This document shows positions 1 through 53,780 of a stretch of DNA of 53,780 bases, one piece after another. Where the stretch lies: assembly GCA_903822595.1 (NCBI GenBank), contig CAIJPS010000007.1, forward strand, positions 1 to 53,780, read 5' to 3'. Below the pieces are notes generated by a model. The model was not told where the DNA came from and did not search any database. It saw nothing but the letters and a program-made list of their open reading frames with translations. The translations under genes and the position numbers were made by a program. The stretch comes from an uncultured Chlorobiaceae bacterium. GTDB taxonomy: Bacteria > Bacteroidota > Chlorobiia > Chlorobiales > Chlorobiaceae. Positions within the stretch are counted from its first letter, which is position 1, and the number at the start of each line of letters is the position of its first letter.

Positions 1-1553
1 ATGACATCTCCGCAGGGAGTGTCTTTAAGGGTATAGAACACATTATCCTCAAAATGGCCATAGCTCCAGGCGGCCAGCGCTCTGGCCGTCAATCCATCAC
101 TATCAAGACTGTCAATGCAGACAAAGTCCATATTGAGCCATTCCGCGATATGTCGGGCAAGTGCATTAAAAAAAGGCTCTTTTTGCTGGATATAGCTTGA
201 AGAAGAGAGAAATATCTGTATAGCTTCGATTTTTTTCCGTTCAGTGATGTCAATACCGATACCGATCAGGAATGGCTTGCCGTCCATGATTATTTGCCGG
301 CCTGTCATCAGGAACCAGCGAAATTCGGGGCCGCCATGAAGCAGTACTCTTCCTTCCACATCTTCTTCAAGGCCATACTTAAGTACGGAGATGATTTTTT
401 CCTGGACGAGTTCCCTGTCTTCCGGATGAATTGTGGAAATGGCCAGGACATGCCGCATTTCATTTTCAGGTTTTCCGACAATCTCATCCCGCTGGAAGTT
501 ATTCCACCCGGTATAATAACCTTCTGAGTTTACGATATAAAAAGTGCCGGGAATACTGTTGATAATGGTTTTACTGAAATGCTGCTCTTTTTGCCCGATC
601 TTCTGAGCCATTTTCAGTTCGGTTATATCAATAATGATTCCAACGTACCGGTTGACCAGGCCATCAGCATCTTTGAAGGGCGTACCTTTAGACATAACCC
701 AGCGCTGCTTGCCGGATATACTCCGCACACGCCACTCAACGGTAAACTCATGGCCACGTTCGACTGCGTTCAGGACAATTTGTTCTATCTGGTCTTTGTC
801 TTCATCCCACATTGATTGTTTCCATATCTCGTAAGATGCCTCGCAGGAAAGTGGTTCCAGACCAATCAGACGCCAGAGTTCATCCGACCATATGGTGCGG
901 TTGGTCATTAAATCCCACTCCCAGCTCCCGGAATGGGTTGCATCGATAATGAGTCGCTGGCGTTCATTCGTGACAAGCATGGCCTGAGCCATCTTTTTGT
1001 GCATGCTGATATCCGAGAGTATGGCCCGGCAGTTCGTTTCATTCTCATTGATGAGCGCTTCAATGCGCACGGTTTTCTGCCTGAGAGTATCCTTTTCAGA
1101 CGCGGAAAGTTTTACCTCGCAATAGTTTGGCTCTTTGTGGCTGAACACTCTCTCCATCAGTGCAGCGAACGTCATGCGGTCTGAGGGAACAATAAAGTTT
1201 TTCAACCGTTTTCCGCGCAACCGGGATCGTGAGACATCAAGAATTTTTGCAGCTGTCAGGTTTAACTCGACTATCTCGCCGTCCGGTGCAAGTGTCAGGT
1301 ATCCCAACGGAGCGAAGTCATAAAGATCGGTGTATTGTTCCAGACTTTTTCTTAGTTCTTCTCTCGACTCTTTCAGCTCTTGCTGCTGTATTTCAAGTTC
1401 GATCTGGTGAACCGCCAGCTCATGTATCAAACGAAGCATTTCCTCAGGTGAAGCGGAAACACTTACGTTTGTCAGTTGATTTTTTTGAAGGCTCTGTTCA
1501 GCTCGGGAGCGCAATTCAGAAAAATCATCAGCAGGTGAATCGTTTTGAGACAT
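1..1553 (-). CDS. PAS/GAF multidomain sensor protein, N-terminal part (probable sensor histidine kinase, cut by window edge)
   Basis: The minus frame is open from an ATG at 1553 to the window edge, 517 codons without a stop. It starts MSQNDSPADD, followed by a stretch typical of PAS kinases (ELAVHQIELEIQQQELKE, then YTDLYDFAPLGYLTL). Three PAS/PAC units follow: one around codons 70-180, one with the WEWDLMTN and YVGIIIDITE motifs, and one ending GIGIDITERKKIE. A GAF-like segment begins near codon 455 and is cut at TPCGDV, a typical GAF sequence. No histidine kinase domain is visible because the gene is incomplete, so kinase is an inference from architecture. It starts 27 bases after the stop of the CheB/CheR fusion, so the two are probably cotranscribed and form one signalling unit. 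There is no signal peptide or membrane segment at the N-terminus, so the protein is probably cytoplasmic. Confidence 0.85.
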   Translation of the reverse strand, partial: MSQNDSPADDFSELRSRAEQSLQKNQLTNVSVSASPEEMLRLIHELAVHQIELEIQQQELKESREELRKSLEQYTDLYDFAPLGYLTLAPDGEIVELNLTAAKILDVSRSRLRGKRLKNFIVPSDRMTFAALMERVFSHKEPNYCEVKLSASEKDTLRQKTVRIEALINENETNCRAILSDISMHKKMAQAMLVTNERQRLIIDATHSGSWEWDLMTNRTIWSDELWRLIGLEPLSCEASYEIWKQSMWDEDKDQIEQIVLNAVERGHEFTVEWRVRSISGKQRWVMSKGTPFKDADGLVNRYVGIIIDITELKMAQKIGQKEQHFSKTIINSIPGTFYIVNSEGYYTGWNNFQRDEIVGKPENEMRHVLAISTIHPEDRELVQEKIISVLKYGLEEDVEGRVLLHGGPEFRWFLMTGRQIIMDGKPFLIGIGIDITERKKIEAIQIFLSSSSYIQQKEPFFNALARHIAEWLNMDFVCIDSLDSDGLTARALAAWSYGHFEDNVFYTLKDTPCGDV

Positions 1554-1580
1554 GAGCTGTTTTTTCGATTTCAAATTTTA

Positions 1581-4562
1581 TCAGGAATTCGGGTCATTTA
1601 TTTCAAAAAATGTTGTAAAGACTTGACTGTTTTTGTCCTCTCCATCTTGTAACCTGTTCGATGTCGTGACTTTAATCCATCGTGTTTTCTGATCCTGAGG
1701 ATGGACAATGCCGATAACTTCTCCGTTGACAGGCTTACCGGAGCGTAATGCGACGACTGCCGGGTGTTCTTCAGGAGGTAATTCGGTTCCGTCTGCCTTG
1801 ACAAGTTTCCATTGCAGCTCGGCAATATTTTTCCCCTGCATCTCTTTCATGGAAATTCCTGTAATCCGCTCTGCCTCTTGATTTGTCATTTTAATAAATC
1901 CGTCAGCCTGCTGAACCATAATACCAACGGGCATGGTGTCAATCAAAAACCGGAAATTTTTCTCAATTTCTCGCAGACTTTCCTCCAGTTTCTTGGCGAC
2001 AGTGATATCAGTAAAGGTAATTACCAGACCGTTAATGCGGTTTTCCTGTGTACGGTATGGCATGATCTTGACGGTAAACCAACGATTGTTACTTGCAGAA
2101 ACCTGTTTTTCACTGAAAACAAGAGTATGAAGAACCTCGCGGGCATCGTCAACCAGTGCAGGATAGTGCAGATCGGTAGCAATATCCGTTATCAGGCGTC
2201 CAACATCGCTTGCAATCACTTTAATGACGGATGATATACGGTTGGTGAAGCGTCGTATGTTGAGCTCATCATCAAGAAAAAGTGTTGCAATGTCCGTGCT
2301 GTTCAGCAGGTTTTTCATGTCATTGTGGACCTGTGAAAGGTCAGTCACTTTCGACAGCAGTTCATGGTTAACCGTCTGCAGCTCTTCGTTCAGTGACTGC
2401 ATCTCCTCTTTTGATGTGGTCAACTCTTCATTGGTACTCTGCATCTCCTCGTTGGCTGACTGCATCTCTTCATTCGTGCTTTTGAGTTCCTCCTCAGAGG
2501 TCTGCATCTCTTCACGTATGGTGCTAATCTCTACTTTTGCATTTTGGAGTTCTTCAGTAAGCGAAGCAAGCCTGCTGTCATGGACATTCGCAACGGGATC
2601 CTGACCAGAAGCTTCTGGTATATTCCTGGTAACGTCAGTAAAGACAATCATGACCATGTTTTTAGGGAAATCCGGTTTTTCTATCAGTCTGACTGTCAAG
2701 TCAACGATTTTTGTTCCTCCATTTGTTCCGACAACCACTTCCTTTTTGGAAATCTCGCCTTTCTCGCGGAGCACATTTCTGACCAGAATATTCAGCTCAT
2801 AGCAAATCCCTTCCCTTGCCATTGCGAATATATTGAGGTTGGCTTTTCCTGCTGCCGGTTCGAGGTAGGTGCCGGTACGACCGCTTATATAAAGAATGTC
2901 TCCGTTCTCATTGGTCAGTACTGCCGCGGGAGTATAATACTGGAGCAGGAGCTTGTCGCATATGGTATTCAGGTTGAGATCGGATGTCATCGGTTTGCTC
3001 TGTGTCGCCGGAATATTTGAAATATCGTGTAAAGAATGAGTAAAGGATTCAGGGAAATCAATATGCTCAGGCCTGTCTGCCTGATAAATATGACGGAAAA
3101 GACGGGCTTTGCTGTCAATTGTCTGGAAAAGTTGACTACAGAAGACGACCGTTTCAGCATTTCCAAGAAAGAGAATTCCGCCGGGATTAAGGCAGTAATG
3201 AAACAACGGGATCAGTTTTTTCTGCAGTTCCTGCTCCATGTAAATCAGCAGATTACGGCAAACGAGAATATCGACCTTGCTGAAGGGTGGATCCATAATA
3301 ACGTTATGGGGAGCAAAGACAATAGCCTCGCGAATCGCTCTTGTGATTCTGTAGCCCAGGTCATCTTTTTCAAAGTATTGACTGATACGGTTCGCAGAAA
3401 CATCAGAAGTAATATTGTGTGGATAGATTCCTGTTCGAGCCTTCTCAATGGAGTTTTTGTCGATGTCTGTTGCAAATATCTGGAGTTTGAAATTGCCGGA
3501 AGGTTTCATTTTTTTAACTACTTCTCTGAAGACAATAGCGAGAGAATAGGCTTCTTCGCCTGTTGAACAGCCTGTTACCCAAGCACGAATAACACTACCA
3601 GATGGACGGGATGCGAGAATGGATGGAATTCCTTCTTTTCTCAGAACTTCCCAAGCATCAGGATCCCGGAAAAAAGAGGTTACCCCTATCAGCAGCTCCT
3701 TGAACAGCAGCTCGATTTCTTGGGGATTCTCCTGCAAATAGTGGACATAGGTTGAGATTTTTTCAATTTCGTGGATACCCATTCGTCTTTCTATCCGGCG
3801 ATAAATCGTGTTTTTCTTGTAAAGTGAAAAATCATGCCCGGTATGAGTTCGCAACAGAATAATAATTTTTTTCAGCGAGCTCAGTGCCTGCTCCCGGATG
3901 GTTAATGTCGGGTTTAAAAAGATGGGGATATGTTTCACATAAGCAATGATTTTTGACGGAAGAATTTCTACTGGTACGATAACGTCCGCCAGTCCTTCAT
4001 CTATAGCGCTTCGAGGCATTCCGTCAAACTTTGCGGAAGAGGGTTCCTGTACAAAAACCCCGCCACCTTTTTCCTTGATAGCGCGCAGTCCAAGTGCTCC
4101 ATCGGAACCCATACCAGAGAGAATCACTCCGATGGAATGCTGCTTAAGGTCATCGGCCATTGAACGGAAAAAGAAATCAATAGGAAGCCTCAGGCCACGT
4201 GGTTTAACCATTTCAAGCAAAAACAATTTCCCGTGCAGTATCGACATGTTCTGGTTCGGAGGAATCAGATAGACATGGTCCGGCTCGATTTCAAGATTGT
4301 CACTGACCTCGCAGACGGGCATTGCGGTAACCCTCTGAAGCAATTCAACCATAATTCCCTTGTGCGTCGGGTCAAGGTGCTGTATGATAACAAAGGCCAT
4401 GCCGCAGGGATAAGGAACATGCTTCAGAAACAGTTCGAGTGCTTCAAGTCCACCGGCTGATGAGCCAATACCGATGACAGGAAAAGGACTTTTTCCTTCA
4501 GTCTGGAGTGTACGGTCTTCACCTTCTTTTATTTGATCACTGACAGTGATGCTCTTTTTCAT
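1581..4562 (-). CDS. CheB-CheR fusion with coiled coil and PAS domains
   Basis: A 993-residue fusion. Residues 28-205 are a CheB methylesterase domain with the apparent catalytic triad Ser35 (GSSAGG), His62 (QHLD) and Asp154 (GMGSDG). Residues 215-480 are a CheR methyltransferase with the AdoMet motif TGCSTGEEAYSLAI near 330-343 and CRNLLIYM near 435. Around 655-745 is a coiled coil built of near-perfect heptads (EEMQTSE, EELKSTN, EEMQSAN and so on). Two PAS domains follow, the second containing GIMVQQADGFIKMTNQEAERI. No CheB-type receiver domain precedes the esterase and no kinase follows. The next gene downstream, a PAS/GAF sensor, could supply the output. Such fusions are known in many bacteria and usually act outside classical chemotaxis. 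No receptor, CheA or flagellar gene is nearby. Domain identity is secure; the substrate is unknown. Confidence 0.95.
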   Translation of the reverse strand: MKKSITVSDQIKEGEDRTLQTEGKSPFPVIGIGSSAGGLEALELFLKHVPYPCGMAFVIIQHLDPTHKGIMVELLQRVTAMPVCEVSDNLEIEPDHVYLIPPNQNMSILHGKLFLLEMVKPRGLRLPIDFFFRSMADDLKQHSIGVILSGMGSDGALGLRAIKEKGGGVFVQEPSSAKFDGMPRSAIDEGLADVIVPVEILPSKIIAYVKHIPIFLNPTLTIREQALSSLKKIIILLRTHTGHDFSLYKKNTIYRRIERRMGIHEIEKISTYVHYLQENPQEIELLFKELLIGVTSFFRDPDAWEVLRKEGIPSILASRPSGSVIRAWVTGCSTGEEAYSLAIVFREVVKKMKPSGNFKLQIFATDIDKNSIEKARTGIYPHNITSDVSANRISQYFEKDDLGYRITRAIREAIVFAPHNVIMDPPFSKVDILVCRNLLIYMEQELQKKLIPLFHYCLNPGGILFLGNAETVVFCSQLFQTIDSKARLFRHIYQADRPEHIDFPESFTHSLHDISNIPATQSKPMTSDLNLNTICDKLLLQYYTPAAVLTNENGDILYISGRTGTYLEPAAGKANLNIFAMAREGICYELNILVRNVLREKGEISKKEVVVGTNGGTKIVDLTVRLIEKPDFPKNMVMIVFTDVTRNIPEASGQDPVANVHDSRLASLTEELQNAKVEISTIREEMQTSEEELKSTNEEMQSANEEMQSTNEELTTSKEEMQSLNEELQTVNHELLSKVTDLSQVHNDMKNLLNSTDIATLFLDDELNIRRFTNRISSVIKVIASDVGRLITDIATDLHYPALVDDAREVLHTLVFSEKQVSASNNRWFTVKIMPYRTQENRINGLVITFTDITVAKKLEESLREIEKNFRFLIDTMPVGIMVQQADGFIKMTNQEAERITGISMKEMQGKNIAELQWKLVKADGTELPPEEHPAVVALRSGKPVNGEVIGIVHPQDQKTRWIKVTTSNRLQDGEDKNSQVFTTFFEINDPNS

Positions 4563-4633
4563 GATACGGTTCTGTTTTGAAAACTTTTATCCGTAACCTG
4601 GAGCAAACATTCCGAAAACTCCCTCATTTCAGC

Positions 4634-4661
4634 TTTATGCCAAGCAAGTTTTATCAGTCAA
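4634..4661 (-). promoter_or_regulatory. possible promoter for the CheB-CheR/PAS operon
   Basis: Reading the minus strand, TTGACT (forward 4656-4661) is followed after 16 bases by CATAAA (forward 4634-4639), a plausible sigma-70-like pair about 70 bases upstream of the ATG at 4562. It lies in the 384-base divergent spacer 4563-4946, which otherwise holds no convincing gene. The short ORFs there overlap each other on opposite strands and resemble nothing. Weak evidence: two hexamers by eye. Confidence 0.22.
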
Positions 4662-4946
4662 TTTGCTTCTCTTAAAATGTAGTTAATTGCAGTTTAATTA
4701 TTTCACCAAAAACTTGTGCCGGAAGGTCTTGCAGATTTCCGGCTCACCTGTCATTCAAAATTTGGTGCGTCATAAACTGATAAAGCCGGAGAGCATGGTG
4801 AGCTGTGATTGTAACTTGCAGACTGTTGTGATTTTGGTTTCGTATCGTTCGGCCCCCTCTCTTTTTTTGTTGCATGTTCAACTTTGTGTCCGGTTTGTTA
4901 CTTTGCAAGACATAAAAAATTGTTTCTACAATCAACAGGCTCAATA

Positions 4947-7900
4947 ATGGCGAACCAGGCGACAATCGCTCCGCGTGAAATTCCTTTCAATTATACTTCC
5001 GCAGGCGACAGGCAGGCGATATCGTTCCTTCTTGGTCCGGATATTGTGCAGATGCTTGATGAGCTGCGCGATCTTCGGGTTACCGGAAGGTCAGCACGGC
5101 TTCTGATGGGCATTATCGGTGAAATTCTCATTCATCGCCGCAATCCCTATCTTTTTCAGGAGCTGGTGAACTCTTCGGCCCGCCGGCGTCGCCTTTTTGA
5201 GCGGGCGTTTACCGAGCTCGATACTATTGTCGATATGGCAAATGGTGAAACGAGGGTATCCTCCATTGTGGGGGCTGTTCGTGAACAGCTTGAGCGGTTT
5301 CGTTCAGCAGTTGAGCATACACCTGAACTTCGCCGCCGCCTGAAGCGAGAGCTTGGCGCGATTGTTGGTGTGAAAAACGTTCTTTTTGATCCGTTTTCCC
5401 TTGCAGCTCATGCAACGGATGCTACTGACTGGAGGCTGCATCTTCCTTCGGCAGTTGTAACGCCTGATCAGGAGTCGCAGGTTGCGCCGCTGGTTACGGC
5501 AATTGCGGCTCTTGGCCTCAATATTATTCCCCGTGGTGCCGGTACGGGACTGACCGGTGGGGCTGTGCCGTTGCGGTCGAGGTGTGTGATTATCAACATG
5601 GAAAAATTGAACCGTATCCGGGGTCTTTCGGTGCGTGATTTTCAACTGGAAAATGGTCAGATATCGCAGGCGTCAGTGATTGACGTTGAAGCGGGTGTTA
5701 TTACAGAGCATGCGATGGAGGTGGCCGATGAACATGGGCTTGTTTTTGCGACCGATCCAACCAGTGAGTGGGCTTGTACGGTAGGAGGAAATATTGCTGA
5801 AAATGCCGGCGGAAAGATGGCGGTACGCTGGGGCACCTGTATCGACAACCTGCTTGAGTGGCGGATGGCTATGCCTTCGGGAGAAAACTGGACGGTAAAG
5901 CGTGCTGATCACCGACTGCGTAAAATCATGCATGAGGATATGGTGACTTTTGAGGTGTGGAATGAGTCGGGCAAGAGGATTGATCGCATTGAACTTCTTG
6001 GCACCGATATTCGCAAAAAAGGGCTCTGGAAGGACATTACCAACAAGGCGCTTGGCGGAGTGCCCGGCCTTCAGAAGGAGGGGACTGACGGGGTGATTAC
6101 TTCAGCACATTTTGTGCTCTATCCGAAGTATCCGGAAAAAAGAACGCTTTGCCTTGAGTTTTTCGGGCCTGACATGGATGAGGCCAGCAGGGTGATTCTT
6201 GAGCTTTCGAAAATATTTCCGCTCCATTCTGAGAATCGTGAGGCGTTGCTTGCTCTCGAGCATTTTGATGATGAGTATATTCGTGCTATTGATTACAAGG
6301 TGAAGGCGCCTCGTGCCCAGACGCCAAAAGCGGTTTTGCTGATCGATATTGCAGGCAACAGTGCAGAGGAAGTGCAGAGTGGTGTGGAACGGGTGGAGCG
6401 ACTGCTTGAGCCCCATCCCAACACCTTGATGTTTCTGGCCAGGGATAATGCGGAGGCAGTACGCTTCTGGGCTGACCGTAAAAAGCTTGGTGCCATTGCA
6501 AGGCGAACGAATGCGTTCAAGCTCAACGAGGATATTGTTATTCCGCTTGAAGCACTCGCAGAGTTCTCGCGATTTATTGATAAACTCAATATTGAGGAGG
6601 AGCGTTATGCCCAGCGTCGTTTTGTGGAGCGTGCGCTCGATATTCTTGCAAACTCAAAAGTAAACGAGGATGGCGGCCAGTTTGCCTCCAAGATTCCTGC
6701 CGGGATTGAGCTTTGCCGACTGTTCAGTGGGAAGATTGATGCTGAGCCTGAGGAGTCGCTCCGTTCGCTTGCTGTTGTGCAGGAACTCAGCGGTGAGCTT
6801 GGAGAGCTGGTTCAGGGTTATCCCGATATGCAGGCTGCTTTTGATGGAGCTTATCAGCATGTGCGCGACCGCCGTATCGTCTTGGCCACACACATGCATG
6901 CGGGTGACGGCAATGTCCATGTCAACGTACCGGTGCTTTCCAATGACAGGCCCATGCTTGAGCGGGCAGACAAGGTAATCGACCATGTTATGGAAAAGGT
7001 GGTCTCTCTTGGTGGTGTTGTGTCGGGTGAGCATGGTATCGGCGTTACCAAGCTGAAATATCTTGATCCTGCTATCGTTGAAGAGCTTTCGAAGTACCGG
7101 CGCAGGGTTGATCCTAAAGGTATCATGAACCCCGGCAAGCTTGACGATTATAAGGTGCTCGACTACATTTTCACTCCCTCATTCAATTTGCTCGAACTTG
7201 AGGCGCATATTCTGAGGCGGGCCCAGATTGAGGAGCTTTCAAAAAAGGTTGATTACTGCATCCGGTGTGGGAAGTGCAAGACGGACTGTTGTGTCTATTA
7301 TCCTTCACGCGGGATGTTCTATCATCCACGAAACAAGAATCTTGCGATCGGGTCGCTGATTGAGGCGCTGCTTTTTGATGCCCAGCGAGAGCGAACTACC
7401 GACTTTGCTCTTCTAAAGTGGCTTGAAGAGGTGGCCGATCACTGCACCATTTGCCATAAATGTCTCAAGCCTTGCCCGGTCGATATTGATACCGGTGAAG
7501 TGTCGGTTCTGGAACGTGAGATCCTTTCGGAATGGGGCTTCAAGCACTCTTCACCGGTTACAGAATTGACCCTGCGTTATCTTGAAAGCCGTTCACCAGC
7601 TTTCAACGCGCTCTTCCGTCTTGCGGTACTTCGGGTCGGCGGGGCTGTTCAGCGAGCAGGCCACAAGTTCTCTTTGTCGTTGCAGCCGAAAAATAATCCT
7701 CCGGCCCTCTATCCACTTCAGTTGCTGCGCTCTGCGGTTCCGCCGGTTCCAGAGAGTACTCTGCGTGATTTTCTCCCGGAGTGTGCTCCTGATCAGGTGC
7801 TTGTTTTCGAGCCAACCGGAGAGGTTACCAGTAATGTTTTTTATTTTCCGGGCTGTGGTTCCGAGCGTATGAATTCCTCGATCTCGATGGCGGCGCTTCA

Positions 7901-8579
7901 TGTGCTGCTTGAGCTTGGATCGAGGGTAGTGCTTCCGCCTCCGTTTCTCTGCTGCGGCTTTCCGGCGCACGTTAATGCCAAGAGCGACGACTATTCGAGC
8001 ATGGTGCTGCGCAATACGGTGCTCTTCAGCCAGATCAGGGAGATGTTCTCCTACCTTGATTTTGATGCCTGCGTGGTGACCTGCGGCACCTGTATGGAGG
8101 GGCTTGATGCTCTTGAAACCAGCAGGATTTTCGGCGGCAAGATCATGGATATTTCAGCTTACGCACTTGCAAGAGGGTTGACGCTTGATGGAAAAGGGGA
8201 TTACCTCTACCATGCTCCGTGCCATGACTCTCTTTCAGGCAGAGCGCGTGAGACCCTTAACCGTCTCGGTGGGTTCGGTAGTGTGACCGTTGTGCCGCAT
8301 TGCTGTTCCGAGGCCGGTACGCTGGCACTGTCGCGGCCTGATATTACTGATTCCATGCTTCATCGAAAACGGGACGCAATTATGGAGCAGATGCATGGAA
8401 AAGAGAGGGCCATTATGCTGACCAACTGCCCTTCATGTATTCAGGGGCTTGGAAGAAATCTTGATCTTGGTATAGAGCCACAGCATATTGTTGTGGCTCT
8501 GGCAGAGAAACTGTCTGGCTCCGGATGGATGGAGCTCCTGAAGAATAAGGCGGCAAGGGGATCCGCGGTAAGCTTTTAA
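4947..8579 (+). CDS. large FAD-linked oxidoreductase with Fe-S and CCG domains (DUF3683 type, D-lactate/glycolate dehydrogenase-like)
   Basis: A 1210-residue protein from the ATG at 4947. An upstream TTG at 4884 is in frame but less likely, because the REIPFNYTSAGDRQAI segment, typical of the DUF3683 N-terminus, then sits near the start. Domain order: DUF3683 (1-90), FAD-binding type 4 with PRGAGTGLTGGAVP and GGNIAENAGG (about 165-300), FAD-oxidase C domain with HMHAGDGNVHVNV and GEHGIGVTKLKYL (about 640-720), and two Fe-S cluster motifs (CIRCGKCKTDC and CTICHKCLKPCPVDI). Two cysteine-rich CCG domains (FPGCGSE...CCGFPAH and HAPCHDS...CCSEAG) complete it, as in GlpC/LldE/HdrB. It likely oxidises a 2-hydroxy acid and passes electrons to a quinone or other carrier. 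The exact substrate cannot be read from sequence. It is tail-to-tail with the cytochrome operon, 3 bases apart. Confidence 0.92.
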   Translation: MANQATIAPREIPFNYTSAGDRQAISFLLGPDIVQMLDELRDLRVTGRSARLLMGIIGEILIHRRNPYLFQELVNSSARRRRLFERAFTELDTIVDMANGETRVSSIVGAVREQLERFRSAVEHTPELRRRLKRELGAIVGVKNVLFDPFSLAAHATDATDWRLHLPSAVVTPDQESQVAPLVTAIAALGLNIIPRGAGTGLTGGAVPLRSRCVIINMEKLNRIRGLSVRDFQLENGQISQASVIDVEAGVITEHAMEVADEHGLVFATDPTSEWACTVGGNIAENAGGKMAVRWGTCIDNLLEWRMAMPSGENWTVKRADHRLRKIMHEDMVTFEVWNESGKRIDRIELLGTDIRKKGLWKDITNKALGGVPGLQKEGTDGVITSAHFVLYPKYPEKRTLCLEFFGPDMDEASRVILELSKIFPLHSENREALLALEHFDDEYIRAIDYKVKAPRAQTPKAVLLIDIAGNSAEEVQSGVERVERLLEPHPNTLMFLARDNAEAVRFWADRKKLGAIARRTNAFKLNEDIVIPLEALAEFSRFIDKLNIEEERYAQRRFVERALDILANSKVNEDGGQFASKIPAGIELCRLFSGKIDAEPEESLRSLAVVQELSGELGELVQGYPDMQAAFDGAYQHVRDRRIVLATHMHAGDGNVHVNVPVLSNDRPMLERADKVIDHVMEKVVSLGGVVSGEHGIGVTKLKYLDPAIVEELSKYRRRVDPKGIMNPGKLDDYKVLDYIFTPSFNLLELEAHILRRAQIEELSKKVDYCIRCGKCKTDCCVYYPSRGMFYHPRNKNLAIGSLIEALLFDAQRERTTDFALLKWLEEVADHCTICHKCLKPCPVDIDTGEVSVLEREILSEWGFKHSSPVTELTLRYLESRSPAFNALFRLAVLRVGGAVQRAGHKFSLSLQPKNNPPALYPLQLLRSAVPPVPESTLRDFLPECAPDQVLVFEPTGEVTSNVFYFPGCGSERMNSSISMAALHVLLELGSRVVLPPPFLCCGFPAHVNAKSDDYSSMVLRNTVLFSQIREMFSYLDFDACVVTCGTCMEGLDALETSRIFGGKIMDISAYALARGLTLDGKGDYLYHAPCHDSLSGRARETLNRLGGFGSVTVVPHCCSEAGTLALSRPDITDSMLHRKRDAIMEQMHGKERAIMLTNCPSCIQGLGRNLDLGIEPQHIVVALAEKLSGSGWMELLKNKAARGSAVSF

Positions 8580-8582
8580 AAG

Positions 8583-9716
8583 CTAATCATCTCCTCTTTC
8601 GCCTTCACCGCTTCCGTTGCGGTGGCATCTGACGCAGTTCTGATAGTTGTATATACCCTCTTCACGATGTACGTCCGCCATATTTGATGGAGTATGTTCA
8701 TGACAGTTGTAGCAGGTATACTGTTTGTAATTTACCGGATTGGTATGACAAGTTTTGCAGCTTGCCTGGTGATCACGATCGAGCCTGAAATAACGGTTAT
8801 GGTTAAATGTTGCCGGTTTCCAGCGGTTTGTTCCATGGCAAGCTGCACAGTTCGCATCTGACTGGCGGTGCAGATTGTCATTAGGCCGGTCAGACTTGTG
8901 GCAGGTGATGCACTGTTTTGTGCCCGCGAATTTTTTGTGGTTGAATGTAGCCGGTTTCCATTTCGTTGTACTATGGCACACAGCGCAGTTTGCGGTCATT
9001 TCACGGTGTAGTTTGTCATTGGGCCGTTCCGCTTTATGGCAGTCGATGCACTGTTTACCGCCTGAGGCAGTAAGCTGTTTGTGATCGAATGCTGCTGGTT
9101 TCCATTTGTTTGTGTTATGGCATTCCGCGCAGGTTGCCGTTACCTCACGGTGCAGTTTGTCATTGGGCTGTTCCGCTTTGTGGCAGGTGATGCACTCTTT
9201 TTTGATTGAGTCAGCAAGTCGTTTGTGGTTGAATGTAGCCGGTTTCCATTTTTTTATAGTATGGCAATCAAAGCAATTTCCTTTTGCATTGCGATGCAGA
9301 GGGTCTGTTGGAGTTTGATTTTTATGACAGGCTGTGCAGTTTCTTTGAAGCGATGTGGTCAGCGATGTATGCTTGAAGGTTTTGATCGCTTTTGATGCGT
9401 CAACACCCTTGTGGTCGGTATGGCATTCGACACAGGAGTTGGCAGCAAGTCCTTTATGAAACAGAACCTTTGTGGAATCTTTTGGAAGAAATGCGCCTGC
9501 GACATTTTTGATGCCGATAGTTTCCTGTTTGTGACAGGTGATGCACTGTACTGATGTTACTCCGCGAAACGGAGTGTGGCAGCTCAGGCAATCTCTTTTC
9601 AGTGACTGATGTCCCTTCATGAGGGCTCCGGGGTCGAGCAGCACATCGGGAAATGTTACGGCAAGGGTCGCAAGAATGATTGCTGATACAAAAAACGCAT
9701 AGAGAGGTTTCATCAT
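8583..9716 (-). CDS. periplasmic or membrane-anchored 14-haem cytochrome c
   Basis: A 377-residue protein from the ATG at 9716, two bases after the stop of the upstream membrane protein; a start further upstream would overlap that gene. It begins MMKPLYAFFVSAIILATLAV, an uncleaved anchor or signal peptide. Fourteen CXXCH haem-binding motifs can be counted (CLSCH, CITCH, CVECH, CTACH, CFDCH, CITCH, CAECH, CIDCH, CAVCH, CITCH, CAACH, CKTCH, CYNCH, CVRCH). The middle holds units of roughly 45 residues, each with two CXXCH motifs separated by PNDKLHRE-like sequence and ending WKPATFNHK, which indicates internal duplication. The pairing with a b-type membrane protein suggests electron transfer between the quinone pool and periplasmic carriers. 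Direction and partner are unknown. Confidence 0.93.
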   Translation of the reverse strand: MMKPLYAFFVSAIILATLAVTFPDVLLDPGALMKGHQSLKRDCLSCHTPFRGVTSVQCITCHKQETIGIKNVAGAFLPKDSTKVLFHKGLAANSCVECHTDHKGVDASKAIKTFKHTSLTTSLQRNCTACHKNQTPTDPLHRNAKGNCFDCHTIKKWKPATFNHKRLADSIKKECITCHKAEQPNDKLHREVTATCAECHNTNKWKPAAFDHKQLTASGGKQCIDCHKAERPNDKLHREMTANCAVCHSTTKWKPATFNHKKFAGTKQCITCHKSDRPNDNLHRQSDANCAACHGTNRWKPATFNHNRYFRLDRDHQASCKTCHTNPVNYKQYTCYNCHEHTPSNMADVHREEGIYNYQNCVRCHRNGSGEGERGDD

Positions 9717-9717
9717 G

Positions 9718-10296
9718 CTATTTCCAGTTCCAGAAAAAGAATATGGAGACAATGTGTATCGTGATTAACGCGAGTAAAAGGGAGACCATAGGCATATGAA
9801 TCTTCCTCCATAGCTCAAGAGTCTTGATCGTAAGGGTATCCCAGTAGCGTTGCTGTTCGAACTCATCATCGATGACTGCGTTGATTCCAGGCTGTTTGAA
9901 TTTTATCTTTACCTCATCCTCGACCTTTTTTACCAGATATTGCCCGACATGGCCGCTGGCTGTCACCACCATCATCAATGCTGTTGCCATCCAGGGTAAA
10001 ATGGCATTGAAATGGATGCCCGAATGAACAACAATCATCAGTGTCCCGATCCATCCGGTATTACAATGAAGCTTCAGAAAAAATTTAAGGGCACCTTCCT
10101 TGATTATTTTTTTCTTTTTTGCAGAATAGCTGAAGGATGAAGCAAGAAAAACGGTACCGGCGATGCCAAGATATCGCCCAACCCATACAAAATGGGCTAT
10201 ATGTAAAAGGTAGTCAAGTGAGATTGCGGCAATAATCAGGAGCAGATACGAGATCGTCAGCGGTAAAGTTCGTTGTATAAGGACTGATTTCCACAT
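9718..10296 (-). CDS. cytochrome b-like integral membrane protein
   Basis: A 192-residue protein from the ATG at 10296; an in-frame TTG at 10302 is the alternative. Four to five hydrophobic segments are visible (for example TISYLLLIIAAISLDYLL, YLGIAGTVFLASSF, WIGTLMIVVHSGIHF, MVSLLLALITIHIVSIFFF). Histidines sit in or next to membrane segments (LLHIAHFVW, KLHCNTGW, VVHSGIHF, ASGHVGQYL, RKIHMP, ITIHIVS), as expected for b-haem ligands in the cytochrome b561/ferric-reductase fold. It is followed after one base by the 14-haem cytochrome c, so the two almost certainly form a membrane-to-periplasm electron transfer module. The family assignment rests on topology and histidine placement only. Confidence 0.75.
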   Translation of the reverse strand: MWKSVLIQRTLPLTISYLLLIIAAISLDYLLHIAHFVWVGRYLGIAGTVFLASSFSYSAKKKKIIKEGALKFFLKLHCNTGWIGTLMIVVHSGIHFNAILPWMATALMMVVTASGHVGQYLVKKVEDEVKIKFKQPGINAVIDDEFEQQRYWDTLTIKTLELWRKIHMPMVSLLLALITIHIVSIFFFWNWK

Positions 10297-10545
10297 TATC
10301 AAGCATCGTTAAGGGGTCATAACTTTCTTCCGGAAAAGATATCTGTCGCGGCTTAAAAGAGTCTGAAGAGAGTCTTAAAAATCAATTAAATTTGAGTGGC
10401 AAATGGATTAAGCGATTTTTTACCTGTTTTGTTTTCCGGAGTCTGCAATGAACGCAAAAATGCTCTCTTAATTTGTGGCGTTTTTGTAAGTTATTTCAGT
10501 TGTCTTTTGGGAGTCTTGTAATCATTAAATGAGGGTGGGTTGGCT

Positions 10546-10782
10546 ATGGACGAAAAAAAATCTCAGGATGAACAGAAGGTTGTTGTGACGTGTCAGGTTA
10601 CCGATATCCGTATGCCTTTCTGGTCGATGGTTGTGTTTATGGTGAAGTGGGTATTCGCCAGTATTCCTGCGATGATTATTTTTTCTTTGTTTGCAGGCCT
10701 TATCATGGCGGTTTTGAGTGTCGTGTTTGGTTCCATTTGGGGATTTCATGGGATGTTTCGCGAGGTTAGATTTCCATTCTGA
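10546..10782 (+). CDS. small membrane protein of unknown function
   Basis: A 78-residue ORF from the ATG at 10546, preceded by a good ribosome site (GAGGGTGGG, 10531-10539). A TTG at 10540 is also in frame but lies too close to that site. The first 30 residues are polar and charged (MDEKKSQDEQK). Two hydrophobic segments follow around residues 27-62 (WSMVVFMVKWVFASIPAMII and FAGLIMAVLSVVFGSIWGF), and the C-terminus is basic. I do not recognise the family. It stands alone between a divergent cytochrome operon and an aminotransferase 40 bases downstream. Confidence 0.65.
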   Translation: MDEKKSQDEQKVVVTCQVTDIRMPFWSMVVFMVKWVFASIPAMIIFSLFAGLIMAVLSVVFGSIWGFHGMFREVRFPF

Positions 10783-10822
10783 AGTGCTGGCATTTTTTTG
10801 ATTTCAGCAAAAAAATAAAGTT

Positions 10823-11980
10823 ATGGGGTTGATTTTAAGTGATCGGCATTCCTGCGTGCTGCAATCGGAAATTCGTAACATGTCGATTGAGTGCCACCGG
10901 GTCGATGGCATCAATCTTGCCCAGGGGGTCTGTGATACTCCTGTGCCCGAAGCGGTTCTTCAGGGTGCGGTGGCAGCGATAGGGCAGGGGATTAATACCT
11001 ATACCCATTATGCCGGTCTGCCCCGGTTGCGCGAGGCCATTGCTGTCAAGCAGCAAAGGTTTTCCGGCATAACCTTTGATCCGGAGAGTGAGATCATTGT
11101 CAGTGCTGGAGCAACGGGCGCTCTCTACTGTGCATTTCAGGCATTGCTTAATCCCGGTGATGAGGTGATTGTTTTTGAGCCTTTTTATGGTTATCACATC
11201 AGTACACTGCAGGCTGCGGGGGCTGTACCGGTTTATCTTCCGCTGAATTCGCCGGAGTGGTCGTTCAGCGCTCATGATCTTGAGCTTGTTGTTACGCCCC
11301 GTACCCGTGGTATTATTGTCAACACTCCGGCAAATCCTTCTGGAAAGGTGTTTTCATCTGATGAATTGGAGATTATTGCCGGGTTTGCGGAGCGCTACGA
11401 CCTGTTTGTGTTTACTGACGAGATTTACGAGCATTTTGTTTATGGCAATAACGTTCATCGGTCATTTGCCGCATTGCCTGGTATGGGTGAGCGCACGATA
11501 ACGGTATCAGGTTTATCAAAAACATACAGTGTTACGGGATGGCGGATCGGTTATGTTCTTTGCGATGCCCGGTGGGCGCAGGCAATTGGTTATTTCAATG
11601 ATCTGGTCTATGTTTGTGCGCCTGCTCCCCTGCAGGCTGGTGTTGCCAGCGGACTGCGGGAGCTTGATGAGAGTTACTACAAAAATCTTGCCGTTGCCTA
11701 TCAGGCGAAGCGCGACCGGTTTTGCGATGCTCTTGCTCTTGCGGGCCTCTCGCCGCATATTCCTGATGGAGCCTATTATGTTCTTGCTGATGTTTCCCGC
11801 ATTCCCGGTGCTACAGGCAAGGAGCGGGCACTACATATTCTGCACAAAGCAGGTGTGGCCAGTGTTCCAGGTGGCGCCTTTTATCATGATAAGAGAGGGG
11901 AGCAGATGGTTCGTTTCTGCTTTGCCAAAGAGGATGCTGTGCTCGACGAAGCGATTTGCCGTCTTCAACTTCTTGACTGA
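10823..11980 (+). CDS. pyridoxal-phosphate aminotransferase, class I/II
   Basis: A 385-residue fold-type I aminotransferase. The PLP-binding lysine is in SGLSKTYSVTGWRIGY. The conserved NTPANPSGKVF (Asn contact), TDEIYEHFVY (Asp contact to the pyridine ring) and the C-terminal MVRFCFAK (Arg binding the substrate carboxylate) are all present. The sequence is of the aspartate/aromatic/methionine aminotransferase group; the exact substrate pair cannot be fixed. The start ATG at 10823 gives a normal family length. A lipoprotein gene follows after 28 bases and may be cotranscribed without a functional link. Confidence 0.9.
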   Translation: MGLILSDRHSCVLQSEIRNMSIECHRVDGINLAQGVCDTPVPEAVLQGAVAAIGQGINTYTHYAGLPRLREAIAVKQQRFSGITFDPESEIIVSAGATGALYCAFQALLNPGDEVIVFEPFYGYHISTLQAAGAVPVYLPLNSPEWSFSAHDLELVVTPRTRGIIVNTPANPSGKVFSSDELEIIAGFAERYDLFVFTDEIYEHFVYGNNVHRSFAALPGMGERTITVSGLSKTYSVTGWRIGYVLCDARWAQAIGYFNDLVYVCAPAPLQAGVASGLRELDESYYKNLAVAYQAKRDRFCDALALAGLSPHIPDGAYYVLADVSRIPGATGKERALHILHKAGVASVPGGAFYHDKRGEQMVRFCFAKEDAVLDEAICRLQLLD

Positions 11981-12008
11981 ATCTTTAACATAAATTGGAG
12001 GAATACGT

Positions 12009-12833
12009 ATGGCCAGGAAAGGGTTGATCAGGATTGCCGGATTTGTTGTTTTGCTGTTTACTCTGGTCGGCTGCCTGGAGATCAGTACTGTAGTCAGCGT
12101 CAAGCCGGATGGGACAGGAACCGTTACTGAGCGGATGTTGATGAGCAAGAGTTCTTTCAGCGAGATGGTCCTTCGTGATGGGGATAAAAAAGGGCAGTCA
12201 GGCCAGATTCCAGATAAGGCATTACTGGAAAAGAAGTCGCAGGAGATGGGTGAAGGGGTGCGATTTGTTTCGGTTCGTCCTGTTGTAACGAAAACGCATG
12301 CGGGATATGAGGCGATCTATTCTTTCAGAGATATCAATCGGTTGCAGGTTAACAGCAGTCCTGATAACGGTGTTTCAGCTGATTCAACTTCCAGGGATCA
12401 ATCGCCGAAAAAGAAAAAGCAGAATGTCCGTTTCTCCCTGAAAGAGGGTTCTCCATCGAGGCTTGTTATCATGATGGATCAGGAAAAGGGGGCTTCATTA
12501 TCGGGTTCTCCTGATGCAGCAAAGCCCCAACAAAATCCTGAGCAACTGAAAATGGCAACAAGTATCATGAAACAGTTTCTCAAGGGAATGAGAGTGTATA
12601 TGGCGGTTGATATTGATGGTTCGATACTCAGTACCAATGCGACGCACAGAAAAGAGAAGAGAATTACGATGATGGATGTGGATTTTGACAAACTGTTAGC
12701 CAATCCGAAACAGTTTGCTTCATTTGCTGCTCTTGGTTCTGACCCCTCTTCTGAAGAGATGCAGAAAATCATGAAAAAAATTCCGGGAATAAAGCTGGAA
12801 ACGCAAAAAGAGGTTGAGGTCAGCTTTCAGTAA
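12009..12833 (+). CDS. predicted lipoprotein of unknown function
   Basis: A 274-residue protein. A lysine/arginine-rich N-terminus, a hydrophobic core and the lipobox LVGC near residue 22 indicate a lipoprotein signal peptide. The mature part is hydrophilic, with VVSVKPDGTGTVTERMLM after the cysteine, a KKKKQNVRFSLKEG segment, and a C-terminus with IMKKIPGIKLETQKEVEVSF. VKPDGTGTVTE resembles openings of other bacterial lipoproteins of unknown role. A ribosome site (TTGGAGGAATACGT, 11995-12008) supports the ATG at 12009. The stop codon abuts the U-tract end of the RNase P RNA gene on the other strand, so the two transcripts converge. Confidence 0.75.
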   Translation: MARKGLIRIAGFVVLLFTLVGCLEISTVVSVKPDGTGTVTERMLMSKSSFSEMVLRDGDKKGQSGQIPDKALLEKKSQEMGEGVRFVSVRPVVTKTHAGYEAIYSFRDINRLQVNSSPDNGVSADSTSRDQSPKKKKQNVRFSLKEGSPSRLVIMMDQEKGASLSGSPDAAKPQQNPEQLKMATSIMKQFLKGMRVYMAVDIDGSILSTNATHRKEKRITMMDVDFDKLLANPKQFASFAALGSDPSSEEMQKIMKKIPGIKLETQKEVEVSFQ

Positions 12834-12836
12834 AAA

Positions 12837-13251
12837 AAAGCTGAAACCGAAGCTATAAGCCGAATTCTGTGAGTTACCCTGCAAAAACAGGGTAAGGCTG
12901 CAGCCATTTATCTGATGCGGCTTACCCGAGAACTCTCCTTTCGGAATTGAACGGGCCGCTCTCTTCCCCCGGAGGGAAAAGTCCTCTTATTTAGCCTTGC
13001 TTCGGGGAGGTTTGCCAAGCACATTCCATTACTGCAATGTCTGGTGGTCTCTTACACCCCCGTTTCACCCTTACTGCGGTTGCCCGAAGCGGTTTGTTTT
13101 CTGTTGCACTCTCTGTGACAAGCGGCTTACGCCGTCATCCCCGGGCTTGAGTCTTGCGATTCTCGACCGGCACCCTGCCCTGTGAAGTTCGGACTTTCCT
13201 CCGCGCAACCTCACGGCTGCACGGCGACTGCACACTTGCGGTTTCAGCTTT
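12837..13251 (-). ncRNA. rnpB: RNase P RNA, bacterial type A
   Basis: The minus strand carries the two universal RNase P RNA signatures. Near the 5' end is GAGGAAAGTCCGAACTTC (forward 13186-13203 region), and near the 3' end is ACAGAATTCGGCTTATAG (forward 12853-12870). The ends pair: 5' AAAGCTGAAACCG (forward 13239-13251) is complementary to 3' CGGTTTCAGCTTT (forward 12837-12849), forming a long P1 helix followed by a U run. That helix and U run probably also serve as the terminator. The RNA is the catalytic part of RNase P, which matures tRNA 5' ends. Exact ends are estimated from P1 to within a few bases. The zinc-ribbon protein gene lies directly upstream on the same strand. Confidence 0.95.
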
Positions 13252-13278
13252 ACAAAGAACGTTTATATCAGTTGATTA

Positions 13279-14076
13279 TTATTCGGCCTCTTCAAAGAGT
13301 CGCTCATGAACAACAATGCGTCCGCATGACTCGCAAAGATAGAATCCCCCCTGTACAATCATGGTATGACGATTGGTCGGAACCCTTGTATTGCAACCTG
13401 AGCAGGCATTGCGGTTCAGCTTGACGACAGCATTATTCAAGGTGCCACTTCTGAGGTGGTCGTACTTGTCGAGCAGTCTTTTTGCTTCGGTAGCAATAAG
13501 GTGACGTTGTTCCTTCACCATCTTTTTCAGCGAATTAACATCCTCGGCAGTTTCAATGACGATGCTGTCCAGCTCCTCTCTTTTCTGGTCAACCTGTTTT
13601 TTCAGATCCTCAAGCTGCTGATGCAGGACGTCGTCTGGCATCATCTCTTCAGTAATTTCGTCATAGCGATTTTCCGTGATGAGCTGTCGCCCTTTTTTCT
13701 GGATATCCTGTGCCCGCTGTATGGCATGAACAATATCCTGAAGCTGGATTTCAGCCTGCGCTATCTCTTTTTCTTCATATTCAATCTGCTTGGAGAGTGC
13801 ATCGTACTCTTTGTTGTTACGGGCAAGCGTCTGCTTCTCCTTGAAGTTCAGAATCTTGTTCTTGCACTCATTGATTGTTTCATGCAGATTTGAGCGTGTT
13901 TTCAGGTAATCGTCAGCTATTTTTTTTCGTGACTCGATCTGGCGGCTGGTAAATACCAGGTCTTCATCCAGAGCATCGATTTCCTCCGGAAGCCCTTTTT
14001 GAAGGCTGACGATGCTTTCTATCTGATTGTCAAGGTGCTGAAGCTTGACAAGGAGGTTTATTTTTGTATGATCCAC
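13279..14076 (-). CDS. coiled-coil protein with C-terminal C4 zinc ribbon (CT398/DUF164 type)
   Basis: A 265-residue protein. Residues 10-190 are strongly helical and charged, with heptad patterning (for example the EEDLVFTSRQIESRKKIADD region and QLEDLKKQVDQKREELDS). Residues 205-260 carry a zinc ribbon with cysteines in NACSGCNTRVP and LCESCGRIV. This matches the widespread bacterial zf-RING_7/CT398 family. Its role is not established; the family structure suggests nucleic-acid or protein tethering. The stop is about 28 bases before the start of the RNase P RNA on the same strand, so cotranscription is possible. It has no signal peptide and is probably cytoplasmic. Confidence 0.88.
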   Translation of the reverse strand: MDHTKINLLVKLQHLDNQIESIVSLQKGLPEEIDALDEDLVFTSRQIESRKKIADDYLKTRSNLHETINECKNKILNFKEKQTLARNNKEYDALSKQIEYEEKEIAQAEIQLQDIVHAIQRAQDIQKKGRQLITENRYDEITEEMMPDDVLHQQLEDLKKQVDQKREELDSIVIETAEDVNSLKKMVKEQRHLIATEAKRLLDKYDHLRSGTLNNAVVKLNRNACSGCNTRVPTNRHTMIVQGGFYLCESCGRIVVHERLFEEAE

Positions 14077-14107
14077 TACTCCTGATATTTTGAATTATTA
14101 AAGCAAT

Positions 14108-14136
14108 AAAAAAAGCACCCTCTCAAGAAAAGGTGC
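14108..14136 (-). terminator. Rho-independent terminator after rpmG-tRNA-Leu
   Basis: On the minus strand GCACC (forward 14132-14136) and GGTGC (forward 14115-14119) pair around a short loop, followed directly by seven U residues (forward 14108-14114). It lies about 100 bases downstream of the tRNA gene and just upstream of the zinc-ribbon gene, so it ends the L33-tRNA transcript. Confidence 0.7.
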
Positions 14137-14236
14137 ATACCTGTGCGTCGTATGTGAAAAACCTGATCTGAACCGAATCAATTGATGATATGTTATTGAG
14201 CCTATTCACGTGCATATCGCCTCGAAAGATTGTTTG

Positions 14237-14318
14237 TGCCCGAAAGGAGACTCGAACTCCTACACCTTGCGGCGCGCGTCCCTGAAACGCGTGCGTCTAC
14301 CAATTCCGCCATTCGGGC
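14237..14318 (-). tRNA. tRNA-Leu (anticodon CAG)
   Basis: Minus-strand 82-base tRNA. The acceptor stem GCCCGAA/TTCGGGC is perfect. The D-arm segment TGGCGGAATTGGTAGACGC is typical of leucine tRNAs. The anticodon loop TTCAGGG, between CGCGT and ACGCG, gives anticodon CAG, which reads CUG. The variable arm CGCCGCAAGGTGT and T-arm GGAGTTCGAGTCTCC are present. The discriminator base is A and the 3' CCA is not encoded. It lies 32 bases downstream of rpmG on the same strand. Confidence 0.96.
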
Positions 14319-14350
14319 ATTGCGTTATGCTCAGACCAGTACAAAAAAAC

Positions 14351-14533
14351 TTACTTTATCTCCTTGTGCAGTGTATGACGCTGCATGTTGGGATTGTATT
14401 TTTTCAAGATAAGACGTTCAGTGGTATTTTTCTTGTTTTTTGTTGTGGTATATCTGGAAACCGTTTTTCCCTCTTTTTTTGCTTCAGTGCACTCAAGAGT
14501 GATAACGATTCTGTTCTCTTTTCCTTTTGCCAT
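14351..14533 (-). CDS. rpmG: 50S ribosomal protein L33 (zinc-free form)
   Basis: A 60-residue basic protein with the L33 pattern [12 protein letters not shown] and [20 protein letters not shown] and [12 protein letters not shown]. The paired CXXC motifs of zinc-binding L33 are absent: only one cysteine remains, so this is the zinc-independent type. It is a component of the large ribosomal subunit near the E site. Length is normal. It precedes tRNA-Leu on the same strand. Confidence 0.95.
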
Positions 14534-14681
14534 GGTAACCTCAATCAGGTATGTAATTGTAAATAGCTCCTAATATAAGGCCTGAAAGGTGATTTTGCAA
14601 GTTATGGGTTTTTTCTTTCCATGATAACGGTAGAAAAGTTATTTTTAAGCCCTTTATAACCCTCTAACAGGTAACAGAACC

Positions 14682-15935
14682 GTGCTTGACAGTAATTATT
14701 TTCACTATACCGCTGCAACGCTTAACTGCGATGAGGTTAGCCTTGAAGAGCTTGCCGCCACTTTTGGAACACCTCTTTATGTGATCTCCAAAAGAAGCCT
14801 CATTGATAGCTGCCAGACGTTCGAGCATGCATTCAGGGCGCTGCCCCATTTTACCTGCTATTCAGTCAAGGCCAACTTTAATCTCAGCGTTATTCGCACT
14901 CTTGCTGAACTTGGCTGCGGCTTTGATATCAATTCCGGCGGAGAGCTCTATCGGGCTCTGCAGGCTGGTGTTGCTCCGGAAAAAATCATCTTTGCCGGTG
15001 TTGGAAAGAGGGCTGATGAGATTGTCTATGCCCTTCAGAGCGGGGTGCTTTTGCTGAAAGCCGAATCGATGTCGGAACTGCGCGCCATTGACCGGATTGC
15101 CGGAGAGCTTGGCAAAACAGCCCCTGTAGCCATCAGGATCAACCCAAATGTGACGGCTGAAACCCATCCCTATATTACCACTGGTGACAGCAAGGAGAAG
15201 TTTGGTATTGATGAAATAGAGCTTCCTGCGGTATTTTCCCTTTTTTCCCAGTTGCCGAATCTCAAGCTTGTTGGACTCGACATGCACATCGGGTCGCAGA
15301 TTTTCGATCCGGAATATTATGTAGCTGCCACCGTAAAGCTGCTTGCCATTTTCAAGGCATCGAAGGAGCTTGGTTTTGCTCTTGAATTTCTTGATATCGG
15401 AGGTGGTTTTCCGGTAACCTACGATCCAATGAAACCAGCCACACCGATAGAACAATTTGCCGAAAAGCTCGTTCCGATGCTTCTGCCTCTTGGTGTCAAG
15501 GTGATTTTTGAACCGGGACGCTATCTGGTGGCCAATGCGTCTGTACTGTTGACCAGAATTCTCTATAAAAAGAGTAATCATACCGGCAAACAGTTTTTTG
15601 TGGTCGATGCAGGGATGACTGAACTGATTCGTCCGGCGCTCTACCAGTCGCACCATGAAGTGCAGTCGGTCACCTTTCATGAGGAAACAGTTGTTGCTGA
15701 TGTAGTCGGCCCGATTTGTGAGTCGAGTGATTTCTTTGCCCGCCAGAGAGCAATTCCAGCAGCAGAAGAGGGTGAACTCCTTGCGGTAATGTCATCAGGA
15801 GCTTACGGCGCCGTTATGGGGAGCAATTATAACGGAAGGCTTCGCCCGGCGGAGGTTATGGTGAACGGAAGGGAGGTAAAACTTGTCCGTAAACGTGAAA
15901 CCCTGGAACAGCTCGTACAGAATGAGCTGCTCTGA
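14682..15935 (+). CDS. lysA: diaminopimelate decarboxylase
   Basis: A 417-residue PLP enzyme that decarboxylates meso-diaminopimelate to lysine, the last step of lysine synthesis. The fold-type III lysine is in CYSVKANFNLS. GFDINSGGEL, the glycine loop LDIGGGFPV, the active-site EPGRYLVANAS and the C-terminal CESSDFFARQR (catalytic cysteine) are all present. It starts with GTG at 14682 with a weak ribosome site (AGGTAA). The gene stands alone, converging with metF downstream. Nothing unusual apart from the GTG start. Confidence 0.96.
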   Translation: MLDSNYFHYTAATLNCDEVSLEELAATFGTPLYVISKRSLIDSCQTFEHAFRALPHFTCYSVKANFNLSVIRTLAELGCGFDINSGGELYRALQAGVAPEKIIFAGVGKRADEIVYALQSGVLLLKAESMSELRAIDRIAGELGKTAPVAIRINPNVTAETHPYITTGDSKEKFGIDEIELPAVFSLFSQLPNLKLVGLDMHIGSQIFDPEYYVAATVKLLAIFKASKELGFALEFLDIGGGFPVTYDPMKPATPIEQFAEKLVPMLLPLGVKVIFEPGRYLVANASVLLTRILYKKSNHTGKQFFVVDAGMTELIRPALYQSHHEVQSVTFHEETVVADVVGPICESSDFFARQRAIPAAEEGELLAVMSSGAYGAVMGSNYNGRLRPAEVMVNGREVKLVRKRETLEQLVQNELL

Positions 15936-15962
15936 GAAGGGGGGGGTTCTGTTGTAAAGGGG

Positions 15963-16832
15963 TTACTCGTGGATGTTTTTGAAGATTTTAAGGGTTGCAT
16001 CGGCCATGTTCAGGGTATAGAAGTGGATGCCTTTGATATGATGGTCGATGAGCTCCTGTACTTGCGCTGTAGCCCATTCAATAGCAATTGATGCAACTTC
16101 AGCGTCGTTTGTTGCGTTGAGGACTTTTTTCTGGAGAGTGGCAGGAATTCTTGCACCAAGTGCCAGTTCCGACATTCTGATCATCCCTTTTCGCGTTGTT
16201 ATGGGCATGATTCCCGGGATGATGGGCACGGTAATTCCGCCAAGGGCGCAACGCTCAACGAAGTCGAAGTAGTCGCGGTTGTCGAAAAAAAGCTGTGTAA
16301 CAATATAGTCTGCCCCGGCATCGACCTTTTCTTTCAGATATTCGATCTCTTTCATCCGGTTTGGTGTTTCAGGGTGCCCTTCAGGAAAGCCGGCAACACC
16401 GATACCGAAATCAGGATACTCTTTTTTTATGAAGCGAACCAGGTCTATGGCATAGGGAAAATCCTTTATTGCATCAGCCATTGATGCTATTCCGGCTGGT
16501 TTGTCGCCTCTCAGGGCAAGTACGTTGTTGATGCCGTGTTCCCGGTAGTTCTGTAAAATGGCTCCGGTTTCCTCTTTGTCGGAGCAGATGCAGGTAAGGT
16601 GTGATACGACGGTAAGGCCGGTCTCTTTCTGTATTTTCGTTACCAGGTTATGGGTTCTTGAGCGGGTCGATCCACCGGCTCCATAGGTAACGCTGACATA
16701 GGAGGGGTTGAGCGGTGAGAGTGCTGCAATGGTTTCAAACAGTGTTTCCCACTCTTCATCTTTTTTCGGGGGGAAAAACTCAAAACTGAAGACAGGTTTG
16801 GCGGCAGAGTTCAGTATTTCTTTGACAAGCAT
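15963..16832 (-). CDS. metF: 5,10-methylenetetrahydrofolate reductase
   Basis: A 289-residue flavoprotein from the ATG at 16832. Longer readings to 16934 would overlap comEC and add a hydrophobic leader absent from the family. Family motifs are FSFEFFPPKKDEEW, SVTYGAGGSTRSRT, HLTCI, NVLALRGDKP, GVAGFPEGHPE and IVTQLFFDN. The enzyme reduces methylene-THF to methyl-THF, feeding methionine synthesis. No SAM or cobalamin riboswitch is visible upstream. It is divergent from comEC with only 57 bases between the chosen starts. Confidence 0.95.
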   Translation of the reverse strand: MLVKEILNSAAKPVFSFEFFPPKKDEEWETLFETIAALSPLNPSYVSVTYGAGGSTRSRTHNLVTKIQKETGLTVVSHLTCICSDKEETGAILQNYREHGINNVLALRGDKPAGIASMADAIKDFPYAIDLVRFIKKEYPDFGIGVAGFPEGHPETPNRMKEIEYLKEKVDAGADYIVTQLFFDNRDYFDFVERCALGGITVPIIPGIMPITTRKGMIRMSELALGARIPATLQKKVLNATNDAEVASIAIEWATAQVQELIDHHIKGIHFYTLNMADATLKIFKNIHE

Positions 16833-16889
16833 GCAGGGAGTAGGGTTTAAAGGCTTGAATAAAAGAAAAGAATATACAAAAACAATGAT

Positions 16890-19139
16890 TTGCCTAAGGT
16901 AGAAAAAATAAAGGAGCTGCGGCACTCCGCGCACTTTTCCCTGGCGCCATACCCGGCGGTACGCCTGCTCTGTATCGTTATTTTAGGGATTCTTGCAGGA
17001 GTCAATCTTTCCTTTCCGGTTGAGGGGTGGCTGCTTCTTTGTGTTTTTGCCCTCGTATCTCTTCTGGCAGGTATGTTGTATGAAAAGCAGCTCAGCAAAG
17101 CTCCATTCCCACTCTCTTTCACTTCACTCATCTACCTGCTTTTTGTTTTCTTCTGCTTTGGAACCTACAGTGATTACCAGCTCCATTATGCGCCCCGCGA
17201 TGGGCTTTTGCGCTTCAGCGGCAAAAATGTGCTGCTTTACGGTCGTATTGCCGATCGGCCAAATTTTTCCAAAACGGGTGTTGGCTGGATAATGGAGGTT
17301 GAAGAGGTGTTTGAAAACGGTCGTACCTTCAAACTCTGTGACCGGGCAAAAATTTTCATGCGCAGTGCAGGGAAGCCTGATATCAAGATCGGCTATGGTG
17401 ATATGGTTCGGGTGAAGGGGAAGCTCGATCTTATTCATGAAGCGGCCAACCGGGGCGAGTTCGATCCCCGCAAAGCGGCCCGCATGAAACAACTTTTGGT
17501 GCAACTCTACTGTGCGGGGCCCTGGCAGGTGCAGCATGAGGGAGAGCCGAGGCTCAATGGATTCGAACGGTTTATTGTGCAGCCGGTCTATGACTCTATT
17601 GCGAAGAGTCTTGAAGAGCTTATGCCTCCGGGGGAGGAGCGAAAGCTTGCAGCCGGGGTGCTGACGGGCGAAAAGGAGGGCATGTCGGATGAGGTTTTCG
17701 AGGCATTCAAGCTCACAGGTACTGCACACATCCTCGCCGTTTCAGGGCTCAATGTCGGTCTGCTTGCCCTTGTTATTCAAATCTGCCTGCAGCGTTTCAA
17801 GGTGACCAGTTTGGGGCGATGGCTCTCTTTCGGACTCTTCTGCTTTATTTTGCTTGTCTACTGTTATGTGACCGGCAACTCTCCGTCGGTCAAGCGTGCA
17901 GCCTTCATGTCTCTGGTTCTTATCGGCGGAGAGACGCTTGGACGAAAAAGCTATCCCATCAATTCGCTTGCCCTCGCTGACTTTTTGATTCTCCTTTTTG
18001 ACCCCTTCGATCTCCTTAATCCGGGATTTTTGATGACCAACGGGGCTGTTCTGGGCATTCTTCTGATCTATCCCCGCTTTATCGATTCACCTTCATCACA
18101 AAAAGGGGGAGGGCTTTTGCGGAGTGTCGGTCGCTTCCTGCTCAGTGGCATCATGATCACCATTGCCTCCATTATCGGGGTTTCGCCCGTTATTGCCTAC
18201 TATTTTGGTACCTTCTCGGTTATCAGCATTCTGGCCAATATTCCCGTTGTCCTCTTTTCCACCCTTTTGATGTATGCCCTTGTTCCGATGCTGCTGCTCA
18301 ACCTTGTGTCGGGCTATGCCGCATCATTTTTTGCTGCGACCTCCTTTTTCCTCGCAGAGCTTACCCTTCAATCGGCCATCTGGTTCAGCCAGCTTCCTTT
18401 TGCCTCCATAACCCTCAGGCCTCATGCAATTGAAGTTTGGCTCTACTATGTGCTCCTTGCCGCATTACTCTTTTTCGGCTATCGGAAAGCATGGGGCAAG
18501 GCTGCTGTCTCGTTTTTTCTTGGTCTCAATCTGCTCTTCTGGTACTCCTTTACACTACATCCCCGTCCTGTTTCTCCCGATATGGTGACGGTCAATCTCG
18601 GCAGGAATCTTGCCACCATCTTCTCCTCGGGCAGTGAAACGGTGCAGATCGACGCAGGCAGGGCTCAGCGTGACCAAAAGCGCATTTCGCAGCAGCTCGA
18701 CCAGTACGGCGTGGCCGCACCCAAAGCGGTTGTGCAGTTTTATACCCCCGACTCACTTATCGCGAAAGTGCCCGCCCGCAATCATCTGTTGCAAGAGAGC
18801 ACAAAACTTGTACTGCCCACCATGGTCATTGTCCGCCCGGAAGAGAAGGTGCTCAAGCTCTGGAGCCGAAAGCGCTCACTGCTCATCGTGTCGGGCACCA
18901 GCCGCCTGAAAGAGGAGGAGGTCTACAAGGCCGATATCGCCCTCCTCTGGGTCTATCGCTTTGCCCCGAAACAGCAGCAACAGATCATGTCGTGGCTCAA
19001 CTACGCCCGTCCGAAGCGCTGCATCCTTATTCCCGGTTCCTTTCTCCCCCAAGCTCACCTCGCCGTGATGCAGCGCTTCGCCAATAGTCGTCCCGGAGTT
19101 GAAGTGCGCAGCAAGACACGTCAGGTTGTGGTGCCGTGA
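16890..19139 (+). CDS. comEC: ComEC/Rec2 family DNA-uptake channel protein
   Basis: About 749 residues. A short N-terminal membrane pair (VRLLCIVILGILAGV and LLLCVFALVSLLAG) is followed by a DUF4131-like soluble region (YGRIADRPNFSKTGVGW...YGDMVRVKGKL). The Competence domain begins near residue 250 with ERKLAAGVLTGEKEGMSDEV and TGTAHILAVSGLNVGLLA, and contains many membrane helices up to about 555. The C-terminal 190 residues occupy the place of the metallo-beta-lactamase domain but lack HXHXDH. In transformable bacteria ComEC carries single-stranded DNA across the inner membrane. The start is uncertain: TTG at 16890 is the only candidate upstream of the first helix. No other competence genes are nearby. 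Confidence 0.88.
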   Translation: MPKVEKIKELRHSAHFSLAPYPAVRLLCIVILGILAGVNLSFPVEGWLLLCVFALVSLLAGMLYEKQLSKAPFPLSFTSLIYLLFVFFCFGTYSDYQLHYAPRDGLLRFSGKNVLLYGRIADRPNFSKTGVGWIMEVEEVFENGRTFKLCDRAKIFMRSAGKPDIKIGYGDMVRVKGKLDLIHEAANRGEFDPRKAARMKQLLVQLYCAGPWQVQHEGEPRLNGFERFIVQPVYDSIAKSLEELMPPGEERKLAAGVLTGEKEGMSDEVFEAFKLTGTAHILAVSGLNVGLLALVIQICLQRFKVTSLGRWLSFGLFCFILLVYCYVTGNSPSVKRAAFMSLVLIGGETLGRKSYPINSLALADFLILLFDPFDLLNPGFLMTNGAVLGILLIYPRFIDSPSSQKGGGLLRSVGRFLLSGIMITIASIIGVSPVIAYYFGTFSVISILANIPVVLFSTLLMYALVPMLLLNLVSGYAASFFAATSFFLAELTLQSAIWFSQLPFASITLRPHAIEVWLYYVLLAALLFFGYRKAWGKAAVSFFLGLNLLFWYSFTLHPRPVSPDMVTVNLGRNLATIFSSGSETVQIDAGRAQRDQKRISQQLDQYGVAAPKAVVQFYTPDSLIAKVPARNHLLQESTKLVLPTMVIVRPEEKVLKLWSRKRSLLIVSGTSRLKEEEVYKADIALLWVYRFAPKQQQQIMSWLNYARPKRCILIPGSFLPQAHLAVMQRFANSRPGVEVRSKTRQVVVP

Positions 19140-19268
19140 AGGCTTTCATGCCTGATGCACAGAGGGAATAATCAGGCGGCTAAGCTTCATAATTTCAAAT
19201 ATGTTACTTATATTTCTGCGTTTCTATACCGTGTTATACAGAAAAAACATCTATTTTTTTTCCGAATT

Positions 19269-19305
19269 GGGCGGATATGAGTTACTAATATACCACCACC
19301 TGTCC
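19269..19305. repeat. inverted repeat GGCGGA / TCCGCC
   Basis: GGCGGA near 19270 and TCCGCC near 19300 can pair across a loop of roughly 25 bases, just upstream of the truncated GTG gene. It has no T run, so it is not a terminator. It could be an operator or chance. Confidence 0.25.
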
Positions 19306-19325
19306 GCCATAAGGAAAACCTAAAA

Positions 19326-19436
19326 GTGAGTGATAGTCATATCGGGATTGTAGATTCCGCCAAAGGATTTGCCAGAAATCCACTGGATATCATTGCATTG
19401 TTCATTGTTTTTCTATGCGAGTTCAAACGCTCCTGA
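19326..19436 (+). pseudogene. truncated small membrane-protein gene
   Basis: A GTG at 19326, preceded by AAGGAAA (19311-19317), opens a 36-codon frame. Its residues 13-29 (KGFARNPLDIIALFIVF) match the start of a recurrent accessory membrane-protein family that I recall as opening GFARNPLGIIALFIVLVYGFASLV. Here the reading stops after VFLCEFKRS, so the second half is missing, by deletion or by recombination in the DNA that follows. The family recollection is from memory and unverified. It is not a normal-length gene, but it may be a decayed one. Confidence 0.4.
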
Positions 19437-19534
19437 CCACAAGCAAGAGGCGTGTGAGCATGGAGGTCAAGGTTGTACGAACAATGCACAAGAGCTTTTT
19501 TTTATATGGTCACCAAGGCCCTTATTAACGGTGA

Positions 19535-19600
19535 CTAACACCTCGTTCCTGCGCACTTTTGCCATGAAGCGGCTTGGTGTTGTCAGGTTTCGCGGGTTAG
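19535..19600. other. attC-like imperfect palindrome (possible integron cassette site)
   Basis: CTAACACCTCG at 19535-19545 is near-complementary to CGCGGGTTAG at 19591-19600. Inside them CCTG (about 19549) pairs with CAGG (about 19584). The left arm TAACACCTCGTTC resembles the left arms of many attC sites (TAAC followed by TCGTTC), and the total of 66 bases is in the attC range. The core is not a strict GTTRRRY match and no integrase is in the window. It lies between a truncated gene and a cassette-sized ORF. Tentative. Confidence 0.25.
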
Positions 19601-19659
19601 TGCAGGGTGCTGGATGCGGACGTTATCTCGATTTAATAATAAAATCAGGAGATTGAATT

Positions 19660-20229
19660 GTGGCTGAAAATCAACATGATCAAAATTGGTGGAGTACTAT
19701 TCCCGGGATTTTAACCGGAGCTACCGGAGTCATTGCGGCTGTTTCCGGTCTCATCGTGGCACTCCATCAAATTGGTGTTTTTGAAAAACCCCCCGACCTT
19801 AAGCCTTCCGTGCAGAGTCTCGCGGTGATTCAAAAAAAATCAGTTGACTCGGAACCCGGTCATTCTCTCTTTTTTGAAGTGCACTCAGAATTGGGATGGC
19901 AAAACACGCGACTCTACGTTCAAAAAGGTGAGGTAGTTAAGCTTGAGTATAATAGTGGGCAATGGAAAGGCTCTTCCAATGGTGCTCTTCGCGATCCGAG
20001 CAAGATTATTCCATCAAACAGGAGTACAGCTCATTGTTATCCCGTTCCTGAGAACGAAGCGGGAGCTGGAGCCTTAATAGCGAAAATCGGAGACGAAGGA
20101 AAACCTGTCGATGCCTTCAAAAATTCACTTGTCGGAGAAGGATATCTTTACCTTCGTATTAATGACTGTGACGAGTGGCTGAGCGACAATACTGGGATCG
20201 TGAACGTCGGAATTAATGTGATACAGTAA
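19660..20229 (+). CDS. membrane-anchored protein with PA-IL (LecA)-like domain
   Basis: A 189-residue protein from a GTG at 19660 with a ribosome site (CAGGAGA, 19647-19653). Residues 10-40 form a membrane segment (STIPGILTGATGVIAAVSGL). Residues about 65-189 resemble the PA-IL galactose-lectin fold: TRLYVQKGEVVKLEYNSGQW, GALIAKIG, LYLRINDCDEW and LSDNTGIVNVGI. The last motif corresponds to the calcium/sugar loop region of that family. Sugar binding is inferred and not shown. It is single-gene, cassette-sized and in a low-density region, which suggests recent acquisition. There is no close functional neighbour. Confidence 0.65.
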   Translation: MAENQHDQNWWSTIPGILTGATGVIAAVSGLIVALHQIGVFEKPPDLKPSVQSLAVIQKKSVDSEPGHSLFFEVHSELGWQNTRLYVQKGEVVKLEYNSGQWKGSSNGALRDPSKIIPSNRSTAHCYPVPENEAGAGALIAKIGDEGKPVDAFKNSLVGEGYLYLRINDCDEWLSDNTGIVNVGINVIQ

Positions 20230-20376
20230 CCTTCAAACTCGGAATAATGGGGGCTTAGTTTGTTCGACTGACCGTAGTGAAATCCTTCAATGAATGCTTT
20301 TTCGTGATGATCATGGGTGATCCGACAATATGTGGTTCGGTTGAATTGAACGATCTCTTCCTGAGGCTAAATTAGT

Positions 20377-21342
20377 ATGAAGTTACGTGATCCCTTGAGC
20401 GATTTACAACAGCGCTTATCTCCAACTGCTTTGGGGATAGAGATTGGAGCACACGCTCTTCCGATTGCAGGATTGAATCCGATATATGTCGATTGTGTGA
20501 AAGAATACGCTGGTTCTGCTTCCAGGGTTGATATTTTGGCTGATGCTCGATTTTTGCCATTCCAGTCTGACTCATTGGACTATTTGTGTTCTTCTCATCT
20601 CCTTGAGCATTTGCCAAATCCAGTGGCAGCGATTCTGGAATGGCACAGAGTGCTTAAGCCTGGCGGTTATCTTTATTTAGTGGTTCCTGATAGAAATTTT
20701 ACCTTCGATATGACGCGCAAGACGACCTCTGTTGATCATATCATTTGTGATTTTTTTGATGGTGTAGAGCAGGCGGATGAGAGCCATATCAGTGATTTTA
20801 TCTACAATTCTGATTGGGAGCGTTTAAATCCAGCCACTTCTCCTGAGTTGGTGCCTTTGGAACGAGATCGCATGATGCAGGCTTATCTTTTGGAGCTGAA
20901 AGCAGGCCGGCATGTGGATATACATTATCATACGTTTACTCCCGCATCATTACATGCGATCTTCATGGAGTGCTGTCTGGCAGGGGGATTCATGGCTTGT
21001 TTTGACTTGCTCTCTTCTGCTTCCCGATATCCCGTTGAGAGAGGCGATGGTATTGGGCTGTTGTTGAGAAAGCGGAGCGGATGGAAGCTAAATGGAAAAA
21101 GCAGCAAGACCTATTTGTTTCATAAAGGCTCGTTCAATCTCCCTCTTGTTTGTCCCTGTAGTTTAAAGCCTCTCGAATTTCATAAAAAGGGGACGAGTGG
21201 GCAATTATGGTGCGATGGTGCTGATAAATACAATATTGACGAAGGTATTCCATATTTGATTAATCGTTCACTCCGGTCTGTTCGTAAATGGAATAATGCT
21301 CGTTATCGCAAGAAATTTATCAAATATGGAAGATTTGCCTGA
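20377..21342 (+). CDS. SAM-dependent methyltransferase (type 11) with C-terminal Trm112-like segment
   Basis: A 321-residue protein. The class I methyltransferase core includes GIEIGAHALP (a variant AdoMet-binding loop), ILADARFLPFQSDSLDYLCSSHLLEHLPNP and EWHRVLKPGGYLYLVVPDR. Residues about 260-300 (VCPCSLKPLEF...LWCDGADKYNIDEGIPYLI) resemble a Trm112/zinc-ribbon-like segment often attached to such enzymes. The substrate is unknown; glycan or lipid methylation is common for this subgroup. The ATG at 20377 has only a weak ribosome site. It lies in the accessory patch after the PA-IL-like gene and 112 bases before the GH13 gene. Confidence 0.8.
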   Translation: MKLRDPLSDLQQRLSPTALGIEIGAHALPIAGLNPIYVDCVKEYAGSASRVDILADARFLPFQSDSLDYLCSSHLLEHLPNPVAAILEWHRVLKPGGYLYLVVPDRNFTFDMTRKTTSVDHIICDFFDGVEQADESHISDFIYNSDWERLNPATSPELVPLERDRMMQAYLLELKAGRHVDIHYHTFTPASLHAIFMECCLAGGFMACFDLLSSASRYPVERGDGIGLLLRKRSGWKLNGKSSKTYLFHKGSFNLPLVCPCSLKPLEFHKKGTSGQLWCDGADKYNIDEGIPYLINRSLRSVRKWNNARYRKKFIKYGRFA

Positions 21343-21369
21343 GTATAGGTACAACAAGGCGACAGCGTT

Positions 21370-21387
21370 AATCCTTGTCAAAGGATT
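21370..21387. repeat. small perfect hairpin upstream of the GH13 gene
   Basis: AATCCTT (21370-21376) and AAGGATT (21381-21387) pair with a GTCA loop. No T run follows, so it is not a classical terminator. It lies 28 bases after the methyltransferase stop and 67 bases before the GH13 start. Possibly an mRNA-stability or regulatory hairpin. Confidence 0.3.
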
Positions 21388-21454
21388 GCTGATGAAGGGC
21401 AGGGCGATCGCAAACACAAATTTTCTAAACCGTTAACTTTTTAGAGGGGATTTT

Positions 21455-23320
21455 ATGGAATTGACCCGTATTGGCGATGTCGATATCGCCGGAATTGTTT
21501 CGCAAAAAAACTACACTCCATCTCCGGCAGCCTGGGAGGATCAGGTTTTTTATTTCCTGATGGTGGACCGTTTTTCTGATGGCAAGGAGACCGGATATCG
21601 TGACAACAACGGTGAAATCGTCAGCGGCAATGGTACGCCACTTTTTTCGCTGGAACATGCCGGAAATATTTCCCGCGAGTTGTGGGCTGCCAATGGTCAG
21701 GGATGGCAGGGCGGCAATATCAAGGGGTTAATCAGTAAACTCGGATATCTGCAACGGATGGGAATCACGGCGTTGTGGGTCAGTCCCATTTTTCAGCAGG
21801 TCGCATTTGCCGAAACCTATCATGGATATGGTATTCAGAATTTTTTATCGATTGATCCGCATTTCGGTACCGAGCAGGATCTTGTGGAGCTGGTAAAAAC
21901 GGCCCATTCCATGGGAATGTATGTGGTTCTTGATATTATCATCAACCATACCGGCAATGTTTTTTCGTACAATCCGGATCGATACCATACGACGAACCAG
22001 GATGGTTTCACCTATCATGATCCTCGCTGGGACGGGAAGAGGTATGATGTTGCCGGTTTCAACGATGCCTTGGGCAAACCGACCATTCCTTTCTGCTCCG
22101 GAGCTACGGATAATGTAAAGGAGGCGGTATTTCCTGTCGATCTGCAGGATCCTGCAACGTTTACCTGCAAAGGGCGCATCGACAATTGGGATTATGATCC
22201 TGAATTCTGCGAGGGTGATTTTTGTGATTTAAAAGATGTGCATCATGGCTCGGGTCCTGCCGATGACTACAAACCCTCCAATGCCCTGAAGGTATTGACC
22301 GAAGCGTACAAATACTGGATTGCCTTGGCGGATGTTGACGGATTCAGAATTGACACGGTCAAGCACATGGAGATTGGTGCAACGCGCTATTTCGCGACAG
22401 CAATGCATGAATTTGCCCAGACTCTCGGCAAGGAGAGATATTTCCTTATTGGAGAAATCACAGGAGGAAGGACACGTGCGTTTGATACTCTTGAAACAAC
22501 GGGGATTGATGCGGCCCTTGGTATTGATGAAATTCCTGACAAAATGGAATATCTTGTCAAGGGATATCGGAACCCGTCGGATTATTTTGATCTGTTTCGC
22601 AACTCAATTCTTGTCAACAAAGAGTCGCATACCTGGTTCCGTGACAAGGTCGTAACGGTTTTTGATGATCATGATCAGGTGCGTAAAGGGAAGTGGAAGG
22701 CCCGCTTTTGTGCAAAGGAAGAGGGGTGGAAGGTCATCCTGAATGTGCTTGCCCTTAATGCGTTGACCTTGGGAATCCCTTGTGTCTATTACGGATCGGA
22801 ACAGTCTTTCAATGGTCGGGCCATCGAAGATCGGGACGGGAATGATCTTTTTTTGCGTGAGTCGATGTTTGGAGGAGCCTACGGTGCCCTTGAAAGTTCG
22901 GGTTATCATTTTTTCAATGATCAGTCGAATGTTTATGTCGAATTTGCTAAAATTCTCAAAATCCGCAAGGCGGAACTTGCTTTGCGTCGAGGGCGACAGT
23001 ATCTGCGTGAAATTTCCGGGGACGGGATCAATTTTGGCCTTCCGAAAATGTTCGGGGCAGAAATCCGTTCAGTGGTGCCGTGGTCTCGCATCCTTGACAG
23101 ACAGGAGATTGTCATCGCGATCAATACCGATTACTGTGAGGCGCTTACGGTATGGGTAACGGTCGATAATGACCTCCATCATGCTGGAAGTACCTTTTCT
23201 TGCATCTATTCGACCTGTGGCGAGCAGACACGTTCGCAGGCTACCGTTGCTGCCCTGAACGGCAAGGCTGTTCAGATAACGGTACCTGCAGCGGGATGTG
23301 TGATATACAAGGCAGAGTAA
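21455..23320 (+). CDS. alpha-amylase family glycoside hydrolase (GH13)
   Basis: A 621-residue protein with all four GH13 regions. Region I is VVLDIIINHTG. Region II is DGFRIDTVKHME, with the nucleophile Asp at about 298. Region III is FLIGEITGG, with the acid/base Glu at about 333. Region IV is VFDDHDQVR, with the third Asp at about 404. The N-terminus has the usual barrel start QVFYFLMVDRFSDG. There is no signal peptide, so the enzyme is probably cytoplasmic and acts on glycogen, maltodextrin or a related alpha-glucan, or is a glucosyltransferase of the same family. A strong ribosome site (GAGGGG) precedes the ATG. A GH15-type enzyme lies about 5 kb downstream on the other strand. Confidence 0.92.
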   Translation: MELTRIGDVDIAGIVSQKNYTPSPAAWEDQVFYFLMVDRFSDGKETGYRDNNGEIVSGNGTPLFSLEHAGNISRELWAANGQGWQGGNIKGLISKLGYLQRMGITALWVSPIFQQVAFAETYHGYGIQNFLSIDPHFGTEQDLVELVKTAHSMGMYVVLDIIINHTGNVFSYNPDRYHTTNQDGFTYHDPRWDGKRYDVAGFNDALGKPTIPFCSGATDNVKEAVFPVDLQDPATFTCKGRIDNWDYDPEFCEGDFCDLKDVHHGSGPADDYKPSNALKVLTEAYKYWIALADVDGFRIDTVKHMEIGATRYFATAMHEFAQTLGKERYFLIGEITGGRTRAFDTLETTGIDAALGIDEIPDKMEYLVKGYRNPSDYFDLFRNSILVNKESHTWFRDKVVTVFDDHDQVRKGKWKARFCAKEEGWKVILNVLALNALTLGIPCVYYGSEQSFNGRAIEDRDGNDLFLRESMFGGAYGALESSGYHFFNDQSNVYVEFAKILKIRKAELALRRGRQYLREISGDGINFGLPKMFGAEIRSVVPWSRILDRQEIVIAINTDYCEALTVWVTVDNDLHHAGSTFSCIYSTCGEQTRSQATVAALNGKAVQITVPAAGCVIYKAE

Positions 23321-23441
23321 CGTGAATGGGCCCAATTTCCGATTTTTGGTTATGTTGCCTATGGTTTTGCTCGTATATCAGAAAAAAACGGCGTGTTACT
23401 GTCCGAGACAGATCCGTTTATTCAATTTCAGGCGTTCTCTT

Positions 23442-23828
23442 ATGAGCATTCAATACACCACGAAGGTCGAGGATGGCACTCTTTTTGTACATGCTTCCGG
23501 TTTCGACGAGAGCCTTGATGAAGTCCAGACTTACGCTATGGGTGTGCTCACTGCCAGCCAACAGCATGGTGTTAATCGTGTGCTATGCGACGAAACTGAC
23601 CTCGAGTATCGGCTTGGAACCTTTGATACCTATCAGGCAGGCGAATTTCTTTCAAAACATGTTCCTGCTGTGACGAAGGTTGCGATCGTTTGCAATCCAA
23701 GGCATCTCTCTGATGCGCAATTTTTTGAGGATGTTGTTGTTAACCGCGGCCTTACCTTTCGGCTCTTTGTCGACAGAGAAACCGCCATGAGCTGGCTCTT
23801 TGAACCTCAGGCTTCGTTAGATGCCTGA
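23442..23828 (+). CDS. STAS/SpoIIAA-like small protein
   Basis: A 128-residue protein from the ATG at 23442; upstream in-frame codons to 23322 lack a family match and a ribosome site. TLFVHASGFDESLDEVQTYAM, RVLCDETDLEYRLGTFDTYQAGEFL and KVAIVCNPRHLSDAQFFEDV give the alternating strand-helix pattern of STAS-like or SpoIIAA-like proteins. Function is unknown. Its C-terminus overlaps by 12 bases the 3' end of the next gene on the opposite strand. Confidence 0.7.
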   Translation: MSIQYTTKVEDGTLFVHASGFDESLDEVQTYAMGVLTASQQHGVNRVLCDETDLEYRLGTFDTYQAGEFLSKHVPAVTKVAIVCNPRHLSDAQFFEDVVVNRGLTFRLFVDRETAMSWLFEPQASLDA

Positions 23829-24101
23829 GCAATCAGCTTGCTCATATACCCGGGACGCGTTCTCGAGGTTGTCGATGATTTTTGTGATATCAGGCGAGAG
23901 CTCGGTCGGGTTGATTTTGCTGATGACTTGGGCAAGGGTGTAGATTTTTCCTTCGAGAGGCAGGAATTTGTTGATGACGACTACGTTGTCCTCTTTGAGA
24001 CGGCACTCTCCTCCGAGAAAGTTTCCTTTTTCATACCGTACGCTGTAACCGAGCTCTTTTATGGCGCTTTCAAGCAGGGTAAGCTGTGCTGTTTTTTTCA
24101 T
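23817..24101 (-). CDS. conserved hypothetical protein, 94 aa
   Basis: A 94-residue soluble protein starting MKKTAQLTLLESAIKELGY, with a mid region KGNFLGGECRLKEDNVVVINKFLPLEGKIYTL and a mixed alpha/beta pattern. It resembles short conserved proteins of Chlorobi/Bacteroidetes, but I cannot name a function. It lies 52 bases downstream of the OppC-like permease gene on the same strand and may be cotranscribed with it. Its 3' end overlaps the STAS-like gene tail-to-tail. Confidence 0.65.
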   Translation of the reverse strand: MKKTAQLTLLESAIKELGYSVRYEKGNFLGGECRLKEDNVVVINKFLPLEGKIYTLAQVISKINPTELSPDITKIIDNLENASRVYEQADCSGI

Positions 24102-24153
24102 GTAAAGCTTTTTTTATACGCCGAAGCTTCTGTTTTGTGTTCTCTTTTCATGG

Positions 24154-25608
24154 TTATCCTCTCATTCTGGGGTCAAGGGCGTCGCGGACGCCATCACCAA
24201 TCAGGTTGAAGCAGACCACGGTGGTCAGAATGGCAATACCGGGAAAGGTTGAAATCCACCAGTAGTTCAAGAGGCTGTCGCGACCTTCGTTGATGATGTT
24301 TCCCCAGCTTGGGGTTGGGGGCTGAACGCCGAGCCCGAGAAAGGAGAGTCCGGCTTCGGTCAGGATAATGCTTCCGATCCGCAGTGTTGCCGCTATGATG
24401 ACCGGGGTGAGGGTGTTGGGGGCAAGGTGGCGGAAGATAATTCTCATATTCGAAAGTCCGAGTGACTTTGCGGCCAGGATGAACTCCTGCTCCTTGAGCG
24501 AGAGTACCTGGCTCCGGACAATTCTGGCGACTCCCATCCATCCGGTGAAGGAGAGGGTGATGACGATGAGGTAGATGGAGTTGCCGAAGGTGGCTATGAT
24601 GATAAGGATGAGAAAGAGTGCAGGAAAAGCAATAAGGACATCAACAATCCGCATCATGATTGCGTCAATCCAACCACCGAAATAACCTGATGTTACCCCG
24701 ATGATAGTACCGAGGGTGACGGAGATCAGGACAACAAGAAAGCCGATGGAGAGTGAGATTTTTGAGCCGTAGATGACCCGGCTGAGAATGTCGCGCCCGT
24801 ACTGGTCAGTGCCAAGGATAAAGGTGCGGGTAACGGCAATATTTTTTCCGGTTCCTGCTATTTCGCTGATGGCGATGGTTTTGGTACGTGTGCCCTGTCG
24901 GTAGATGACGCTGTTACCTTCGATGCGGTATTCATTGACAAACCGGATGGCGTTTGGTTCGTTGCGTGTTTTCAGGAGCTGAAAATCGCTGATGAGGTTG
25001 TTGGCCAATTGAACGGTTGTTCCGTTGCCACTTTGGAGCGGTATGATCAGGTTCTTCGGTTGCCGGAGTATGAGTGCCTCCAGTCGTGAGAGGGGAGGCT
25101 GATAGGCTGTAACCAGAAAGTCCTGCTGGTCGTAAGGGCTGAAAGGGGCGATAAAGGGCGCAAGGAATGCTGCCGAGTACAGGACAAAGATAATTGCGGA
25201 GGCGTACAGGGCTATGGTGTGGCGCATGAAAGCCCTGAGGCTTATTTTTCCAAGGCTTTGCTCATCACTTTTTTGTTGTTTCGCAGCTTTTTTGCGGAAT
25301 GATTTTCGTGCAATGAGTGCCAGAATGATTGGTATGGAAACAAGGTAGATGGCGGCGATCCAGAATTCAAGGATATCTGCAGTAAAGATTTCCCGGAACG
25401 CTTCCGGTGCGGAGAAAAAGAGCGCTATTGCGGTAAACAGCGAACGGAAACTGATCAGCACAAGATCGGCCTGGATGAGCAGGATGAGCAGAAAGGAAAG
25501 AAGAGCGATCAGCAGAAAAAGGGTCACACCTTTTCTCTGCGATTGGATCGGCCCTGCGCCGGGGTGGATGTTCAGCAGGGATGATGGTATGCTGCAATCA
25601 GTTTTCAA
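24154..25608 (-). CDS. ABC transporter permease, OppC/DppC type, with long N-terminal extension
   Basis: A 484-residue protein starting with TTG at 25608, since no ATG precedes the first helix. The C-terminal half is a canonical OppC-type permease: FILGTDQYGRDILSRVIYGSKISLSIGF, then the EAA motif region VRSQVLSLKEQEFILAAKSLGLSNMRIIFRHLAPN and LSFLGLGVQPPTPSWGNII. The family is usually about 300 residues. Here about 150 extra residues with two hydrophobic segments precede the usual N-terminal membrane helix, and a periplasmic loop of about 95 residues follows it. The substrates of this family are peptides, nickel or sugars. No matching OppB, ATPase or binding protein lies in the window, so its partners must be elsewhere. 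Confidence 0.88.
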   Translation of the reverse strand: MKTDCSIPSSLLNIHPGAGPIQSQRKGVTLFLLIALLSFLLILLIQADLVLISFRSLFTAIALFFSAPEAFREIFTADILEFWIAAIYLVSIPIILALIARKSFRKKAAKQQKSDEQSLGKISLRAFMRHTIALYASAIIFVLYSAAFLAPFIAPFSPYDQQDFLVTAYQPPLSRLEALILRQPKNLIIPLQSGNGTTVQLANNLISDFQLLKTRNEPNAIRFVNEYRIEGNSVIYRQGTRTKTIAISEIAGTGKNIAVTRTFILGTDQYGRDILSRVIYGSKISLSIGFLVVLISVTLGTIIGVTSGYFGGWIDAIMMRIVDVLIAFPALFLILIIIATFGNSIYLIVITLSFTGWMGVARIVRSQVLSLKEQEFILAAKSLGLSNMRIIFRHLAPNTLTPVIIAATLRIGSIILTEAGLSFLGLGVQPPTPSWGNIINEGRDSLLNYWWISTFPGIAILTTVVCFNLIGDGVRDALDPRMRG

Positions 25609-25649
25609 GCTCTTGGTGGCTATCAGTTAATGTTGTGTCCTGGAACCAG

Positions 25650-25683
25650 AAAAAGCTGCTTTTCGGGAAAGAAAAGCAGCTTT
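25650..25683 (-). terminator. Rho-independent terminator of prs-rplY
   Basis: On the minus strand a perfect 13-base stem (AAAGCTGCTTTTC / GAAAAGCAGCTTT) with a six-base loop is followed by a short U run (forward AAAA, 25651-25654). It lies about 45 bases after the rplY stop. Confidence 0.88.
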
Positions 25684-25726
25684 GCATGGTAAGGAACCGG
25701 TTTTTTCAAAAGAAGTTGAAACGTTC

Positions 25727-26326
25727 TCAGCTTGCTGTTGGTGCAGCCGCTTCGGTAGTGGCTTCGGCCTCTTTTTTCGATGCCAGAACAGTAATAACCG
25801 GAGCATCGGGATCATCCATGATCTGCAGTCCGGAGTAGGCATCCATCGGGATCTCTTTGACATGGATTGAATGACCGATCTCAAGTGCCGTAACATCGAC
25901 TATGAGATGATCGGGCATATCTTCCGGTTTGCCCTTGATGGCAAGTGCATGAAGGATAATCAGCAGTTTCCCGCCTTTTTCAACACCTGCACTGTCGCCG
26001 GAAACAGCAACCGGCACTTCGAGTTCAATGATCTCCTCAGCCGAGAAAAGCTGAAAGTCGGTATGAATGATTTTGTCGGTTACCGGGTGAAACTGAACCT
26101 CCTTGATAAAAGAGCGTTTGATTTTACCGTCCGGGAACTGAAGATCGATAATATGTGACTCGGCTGAGTGTACCAGTTTCCTGAGTGCCAGTTCATTGAC
26201 GCTTACGGCAATGGTTTCTTCGCCCTTATGATAGATAACGGCGGGGACAATGCCGTCCTTGCGCAATTTATCGGCCCCTTTCTTTGTTACGACGCGAGGT
26301 TCAACGCCCAATACAATTGTTTCCAT
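25727..26326 (-). CDS. rplY: 50S ribosomal protein L25, long (CTC/TL5) form
   Basis: A 199-residue protein with the N-terminal L25 5S-rRNA-binding domain (VVTKKGADKLRKDGIVPAVIYHKG and HIIDLQFPDGKIKRSFIKEVQFHPV). The C-terminal TL5 beta domain contains VEKGGKLLIILHALAIKGKPEDMPDHLIVD and GHSIHVKEIPMDAYSG. It binds 5S rRNA in the large subunit. The ORF lies 31 bases after prs on the same strand and is followed by a strong terminator. The alanine-rich acidic tail is typical. Confidence 0.95.
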   Translation of the reverse strand: METIVLGVEPRVVTKKGADKLRKDGIVPAVIYHKGEETIAVSVNELALRKLVHSAESHIIDLQFPDGKIKRSFIKEVQFHPVTDKIIHTDFQLFSAEEIIELEVPVAVSGDSAGVEKGGKLLIILHALAIKGKPEDMPDHLIVDVTALEIGHSIHVKEIPMDAYSGLQIMDDPDAPVITVLASKKEAEATTEAAAPTAS

Positions 26327-26357
26327 GCTCTTCCTTTATCTCTTTTATCGCTTGTGT

Positions 26358-27329
26358 TTAATGAAGATTCGTAAGTTTTTCGATGATATTTTTGCTGTCG
26401 AACAGACAACTGACTGAATCATCTTCGTAAATACGCTTGATTGCTTCGCCGAAGAGGTTGCTGACCGTAACGGTCTCGATTTTCGGGGAATATTCGTGAT
26501 TGGTGACAACCGAATCGGTTACGATCACCTTTTCAAGTATGGATGCGTCGATTCTTTTGATGGCTGGGCCGGAAAGAATCGGGTGTGTTGTTGCGGCATA
26601 AATTTTAAGGCCGCCAGCTTCACGTATTGCTTTTGCTGCGTTTACAATGGTGCCGGCAGTGTCGATCATGTCGTCAACGAGCAGGACGTTTTTGCCATTG
26701 ACATCGCCGATAATGTTCATCACTTCGGCAACGTTGGCCGCAGGGCGGCGTTTATCGACAATCACCAGGTCGGTACCAAGCTCTTCGGCAAATTTGCGGG
26801 CAAGCTTTACTCCACCGACATCAGGGGAGGCAACGACAAGGTTATCGCGAAATTCCCTGTGGCGGATATGGTCGATCAGAATCACACTGGAATAAAGGTG
26901 ATCAAACGGAATATCAAAAAAGCCCTGAATTTGCGGGGCATGCAGATCCATGGTCAGAATTCTGTGGGCTCCGGCTTTGGTAAGCAGGTTTGCGACGAGC
27001 TTTGCCGTGATGGCGACACGGGGGCGATCCTTTCTGTCCTGACGGGCATAGCCGTAATAGGGAATAACTGCGGTGATCCTTGCGGCTGAAGATCTTCTTG
27101 CTGCATCAATCATGATCAGCAATTCCATAAGGTTGTCGGCAGGGGGATTGGTAGACTGGATAATGAACATATCCGATCCACGGATCGATTCAAAGTAGTT
27201 TACCGATATCTCCCCGTCCGAGAAGTTCTCAACCTTGGCGTTGCAAAGGGACATGTCGAGATATTCAGCAATCTTTTCTGCGAGGGCCGGATTACTGCGT
27301 CCCGCGAAAATTTTAATCGGTTTTGCCAT
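26358..27329 (-). CDS. prs: ribose-phosphate pyrophosphokinase (PRPP synthetase)
   Basis: A 323-residue enzyme making PRPP from ribose-5-phosphate and ATP, needed for purine, pyrimidine, histidine and tryptophan synthesis. Motifs are KIFAGRSNPALAEKIAEYL, SDGEISVNYFESIRG, PYYGYARQDRKDRPRVAITAKL, SPDVGGVKLARKFAEELG and the PRPP-binding VLLVDDMIDTAGTIVNAA. The start at 27329 is preferred over a Met four codons upstream because it gives the family N-terminus. It forms an operon with rplY. Confidence 0.96.
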   Translation of the reverse strand: MAKPIKIFAGRSNPALAEKIAEYLDMSLCNAKVENFSDGEISVNYFESIRGSDMFIIQSTNPPADNLMELLIMIDAARRSSAARITAVIPYYGYARQDRKDRPRVAITAKLVANLLTKAGAHRILTMDLHAPQIQGFFDIPFDHLYSSVILIDHIRHREFRDNLVVASPDVGGVKLARKFAEELGTDLVIVDKRRPAANVAEVMNIIGDVNGKNVLLVDDMIDTAGTIVNAAKAIREAGGLKIYAATTHPILSGPAIKRIDASILEKVIVTDSVVTNHEYSPKIETVTVSNLFGEAIKRIYEDDSVSCLFDSKNIIEKLTNLH

Positions 27330-27498
27330 CGTGTCCTGCATATTCGGATGAAAGGGGTTATATTATGGCATTACATGTAGTCACCCGTGAGTGTTTTGGA
27401 TTCGTTTTCCTGCAAAAACATTCAAGGGAACTCAAATATAATTAAAAAGGCTGAAAAATTAACTAATTTTTTCCTCTTTCTAAAGTGAGGTTATTTGC

Positions 27499-28560
27499 TT
27501 GAAAAATATGACCATTAAGGATATTCAAAACTATCTTGGGCAATTTTTTGATTCTGTTGAGCTGCAGGGAAGTGCCGAATGGCTGATTTCCGCTCCGGCA
27601 AAGATCGAAACTGCGCAAAAAGGGGAGGTAAGCTTTGTTGCAAACGAGAAGTATGCAAAATATCTTTCTACAACTGAAGCTTCGCTTGTTATCGTACATC
27701 ACTCGGTTTCTGTCGATGAGTTCAGTCATACCACCTCTTTTCTCAAGGTCAGTGATCCGTATACCGCGTTTGTGTTTCTCCTGCAGAAATTTGCAACGCC
27801 TCGCATGATAGCGGCCAAAGGTATTGCCCCAACCGCAGTCATCGGTGAAGGGGTCACGATGGGGGAGGGCGTTTCGATTGGAGCGTATGCTGTGATTGGT
27901 GATCGCTGTTCGATCGGCAGTAACGCAGTCATTGCTCCCCACGTCGTACTCCTGCATGATGTCTCTGTTGGAGATGATACCGTTCTTTTTCCCTCTGTGA
28001 CCTGTTATGATGGCACCGTTATCGGCAAAAGGGTGGTCATTCATTCGGGAAGTGTTATTGGAGCTGACGGGTTTGGTTTCGCTCCCCAGAAAGACGGTTC
28101 TTATGTGAAAATTCCCCAGATGGGTATTGTTGAAATTGGCGACGATGTTGAAATCGGCGCTAATGCTACTCTCGATCGCGCGACCATGGGCAGCACGGTG
28201 ATTGCTCGTGGAGCCAAGATCGATAATCTTGTCCAGATTGCCCATAACTGCCGGATTGGTGAAGACACCGTCATTGCAGCCCAGGCTGGTATTTCCGGAA
28301 GTGTAACGATCGGTCGTCAGTGCATTGTTGGCGGGCAGGCAGGATTTGCTGGCCATCTTGAACTTGCTGACGGAATAAAGGTTGCTGCCCAGGCAGGCAT
28401 TTCAAAATCGTTTTATGAGCCGGGTATTTCGCTTCGTGGTTATCCCGCGCAACCCATGCGCGACCAGTTGAAGCATGAGGCGATGCTGCGCAACCTTGGA
28501 GCCATGAAGGCGAAGCTTGATCGTCTTGAAACTGAACTGCAAGCGCTTAAGGTCAAGTAG
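27499..28560 (+). CDS. lpxD: UDP-3-O-(3-hydroxyacyl)glucosamine N-acyltransferase
   Basis: A 353-residue left-handed beta-helix acyltransferase that adds the second acyl chain in lipid A synthesis. Hexapeptide repeats run from about residue 105 to 270 (for example VIGEGVTMGEGVSIGAYAVI, VVIHSGSVIGADGFGFAP, AHNCRIGEDTVIAAQAGISG). The catalytic His is in VQIAHNCRIG. The uridine-binding N-terminal domain contains KYLSTTEASLVIV. A C-terminal helix closes the trimer. TTG at 27499 lies 8 bases after a GAGG site (27487-27490), better spaced than the ATG at 27508, so TTG is chosen; either is possible. Neighbouring lpx genes are absent. Confidence 0.94.
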   Translation: MKNMTIKDIQNYLGQFFDSVELQGSAEWLISAPAKIETAQKGEVSFVANEKYAKYLSTTEASLVIVHHSVSVDEFSHTTSFLKVSDPYTAFVFLLQKFATPRMIAAKGIAPTAVIGEGVTMGEGVSIGAYAVIGDRCSIGSNAVIAPHVVLLHDVSVGDDTVLFPSVTCYDGTVIGKRVVIHSGSVIGADGFGFAPQKDGSYVKIPQMGIVEIGDDVEIGANATLDRATMGSTVIARGAKIDNLVQIAHNCRIGEDTVIAAQAGISGSVTIGRQCIVGGQAGFAGHLELADGIKVAAQAGISKSFYEPGISLRGYPAQPMRDQLKHEAMLRNLGAMKAKLDRLETELQALKVK

Positions 28561-28575
28561 CAGAAAAGGAGAGAC

Positions 28576-31239
28576 CTATTGCAGGATAGTGCTCATATTC
28601 CAATTATAGGGCAGGTATCGGATGAGGAGAGAATCAAGGTTCTCTTCTATCCATGTTTTTTTCGCCCCATCCATATAGGGCAGCAGCGACAGAATTATTT
28701 CGCGTTGGCTGCTGCCGAAATCTCCGCCATATTTCTGAAAGAGTGTTGACATCCAGAGTGTGTTGCCGAGCAGGTCAATCTCTATTCCGCCACGGTTCAT
28801 AAAACTTTTTGCTGCAGTATCAAGCTGCTGGTCAATGAGTGCAGCATCATAGAATTCTATGGGAGGACAGGAGGAGGATGAACAAAAGAGCGCAAAATGG
28901 ATCCGGAAATCGAATGATGTTACCGTAAGGTGGCGACGTTCATCGACCGCAGGAAAGGGTTTAAAGGGAAAAAGCGGGTGCGCTCGATTATGGCGGAGTA
29001 TACCATGCTCAATGTCGTCCGGAGTAAAAAAGAGTTCGCCGATAGTGTAGCCAATCCTGCAAAAAAAGTCTGAAATTTCTGATAATGATATCTGTACGTT
29101 GAATTCAATGACACCGTGAATAATGAGGACGTTGTAAATGTTTATCCAGAATGCTTTTTTTTCATTATCGTTTTTGAGACTTTTCGGATTGAAGCTTTTG
29201 AGTGATCCGGCCAGTTGCAGATATTGGTTGAACTCTTCAGAATGTTTCAGGGCTTTGTAATTGACCACCCCTCTTTTGCTGTTAAAAAATGCGCCCTGCA
29301 ATCTTCCCAGTCTCTTTTTTAATTCGGCACCGAGAGCGATGTTGGCTTCTGGTTGCACACTTTGTTCCGGGTTCAGGACTACCTGAAGGGGGATTATTTT
29401 TTGCAGTTGCTCCTTGAGGGAGGGCGCTATTACTGATTCATGGAGACGGTGCTGTGCTGCCAGAATTGCCGCAACAGCGTTGATATAGCCGATATGACTG
29501 AAGGCTTGGGGGAAATTGCCCAGCATTTCTTGTGTAGTACTGTCAAACTCTTCGGAAAAGAGTCCGAGGTGATTTGATGCAGTTGTGGTTTCATTGAGCA
29601 ATTCAAGAGCCTCAATGGTATTTCCTGAAAGTGCCAGGCATTCTACAAGCCAGAAATTGCAGAGAAGAAATCCCCCCTCTTCGCCTTTCAGACCGTCCTC
29701 TGCCTTATAGCGGAGCAAAAAACCACCATGCATCAGCTTTTCTCGACATGCTTTGATTGTTCCTTGTACTCTTGCGTCTTCTACTGGAAGAAAGCCGACA
29801 ATTGGCAGAAGCAGGAGGCTTGCATCAAGTTCTGAAGAACCATATTTCTGGACAAAACTGTTTGCCATGTGATCGAATCCTTTTGCAAGAATATCCTCCC
29901 GTATCCGCTCGCGTTCTTTCAGCCAATCAGTGAGAGGAGCATCAAAACCGAAACGACGGGCAATGGTGATCCCTCGGTCGACGGCAACCCAGCACATGAT
30001 TTTCGAATAGACGAAATGGTGCGGTCCGTTACGAACTTCCCAGATTCCGTCATCGGGTTTTTGCCAGTTTTCAATGGCGAGGTTGCAAATGTCTCTGAAA
30101 AATGGCCAGAGTTCCTCATCAATCTTTCCAACATAATTCGACAGTTGGAGGGCTGCATCCATGACTTCACCGTAAATATCCCATTGGTTCTGGTTGTGTG
30201 CATCGTTGCCGATCCTTACCGGTCGTGAATTGCGGTAGCCTTTCAGATGGCTGAGCTCATTTTCCTTGAGCCTGTCGTTGCCATGCAGCGTGTACATGAT
30301 CTGGAGATTGCGGCTTCCATATTTGCGGTAGGTAGCATGAGCCCATCGAAGATAGGTATCAGCTTCGTTGACATGGCCGGCCGAGAAGAGTGCTTTAAGG
30401 GTAAAAGCGGCATCTCTCAGCCAACTGAATCGGTAATCCCAGTTTCTTTCACCACCCAACGTTTCGGGAAGTGATGTTGTTGCTGCTGCGGCAATGGTGC
30501 CGGTTGGTTGAAAGGTTAACAGTTTCAGCAGCAGCAGAGAGCGGTTGATCATTGGGGTGAATTCGCCAAGATAGGCGCATCGTTCACCAAGACAGGGAAG
30601 TACCCAATCCTGCCAGAATATCTTGTTCTCTTCAAAAGGACAGGGCAGGCGTTCAGTACTGTTCCTGTTTCCGTAGATAAGGTCAATGTGTGCCTCTTCA
30701 TCAGTTTCAAGCTGCAAGGCAAGCGTAAGTTTTCCGCCGGAATTGATGAGTGGAAGAGGATTGCATCCCTCGACGGCAAGCGTAAGGGTGTTGCAGCCGT
30801 ATCTGACTGTAAAATGGTTACGGCTCTCTGCAGTAATGGATGGAGTGACGTTTGCATAATCCGGACGAGGCATCAGGGTGAGTAGAAAGTGCATGTTGCC
30901 CCTGATAACTTTCAGACAGCGATGGATGCGATGGCTTGTTTTTTTTATGTGAGCGCCATTTTCCACGGTCATAAAATCATGGAGCAGGGATTCGCCGTTC
31001 TTTGTTTGAAACTTGCAGGAGAGGATATTGGTGTTGGCGAGATATTTTTGTTCAGAAGAGAAGGGCTCCGAAGGCTGGAGGCTGAAAAAGCCCCCTTTTT
31101 CGTCATCGAGAAGTGATGCGAAGATGGTCGGGGAGTCGAGCCAGGGAAGTGAGCAGTAATCGATAGAGCCATCTTTTGAGACGAGGGCTGCAGAATGGAG
31201 ATCCCCAATCAGGCCGTAATCAGCAATGCTTCGGTACAT
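28576..31239 (-). CDS. glycoside hydrolase family 15-type enzyme fused to DUF547
   Basis: An 887-residue fusion. Residues 1-610 are a GH15 glucoamylase/trehalase-type domain opening with IADYGLIGDLHSAALVSKDGSIDYCSLP. Its (alpha/alpha)6 barrel carries the likely general acid Glu401 (DDGIWEVRNG) and general base Glu563 or Glu564 (FSEEFDSTTQEM). After a linker, residues 640-860 form a DUF547 domain, with AFWINIYNVLIIHG near 696-709, HFALFCSSSSCPP near 781-793 (Cys786 and Cys791) and GGDFG near 860. Such GH15 proteins act on trehalose, dextrans or glucans. DUF547 is of unknown function with a conserved Cys/His pattern like cysteine-peptidase folds. There is no signal peptide. The linkage of two enzyme-like domains is unusual. 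Confidence 0.9.
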   Translation of the reverse strand: MYRSIADYGLIGDLHSAALVSKDGSIDYCSLPWLDSPTIFASLLDDEKGGFFSLQPSEPFSSEQKYLANTNILSCKFQTKNGESLLHDFMTVENGAHIKKTSHRIHRCLKVIRGNMHFLLTLMPRPDYANVTPSITAESRNHFTVRYGCNTLTLAVEGCNPLPLINSGGKLTLALQLETDEEAHIDLIYGNRNSTERLPCPFEENKIFWQDWVLPCLGERCAYLGEFTPMINRSLLLLKLLTFQPTGTIAAAATTSLPETLGGERNWDYRFSWLRDAAFTLKALFSAGHVNEADTYLRWAHATYRKYGSRNLQIMYTLHGNDRLKENELSHLKGYRNSRPVRIGNDAHNQNQWDIYGEVMDAALQLSNYVGKIDEELWPFFRDICNLAIENWQKPDDGIWEVRNGPHHFVYSKIMCWVAVDRGITIARRFGFDAPLTDWLKERERIREDILAKGFDHMANSFVQKYGSSELDASLLLLPIVGFLPVEDARVQGTIKACREKLMHGGFLLRYKAEDGLKGEEGGFLLCNFWLVECLALSGNTIEALELLNETTTASNHLGLFSEEFDSTTQEMLGNFPQAFSHIGYINAVAAILAAQHRLHESVIAPSLKEQLQKIIPLQVVLNPEQSVQPEANIALGAELKKRLGRLQGAFFNSKRGVVNYKALKHSEEFNQYLQLAGSLKSFNPKSLKNDNEKKAFWINIYNVLIIHGVIEFNVQISLSEISDFFCRIGYTIGELFFTPDDIEHGILRHNRAHPLFPFKPFPAVDERRHLTVTSFDFRIHFALFCSSSSCPPIEFYDAALIDQQLDTAAKSFMNRGGIEIDLLGNTLWMSTLFQKYGGDFGSSQREIILSLLPYMDGAKKTWIEENLDSLLIRYLPYNWNMSTILQ

Positions 31240-31320
31240 TCCGTAATTTCTCCTTTAAAATATTAAAGTTACGGAACAATGCCGAATGTTGCGCATTGTT
31301 CCGGTGAAACATAACGGAAT

Positions 31321-31716
31321 TTACGAAAGATTTCTTGGTACCTGTGAAGAGTGGTGGTGCAAGATGGGTTGCGAGAGAGAGATGTCTATAACAAAAGTAA
31401 AGCGTGAAGGGAAGGAGAGAAGTACCTGATCGACTTCGAATTCAAAGGAGCAAATACCACTCAGGGTATAAAGGGTATCGCTCAAAGGCTGTTTTCTGAG
31501 TGCCTTGTTATGCAGACGTACTCCAAGCCCGTCTCTTGTTGCAAGCTGTCCAAAGTAGTCTCTTACACCTTCGGGAGTTATGACGGTATGGGGAGAAAAG
31601 GTTGGAATAAGGACTGCGGATTCATTATACAATGCTGCAATGTCGTCAGCATTGCCGCTGCAGACTCGTGTAACCCATTGAAAGAGAACCTCTTCAGCGG
31701 TTTTAAAATAGATCAT
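31321..31716 (-). CDS. SnoaL/NTF2-like protein (CaMKII association-domain type)
   Basis: A 131-residue protein from the ATG at 31716; an upstream Met at 31779 would add a basic leader not seen in the family. AEEVLFQWVTRVCSGNADDIAALYNESAVLIPTFSP and GVRDYFGQLATRDGLGVRLHNK match the SgcJ/EcaC group of NTF2-like folds. LSGICSFEFEVD and RFTFVIDI complete the cone. No enzymatic role is assigned. A second, distinct NTF2-like gene lies nearby at 32818-33171. Confidence 0.75.
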   Translation of the reverse strand: MIYFKTAEEVLFQWVTRVCSGNADDIAALYNESAVLIPTFSPHTVITPEGVRDYFGQLATRDGLGVRLHNKALRKQPLSDTLYTLSGICSFEFEVDQVLLSFPSRFTFVIDISLSQPILHHHSSQVPRNLS

Positions 31717-31823
31717 GGCAGATTTGTTTGATTTTCTGTTTTGGCGGTGACGGCTCTCTCGAAAATAAGTGGCTGGCACCTGTGGCCGGAAAGGTAAGCA
31801 TTTTTTATTTTTTTCCGGATAAA

Positions 31824-31854
31824 TAAAAAAGCCTGGAATGATGAGGTCCAGGCT
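31824..31854 (-). terminator. Rho-independent terminator of the OmpA-type lipoprotein gene
   Basis: On the minus strand AGCCTGGA (forward 31847-31854) pairs with TCCAGGCT (forward 31830-31837), then a U run (forward 31824-31829). It lies about 38 bases after the stop of the OmpA-type gene. Confidence 0.88.
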
Positions 31855-31891
31855 GTTTTGATTCTAAGATATTTTATCTTGTAAAAAGAAG

Positions 31892-32581
31892 TTAAAATCT
31901 TATTTCACCGGATTCTGCCTGTCGTTTGAGGTCGTCATTTGCGTATATCAGCACTTCAACACGGCGGTTAAGCTTCCGATCGTATTCCGTTTCGTTGGAT
32001 GCAACAGGATGGGTTTCACCGAACCCGACAGGTGAGAGCCTTCTGGCGGAAACTCCGTATGTCTCAAGGAGGTTTGCAACCGAGTCAGCCCTTCTTTCGG
32101 AGAGAGACTGATTTGCTTCTTCGCTGCCGACGTCATCGGTATGGCCTTCGATTACCAGACTGGTGTCGTGGTAGCGGTTGAGAATACGGGCAAGTTTTTC
32201 AATGTTGTAGCGGCTGGTCGATGTTATTGTCGAAGAGCCAGTAGAGAAAAGAATGCCGGAATCGAAAATTACCCTGATACCCTCTCCAACACGTTCAACA
32301 CGTGCACCCTCGACATCGCGGTCAATTTCTGCAGCCTGCTTGTCCATGTAATCGCCGATAATTGCTCCGGTAGCCCCACCGATTACAGCTCCTATAATGG
32401 CGCCTTTCACCCAACTACCAGAATGACTGCCGATAATGCCGCCGATAACACCGCCAGCCGTCGCACCGATACCCGCACCTCGTCCGGCTTCGGTAGTTGT
32501 CTGGCATCCCCAGGTTAAGCCGGTCATGGCAAGAATGAGCAGGAACGCTACAGGTTTGACCAGTTTTTGTAAATAATTCAT
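31892..32581 (-). CDS. OmpA-family lipoprotein with glycine-zipper segment
   Basis: A 229-residue protein from the ATG at 32581; the longer frame to 32701 is non-homologous leader. A signal peptide ends in the lipobox-like TWGC. A glycine-zipper region follows (GAGIGATAGGVIGGIIGSH and GAIIGAVIGGATGAIIGDYMD). The C-terminal OmpA/Pal peptidoglycan-binding domain includes GHTDDVGSEEANQSLSERRA and VGFGETHPVASNE. It is likely an outer-membrane-attached lipoprotein that binds peptidoglycan, or a Slp/YfiO-like envelope spacer. It is followed by a strong terminator. Confidence 0.9.
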   Translation of the reverse strand: MNYLQKLVKPVAFLLILAMTGLTWGCQTTTEAGRGAGIGATAGGVIGGIIGSHSGSWVKGAIIGAVIGGATGAIIGDYMDKQAAEIDRDVEGARVERVGEGIRVIFDSGILFSTGSSTITSTSRYNIEKLARILNRYHDTSLVIEGHTDDVGSEEANQSLSERRADSVANLLETYGVSARRLSPVGFGETHPVASNETEYDRKLNRRVEVLIYANDDLKRQAESGEIRF

Positions 32582-32817
32582 AGTTATAACATTCAAATGG
32601 TTTGTAGCACAAAACACGTCTACGAGAATATTTACTTGAGAGTTCTGAAAAAACTCCCGGGCATGATACCCATTGCTTATTACAAGGAGTGGGCGTAACA
32701 ATGTAACTGATCTTCATGCGAATATTCGTTTTCTGCTCACAAATTCCGGGGAGAACCCGGATTGCAATGGACGACTTTTTCTCGCAAGCTCAACCAGATT
32801 GGTCGCGGTACAATAGT

Positions 32818-33171
32818 TCAATGTTGCATTGCCTGGCGCAATGCAGAGGCATCAAAAACCAGCCGGATTGCAGAAATCTTCTTCTCCGATACTGTAAAAA
32901 ATTCAGCCGTGCGCAAGAGACCTGCCGGAGATGCCGTATCGCAATCATAGAGAAGAGCTGCCCCCTCAGCATCGTAAAAGCTTTGGACTATAGTGACGCT
33001 ACGCAGCATCTGCTTGAACTGCTTCAGTGCTACAATGAAATCATCAGCCGTCGAGAAAGCATCAATGCTGCCCCTGAAATCCAGGCCATCGGCCAAGCAT
33101 TCGCGTGCTGTCGTAAAATCACCGCTTGTCCAGGCATGGTGATAGGTTTCAATCAAGTGTCTTGTATTCAT
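32818..33171 (-). CDS. SnoaL/NTF2-like small protein
   Basis: A 117-residue protein from the ATG at 33171. MNTRHLIETYHHAWTSGDF, ARECLADGLDFRGSIDAF and VALKQFKQMLRSVTIVQSF fit the nuclear transport factor 2-like fold of SnoaL-like proteins. FFTVSEKKISAIRLVFD is the usual C-terminal strand pair. Function is unknown. It stands alone, 236 bases upstream of the OmpA-type gene. Confidence 0.7.
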   Translation of the reverse strand: MNTRHLIETYHHAWTSGDFTTARECLADGLDFRGSIDAFSTADDFIVALKQFKQMLRSVTIVQSFYDAEGAALLYDCDTASPAGLLRTAEFFTVSEKKISAIRLVFDASALRQAMQH

Positions 33172-33373
33172 GGGTTTTTCATGGTTTAAATTCCTCTTTA
33201 AGACTCTTGGACAGAAGAACAGATAATTCAACTGAAAAAATCCGAAAATGAAAGAAAAAATGACATAATAATCTGATGATGCTTGATGGAATTGATGCAG
33301 GTGAAAATTTATAATCTGATTTGAAGGTTTATATCCTTGACAGAGTTTAATCGTTTCAAGTAAAGGTAACTAT

Positions 33374-34324
33374 ATGAGTCGCTCAAAAGAGAAGTGGATA
33401 GAAGAGCTTGAAGCCGTGCTGCCTCAGAAGCACAAAATAGTGGAACGTAACAGGGCTATTACGGCGCAATATGCAGAGTGGTATCTGAGCAGGCCTGCGT
33501 TTTTCAAATGGGCCGGTATGGCTGCTTTCGCGTCAAGGCAGGTTGGCATTGCGCTGGCGTTTTCCGAGCTTATGCATGCCCCGGATCAGATCGTTCTTCA
33601 GGATGACCCTGTGGACGAGGGGTTCTCACTTGATCCGGGACGTTTTTTCCGTTCCGCGGTAAATAATCTGTTTTCTGTTCCTTCGTTCATGCACTCGGTA
33701 GCTGCCCGACAACTTTTTCTTGCCGATCTTGATGAAATCCGTCGTGGCAACAACAATATTTATTCCGATATCGCCTGGGCACATGCGGCCTATCTGGAAG
33801 GCGGTATCGATGAGATTGAGATAAACTGTGGAGGAGATGAAGATGATTATATGCTCAAAGGGTTCAGGCTGATTGATGAGGGGTCGCGCCTGCTGAACAA
33901 CGTACCCAATACCGGGGAAGCGCAAAGGATGATATGGGAGGGTAATGTGCTGCTGCTTCGTCATGAACAGATCAATACCCTGCAGCCGGTTTTTGATGCA
34001 ATCAGTTCGCAGGGCAGGATTGTGGTTTCGTTCGGAAGCGAGCTTGATTTTTCGGGCGCCTTTCACAATGCCAAAGCCTCATTTTCAACCTATTCAGGGT
34101 ATTTTGAGACATTGACCGGCATAAAAAGTGTAACGGATTCCCGGCACCGTTGGGATTGGATAGAAAAAGATGTCTTGCCAGTATGGGCGCGGGTTGATGA
34201 GAGCTACTCTGAGGATTCTCTCCTGAAAAAGCAACTTGAATTGTTTATCTCCGGTGAATCTACCATGATGGATCAAGTCAAGCAGTATGCAGCAAACCTG
34301 TTCCGTATTCCCGGAATCGGCTGA
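33374..34324 (+). CDS. conserved hypothetical protein, 316 aa
   Basis: A 316-residue soluble, helix-rich protein from the ATG at 33374 with a ribosome site (AAAGG, 33362-33366). NRAITAQYAEWYLSRPAFFKWAGMAAFASRQVGIAL faintly recalls the DUF2515 (YppC) opening. RMIWEGNVLLLRHEQINTLQPVFDAIS and SFGSELDFSGAF are further conserved-looking stretches. I cannot assign a fold or enzyme. It stands alone and converges with the exporter operon, 34 bases apart. Confidence 0.7.
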   Translation: MSRSKEKWIEELEAVLPQKHKIVERNRAITAQYAEWYLSRPAFFKWAGMAAFASRQVGIALAFSELMHAPDQIVLQDDPVDEGFSLDPGRFFRSAVNNLFSVPSFMHSVAARQLFLADLDEIRRGNNNIYSDIAWAHAAYLEGGIDEIEINCGGDEDDYMLKGFRLIDEGSRLLNNVPNTGEAQRMIWEGNVLLLRHEQINTLQPVFDAISSQGRIVVSFGSELDFSGAFHNAKASFSTYSGYFETLTGIKSVTDSRHRWDWIEKDVLPVWARVDESYSEDSLLKKQLELFISGESTMMDQVKQYAANLFRIPGIG

Positions 34325-34358
34325 AAAGTGCTTTCTTTTCCGTCAGTTGGGGGGCTGT

Positions 34359-35594
34359 TTACTTTGGTCTCAGAGCTTCAACCGGATTGAGATTGGCGGC
34401 TTTCCATGCAGGGAAAAGTCCAAAGGTTATGCCGATGCCTGAACAGACTACCATGGAGACGGATATCCATAACCATGGAAAAATCGGAGGCAGATTAAAT
34501 TTTAATGCAACGATATTGCCGGTTACAATGCCGGCCAAGATACCGATCAGTCCTCCGGCAATGGAGAGAAAAAGCGATTCGAAGAGGAACTGGCGAAGAA
34601 TGGTTCCGCGGGGGGCCCCGATTGATTTTCTGATTCCAATCTCTTTTGTTCTTTCGGTAACGCTGACCAGCATGATGTTCATGATGCCTACCCCTGCTGT
34701 CAAAAGAGCCATAAAGCTGATGATGAAGGCGCCGGTACCGATGGCTATCTGTATATCCTTGAATGAGTCGATGAGTGATTCATTTGTTCTGATCTCAAAA
34801 TCATTGGTTTTTTTGACGGTCAGCCCCCTTGCAAGCCTCATGGCGCCGATTGCCCGGTCGATGGTCTGCGGATATTCTTTGCGTGAGGGGGCTTCTATGG
34901 TGATGGCTATACTGCTCTTGTCGTTGATATGGTCGAGGTAGCGGGTAATGGGAATGAGGACAAAGTTATCCTGACTTTGGCCGAAAGCAGCCCCCTTTTT
35001 TTCAAAAACACCTGCGACCGTGTAGACCTCTCCGTTTACCTTGATAAACTTGTTTTGGGGGTTTTCGCCAGTCGGGAAGAGTGTTGAGGCAACTTCACCT
35101 CCAAGAACTGCGGAATTTCGAGCAGAGCGGATATCTGTTTCTGCAAGATTGCGACCAAGCGCAATCGTGTAGCCGTTAGATGCGGCAAAATTCTCATCAC
35201 CACCAGTCATGGTGACATCGGGATTTGTGGTCAGGTTCGCATATTTTGCCTGATTGGCCATACTGGTGATGATGAAACCGATCGTGCGGGCCTTCGATTC
35301 CATGCTTTTTTTGAACAGAATCGCCTGCTGGTAGGTGATATCCTTACGGTTAGCATAAAGGTTCCGGCTGTGCCCGCTGCCAAATACCGTTGCAGGATTT
35401 TTCTGTATCTGGAAAGTGTTTGCACCAAGGCTTGTCAGACCGGATTCGACGCTTTTATCGATAGCATCAAGGGCAGTCATTACAGCAATGATGGAGAAGA
35501 CACCTACAGCAACACCCATGATGGTGAGCCATGAACGGAGCTTGTTGACGGCCAGAGAGTAGATCGCCTGGGTAATGGTTTCACGTAGCAGCAT
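34359..35594 (-). CDS. MacB-type ABC transporter permease (second of a pair)
   Basis: A 411-residue permease from the ATG at 35594 with AGGAG (forward 35600-35604) 5 bases before it; a GTG at 35600 is the alternative. An N-terminal helix (LTIMGVAVGVFSIIAVMTAL) is followed by a periplasmic MacB_PCD domain of about 220 residues, then three FtsX helices (FIISFMALLTAGVGIMNIMLVSV, FLSIAGGLIGILAGIVTG, ISVSMVVCSGIGITFGLFPAWKA). VTERTKEIGIRKSIGA is the coupling-helix motif. It is the last gene of the exporter operon, starting 8 bases after the first permease. Unlike E. coli MacB, the ATPase is a separate protein. Confidence 0.93.
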   Translation of the reverse strand: MLLRETITQAIYSLAVNKLRSWLTIMGVAVGVFSIIAVMTALDAIDKSVESGLTSLGANTFQIQKNPATVFGSGHSRNLYANRKDITYQQAILFKKSMESKARTIGFIITSMANQAKYANLTTNPDVTMTGGDENFAASNGYTIALGRNLAETDIRSARNSAVLGGEVASTLFPTGENPQNKFIKVNGEVYTVAGVFEKKGAAFGQSQDNFVLIPITRYLDHINDKSSIAITIEAPSRKEYPQTIDRAIGAMRLARGLTVKKTNDFEIRTNESLIDSFKDIQIAIGTGAFIISFMALLTAGVGIMNIMLVSVTERTKEIGIRKSIGAPRGTILRQFLFESLFLSIAGGLIGILAGIVTGNIVALKFNLPPIFPWLWISVSMVVCSGIGITFGLFPAWKAANLNPVEALRPK

Positions 35595-35602
35595 AAGCAC
35601 TC

Positions 35603-36868
35603 CTATTCATAACGCAGCGAATCGGCCGGATCAAGCTTTGAGGCTGTAACAGCCGGAGCAAGGCCAGAGATAACTCCTGTGATCACGGAGACAGCAAGAC
35701 TCGCAATGACAAGGTCGGGCGAGAACTGTACCGGGAAGTCAGGCACAATTTTTTCGATGGCAAAGGTGATGAAGAGAGCCGTAGCCAGACCGACAGCTCC
35801 CCCGATGAGGCATATCATCACCGACTCGATGAGAAATTGCAGCAGAATGGTTTGCCGTCTGGCACCAAGGGCCTTGCGCAGCCCGATTTCCCTGGTGCGC
35901 TCCTTTACGCTGACAAAGGTGATGTTCATGATACCGATGGCGCCGACAAAGAGCGACATGCCCGTAATGAAAATACCCGCGATGGCAATACCATTTTTTA
36001 TTGGGTCAAGCTGGCTTTTGAAGGCTTGCTGTTCGTTGATCGAGAAGTCCTCCTCTTTGCCTGGTGCCAGACGCCGGATTCTCCTCATCAGTCCAAGCAA
36101 CTCCTCCTTGGCCTCTGCAACATGCTCCTGCTTTTTGATTTTTACCCGCATGGTAATGAACATATTTTTGCCGTACACCTTCTCAAAGGCTCCAAGCGGC
36201 ATGATGATCTGGTTATCAAAACTGAAGAGTCCGAGAAACTTCCCCTGTTTTCTGAAAATCCCGATAATGCGGAACTTGCGGTTTTTGATCTGTATGGATT
36301 TGCCGAGAGCAGGCTCATTGGGAAAGAGACCAACAGCAATGTCGTCCCCGATGGCGCAGACCATTGCGCTGCCAGCGGATTCTCCTGGAGTAAAAAAGCG
36401 TCCGGAAGAGAGGTTGCCTGAAGCGGTTTGCAGGTAGTCATGGTTGGTACCGAGGGAAAAAACCTGTTCGAGGTTTCGCTCTTTGTATTTGGCCGATGCC
36501 TGGTAGGTTGACATCTGCGGAACAGCAATAAGCAGTTCTGAGCGCGGATTGTCGGCAATAATACGGTTGAGTTGATCGGCATACTCTGTTTTCAGGTCAG
36601 GACGGTTCCGGTATCGCCACCACTGTCCCATGGTACTCCACGATGATTTTTGCACATAGATAACGTCGTAGCCGAGCATGGCGAGGCTCTTGTCAAACCC
36701 GCGGTCAATACCGTTGATCGCTGTACCCATCATGGTAATGGCAACAATGCCGATAATGACCCCGAGCGCGGTAAGAAATGACCGTATCTTGTTCGCTCTG
36801 ATCTGGAAGAGAGCCATTTTCAGACTCTCAGTGGTTTCGTAGCGGAACTGTTGGTAGGTCAGGTTCAT
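35603..36868 (-). CDS. MacB-type ABC transporter permease (first of a pair)
   Basis: A 421-residue permease. Its ATG at 36868 overlaps the stop of the ATPase gene (ATGA). An N-terminal helix ([20 protein letters not shown]), a MacB_PCD periplasmic domain, and FtsX helices ([63 protein letters not shown]) are seen. [16 protein letters not shown] is the ATPase coupling motif. It is similar in plan to the next permease but divergent in sequence, so the two probably form a heterodimer around the ATPase dimer. Confidence 0.93.
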
Positions 36869-37551
36869 TGCATGGAGTCGCTTTCGATTTTTCCATCCCG
36901 GAGACGGATGAGACGATGGGTATAGCGGGCGATATCCTCTTCATGTGTTATCAGGATGATGGTGTTGCCCCCGTCGGAGAGCGTTCCGAAGATATTCATG
37001 ATGTCCCGGCTGGTTGCGGTATCAAGGTTCCCGGTTGGCTCGTCTGCAAGGATGATTGAAGGGTTGTTTATGAGAGCCCTTGCTATGGCTACCCGCTGAA
37101 TCTGCCCTCCGGAAAGTTCGGCGGGTTTATGCATGATCCGGTCGCCAAGTCCTACTTTCACGAGTGCTTCTGCGGCACGCTCTTCGCGCTCTACAGGCGA
37201 TACACCGGCATAGATCAGCGGCAGTTCGACATTACGCAGGCAGTTAAGGCGGGGAAGCAGGTTGAAGGTTTGGAAAACAAAGCCGATTTCCCGGTTTCTG
37301 ACCCGCGCCAGTTCATCATCATCCATTTCAGCCACATTCTGGCCATTGAGTTCATATCGTCCGGATGATGGTGTATCAAGGCAGCCGATAATATTCATAA
37401 GTGTCGATTTCCCACTTCCGGAAGGGCCCATGATTGCCGCATAGTCGTTCAGTTTGAACTCAAGGTTGATGGAGTCCAGCGCTCGGACAACCTGATCGCC
37501 CATCTCATAGAATTTGCAGAGCGACTGCATGGTGATGACATTTGAGGGCAT
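36865..37551 (-). CDS. ABC transporter ATPase, MacB/LolD type
   Basis: A 228-residue ATPase from the ATG at 37551, 7 bases after the membrane-fusion gene; upstream codons would overlap that gene. Walker A is [15 protein letters not shown], the Q loop is [12 protein letters not shown], the signature is [15 protein letters not shown], Walker B is [12 protein letters not shown], and the H loop is ILITHE. It powers the two permeases that follow, in a mechanotransmission-type exporter, through the membrane fusion protein and TolC-like channel. Confidence 0.95.
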
Positions 37552-37558
37552 ATCGACG

Positions 37559-38812
37559 CTATTGTTGCGGACGTTTGACCATGCAGCCATTCTTGAGCTT
37601 GCTGGTGATGGCGGTATAACTTCCTGAAACGACCTCTTCTCCTTTTTTGAGCCCTGCAGTTACTACAATATGGGTATTGTCTGTTGTTCCGGTCTTGACT
37701 GGCCGGAACCATGCTTTTCCTGATTGAACAACAAAAACTCCCTGTACGCTTTCCGTAGCTTTGCCAACCGGAGCAATCGTTACAGCGCTTTTTTCTGTAT
37801 CCTCTTTCTCGGCAGTATCGGATGAGCCTCGTATCGTGACGCTTTGAATGGGGACAACAAGAGCGTTTTTTATTCGCTGCGACTCAATATCCGCAGTTGC
37901 GCTCATGCCGGGTTTCAGCAGGCGCTCATGATTGATGATGCGGATCTTGACTGAAAAATTGGTCACTTCCTCCTGCGTTCCGGCAGCCTTTGAAATGGCT
38001 GAATTGGAAATTTCATGCACAATTCCCTTGAAGATGCGCTCGCCGTATGCGTCAACCGTGATTGATACCGGGTTGCCCAGTTTTACATTGACAATGTCGT
38101 TTTCATTGACCTCTACCTCCACCTGCATGCTGTCAAGGTTTGCAAGCCGCAGTACCTCGGTGCCGGGAAACTGGCCGGTACCGACAACGCGTTCTCCCGG
38201 CTTGCTGTTCAGGACAATGATGGTGCCGTTGATCGGTGCGCGGACGACGGTTTTTTTCATCCGGTCCTGATTCTGGTCGAGCAGGCTTCTGTTCTGTTTG
38301 ATGGAGTAGATTGAGGCCTGGTAACTCGCTGCTGCACCTTGCGCATTGGTTCTTGAGGCTATGTAATCAGATTCGGAGATCAGCTTATCCTTGTAGAGCA
38401 GTGAAGCTTTGCGGAAATCATCTTCAGCCTTCAGCTTCCGGGCTTGCGTTTCCATGCTTTGCGATTTTGCTGCATTAAGCTGGGCGAGACTCTGTTCCAC
38501 CTGATTGATGTAGAGATCAGGCTGAATTTTAAACAGAAGATCTCCCTTTTGAACGCTCTGGCCGTCCTTTACGGGCAAATCAATAATTTCACCCGAGACA
38601 TCGGGCGACATGGCGACAACCAGTGCAGGCTCTATTTTGCCCGTAGCCGTAACGACGTGAACAACCTCTTTGATAAAAACTTTCTCGGTTGTTACCTCAA
38701 CGGGTTTTTCGCGGAGTCTGAGTATGGCAAAAAGAACTCCTCCTGCTGTCAGGAGTACCGCCAGGGTTATCAGTATTGATTTTCGTTTCAGAAAGGATTG
38801 TGGTTTACTCAT
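37559..38812 (-). CDS. membrane fusion protein (MacA/HlyD family)
   Basis: A 417-residue periplasmic adaptor with an N-terminal anchor ([19 protein letters not shown]). The lipoyl half-motifs are [23 protein letters not shown] and [22 protein letters not shown] helical hairpin between them ([18 protein letters not shown]...) and beta-barrel regions follow ([19 protein letters not shown]). It bridges inner-membrane permeases and the outer-membrane channel. The gene starts 25 bases after the TolC-like gene. Confidence 0.93.
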
Positions 38813-38837
38813 CGGATGGTCTACCGGGTTCTGGTTG

Positions 38838-40241
38838 CTATGGGGCGGCTATGTTGCCTGTCGTGAAGTCAAGAATATTTTTCTGCAGCGCAAGATTATA
38901 CGTAGCCTGGGAGAGGTTCGATCGAGCACTGAAGAGGGCTGCTCGTGCCGAACTGAGCTCGATAAAACTTACAGATCCCAGATCGGATTTTCGTTTGATG
39001 CCTTCAAAAGCTGATTGAGCAGCTTTCAGGCTGATTTTGGCGGTTTCAATCTGCATGAGTGCTGATGTATACTCTTTTGCTGCCTCATGCAGATCGATGA
39101 GGATATAGTTTTTCAGATCTTCGTAATCATACTGCTGGTTCAAATGATTGATTTTGGCGGCTTCAACTTCGTAACGAGTCTGGAATCCATCAAAAATCGT
39201 CCAACTCACATTGAGTGCCGCAGAATATCCGATTGAGTTTGCCAACTGATCTGAAAGTGGCGGATAAGAGTATATGACAGGTGTTGAGCCAATGCTTTGG
39301 TGAAGGTACTCGGTACCTCCAGTGCCAACGTTAAAGGTCAGGTCAAGGCGCGGGTACAACGTCGACCTGGCCTGCGTGACCTGCCATTTTGAGGCTTTCG
39401 TTTCAAGCTCTTTGGCTTTCAGGTCACTGCGTCGTTGAAAGGCAATCGTGACAAGAGAATCGGGATCGGGTTTCGGATAGAGCAGGCCATTGCGATTGTC
39501 GGGTAAAGGTTCAAGGCTGAACATGGTCCTGGGGTCAATCTGCATACGACGTACCAGTTCGAGCATGCTTTGTTGCATTCGGGTTTCTGCTTTGATGACT
39601 AACAGGCTGCTTTCGGCTGCGTCAGCCTGCTGCTGGTCGCGATCGATTATGGATTTCAGGCCGATCTGAAACTGCCGGTCAGTGAGCGTCAACTGATCTC
39701 GTGCCAACAGAAGGTTTTCTCGTGCAATATCAAGCAGTTCAATGTTCAGGAGTGCCTGATAATAGGCCTGGGTGACGTCAAAGGCTATGGTCTGCCGTGC
39801 CCTCGAAAGAGAGTAGCCGGCAGCACCTTCTGTTTTCAGCGCAGCTTGCAGGGAAGCGTAATCCCTGAATCCATTAAAAAGATTCAGGGAGGTAGCCAGT
39901 GTCAAGTCAACCGTTTTACTCTCTGTTTTCGATTTTGTTATTGCAGTTCCAGAGTAATCTTGCGTGTAGGAACGGCTGAGGGCATAAGGGGAAATGCTTG
40001 CTGATGCTGAAAGTCGAGGAAGAAAACTGCCGTAATTTCTCATAACATCAACACCCCGAAGCTTCAGGGTGTTTTCAGCCTTCAGGGATGAAGTCGAGTT
40101 TTTAAGCGCTATCTCAATGCATCGGGCAAGAGAGAGCTTTTTTTCTGCCGATTCTGCGCCTGAGCTGGTTGAGGGGCACGCGAAAAAAAAAGCAGCAATA
40201 AAGAGATATGAAAAAAATTTAAAAACCAAGATACTTTGCAC
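38838..40241 (-). CDS. TolC-family outer-membrane efflux protein
   Basis: A 467-residue protein starting with GTG at 40241, with a signal peptide (FFSYLFIAAFFFACPSTSSGA). Two repeated OEP domains of long helices are visible: SLARCIEIALKNSTSSLKAENTLKL and AFDVTQAYYQALLNIELLDIARENLL in the first, and VSWTIFDGFQTRYEVEAAKI and KSDLGSVSFIELSSARAALFSARS in the second. It forms the outer-membrane and periplasmic tunnel for the exporter whose other parts follow in the same operon. The substrate (drug, lipid, peptide or siderophore) is not visible. Confidence 0.93.
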   Translation of the reverse strand: MQSILVFKFFSYLFIAAFFFACPSTSSGAESAEKKLSLARCIEIALKNSTSSLKAENTLKLRGVDVMRNYGSFLPRLSASASISPYALSRSYTQDYSGTAITKSKTESKTVDLTLATSLNLFNGFRDYASLQAALKTEGAAGYSLSRARQTIAFDVTQAYYQALLNIELLDIARENLLLARDQLTLTDRQFQIGLKSIIDRDQQQADAAESSLLVIKAETRMQQSMLELVRRMQIDPRTMFSLEPLPDNRNGLLYPKPDPDSLVTIAFQRRSDLKAKELETKASKWQVTQARSTLYPRLDLTFNVGTGGTEYLHQSIGSTPVIYSYPPLSDQLANSIGYSAALNVSWTIFDGFQTRYEVEAAKINHLNQQYDYEDLKNYILIDLHEAAKEYTSALMQIETAKISLKAAQSAFEGIKRKSDLGSVSFIELSSARAALFSARSNLSQATYNLALQKNILDFTTGNIAAP

Positions 40242-40347
40242 TAACCATTTAATGTATCAACTATTGCTATAGTTATTCACCCAATATAACGAATTCTCAT
40301 TCCATAATATTGTGATTGGCTAAATAATTTCATCCCTGCTTCTGCGC

Positions 40348-40917
40348 TTACAAGCAGTCGAGAAGTGAATCGATCTCCTTCTGGTAGAGTTCAGCGTTTT
40401 GCGGTTTTAATTGGATGAGATGCGTGTAGATTTTTATAGCTTTTTTGTAAGCACCCTGTGCAGTGAACAGATTGGCAAGGCTTTCAGTGGGGACGGCAAT
40501 TGCCGTATCGTCTGAAAAAGGCTGTTTTTGTTCAAGAATTGAGGTGGGATCCGCGTTTTCCGATGTTATTACCGGCTCAAATTTCATGAGAGCGGCAGTC
40601 AATTTTTCAAGCTCATCAGTGACGGGGTCAACTACGGGGGCCTCGGGTTTCCCTCTCTCTGCTAAAGCCTGAAGCTCACAGAGTTCTTGCCATGCGATCT
40701 GGTTTGCCGGAGCTATCGTGCAGCATTTTCGAAAATATTCTCCAGCAAGAGCGTTCTGCCTGAGTCCTTTGAGCGCTTTAGCGTAGAGGAGGTGAAACAG
40801 ATATGATTCTGCAAACTGGCTGGAAAATGGCTCAAGCTTTTCGATGCCTGACTGGAATCGTCCTCTTGAAATGTCAAGCGAAACTTCTGCAAAAAAAAGG
40901 TATGGATCACTGATCAT
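40348..40917 (-). CDS. tetratricopeptide-repeat protein
   Basis: A 189-residue protein with TPR-like helices at both ends: [35 protein letters not shown] (about 35-70) and [31 protein letters not shown] (about 146-176). The middle is acidic and low in predicted structure. It starts with an ATG overlapping the ddl stop (ATGA), so it is translationally coupled to ddl. It is probably a protein-protein adaptor; the partner is unknown. The gene ends about 106 bases before the TolC-like gene. Confidence 0.78.
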
Positions 40918-41996
40918 GGCCGTATGGTTTCCAGTGCGAGTTGCAGCAGGCGCTCTGCAAGTTCCGGAAAAGGTATGCCGCTTGCATCCATAAGCCGTGG
41001 GTACATACTGATATCAGTAAAGCCGGGAATGGTATTGACCTCGTTCAGGATGATGGTTCCAGCCTGTTCATCAACAAAAAAATCTATTCTCGACATGCCT
41101 CGGCATCCCAGTGCCTTGTACGCCTTCAGGGCAGCCGCTCTTACCTCTTCCTGCATTTTGACGGTAAGACGTGCCGGAATGAAAAGCTTTGCGGTGTTGT
41201 GCATGTATTTATCCTGATAGTCGTAAAAATCGCTGCCAGGTTCGATTTCACCGCAAACTGATACCACCGGCTGTTCATTGCCAAGCACAGCGACCTCTAT
41301 CTCCCTGCCTCTCATTGCTTTTTCGACCAGCACCTTTGCGTCAAGCGAGCAGGCACCCTCAAGAGCTGAAGGGAGTTGGCCGCCATGATGCACCTTTGAG
41401 ATTCCTATCGAGGAACCGAGACTTGCCGGTTTGATGAAAAACGGGTATTCAAACTGCTGTTCGATCAAGGCGTGAGTCCCCTCAGGATTGGCCAGATAAT
41501 CGGCGCTGAAGAGCGTTATCGATGGCGCAACAGCAATGCCTGTATCGGCAATGCAGAGTTTGGTGAGCGCCTTGTCCATGGTGAGCGCTGAGGCCAGAAC
41601 GCCGCATCCCGTATACCGAATGTCGCAAGTATCCAGAAAGCCCTGAACGCGCCCATCTTCTCCATAGGAGCCATGAAGCGTAAGAAATGCCACTTCAACG
41701 CCAACTGCCCTGAAATCAAGGTCGAATGGCTTTTGAGCAGCATCCTCTACCATATCACGCAAAGTTGCGGCAGTGGCTTCAGGCGAAGAGCTTCTCAAGA
41801 GATCCGAAAGATCAAGCTGAAGAATCTTACGGGCTATGCCGTCACAGAGCCAGTGGCCCTCACGTGTAATATATATTGGAATAACCTTATAGTGTTCGGT
41901 GCTGATATTTGCCGCTATTGCTTTTGCTGAGATGATCGATATTTCGTGTTCGGTTGACCTGCCTCCAAAAATGAGAGCAACAGTAATACGTGTCAT
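40914..41996 (-). CDS. ddl: D-alanine--D-alanine ligase
   Basis: A 360-residue ATP-grasp enzyme from the ATG at 41996; the upstream Met at 42032 adds 12 residues with no family match. Motifs are [15 protein letters not shown] (N-terminal loop), [75 protein letters not shown] and [13 protein letters not shown]. It joins two D-alanines for peptidoglycan. The gene is divergent from the lipoate ligase and leads into the TPR gene. Confidence 0.96.
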
Positions 41997-42158
41997 GAAT
42001 GATAAGAATGACGATTGGTAAGGTGAGGGCATTTACCCGCAAAATACCCGTCTCACAGGAGACAAACAATGAATGGGGTAAAAATAATTATTATCTTGAT
42101 CCGAATTTGCAATGGTAGTGGTGCACAGCGTCTTGTAGAGCAGCCGGGAGGGGTTGCA

Positions 42159-42974
42159 ATGGTGAATACTTTTTTTCATAAGGTCTATTGTCTCGACTCC
42201 GGGTTTCATACCGGCGAAGAGAATATGGCCTTTGACCGACAGTTGATGGCAGTATTTCTTGACGGACGGTTTCAGCAGCGGTATGGCCGCGACAGTTGTC
42301 TCTGGCGGTTTTATGCATGGCATCCCTATGCCGTTACTGTTGGCTACAATCAGGATATTTCGGGCATTGATATGCTGAAATGCCGCTCTGCGGGTATTGA
42401 TGTTGTCAGAAGGCCTACCGGCGGCAGGGCAGTCTTTCATGCAGAGGAGTTCACCTACAGTTTTTTTGCAGAGTCTGCGGTACCGAACTCCGAGCTTTAC
42501 AGGATGGTGCATGAGGTCATCCAGCTTGCTCTTGAAAGCCTTGGCATACATGCAGGATTTTGCCGTTCTACTCTTTCCCGTCCACAGGGGGGTGCACCTG
42601 CTGAGGCGGTCAGTTGTTTTACAGCATCTGCCCGCAACGAACTTCAGGTAGACGGGCGCAAATTGGTTGGTTCTGCGCAACGAAAGAGTCGTAACGTTCT
42701 TCTGCAGCATGGATCGCTTCCCCTGTCGGCGCGACACAAAGAACTTTACCGGTTTATTACGCTTTCAGAAGGGGATGCTTTCGAAGAGATAAGGGCAGAT
42801 ATGGAGCGAAAAACCACCTCTCTTGAAGAGATTCTTGGCTACATTCCCGAGTACGCTCTTCTCAGCAAGCTGATGCGGAGTGCTGCCGGGAAGTTGCATG
42901 GTATTGAACTTGTGGAACTTCAACCCTGTGATTTGTCGGATATTCTTGAACCTTATGAACACTCAATCCATTAA
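42159..42974 (+). CDS. lipoate--protein ligase A family protein
   Basis: A 271-residue BPL/LplA/LipB-fold protein. The ATG at 42159 has a strong ribosome site (GGGAGGGG, 42146-42153); the longer frame to 42069 has none. Motifs are FYAWHPYAVTVGYNQD, VVRRPTGGRAVFHAEEFTYSF, and DGRKLVGSAQRKSRNVLLQHGSL with the likely catalytic Lys in GRK. It attaches lipoate or octanoate to E2 or H proteins, or is a related transferase. The next gene, panB, starts 12 bases later and is probably cotranscribed. Confidence 0.9.
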   Translation: MVNTFFHKVYCLDSGFHTGEENMAFDRQLMAVFLDGRFQQRYGRDSCLWRFYAWHPYAVTVGYNQDISGIDMLKCRSAGIDVVRRPTGGRAVFHAEEFTYSFFAESAVPNSELYRMVHEVIQLALESLGIHAGFCRSTLSRPQGGAPAEAVSCFTASARNELQVDGRKLVGSAQRKSRNVLLQHGSLPLSARHKELYRFITLSEGDAFEEIRADMERKTTSLEEILGYIPEYALLSKLMRSAAGKLHGIELVELQPCDLSDILEPYEHSIH

Positions 42975-42986
42975 GCAGCAAAGACT

Positions 42987-43817
42987 ATGAACAGAAGCGC
43001 TCAGCAGAAAGCTCATGTTACCACCAGAAGATTGCTCGACATGAAGCAGAACGGCGAAAAAATAGCAATGCTGACGGCTTATGATTACACCATGGCGAGA
43101 ATTCTTGATCGGGCAGGTGTTGATGTCCTTCTTGTCGGCGATTCTGCAAGCAACGTATTTGCCGGTCACAGCACAACGCTCCCGATCACGATTGAAGAGA
43201 TGATCTACCATGCCAAGGCTGTTGTCCGGGGTGTGCACGACGAGAGTGGCCGGGCAATGGTGGTGATCGATATGCCTTTCATGAGCTACCAGCTCTCCAG
43301 CGAGGAAGCGCTGCGTAATGCCGGAAAAATCATGAAAGAGCATGAGTGTGATGCAGTAAAGCTTGAGGGGGGCAGGGTCATTGCCGATACCGTCAAGCGA
43401 ATTACCGACGTGGGGATTCCTGTCATGGGTCATCTCGGTCTGATGCCGCAGTCGATCTACAAGTATGGCAGCTACAGAGTCAGGGCACAGGAGGAGAGAG
43501 AGGCCGAACAACTGCTTGAAGATGCCAAAATTATCGAAAAGGCGGGGGCCTTTGCCATTGTGCTTGAAAAAATTCCCTCTGCCCTCGCGGTTGAAGTTAC
43601 CCGCTCACTGACCATTCCCACCATCGGTATCGGTGCCGGGGTTGCCTGTGACGGCCAGGTGCTGGTTATCAACGATATACTCGGTTTGAACCGGGAATTT
43701 CATCCCCGTTTTGTCCGTCAGTATGCCGATTTGAATACCGTTATCGAGCACGCCGCCCGTCAGTACGTCGAGGACGTCCACCAAACCAATTTCCCATCCC
43801 CCGACGAAAGTTATTAA
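42987..43817 (+). CDS. panB: 3-methyl-2-oxobutanoate hydroxymethyltransferase
   Basis: A 276-residue TIM-barrel enzyme, first committed step of pantothenate and coenzyme A synthesis. Motifs are [78 protein letters not shown] and [13 protein letters not shown]. Length is normal. No panC or panD is next to it. It follows the lipoate ligase by 12 bases, and a GC-rich palindrome lies 6 bases after its stop. Confidence 0.97.
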
Positions 43818-43823
43818 CACGTA

Positions 43824-43865
43824 GGGGCGGGGTCATCCCGCCCAAAACCCCCATCCCGCCCAAAA
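43824..43865. repeat. GC-rich palindrome and 14-base direct repeat
   Basis: GGGCGGG (43825-43831) and CCCGCCC (43837-43843) pair with a GTCAT loop, just after the panB stop. The 14-base unit CATCCCGCCCAAAA occurs twice, at 43834-43847 and 43852-43865. The sequence GTAGGGGCGGG with an inverted partner is of the kind that recurs as dispersed intergenic palindromes in other bacterial genomes. The rest of the 241-base spacer 43818-44058 holds no gene that I can support. Confidence 0.7.
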
Positions 43866-44058
43866 AACCAGAATGCACGGTAACAAACACCACCCCCAAA
43901 ATTCATCCCGGCCCCACACCGTATGCAGAATTCCAAAAAAAGTATAAATTTCGTTACCTTCATGTTCAGCATCGAGAGTGGCTGGACCGGTCACACTCCA
44001 TGAAGGCGTTTTTTGCCTCTTATGAAATTTTTCCCCCCGATGATGGATATTTTTATAT

Positions 44059-44862
44059 ATGAGTGAAAGTGGCAAACAAAGGGCTCAGAAACGCTACCCT
44101 CCTTTTCTGAAAAACGGGTCAAAAGAGCGCTCGCCATTGTTCCCCTCTGTATCGCGCTCCTTTGTACCCTCTGTGTTTACGGTTATGAACATGGTGTGTG
44201 GCTATATTGCCATCGTCATGTCGGGAGAGGGGAGTTTTGTTGCTGCGTGCTGGTTTATCATTCTCGCCTCATTTTTTGACACGATCGATGGTTTTGTGGC
44301 CAGGATTACCAACGGCACCTCTGATTTTGGAGTTGAACTCGACTCTCTTTCCGATCTGGTCTCCTTTGGTGCCGCACCGGCATATCTGGTTTACAAGTTC
44401 GGTCTTGAAGGTTTGCCGGGCATTACCGGTATTTGTGTCAGCTCTCTGCTGATGATCGGAAGCGGCTTGAGACTTGCGCGGTTCAATATCAGTATGATCG
44501 GTTATAACAAAGAGTCCTTTTCGGGGTTGCCTACACCAGCCCAGGCACTGACGGTTGCCGGGTTTGTGCTCTGGATGAGTGGTGATCCTGTTTTCCCGGT
44601 AGTGTCAATGCATCTTATTCTGGCATCTCTTTCAACAGCTCTTGCCCTGCTCATGGTCAGCAAGGTCAATTATGATGCGCTGCCAAAGCCCAACGCAGAG
44701 TCTTTCCGGCAGAAGCCTCTTCAAATGGCGCTCTATATTGCCGCCATGTTCTGTGTTCTTCTCTTTCACTCGAAAGCTTTTTTTCTTGCCATGTTGTTGT
44801 ATATTCTGCTCGGTATTGTACGCTCACTCACGCTGCTGTGGCGTCGCCAGTGGCAGACCTGA
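44059..44862 (+). CDS. pssA: CDP-diacylglycerol--serine O-phosphatidyltransferase
   Basis: A 267-residue integral membrane protein that makes phosphatidylserine. The CDP-alcohol phosphotransferase signature is complete: DTIDGFVARITNGTSDFGVELDSLSD fits D-x2-DG-x2-AR-x8-G-x3-D-x3-D (residues about 75-100). Multiple helices surround it (for example VAACWFIILASFFDTI and MALYIAAMFCVLLF). The ATG at 44059 lacks a strong ribosome site. It heads a plus-strand run into purS and purQ. Confidence 0.95.
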   Translation: MSESGKQRAQKRYPPFLKNGSKERSPLFPSVSRSFVPSVFTVMNMVCGYIAIVMSGEGSFVAACWFIILASFFDTIDGFVARITNGTSDFGVELDSLSDLVSFGAAPAYLVYKFGLEGLPGITGICVSSLLMIGSGLRLARFNISMIGYNKESFSGLPTPAQALTVAGFVLWMSGDPVFPVVSMHLILASLSTALALLMVSKVNYDALPKPNAESFRQKPLQMALYIAAMFCVLLFHSKAFFLAMLLYILLGIVRSLTLLWRRQWQT

Positions 44863-44890
44863 TTTTTTCCATTCAACCATCCGCATGATA

Positions 44891-45145
44891 ATGCCCTATA
44901 CTGCAAAAATAAAGGTTACCCTGCGTCAGTCCATTCTTGATGTTCAGGGAAAGGCGGTCGAGCATGCCCTGAAAAATCTCGGCTACCATACCGTCGAATC
45001 CGCAAGAATCGGCAAATATATTGAAGTGACCATCAATGAAGAGAAGTTGCTGGAGGCAGAACGTATCTGCAACGAAATCAGTCAGAAACTGTTATCGAAT
45101 CCGGTCATGGAAAATTACTCCTTTGAGCTGGAACAAGTCAACTAA
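44891..45145 (+). CDS. purS: phosphoribosylformylglycinamidine synthase subunit PurS
   Basis: An 84-residue protein (KIKVTLRQSILDVQGKAVEHALKNLGY and GKYIEVTINEEKLLEAERICNEI), the small bridging subunit of the three-part FGAM synthase (PurL-PurQ-PurS). The start is ATG at 44891, with an in-frame ATG at 44885 as an alternative. Earlier codons read into the pssA region and are not homologous. The gene directly precedes purQ by 13 bases. PurL is not in the window. Confidence 0.93.
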   Translation: MPYTAKIKVTLRQSILDVQGKAVEHALKNLGYHTVESARIGKYIEVTINEEKLLEAERICNEISQKLLSNPVMENYSFELEQVN

Positions 45146-45158
45146 ATAGCATGTAATT

Positions 45159-45863
45159 ATGGCTGATGTAACTGTAGGTGTCGTTGTTTTTCCGGGTTCA
45201 AACTGTGATCATGATACGGAGTATGCCGTTGGTTCGTTCAGCGGTATCAAACCGGTTATGCTCTGGCATAATGACCATGATCTCCAGGGGGCAAAGGCAA
45301 TCATTCTGCCTGGCGGTTTTTCTTATGGCGACTACCTTCGGGCAGGATCAATTGCCCGTTTTTCCCCGATCATGCAGGAAGTTATTGAATTTGCCCGCAA
45401 AGGTTTTCCGGTGCTTGGCATCTGTAATGGATTTCAGGTGCTGCTCGAAAGTGGACTGCTTGAAGGCGCTCTTTCGAAGAACCGTGATAAAAAGTTTCTC
45501 TGTTGCCAGACTACCCTCAAGACGTTGAACTGCTCAACCATCTTTACGAGCCAATACCAGCAGGATCAACTGCTAAGCATTCCCATCGCGCATGGTCAGG
45601 GCAACTATTTTGCTCCACCTGAAGTTATTGAAAGCCTTGAAGAGAATGAGCAGATTGTTTTCAAGTATTGCGACGCAGAGGGTAGAGTGAGCGATGAAGC
45701 CAATCCGAATGGCTCTCTTCAGAACATTGCCGGAATTATCAATCGTCAGGGCAATGTGCTCGGTCTGATGCCTCATCCCGAACGGGCGAGCGAAAAGAGT
45801 CTTGGCTCTCTTGACGGACGAGGGCTCCTCGAATCACTTTTCCATCATATTGCCGGAGTGTAA
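45159..45863 (+). CDS. purQ: phosphoribosylformylglycinamidine synthase subunit PurQ (glutaminase)
   Basis: A 234-residue class I glutamine amidotransferase. The nucleophile Cys is in [18 protein letters not shown]. The His/Glu pair is in [11 protein letters not shown]. The opening [13 protein letters not shown] is typical. It supplies ammonia to PurL in step four of purine synthesis. It follows purS and is followed after 46 bases by a transporter gene. Confidence 0.97.
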
Positions 45864-45909
45864 AGCGGTTTGTTCAAGATTTCCTCATGAGTTAAACCTG
45901 AAAGCTATT

Positions 45910-47163
45910 GTGACGCAGAAACGTAAAGTGTTTTCCTGGCTGCTTTTTGATTTTGCCAACACTTCCTTCAGCGTGATGATGGTCACCTTCGTTTTTCCCC
46001 TCTACTTCAAAAATGTTATCTGCAAGGGCGAACCTTCGGGTGACGCCCTTTGGGGTTTCAGCATCAGCCTCTCGATGTTGCTTGTTGCCCTCATATCGCC
46101 GGTTCTTGGAGCTGCAGCCGATTATTCGGGAAAACGGAAGCGCTTTCTTCTTTTTTTTACTCTCACTTCGGTTGTTGCCACGGCTCTGCTCTCTTTTTCT
46201 GGCCCGGGAATGGCGGTAGCGGCTGTTCTCATCTTTATCCTTGCCAATATGGGTTTTGAGGGAGGACTTGTTTTTTATGATGCCTATCTCAAGGAGCTTG
46301 CTTCCGACAAAAGCATCGGCAGGGTCTCCGGATACGGTTTTGCCATGGGCTACCTTGGCGCACTCTCCATCCTGCTGCTGGTGAAGCCACTGCTCAGCAA
46401 GGGGATTGTTTTGTCGAACATGCTGAATGTGCAGATGAGCTTTCTGGTGGCGGCTCTTTTTTTTGCTCTTTTTGCAGCTCCGCTCTTTCTTGTGCTGCGT
46501 GATGAAAAAAAAGAGGAGAGGCCGGTCATATCCGTTGAGGCACTTATCCGCTCCATCAGAGAGGTCAAGTATACGATTCAGCATATCATGAGTTATCCTG
46601 ATCTTGCCCGCTTTCTCCTTGCCTACTTTTTCTATAATGATGCTATTTTAACGGTTATCGCTTTTTCGTCGATTTATGCCCAGAATACCCTGGGTTTTAC
46701 GACCGGAGAGCTGGTTACATTTTTTATGCTGGTACAGACGACAGCTATTGCCGGTTCGGTTATCTTTGGTTTTGTGACTGATAAAATCGGGCCGAAAAGA
46801 ACCATTGTCATCACACTTTTGATCTGGTTTGTTGTTGTTGTTGCGGCTATTTTTGCCGATAACAAAGAGCTCTTTTTTTATACAGGGATGCTTGCTGGCA
46901 TGTCTATGGGATCATCGCAGGCAGCATCGCGATCCATGATGACCCGTCTGACGCCCCAGGAACACGTTACCGAGTTTTTTGGTTTTTATGATGGTACCTT
47001 CGGTAAAGCTTCCGCTGTGGTGGGCCCACTCGTATTCGGGTTGGTTTCAGCCCAGGCTGGAAGCCAGAAAGCGGCGCTTGCATCGCTGCTGCTCTTTTTC
47101 ACTATTGGTTTGCTGCTGATGACCAGGGTAAGGTCGGTTGGCAGCGGTTCTCCAACGCAGTAG
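45910..47163 (+). CDS. MFS transporter, UMF1 type
   Basis: A 417-residue membrane protein from a GTG at 45910; the longer frame runs back into purQ. VFSWLLFDFANTSFSVMMVTFVFPLYF is the family opening. Twelve hydrophobic segments follow, with a cytoplasmic loop rich in KKEERP between the halves. FGFVTDKIGPKRTIVIT and SMGSSQAASRSMMTRLTP resemble the UMF1/Atg22-like group, known mostly as putative permeases. The substrate is unknown. Its stop is 14 bases before the YihY gene. Confidence 0.88.
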   Translation: MTQKRKVFSWLLFDFANTSFSVMMVTFVFPLYFKNVICKGEPSGDALWGFSISLSMLLVALISPVLGAAADYSGKRKRFLLFFTLTSVVATALLSFSGPGMAVAAVLIFILANMGFEGGLVFYDAYLKELASDKSIGRVSGYGFAMGYLGALSILLLVKPLLSKGIVLSNMLNVQMSFLVAALFFALFAAPLFLVLRDEKKEERPVISVEALIRSIREVKYTIQHIMSYPDLARFLLAYFFYNDAILTVIAFSSIYAQNTLGFTTGELVTFFMLVQTTAIAGSVIFGFVTDKIGPKRTIVITLLIWFVVVVAAIFADNKELFFYTGMLAGMSMGSSQAASRSMMTRLTPQEHVTEFFGFYDGTFGKASAVVGPLVFGLVSAQAGSQKAALASLLLFFTIGLLLMTRVRSVGSGSPTQ

Positions 47164-47177
47164 CTTCCAGTAACAAG

Positions 47178-48446
47178 ATGGCTCAAGAACAAAAGAAATC
47201 AACCCATCAGGCTGAAGCCGTAACCTATCTGCGCGCTTTTGTGCCGTTTTTCTGGAAAAATTTTATTCATGACAGGATTTTTCTCGGTGCGGGCTCTCTG
47301 GCTTTTCAGACGCTCCTCTCCATTGTTCCTATTCTTGCCATTATTCTTTCAATCCTGAATGTTTTTGTTGTCTTTGCACCCTTCCGACGCTCTCTTGAAG
47401 ATTTTCTTGTCCAGAATTTCACGCCGGGCGCAGGTACGGTGCTCAATAACTATCTGACGGATTTTATCGGAAAAACCTCCAGCGTCCCGATTCTCGGGGG
47501 TGTATTTCTCTTTATTATCGCACTTTTTCTTATTTCAACGGTCGATCATACACTGAATGAAATTTGGGAAGTTCATGCACCCCGCAAGGCCCTGCAGGGT
47601 TTTACTCTCTACTGGACAGTACTGACGCTCGGGCCGGTGCTTATCGGAAGCAGTCTTGCCGCCAGCTCCTATGTCTGGTATACCGTCTTTACCGACGGCC
47701 CGTTGCTTGAAATGAAAACCAGTCTTCTCTCTTTTTTTCCCTTCATCAACTCGATTTTTGCCTTTTTTCTGCTCTATATGCTTGTTCCAAACCGTCGGGT
47801 CCGGTTTGTTCACGCTTTTTCAGGTGCTCTGCTCGCTGCGGTTCTCTTCGAGCTCTCAAAGCGATGGTTTGCCTTCTACATTACTCATGTTGCGACGTTT
47901 GAGCATATCTATGGCGCATTGTCGGTTATTCCGATGCTTTTTTTCTGGGTCTATCTTGGCTGGATTGTTGTGCTGACCGGTGCGGAATTTGTTTTCTGTC
48001 TTGGTGCGCTCAAACCTGCTGGCCAGGTTGCTGAACTCTTCAACCCCTTGCGTGGAGTGCCCGAGATTCTTTCGGTTCTTGCTCATATCTGGAGTGGCCA
48101 GAAGAGTGGCAATGCCATGAACATGAAGAAAATTCTGAAGGTTGTTCAGGGCCTCACCCCATCCGGTGTACGAAAAATTGTTGATATTCTGCTGCAGAAC
48201 AATCTGGTACATGTGACTGTCAACGGTGATCTGGCTGTCAGCCGCGATCTTTATCTTCTGACTCTTTATGATCTTTACACCATAATTCCTGCTGGTTTCT
48301 GGAGCGATGAAAACGGTTCGCTGATTTCAGGAGGTAATAGCGTACATTTGGAAACGATCAGCAGGGGAGTAACGGAGTGCCTGAAAAGCAGTATGGATCG
48401 GCCCCTTGCACCCTTGTTGGAGGACATTAATCAACCGAAATTATGA
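47178..48446 (+). CDS. YihY/BrkB family membrane protein
   Basis: A 422-residue protein. RIFLGAGSLAFQTLLSIVPILAIILSIL is the family opening. Further helices include VFLFIIALFLISTVDHTLNEIW, VLTLGPVLIGSSLAASSYVW, FINSIFAFFLLYMLVP, FSGALLAAVLFELSKRWFAFYI, and GALSVIPMLFFWVYLGWIVVLTGAEF. A soluble C-terminal tail of about 140 residues with winged-helix-like segments (VRKIVDILLQNNLVHVTVNGDL) follows. The family was once annotated as ribonuclease BN, which is obsolete. The stop overlaps the dnaX start (ATGA). Confidence 0.92.
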   Translation: MAQEQKKSTHQAEAVTYLRAFVPFFWKNFIHDRIFLGAGSLAFQTLLSIVPILAIILSILNVFVVFAPFRRSLEDFLVQNFTPGAGTVLNNYLTDFIGKTSSVPILGGVFLFIIALFLISTVDHTLNEIWEVHAPRKALQGFTLYWTVLTLGPVLIGSSLAASSYVWYTVFTDGPLLEMKTSLLSFFPFINSIFAFFLLYMLVPNRRVRFVHAFSGALLAAVLFELSKRWFAFYITHVATFEHIYGALSVIPMLFFWVYLGWIVVLTGAEFVFCLGALKPAGQVAELFNPLRGVPEILSVLAHIWSGQKSGNAMNMKKILKVVQGLTPSGVRKIVDILLQNNLVHVTVNGDLAVSRDLYLLTLYDLYTIIPAGFWSDENGSLISGGNSVHLETISRGVTECLKSSMDRPLAPLLEDINQPKL

Positions 48447-49648
48447 GTTATCAGGTTATAGCCCGGAAGTACCGTCCAGCAAAATTTGCCGATATTACCG
48501 CACAGGAGCATGTTACCCGTACCATCCAGAATTCGCTTCGCATGGGTCGGGTCGGGCACGGTTATATTTTTTCGGGATTACGTGGTGTTGGTAAAACAAC
48601 AGCAGCCAGGGTTTTTGCCAAGGCGCTGAACTGCCAGAAGATGATGGAGGATGCCGAGTACCTTCAGCAGGTTACCGAACCTTGTGGAGAGTGTGAAAGC
48701 TGTCGGGACTTTGATGCGGGCACCAGCATGAATATTGCAGAGTTTGATGCTGCATCCAATAACAGTGTCGATGATATCCGTACCTTGCGGGAGAATGTCC
48801 GCTATGGGCCACAGAAAGGAACCTACCGGGTCTACATTATCGATGAGGTGCACATGCTCTCTATTGCAGCGTTCAACGCATTTTTGAAAACGCTTGAGGA
48901 GCCTCCGCCGCACGCTATTTTTATTTTTGCCACCACTGAACTGCACAAGATTCCGGCAACCATTGCTTCCCGTTGCCAGCGTTTCAACTTCAAGCGCATT
49001 CCGCTCGAGGAGATCCAGAAACAACTGCAGCTTATCTGTGATGCCGAGCAGATCACGGTTGATGCCGATGCCCTTCAGCTTATCGGTCGCAAGGCTCAGG
49101 GTTCTATGCGAGATGCGCAGAGTATTCTTGACCAGGTTATTGCATTCTCCGCCGAGAACGATCATACAGGAAGCATCAGTTACCTTGGTGTTGCTGAACT
49201 GCTGAACTACATTGATGATGAGCACCTCTTTGAGGTCACCGATGCTGTTGCGGAGCGCAATGCCCTGAAGATGCTCAACGTTGCGCAGTTTGTGATCAGG
49301 AACGGATATGACGAACAGGATTTTCTTGAAAAGCTGATCGAGCATTTGCGGAATTTTCTGGTGGTACAGAATCTCTCATCCACCCGCCTGGTTGAACGTC
49401 CCGATGCGATTCGTGAGCGCTACAGCCGGGATGCGGCTAATTTCCCCCCTTTTGCGGTCATGCAGATGGTTGACTTTCTTCTGCTGACACAGAAAGAGCT
49501 GAAGTTTCAGTTTGAATACCAGTTTCGTTTTGAACTTGCGCTTCTGAAATTGATTGACATCGTGCATGCCGCTCCATTCGCAGTCATAGCGGCGGAACCA
49601 CAGCCTCAACTGCAGGCTCAAAAAAAAAAGCACCTGACAAGCCACTAA
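48443..49648 (+). CDS. dnaX: DNA polymerase III clamp-loader subunit DnaX: zero-frame (gamma-type) product
   Basis: A 401-residue clamp-loader ATPase. Walker A is GLRGVGKTTAARVFAKALNC. The zinc cysteines are in CGECESC, Walker B is VYIIDEVHML, sensor-1 is FIFATTELHKIPATIASRCQRF, and GSMRDAQSILDQVI is the sensor-2 region. The zero frame passes through a run of ten A (49620-49629) and ends at TAA 49646-49648, giving a short gamma-like protein with the tail QKKKHLTSH. The remaining C-terminal coding sequence continues in the -1 frame (see next entry). ATG overlaps the stop of the upstream YihY gene. Confidence 0.95.
   Translation: MSYQVIARKYRPAKFADITAQEHVTRTIQNSLRMGRVGHGYIFSGLRGVGKTTAARVFAKALNCQKMMEDAEYLQQVTEPCGECESCRDFDAGTSMNIAEFDAASNNSVDDIRTLRENVRYGPQKGTYRVYIIDEVHMLSIAAFNAFLKTLEEPPPHAIFIFATTELHKIPATIASRCQRFNFKRIPLEEIQKQLQLICDAEQITVDADALQLIGRKAQGSMRDAQSILDQVIAFSAENDHTGSISYLGVAELLNYIDDEHLFEVTDAVAERNALKMLNVAQFVIRNGYDEQDFLEKLIEHLRNFLVVQNLSSTRLVERPDAIRERYSRDAANFPPFAVMQMVDFLLLTQKELKFQFEYQFRFELALLKLIDIVHAAPFAVIAAEPQPQLQAQKKKHLTSH
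49620..49629 (+). promoter_or_regulatory. dnaX slippage / -1 frameshift site (A10)
   Basis: Ten consecutive A residues, read CAA AAA AAA AAG in zero frame. Loss of one register (or an RNA that is longer by one A, or shorter by two) moves reading into the -1 frame, which is open to 50235. A run of this kind in dnaX is known to be a slippage site in Thermus thermophilus (A9); E. coli uses A AAA AAG with a hairpin. A perfect 6-base hairpin (AGCAGC 49652-49657, GCTGCT 49663-49668) lies 22 bases downstream, which is far for a stimulator. Slippage by RNA polymerase is thus the simpler reading. Confidence 0.75.
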
Positions 49649-50235
49649 AAAAGCAGCCAAGTGCTGCTGCGCCACTTTCCGCACCATTATCCTCGCCCTC
49701 ACTTTCACCCGAACCTGTAGCGAAGCCCTCCGACAGCGGGGAGCTTGATCTTGGTTCATGGCAAAAAAAACTCTCCAGTTTTGCCTCAAATCCCGTATCG
49801 AAGCAGCAAATGCTCAATGTGCCCTCCGAAACCATGCGCACTACTGGTGCCGAGGCTCCTGAACCTGTTGCTGACCTTGCAACACTCAAGGTTGAATGGC
49901 ACCAGTTTCTTGATCATGTTGCCAAAAAAAACCGGAACTTAATGGCAACGCATCTGCAATCCTGCGAACTGGTCGCCTGTAGTCCAGTCGGAGTGCTCGA
50001 CATTGCCTGTTGCCGAAAGTTTTCCTTCGAAGAGTTGCAACAAGAGAGAGTGACGCTTCAGCAGGAACTTTCAGTGTTTTATGCCCTGCCACTCCAGCTT
50101 CGTATCCTCTATGACGCAGAAAAAGATGCCTGTACCAAAGAAAAGACGGTTTTTACCCTTTTTCAGGAACTGTCACAGCAGAACGAGGTCATCCGCTTTC
50201 TTATTACGGAGTTCGGAGGTGAGCTGGTCTATTGA
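49630..50235 (+). CDS. dnaX: DnaX tau C-terminal part, -1 frame (no own start)
   Basis: From codon GCA at 49630 the -1 frame reads APDKPLKKQPSAAAPLSAPL, a proline/alanine/serine linker. It then continues through WQKKLSSFASNPVSKQQML to a domain with LKVEWHQFLDHVAKKNRNLMATHLQ and FQELSQQNEVIRFLITEFGGEL. This is the linker-plus-domain plan of the tau C-terminus, which binds the polymerase alpha subunit. Fusion through the A10 site would give a protein of about 597 residues, a normal tau length. No separate ribosome site serves it; an internal ATG at 49810 lies mid-linker. Sequencing error in the A run is the main alternative. Confidence 0.85.
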   Translation, partial: APDKPLKKQPSAAAPLSAPLSSPSLSPEPVAKPSDSGELDLGSWQKKLSSFASNPVSKQQMLNVPSETMRTTGAEAPEPVADLATLKVEWHQFLDHVAKKNRNLMATHLQSCELVACSPVGVLDIACCRKFSFEELQQERVTLQQELSVFYALPLQLRILYDAEKDACTKEKTVFTLFQELSQQNEVIRFLITEFGGELVY

Positions 50236-50332
50236 GATGACTTAAGCCGGGTTTTATAAATGAGAAAAAATTCTCCATATTCATGCTTTTAAGTTTTTTC
50301 AACTTCTCTATACAAAGGACGACAGGAATATT

Positions 50333-52138
50333 ATGAGTAAAGCTGCAGGGAGCACGCAAGCTCTGAACAACCGGTTCCGCTCAGATTATTGCGGATTATT
50401 GAGTCCGGAGCGTGAGCATGGCTCCGTCAGGCTTGCTGGCTGGGTTCACAGAAAACGGGATCACGGCGGACTTATTTTTATTGATTTGAGGGATCACACC
50501 GGTATCTGCCAGCTTGTTATCCAGCCTGAGCAGCAGGAGCTCTTCGCCAAAGCTGAGCAACTGCATCTCGAATCGGTTATCTGCATTGAGGGTATTGTTG
50601 TCCGGCGTGCTCCGGGCGCTATCAATCCCCGCCTCGCATCAGGCGAGATTGAGGTGGTTGTAAGTCAGATTGCCGTGGAGAGTCATGCTCAAACCCTGCC
50701 CTTTCCGGTGGCTGACGAAGTGCAGACCTCGGAAGAGCTGCGTCTGAAATATCGCTTTATTGACCTGCGTCGTGAAAAAATTCATGAAAATATCATTTTT
50801 CGAAGCCGTCTGACCGCTGCTGTTCGTCGCTATCTTGAAGAGCAGAATTTTATCGAAATACAGACACCGATTCTCACCTCCAGCTCGCCTGAGGGTGCAC
50901 GCGACTTTCTCGTTCCAAGCCGCCTTCATCCGGGTAAATTCTATGCTCTTCCCCAGGCACCCCAGCAGTTCAAGCAATTGCTCATGGTATCAGGTTTTCC
51001 CCGCTACTTCCAGATAGCCCCCTGTTTCCGCGATGAAGATGCCCGTGCCGATCGTAGTCCCGGCGAATTTTATCAGCTTGATATGGAGATGGCTTTTATT
51101 GAACAGGACGATCTCTTTGCCATCCTTGAAGGGATGATTGAGTACCTTACCCGCACCATGTCGCACAAGCGCATTGCGCAGTTCCCGTTCCCGAGGATCA
51201 GCTATAAAGAGGTGATGAACCGTTTCGGCACCGATAAGCCGGACCTGCGGATTCCTCTCGAAATAAGTGATGTCACCCCGCTTTTTGTCGGTTCAGCCTT
51301 CAAGGTTTTTGCAAACAGTACGGTTGCAGGTTCCTGCGTCAAGGCGCTTGTCCTCAAGGGACGTGGCAATGAGTCAAGGCTTTTTTACGACAAGGCAGAA
51401 AAACGGGCCAAAGAGCTCGGCTCTGGTGGTCTTGCCTATATCCAGTTCAGGGAAGATGGGCCAAAAGGGCCGGTTGTCAAGTTTCTCTCCGAAGCCGATC
51501 TCTCAACCCTCAAAAGCCACCTTGGCCTTGAGACCGGAGATGTGGTCTTTTTCGGGGCAGGGAAGTGGGAGACAACCTGCAAGATCATGGGCGGGATGAG
51601 GACCTACTTTGGTGAACTCTTTACGCTTGATAAGGACGAGCTTTCATTCTGCTGGATCGTTGACTTTCCAATGTTTGAGTACAACGAGGAGGCCAAAAAG
51701 ATTGACTTTTCACACAACCCTTTCTCCATGCCGCAGGGTGAGATGGAGGCGCTCGAAACCATGCAGCCCCTCGATATTCTTGCCTACCAGTACGACATCG
51801 TCTGCAACGGTATTGAGCTTTCAAGTGGCGCTATCCGTAACCACAAGCCCGAGATCATGTACAAGGCCTTTGGCATTGCCGGATATGAAAAGGAAGAGGT
51901 TGACGCGCGCTTCGGCCACATGATTGAAGCCTTCAAGCTTGGTGCGCCACCGCACGGAGGTATCGCTCCCGGCCTTGACCGTCTCGTCATGATCCTCTGC
52001 GACGAACAGAACATCCGTGAGGTCATAGCCTTCCCGATGAACCAGCAGGCGCAGGATCTTATGATGGGCTCTCCATCGGAGGTGACGCCGGTTCAGCTCA
52101 AGGAGTTGCATTTGAAGATTGAATTGCCGAAAAAATAA
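50333..52138 (+). CDS. aspS: aspartyl-tRNA synthetase
   Basis: A 601-residue class IIb synthetase of bacterial type. The OB-fold anticodon domain ([26 protein letters not shown]) is followed by motif 2 ([22 protein letters not shown]), the GAD insertion domain, and motif 3 ([13 protein letters not shown]). The start ATG at 50333 has a ribosome site (ACAGGAATATT). It attaches aspartate to tRNA. Whether it is discriminating or also charges tRNA-Asn cannot be read here. A terminator follows. Confidence 0.97.
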
Positions 52139-52151
52139 TTGACAACGAGAT

Positions 52152-52205
52152 GGCTGGTTGGAGGGGAAGTTTCTGTATCGAACCCTCCAGCCCTGTCGTT
52201 TTGTG
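52152..52205 (+). terminator. probable terminator of aspS
   Basis: GGCTGGTTGGAGGG (52152-52165) pairs with CCCTCCAGCC (52183-52192) with a small bulge and a loop of about 17 bases. It is followed by CTGTCGTTTTGT, a weak T run. It lies 14 bases after the aspS stop. Confidence 0.6.
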
Positions 52206-52361
52206 GTGATGGTTGACTTTAAGAGTTGAATGTCCGGAATGGCTGATTACAAGCTTGTATGCATCAGGATTACCCTTGAGTGGACAAGATGTTGTTTCGA
52301 AAGTGTTGTATATGGGCTTGTTTTTTTTGTAATATGTGATCAAACTATGAACAATTGAGAC

Positions 52362-52652
52362 ATGATAGAGATTACAGGTACAGAATTACGCAGGAACATG
52401 ATCAAGTATTTCGATCTTGCCATAGAGAAAAAGGAACAGGTTCTTGTTCGCCTCAGGAGTCGGGGGACTTTTACGATTACTCCGGTCATAGAAACCAGGA
52501 GCGGTAAGCGAATTGCGAAGAAAACAGAACTAGAAGCATATCTTGACCAGCCAGAGGTACAGGAATCCATTCTTCGCGCACGTGCAGATGTAAAAGCCGG
52601 CAGAGTCCGCAAATTTACCACTGTCAAGAAGTTATGGGAAGGTATACAGTAA
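52362..52652 (+). CDS. Phd/YefM-like antitoxin
   Basis: A 96-residue protein. MIEITGTELRRNMIKYFDLAIEKKEQVLVRLRSRGTFTI is the DNA-binding N-terminal region typical of Phd/YefM-type antitoxins. A charged C-terminal tail (LRARADVKAGRVRKFTTVKKLWEGIQ) would wrap a toxin. The ORF ends at 52652 and overlaps the start of a broken toxin gene, in the usual antitoxin-toxin order. With the toxin lost, the antitoxin could be a relic or a stand-alone repressor. Confidence 0.8.
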   Translation: MIEITGTELRRNMIKYFDLAIEKKEQVLVRLRSRGTFTITPVIETRSGKRIAKKTELEAYLDQPEVQESILRARADVKAGRVRKFTTVKKLWEGIQ

Positions 52653-52716
52653 GATTATCGATGAAACTGTAACCGTTTATGTCCTTTTCGCCAAAGGCCA
52701 TTATAACGACAAATAA
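52634..52716 (+). pseudogene. RelE/ParE-like toxin remnant with internal deletion
   Basis: An ATG at 52634 overlaps the antitoxin end and reads MGRYTVRLS, the usual opening of RelE-type toxins, then stops at 52670-52672 after MKL. In the next frame, 52654-52716 reads IIDETVTVYVLFAKGHYNDK and ends at TAA, like the C-terminal strands and terminal helix of RelE/ParE toxins. The middle of the toxin (about 50 residues) is missing, which indicates an internal deletion with frameshift. The toxin would be non-functional. Confidence 0.6.
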
Positions 52717-52814
52717 CCCGTTATACCAGATCGTGTAAACCCCAGCATTGACAGATTGTAAGATTTATAGCAAAATAATCTAATGTCATAAGGATATATG
52801 GAGAATAGAGCAAT

Positions 52815-53048
52815 ATGAATGATCAACCAAAGAATCCACTGCATGGCGTAACTCTTGAAAAAATACTCTGTGATCTTGTAAATCACTATGGCTGGGATGA
52901 GCTCTATAAAATGATAGAAATTCGTTGTTTTTATAATGATCCAAGTATTAAGTCCAGCTTGAAGTTTTTGCGAAAAACAAGTTGGGCCAGGGTAAAAATT
53001 GAAGAAATATATATAGATTTGATTGGTCACGAAAAGAATGAAATGTAA
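52815..53048 (+). CDS. VF530-family (DUF2132) DNA-binding-like protein
   Basis: A 77-residue protein. [61 protein letters not shown] matches the VF530/DUF2132 family, small helical proteins with a predicted DNA-binding fold. The motif [16 protein letters not shown] is the hallmark. There is no close functional neighbour; it sits among toxin-antitoxin debris. A weak ribosome site precedes the ATG at 52815. Confidence 0.9.
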
Positions 53049-53122
53049 GCACCTTATTCTTCTCCAACGAGCAAATTGCCGCCATCCGAGAGCCTGGATA
53101 CAGATGCTCCCTTCATAACGCC

Positions 53123-53269
53123 TTAAGCAAAATTTTTGTTACCTGACTCTGTCAGCTTGCCAGTAACATATTTGTGCAGAATACTGGTAACGAGTGTTTG
53201 ATAGGGAACTCCTTCCTTCAGTGCCTTTGTTTTTAATGCTTCAACATCTCTTTTTGAATGATAGTCCAT
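53123..53269 (-). pseudogene. truncated CopG-like antitoxin gene
   Basis: The minus frame from about 53320 to the stop at 53123-53125 reads TVERLPLYMDYHSKRDVEALKT and KALKEGVPYQTLVTSILHKYVTGKL and ends ESGNKNFA. This is the C-terminal part of a CopG-type antitoxin (the GVPYQTLVTSILHKYVTG motif). The N-terminal end is missing: no plausible start with a ribosome site precedes the segment, and the ATG at 53269 would give only 49 residues. No toxin gene adjoins. It lies between the VF530-type gene and the IS4 transposase end, so IS insertion may have caused the loss. Confidence 0.55.
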
Positions 53270-53371
53270 ATAGAGGGGTAAGCGCTCCACAGTAATTGTC
53301 TCCGTAATAAAACAAAGTAAGGCACAAAGGATTCATCTCTAACTAACTCAGGATTACGGAACGACTTTTAG

Positions 53372-53780
53372 CAGGGTGCTTACCCAAAAGTGTAGACAAT
53401 TAAATAAATATTAATTTTTTCTATTTGAAGATCAAGGTATATATTTATAGTCACTGCTGTCGGGTTATAAGTTAAATAAATATAACCGGTTAGAGGTATA
53501 GGTATTCTCAATTGTGCCAGCAGAATTTGTAACTAATTGATTTATATCGACTTTCTCAAAAACACTGACACTCAGGATTTGTAGAAAAGTGTAGAAAGAT
53601 ATATCTAAATTCATGCGTTTTTTTATTAATGCAATAAGCACATATACTGAGATTGCTGTCCAAACCTGTGTTTTAACAGCGTTTTCTGAAGTACCATAAA
53701 ATGCCTTAATTCGCAAATGTTGTTTAATCCATTTAAAGAAAAGCTCAATCTTCCACCTGCTTTTATAAAGTTGTGCAATA
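53372..53780 (-). mobile_element. insertion sequence end (IS4 family), left boundary tentative
   Basis: The IS4-type transposase occupies the right edge, transcribed leftward. Downstream of its stop lies AT-rich DNA (53386-53464), then CAGGGTGCTTACCCAAAAGTG near 53372-53392, where composition changes. That point may hold the element end, but the matching inverted repeat lies outside the window, so the boundary is a guess. The element extends to the right. Confidence 0.4.
53465..53780 (-). CDS. IS4-family transposase, C-terminal part (cut by window edge)
   Basis: The minus frame is open from the right edge to the stop at 53465. It reads IAQLYKSRWKIELFFKWIKQ and HLRIKAFYGTSENAVKTQVW, then WTAISVYVLIALIKKRM and a C-terminal FLQILSVSVFEKVDINQLV. 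The segment YKSRWKIELFFKWIK fits the IS4 YREK signature (Y-x2-R-x3-E-x6-K), which carries the catalytic Glu of the DDE triad. The N-terminal half lies beyond the window, so it is not known whether the element is intact. Confidence 0.92.
   Translation of the reverse strand, partial: IAQLYKSRWKIELFFKWIKQHLRIKAFYGTSENAVKTQVWTAISVYVLIALIKKRMNLDISFYTFLQILSVSVFEKVDINQLVTNSAGTIENTYTSNRLYLFNL

Follow-up and report, generated by a model that had tools for sequence, protein, structure and literature searches.

Predicted transcriptional slippage at a conserved A10 run in the two-frame dnaX gene of an uncultured green sulfur bacterium

The dnaX gene of Thermus thermophilus is expressed through transcriptional slippage on a run of nine A residues (Larsen et al., 2000, cited in PMC5009743 and PMC1088944), and the two lysine tRNAs of this species have been taken as favoring slippage over ribosomal frameshifting (2016 review, PMC5009743). 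Antonov et al. (2013; PMC3711429) described 17 dnaX genes from 12 genera that consist of two ORFs and obtain tau through recoding, for which they proposed slippage; nine of the 17 carry A10, and the Chlorobi members given there carry A9, A8, and A7. This gene type was restated by Atkins et al. (2016; PMC5009743), with Chlorobium phaeobacteroides as a candidate for ribosomal frameshifting. Beyond the enterobacteria and Thermus, most bacteria were considered to be without dnaX frameshift signatures, and possibly without gamma (2012 review, PMC3290774). The gene layout examined here is thus already published, Chlorobi included (PMC3711429). Added here are a survey of 88 species, a switching tau frame, a test of the two adjacent stops, the lysine tRNAs, and the breadth of the pattern in Bacteroidota; in the open-access papers searched, the supplement of Antonov et al. 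aside, no mention was found of a run that stays fixed as the tau frame switches, of the three-frame conservation of stops in this group, or of the spread through Bacteroidota.

The window (the whole stretch of 53,780 nucleotides analyzed here, from an uncultured Chlorobiaceae bacterium) contains a dnaX gene in two frames joined at an A10 run (Table 1). The window has no other run of ten or more A or T, and the 3.04-Mb genome has 13 separate runs of this kind in all. The zero frame finishes with CAA AAA AAA AAG CAC CTG ACA AGC CAC TAA, its stop codon starting 16 nt and ending 19 bases past the run; the third (+1) frame closes earliest, 5 nt past the run, and both non-tau frames are therefore closed within 19 bases. 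The -1 frame is free of stops from the run to position 50235, and the joined product has 597 residues. A sequence-only reading of this DNA had given the A10 run, the zero-frame end 19 bases on, the open -1 frame with a tau-like C-terminal domain, and product sizes of 401 and 597 residues; these points agree with the sequence, with the predicted frames and, for the tau-like domain, with the profile match and codon-position bias given below. The early TGA of the third frame was absent from that reading.

Table 1. Features of the dnaX locus, with positions in the window.
Feature	Position	Strand	Evidence
Zero-frame dnaX: AAA+ ATPase, lid, domain III, 401 aa; predicted gamma-like product of unslipped mRNA	48443..49648	+	Pfam, NCBIfam, 1jr3
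A10 slippery run, zero-frame phase C.AA AAA AAA AA.G	49620..49629	+	A9-A11 in 88/88 relatives
A_AAA_AAG heptamer, in frame within A10; possible -1 ribosomal shift site	49624..49630	+	Sequence
Third (+1) frame TGA; would terminate gamma from A9 or A12 mRNA (397 or 398 aa)	49635..49637	+	
Zero-frame TAA; would terminate gamma from A10 mRNA (401 aa)	49646..49648	+	
-1 frame: Lys/Pro/Ala/Ser linker and tau C-terminal domain	49621..50235	+	
6-bp hairpin, not conserved, probably incidental	49652..49668	+	

Around the junction, two more A8 runs lie in the tau-specific frame, at 49763-49770 (WQKKL) and 49924-49931 (AKKNR), where slippage would truncate tau; they seem incidental, since the length of the first differs among relatives. 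Upstream, a 422-aa ORF at 47178-48446, presumably YihY/BrkB-like, shares four bases (ATGA) with the dnaX start, an overlap that suggests translational coupling. An RNase P class A RNA gene lies elsewhere in the window, at 12840-13244 on the minus strand (Rfam RF00010, 207.9 bits), and the Rfam search returned no family at dnaX. Two other sense A10 runs of the same genome, within a 627-aa ORF (L244, G000:C23:20792-20801) and a 564-aa ORF (L259, G000:C74:68946-68955), are possible further slippage sites.

The zero frame matched Pfam PF13177, PF22608, and PF12169, i.e., the AAA+ domain, the lid, and domain III, along with the 397-residue NCBIfam model PRK14955 (E 3.6e-251) and the E. coli gamma structure 1jr3 (E 7e-83); by domain content it is a complete predicted gamma. 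The -1 frame matched positions 430-620 of NCBIfam PRK14954, a 620-residue single-frame model (E 3.9e-65). In comparison with 54 relatives, its C-terminal domain differed at codon positions 1, 2, and 3 in the ratio 1107/864/3093, a bias which indicates that the tau frame encodes a protein under purifying selection; on these sequence comparisons the -1 frame is a genuine tau coding sequence. A PDB sequence-profile search with the tau C-terminal domain gave no significant match. An AlphaFold model of this region (mean pLDDT 78.5) retrieved the E. coli tau C-terminal structures 5fku_E and 2aya at ranks 3 and 4 in Foldseek, with probabilities of 0.90 and 0.85, weak E-values of 0.04-0.05, and DnaA domain I ranking above them; a second structural comparison placed DnaA domain I first (4tps, Z 10.1), and E. 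coli tau was absent among the matches listed. The predicted fold is therefore supportive of a tau C-terminal domain, not decisive. Annotation models divide such genes into a gamma-only (PRK14955) and a full-length (PRK14954) kind, treated separately, with the consequence that tau is easily overlooked.

Within the order, 98 genomes were sampled and 90 gave a strong dnaX match; G071 and G075 were left out, their matches ending near a contig end, and the remaining 88 dnaX genes, the window's included, were read. Among the relatives, L033, from an uncultured Chlorobiaceae genome, is 95% identical in dnaX, and it is on dnaX relatives that the source is placed among the green sulfur bacteria. The alignment of green sulfur bacterial dnaX that the sequence-only reading had proposed bears it out: in every one of the 88 genes, an A run separates domain III from the tau domain (A10 in 79, A9 in eight, and A11 in one), none of the 88 has a run shorter than nine, and tau is encoded at -1 by 73 genes, one of them assigned from the open frame alone, and in frame 0 by the other 15. 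The run occurs in more than one codon phase. A lysine-rich peptide was considered as its cause and rejected, as other conserved lysine columns of dnaX use AAA in 14-77% of genes and are freely AAG.

It is very improbable that the two frames reflect an assembly error in a truly single-frame gene, or a gene broken by a frameshift mutation, even though homopolymers are error-prone and most of the sampled genomes are fragmented assemblies. The -1 layout recurs in 73 of 88 species, the single-contig genomes G002, G016, G025, and G086 among them; both stops are conserved and purifying selection acts on the tau frame; and the window's genome holds one full dnaX copy, no second being found. Sequencing error and pseudogene were rejected on the recurrence in relatives and the codon-position bias. 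Since single-contig genomes also occur among the in-frame genes (G001 and G020), the difference in frame between species is not assembly noise; such noise could still account for an individual case like L113, which has one extra base ahead of the run.

On a tree built from the upstream 1100 bases of dnaX, the tau frame changes 11 times, and at least nine of these changes are forced by supported branches. Exactly A10 is found in 14 of the 15 genes with in-frame tau; the frame was therefore changed by indels outside the run, and run length is the conserved trait. These observations also bear on phase variation at the DNA level, in which replication slippage would alter the run and cells would differ in gamma and tau. 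Long homopolymers do mutate rapidly, and runs of A9 or A11 do occur in a few of the genes; against this stand exactly A10 in 79 of 88 species and an origin of the frame switches beyond the run in 14 of the 15 genes with in-frame tau. A contingency locus is hardly to be expected in a gene essential for replication, and phase variation is given very little credence here. The sequence-only reading had held that relatives with one continuous frame would speak against two products from slippage. Such relatives exist, namely these 15; however, they retain the run and both adjacent stops, and slippage is for this reason not refuted by them.

In 86 of 88 genes, a stop follows the run within 30 nt in each of the two non-tau frames; elsewhere in these genes, at other codon boundaries, two stops occur at a baseline of about 7% in the tau regions and 13% in the gamma region, and synonymous resampling of the tau codons predicts 15.6 of 88. 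Because relatives share descent, the counts were rechecked on spread representatives: among 20 with less than 80% identity, 18 have two stops where 2.1 are expected. The +1 frame by itself has a stop within 30 nt in 86 of 88 genes, against 48.0 expected. Since this frame would go unread in a -1 ribosomal shift, which has no need of its stop, the retention of the stop indicates mRNAs in all three frames; such a pool points to slippage, not to a -1 shift, as its source. What is observed directly is the anatomy of the locus, together with the fact that its run, its two stops, and its tau frame are conserved.

Transcriptional slippage at the A10 run is very probably how this two-frame dnaX gene is expressed. 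It is supported by a run fixed at 9-11 A in more than one phase, by the retention of both stops, and by the switching tau frame; the view of the sequence-only reading, that two products arise via the A10 run and most simply by RNA polymerase slippage, thus finds support in the comparative data. RNA polymerase and the nascent RNA would realign on the run and produce a pool of mRNAs in which the A count is 10, 11, 9, 12, or another number. The unslipped mRNA would give gamma with the tail KKKHLTSH; one extra A, as well as A8 or A14, would lead into the tau frame; and A9 or A12 mRNA would meet the TGA five bases on and give a second gamma. Tau, with its C-terminal domain for polymerase binding, would tether Pol III cores, and gamma would be the clamp-loader core alone. 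In the 15 in-frame relatives, slippage would yield gamma rather than tau. We infer the occurrence of slippage, the predominance of insertions, and the product ratio alike.

Recoded tau always lies at -1 and never at +1 (85 to 0; 73 genes of the order and 12 of Bacteroidota), which is expected from a -1 ribosomal shift and equally from slippage biased toward insertions; an explanation by slippage therefore requires that insertions are favored. Insertions on A7-A11 are cited as exceeding deletions in efficiency by a factor of two or more, and multiple insertions are cited as predominating when the Thermus run is placed in E. coli (2018 paper, PMC6260861). The same paper also contains a point against slippage, in that E. 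coli RNA polymerase is less slippery on A than on T runs. The A8 and A7 of two Chlorobium species (Antonov et al., 2013) are short for efficient slippage and count against it as well.

A programmed -1 ribosomal frameshift at A_AAA_AAG, with the zero frame giving gamma and the shift giving tau, is the most credible alternative to slippage; besides the exclusive -1 position of recoded tau, it can draw on the heptamer itself, which is in phase in 77 of the 88 genes of the order, the window's included, and on Chlorobium phaeobacteroides as a named candidate with E. coli-like stimulators (Atkins et al., 2016; PMC5009743). Yet a ribosomal shift requires A6-G alone, and A9-A11 is retained. The hairpin behind the window's zero-frame stop (6 bp, 5-nt loop) lies in a 70-nt fold that is unremarkable (z -0.91), and a stem at its position occurs in 7 of 88 relatives, which is the chance rate; the hairpin exists, as stated in the sequence-only reading, which had doubted its stimulatory role, and it is rejected as a stimulator on its chance frequency and lack of conservation. 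One of 88 genes has a 5-bp stem spaced as in E. coli, and downstream folding does not surpass that of synonymous variants (mean z +0.74, 88 genes). An SD-like stimulator upstream of the run was likewise rejected, pairing being at chance level: the duplex energy in the window is -2.5 against a null mean of -2.4, and SD pairing reached p < 0.05 in 5.7% of the 88 genes, i.e., without enrichment. The window's genome has tRNA-Lys genes for both UUU (L200) and CUU (L202); matches to the CUU tRNA-Lys occur in 98 of 98 genomes of the order, where weak matches may be other tRNAs and the anticodon is confirmed for the window's genome alone. With both lysine tRNAs present and no conserved SD or hairpin stimulator, slippage is favored, and ribosomal frameshifting as the main route appears unlikely; a minor share of tau from -1 shifting at the embedded heptamer is possible.

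Outside the order, a run of at least nine A lies in the same linker in 45 of 61 Bacteroidota dnaX genes of the genome collection and in two of three from Ignavibacteriota, fractions that are not unbiased estimates since the sampled loci are best matches to the query; several Bacteroidales dnaX genes are without a run, and none of 15 dnaX genes from other phyla or unassigned has one of nine or more. The 45 run-bearing Bacteroidota genes come from six named classes and unclassified records, show the run in all three codon phases, and have stops in both other frames in 41 cases, where 16.9 are expected; tau is at -1 in 12 of them. As a further point against ribosomal frameshifting, the run is kept in these relatives and A_AAA_AAG is in phase in only eight of the 47 run-bearing genes from Bacteroidota and Ignavibacteriota. 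These comparisons suggest that programmed production of gamma and tau is the rule in green sulfur bacteria and frequent among Bacteroidota, a breadth that bears on the question why gamma is retained. It is somewhat more probable than the contrary that a slippage-expressed dnaX was ancestral to Chlorobiota, Bacteroidota, and Ignavibacteriota, and that selection keeps a run of about ten and both stops and is nearly indifferent to the templated frame. The indifference would follow from slippage efficient enough to supply both products either way, and the tau frame would consequently have moved by drift, repeatedly, between 0 and -1. That the templated frame switches while the run stays fixed amounts to a natural experiment on slippage efficiency.

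Among the known systems, the window's gene is a two-ORF dnaX as described by Antonov et al., with a -1 layout at the DNA level, poly-A at the junction, tau by predicted recoding, and a genuine tau C-terminus; nothing essential differs. Shigella mxiE (PMC1088944) resembles it in the fusion of two ORFs by homopolymer slippage for a long product; that gene is unrelated and encodes a transcription activator, its mRNA has a U run, and slippage is required for the longer protein. With E. coli dnaX the window shares A_AAA_AAG in frame and two products of equal domain content; unlike E. coli, it has neither an upstream SD nor a close hairpin, its genome has two lysine tRNAs in place of a single AAG-reading one, and the roles of the products are reversed. 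With T. thermophilus dnaX it shares at least nine A after domain III, close stops in both non-tau frames, and two lysine tRNAs; the difference is that tau is templated in T. thermophilus and gamma arises from slippage, whereas in the window it is tau that would need the slip. The Thermus layout itself, with tau templated in frame 0, is found in 15 of the 88 relatives.
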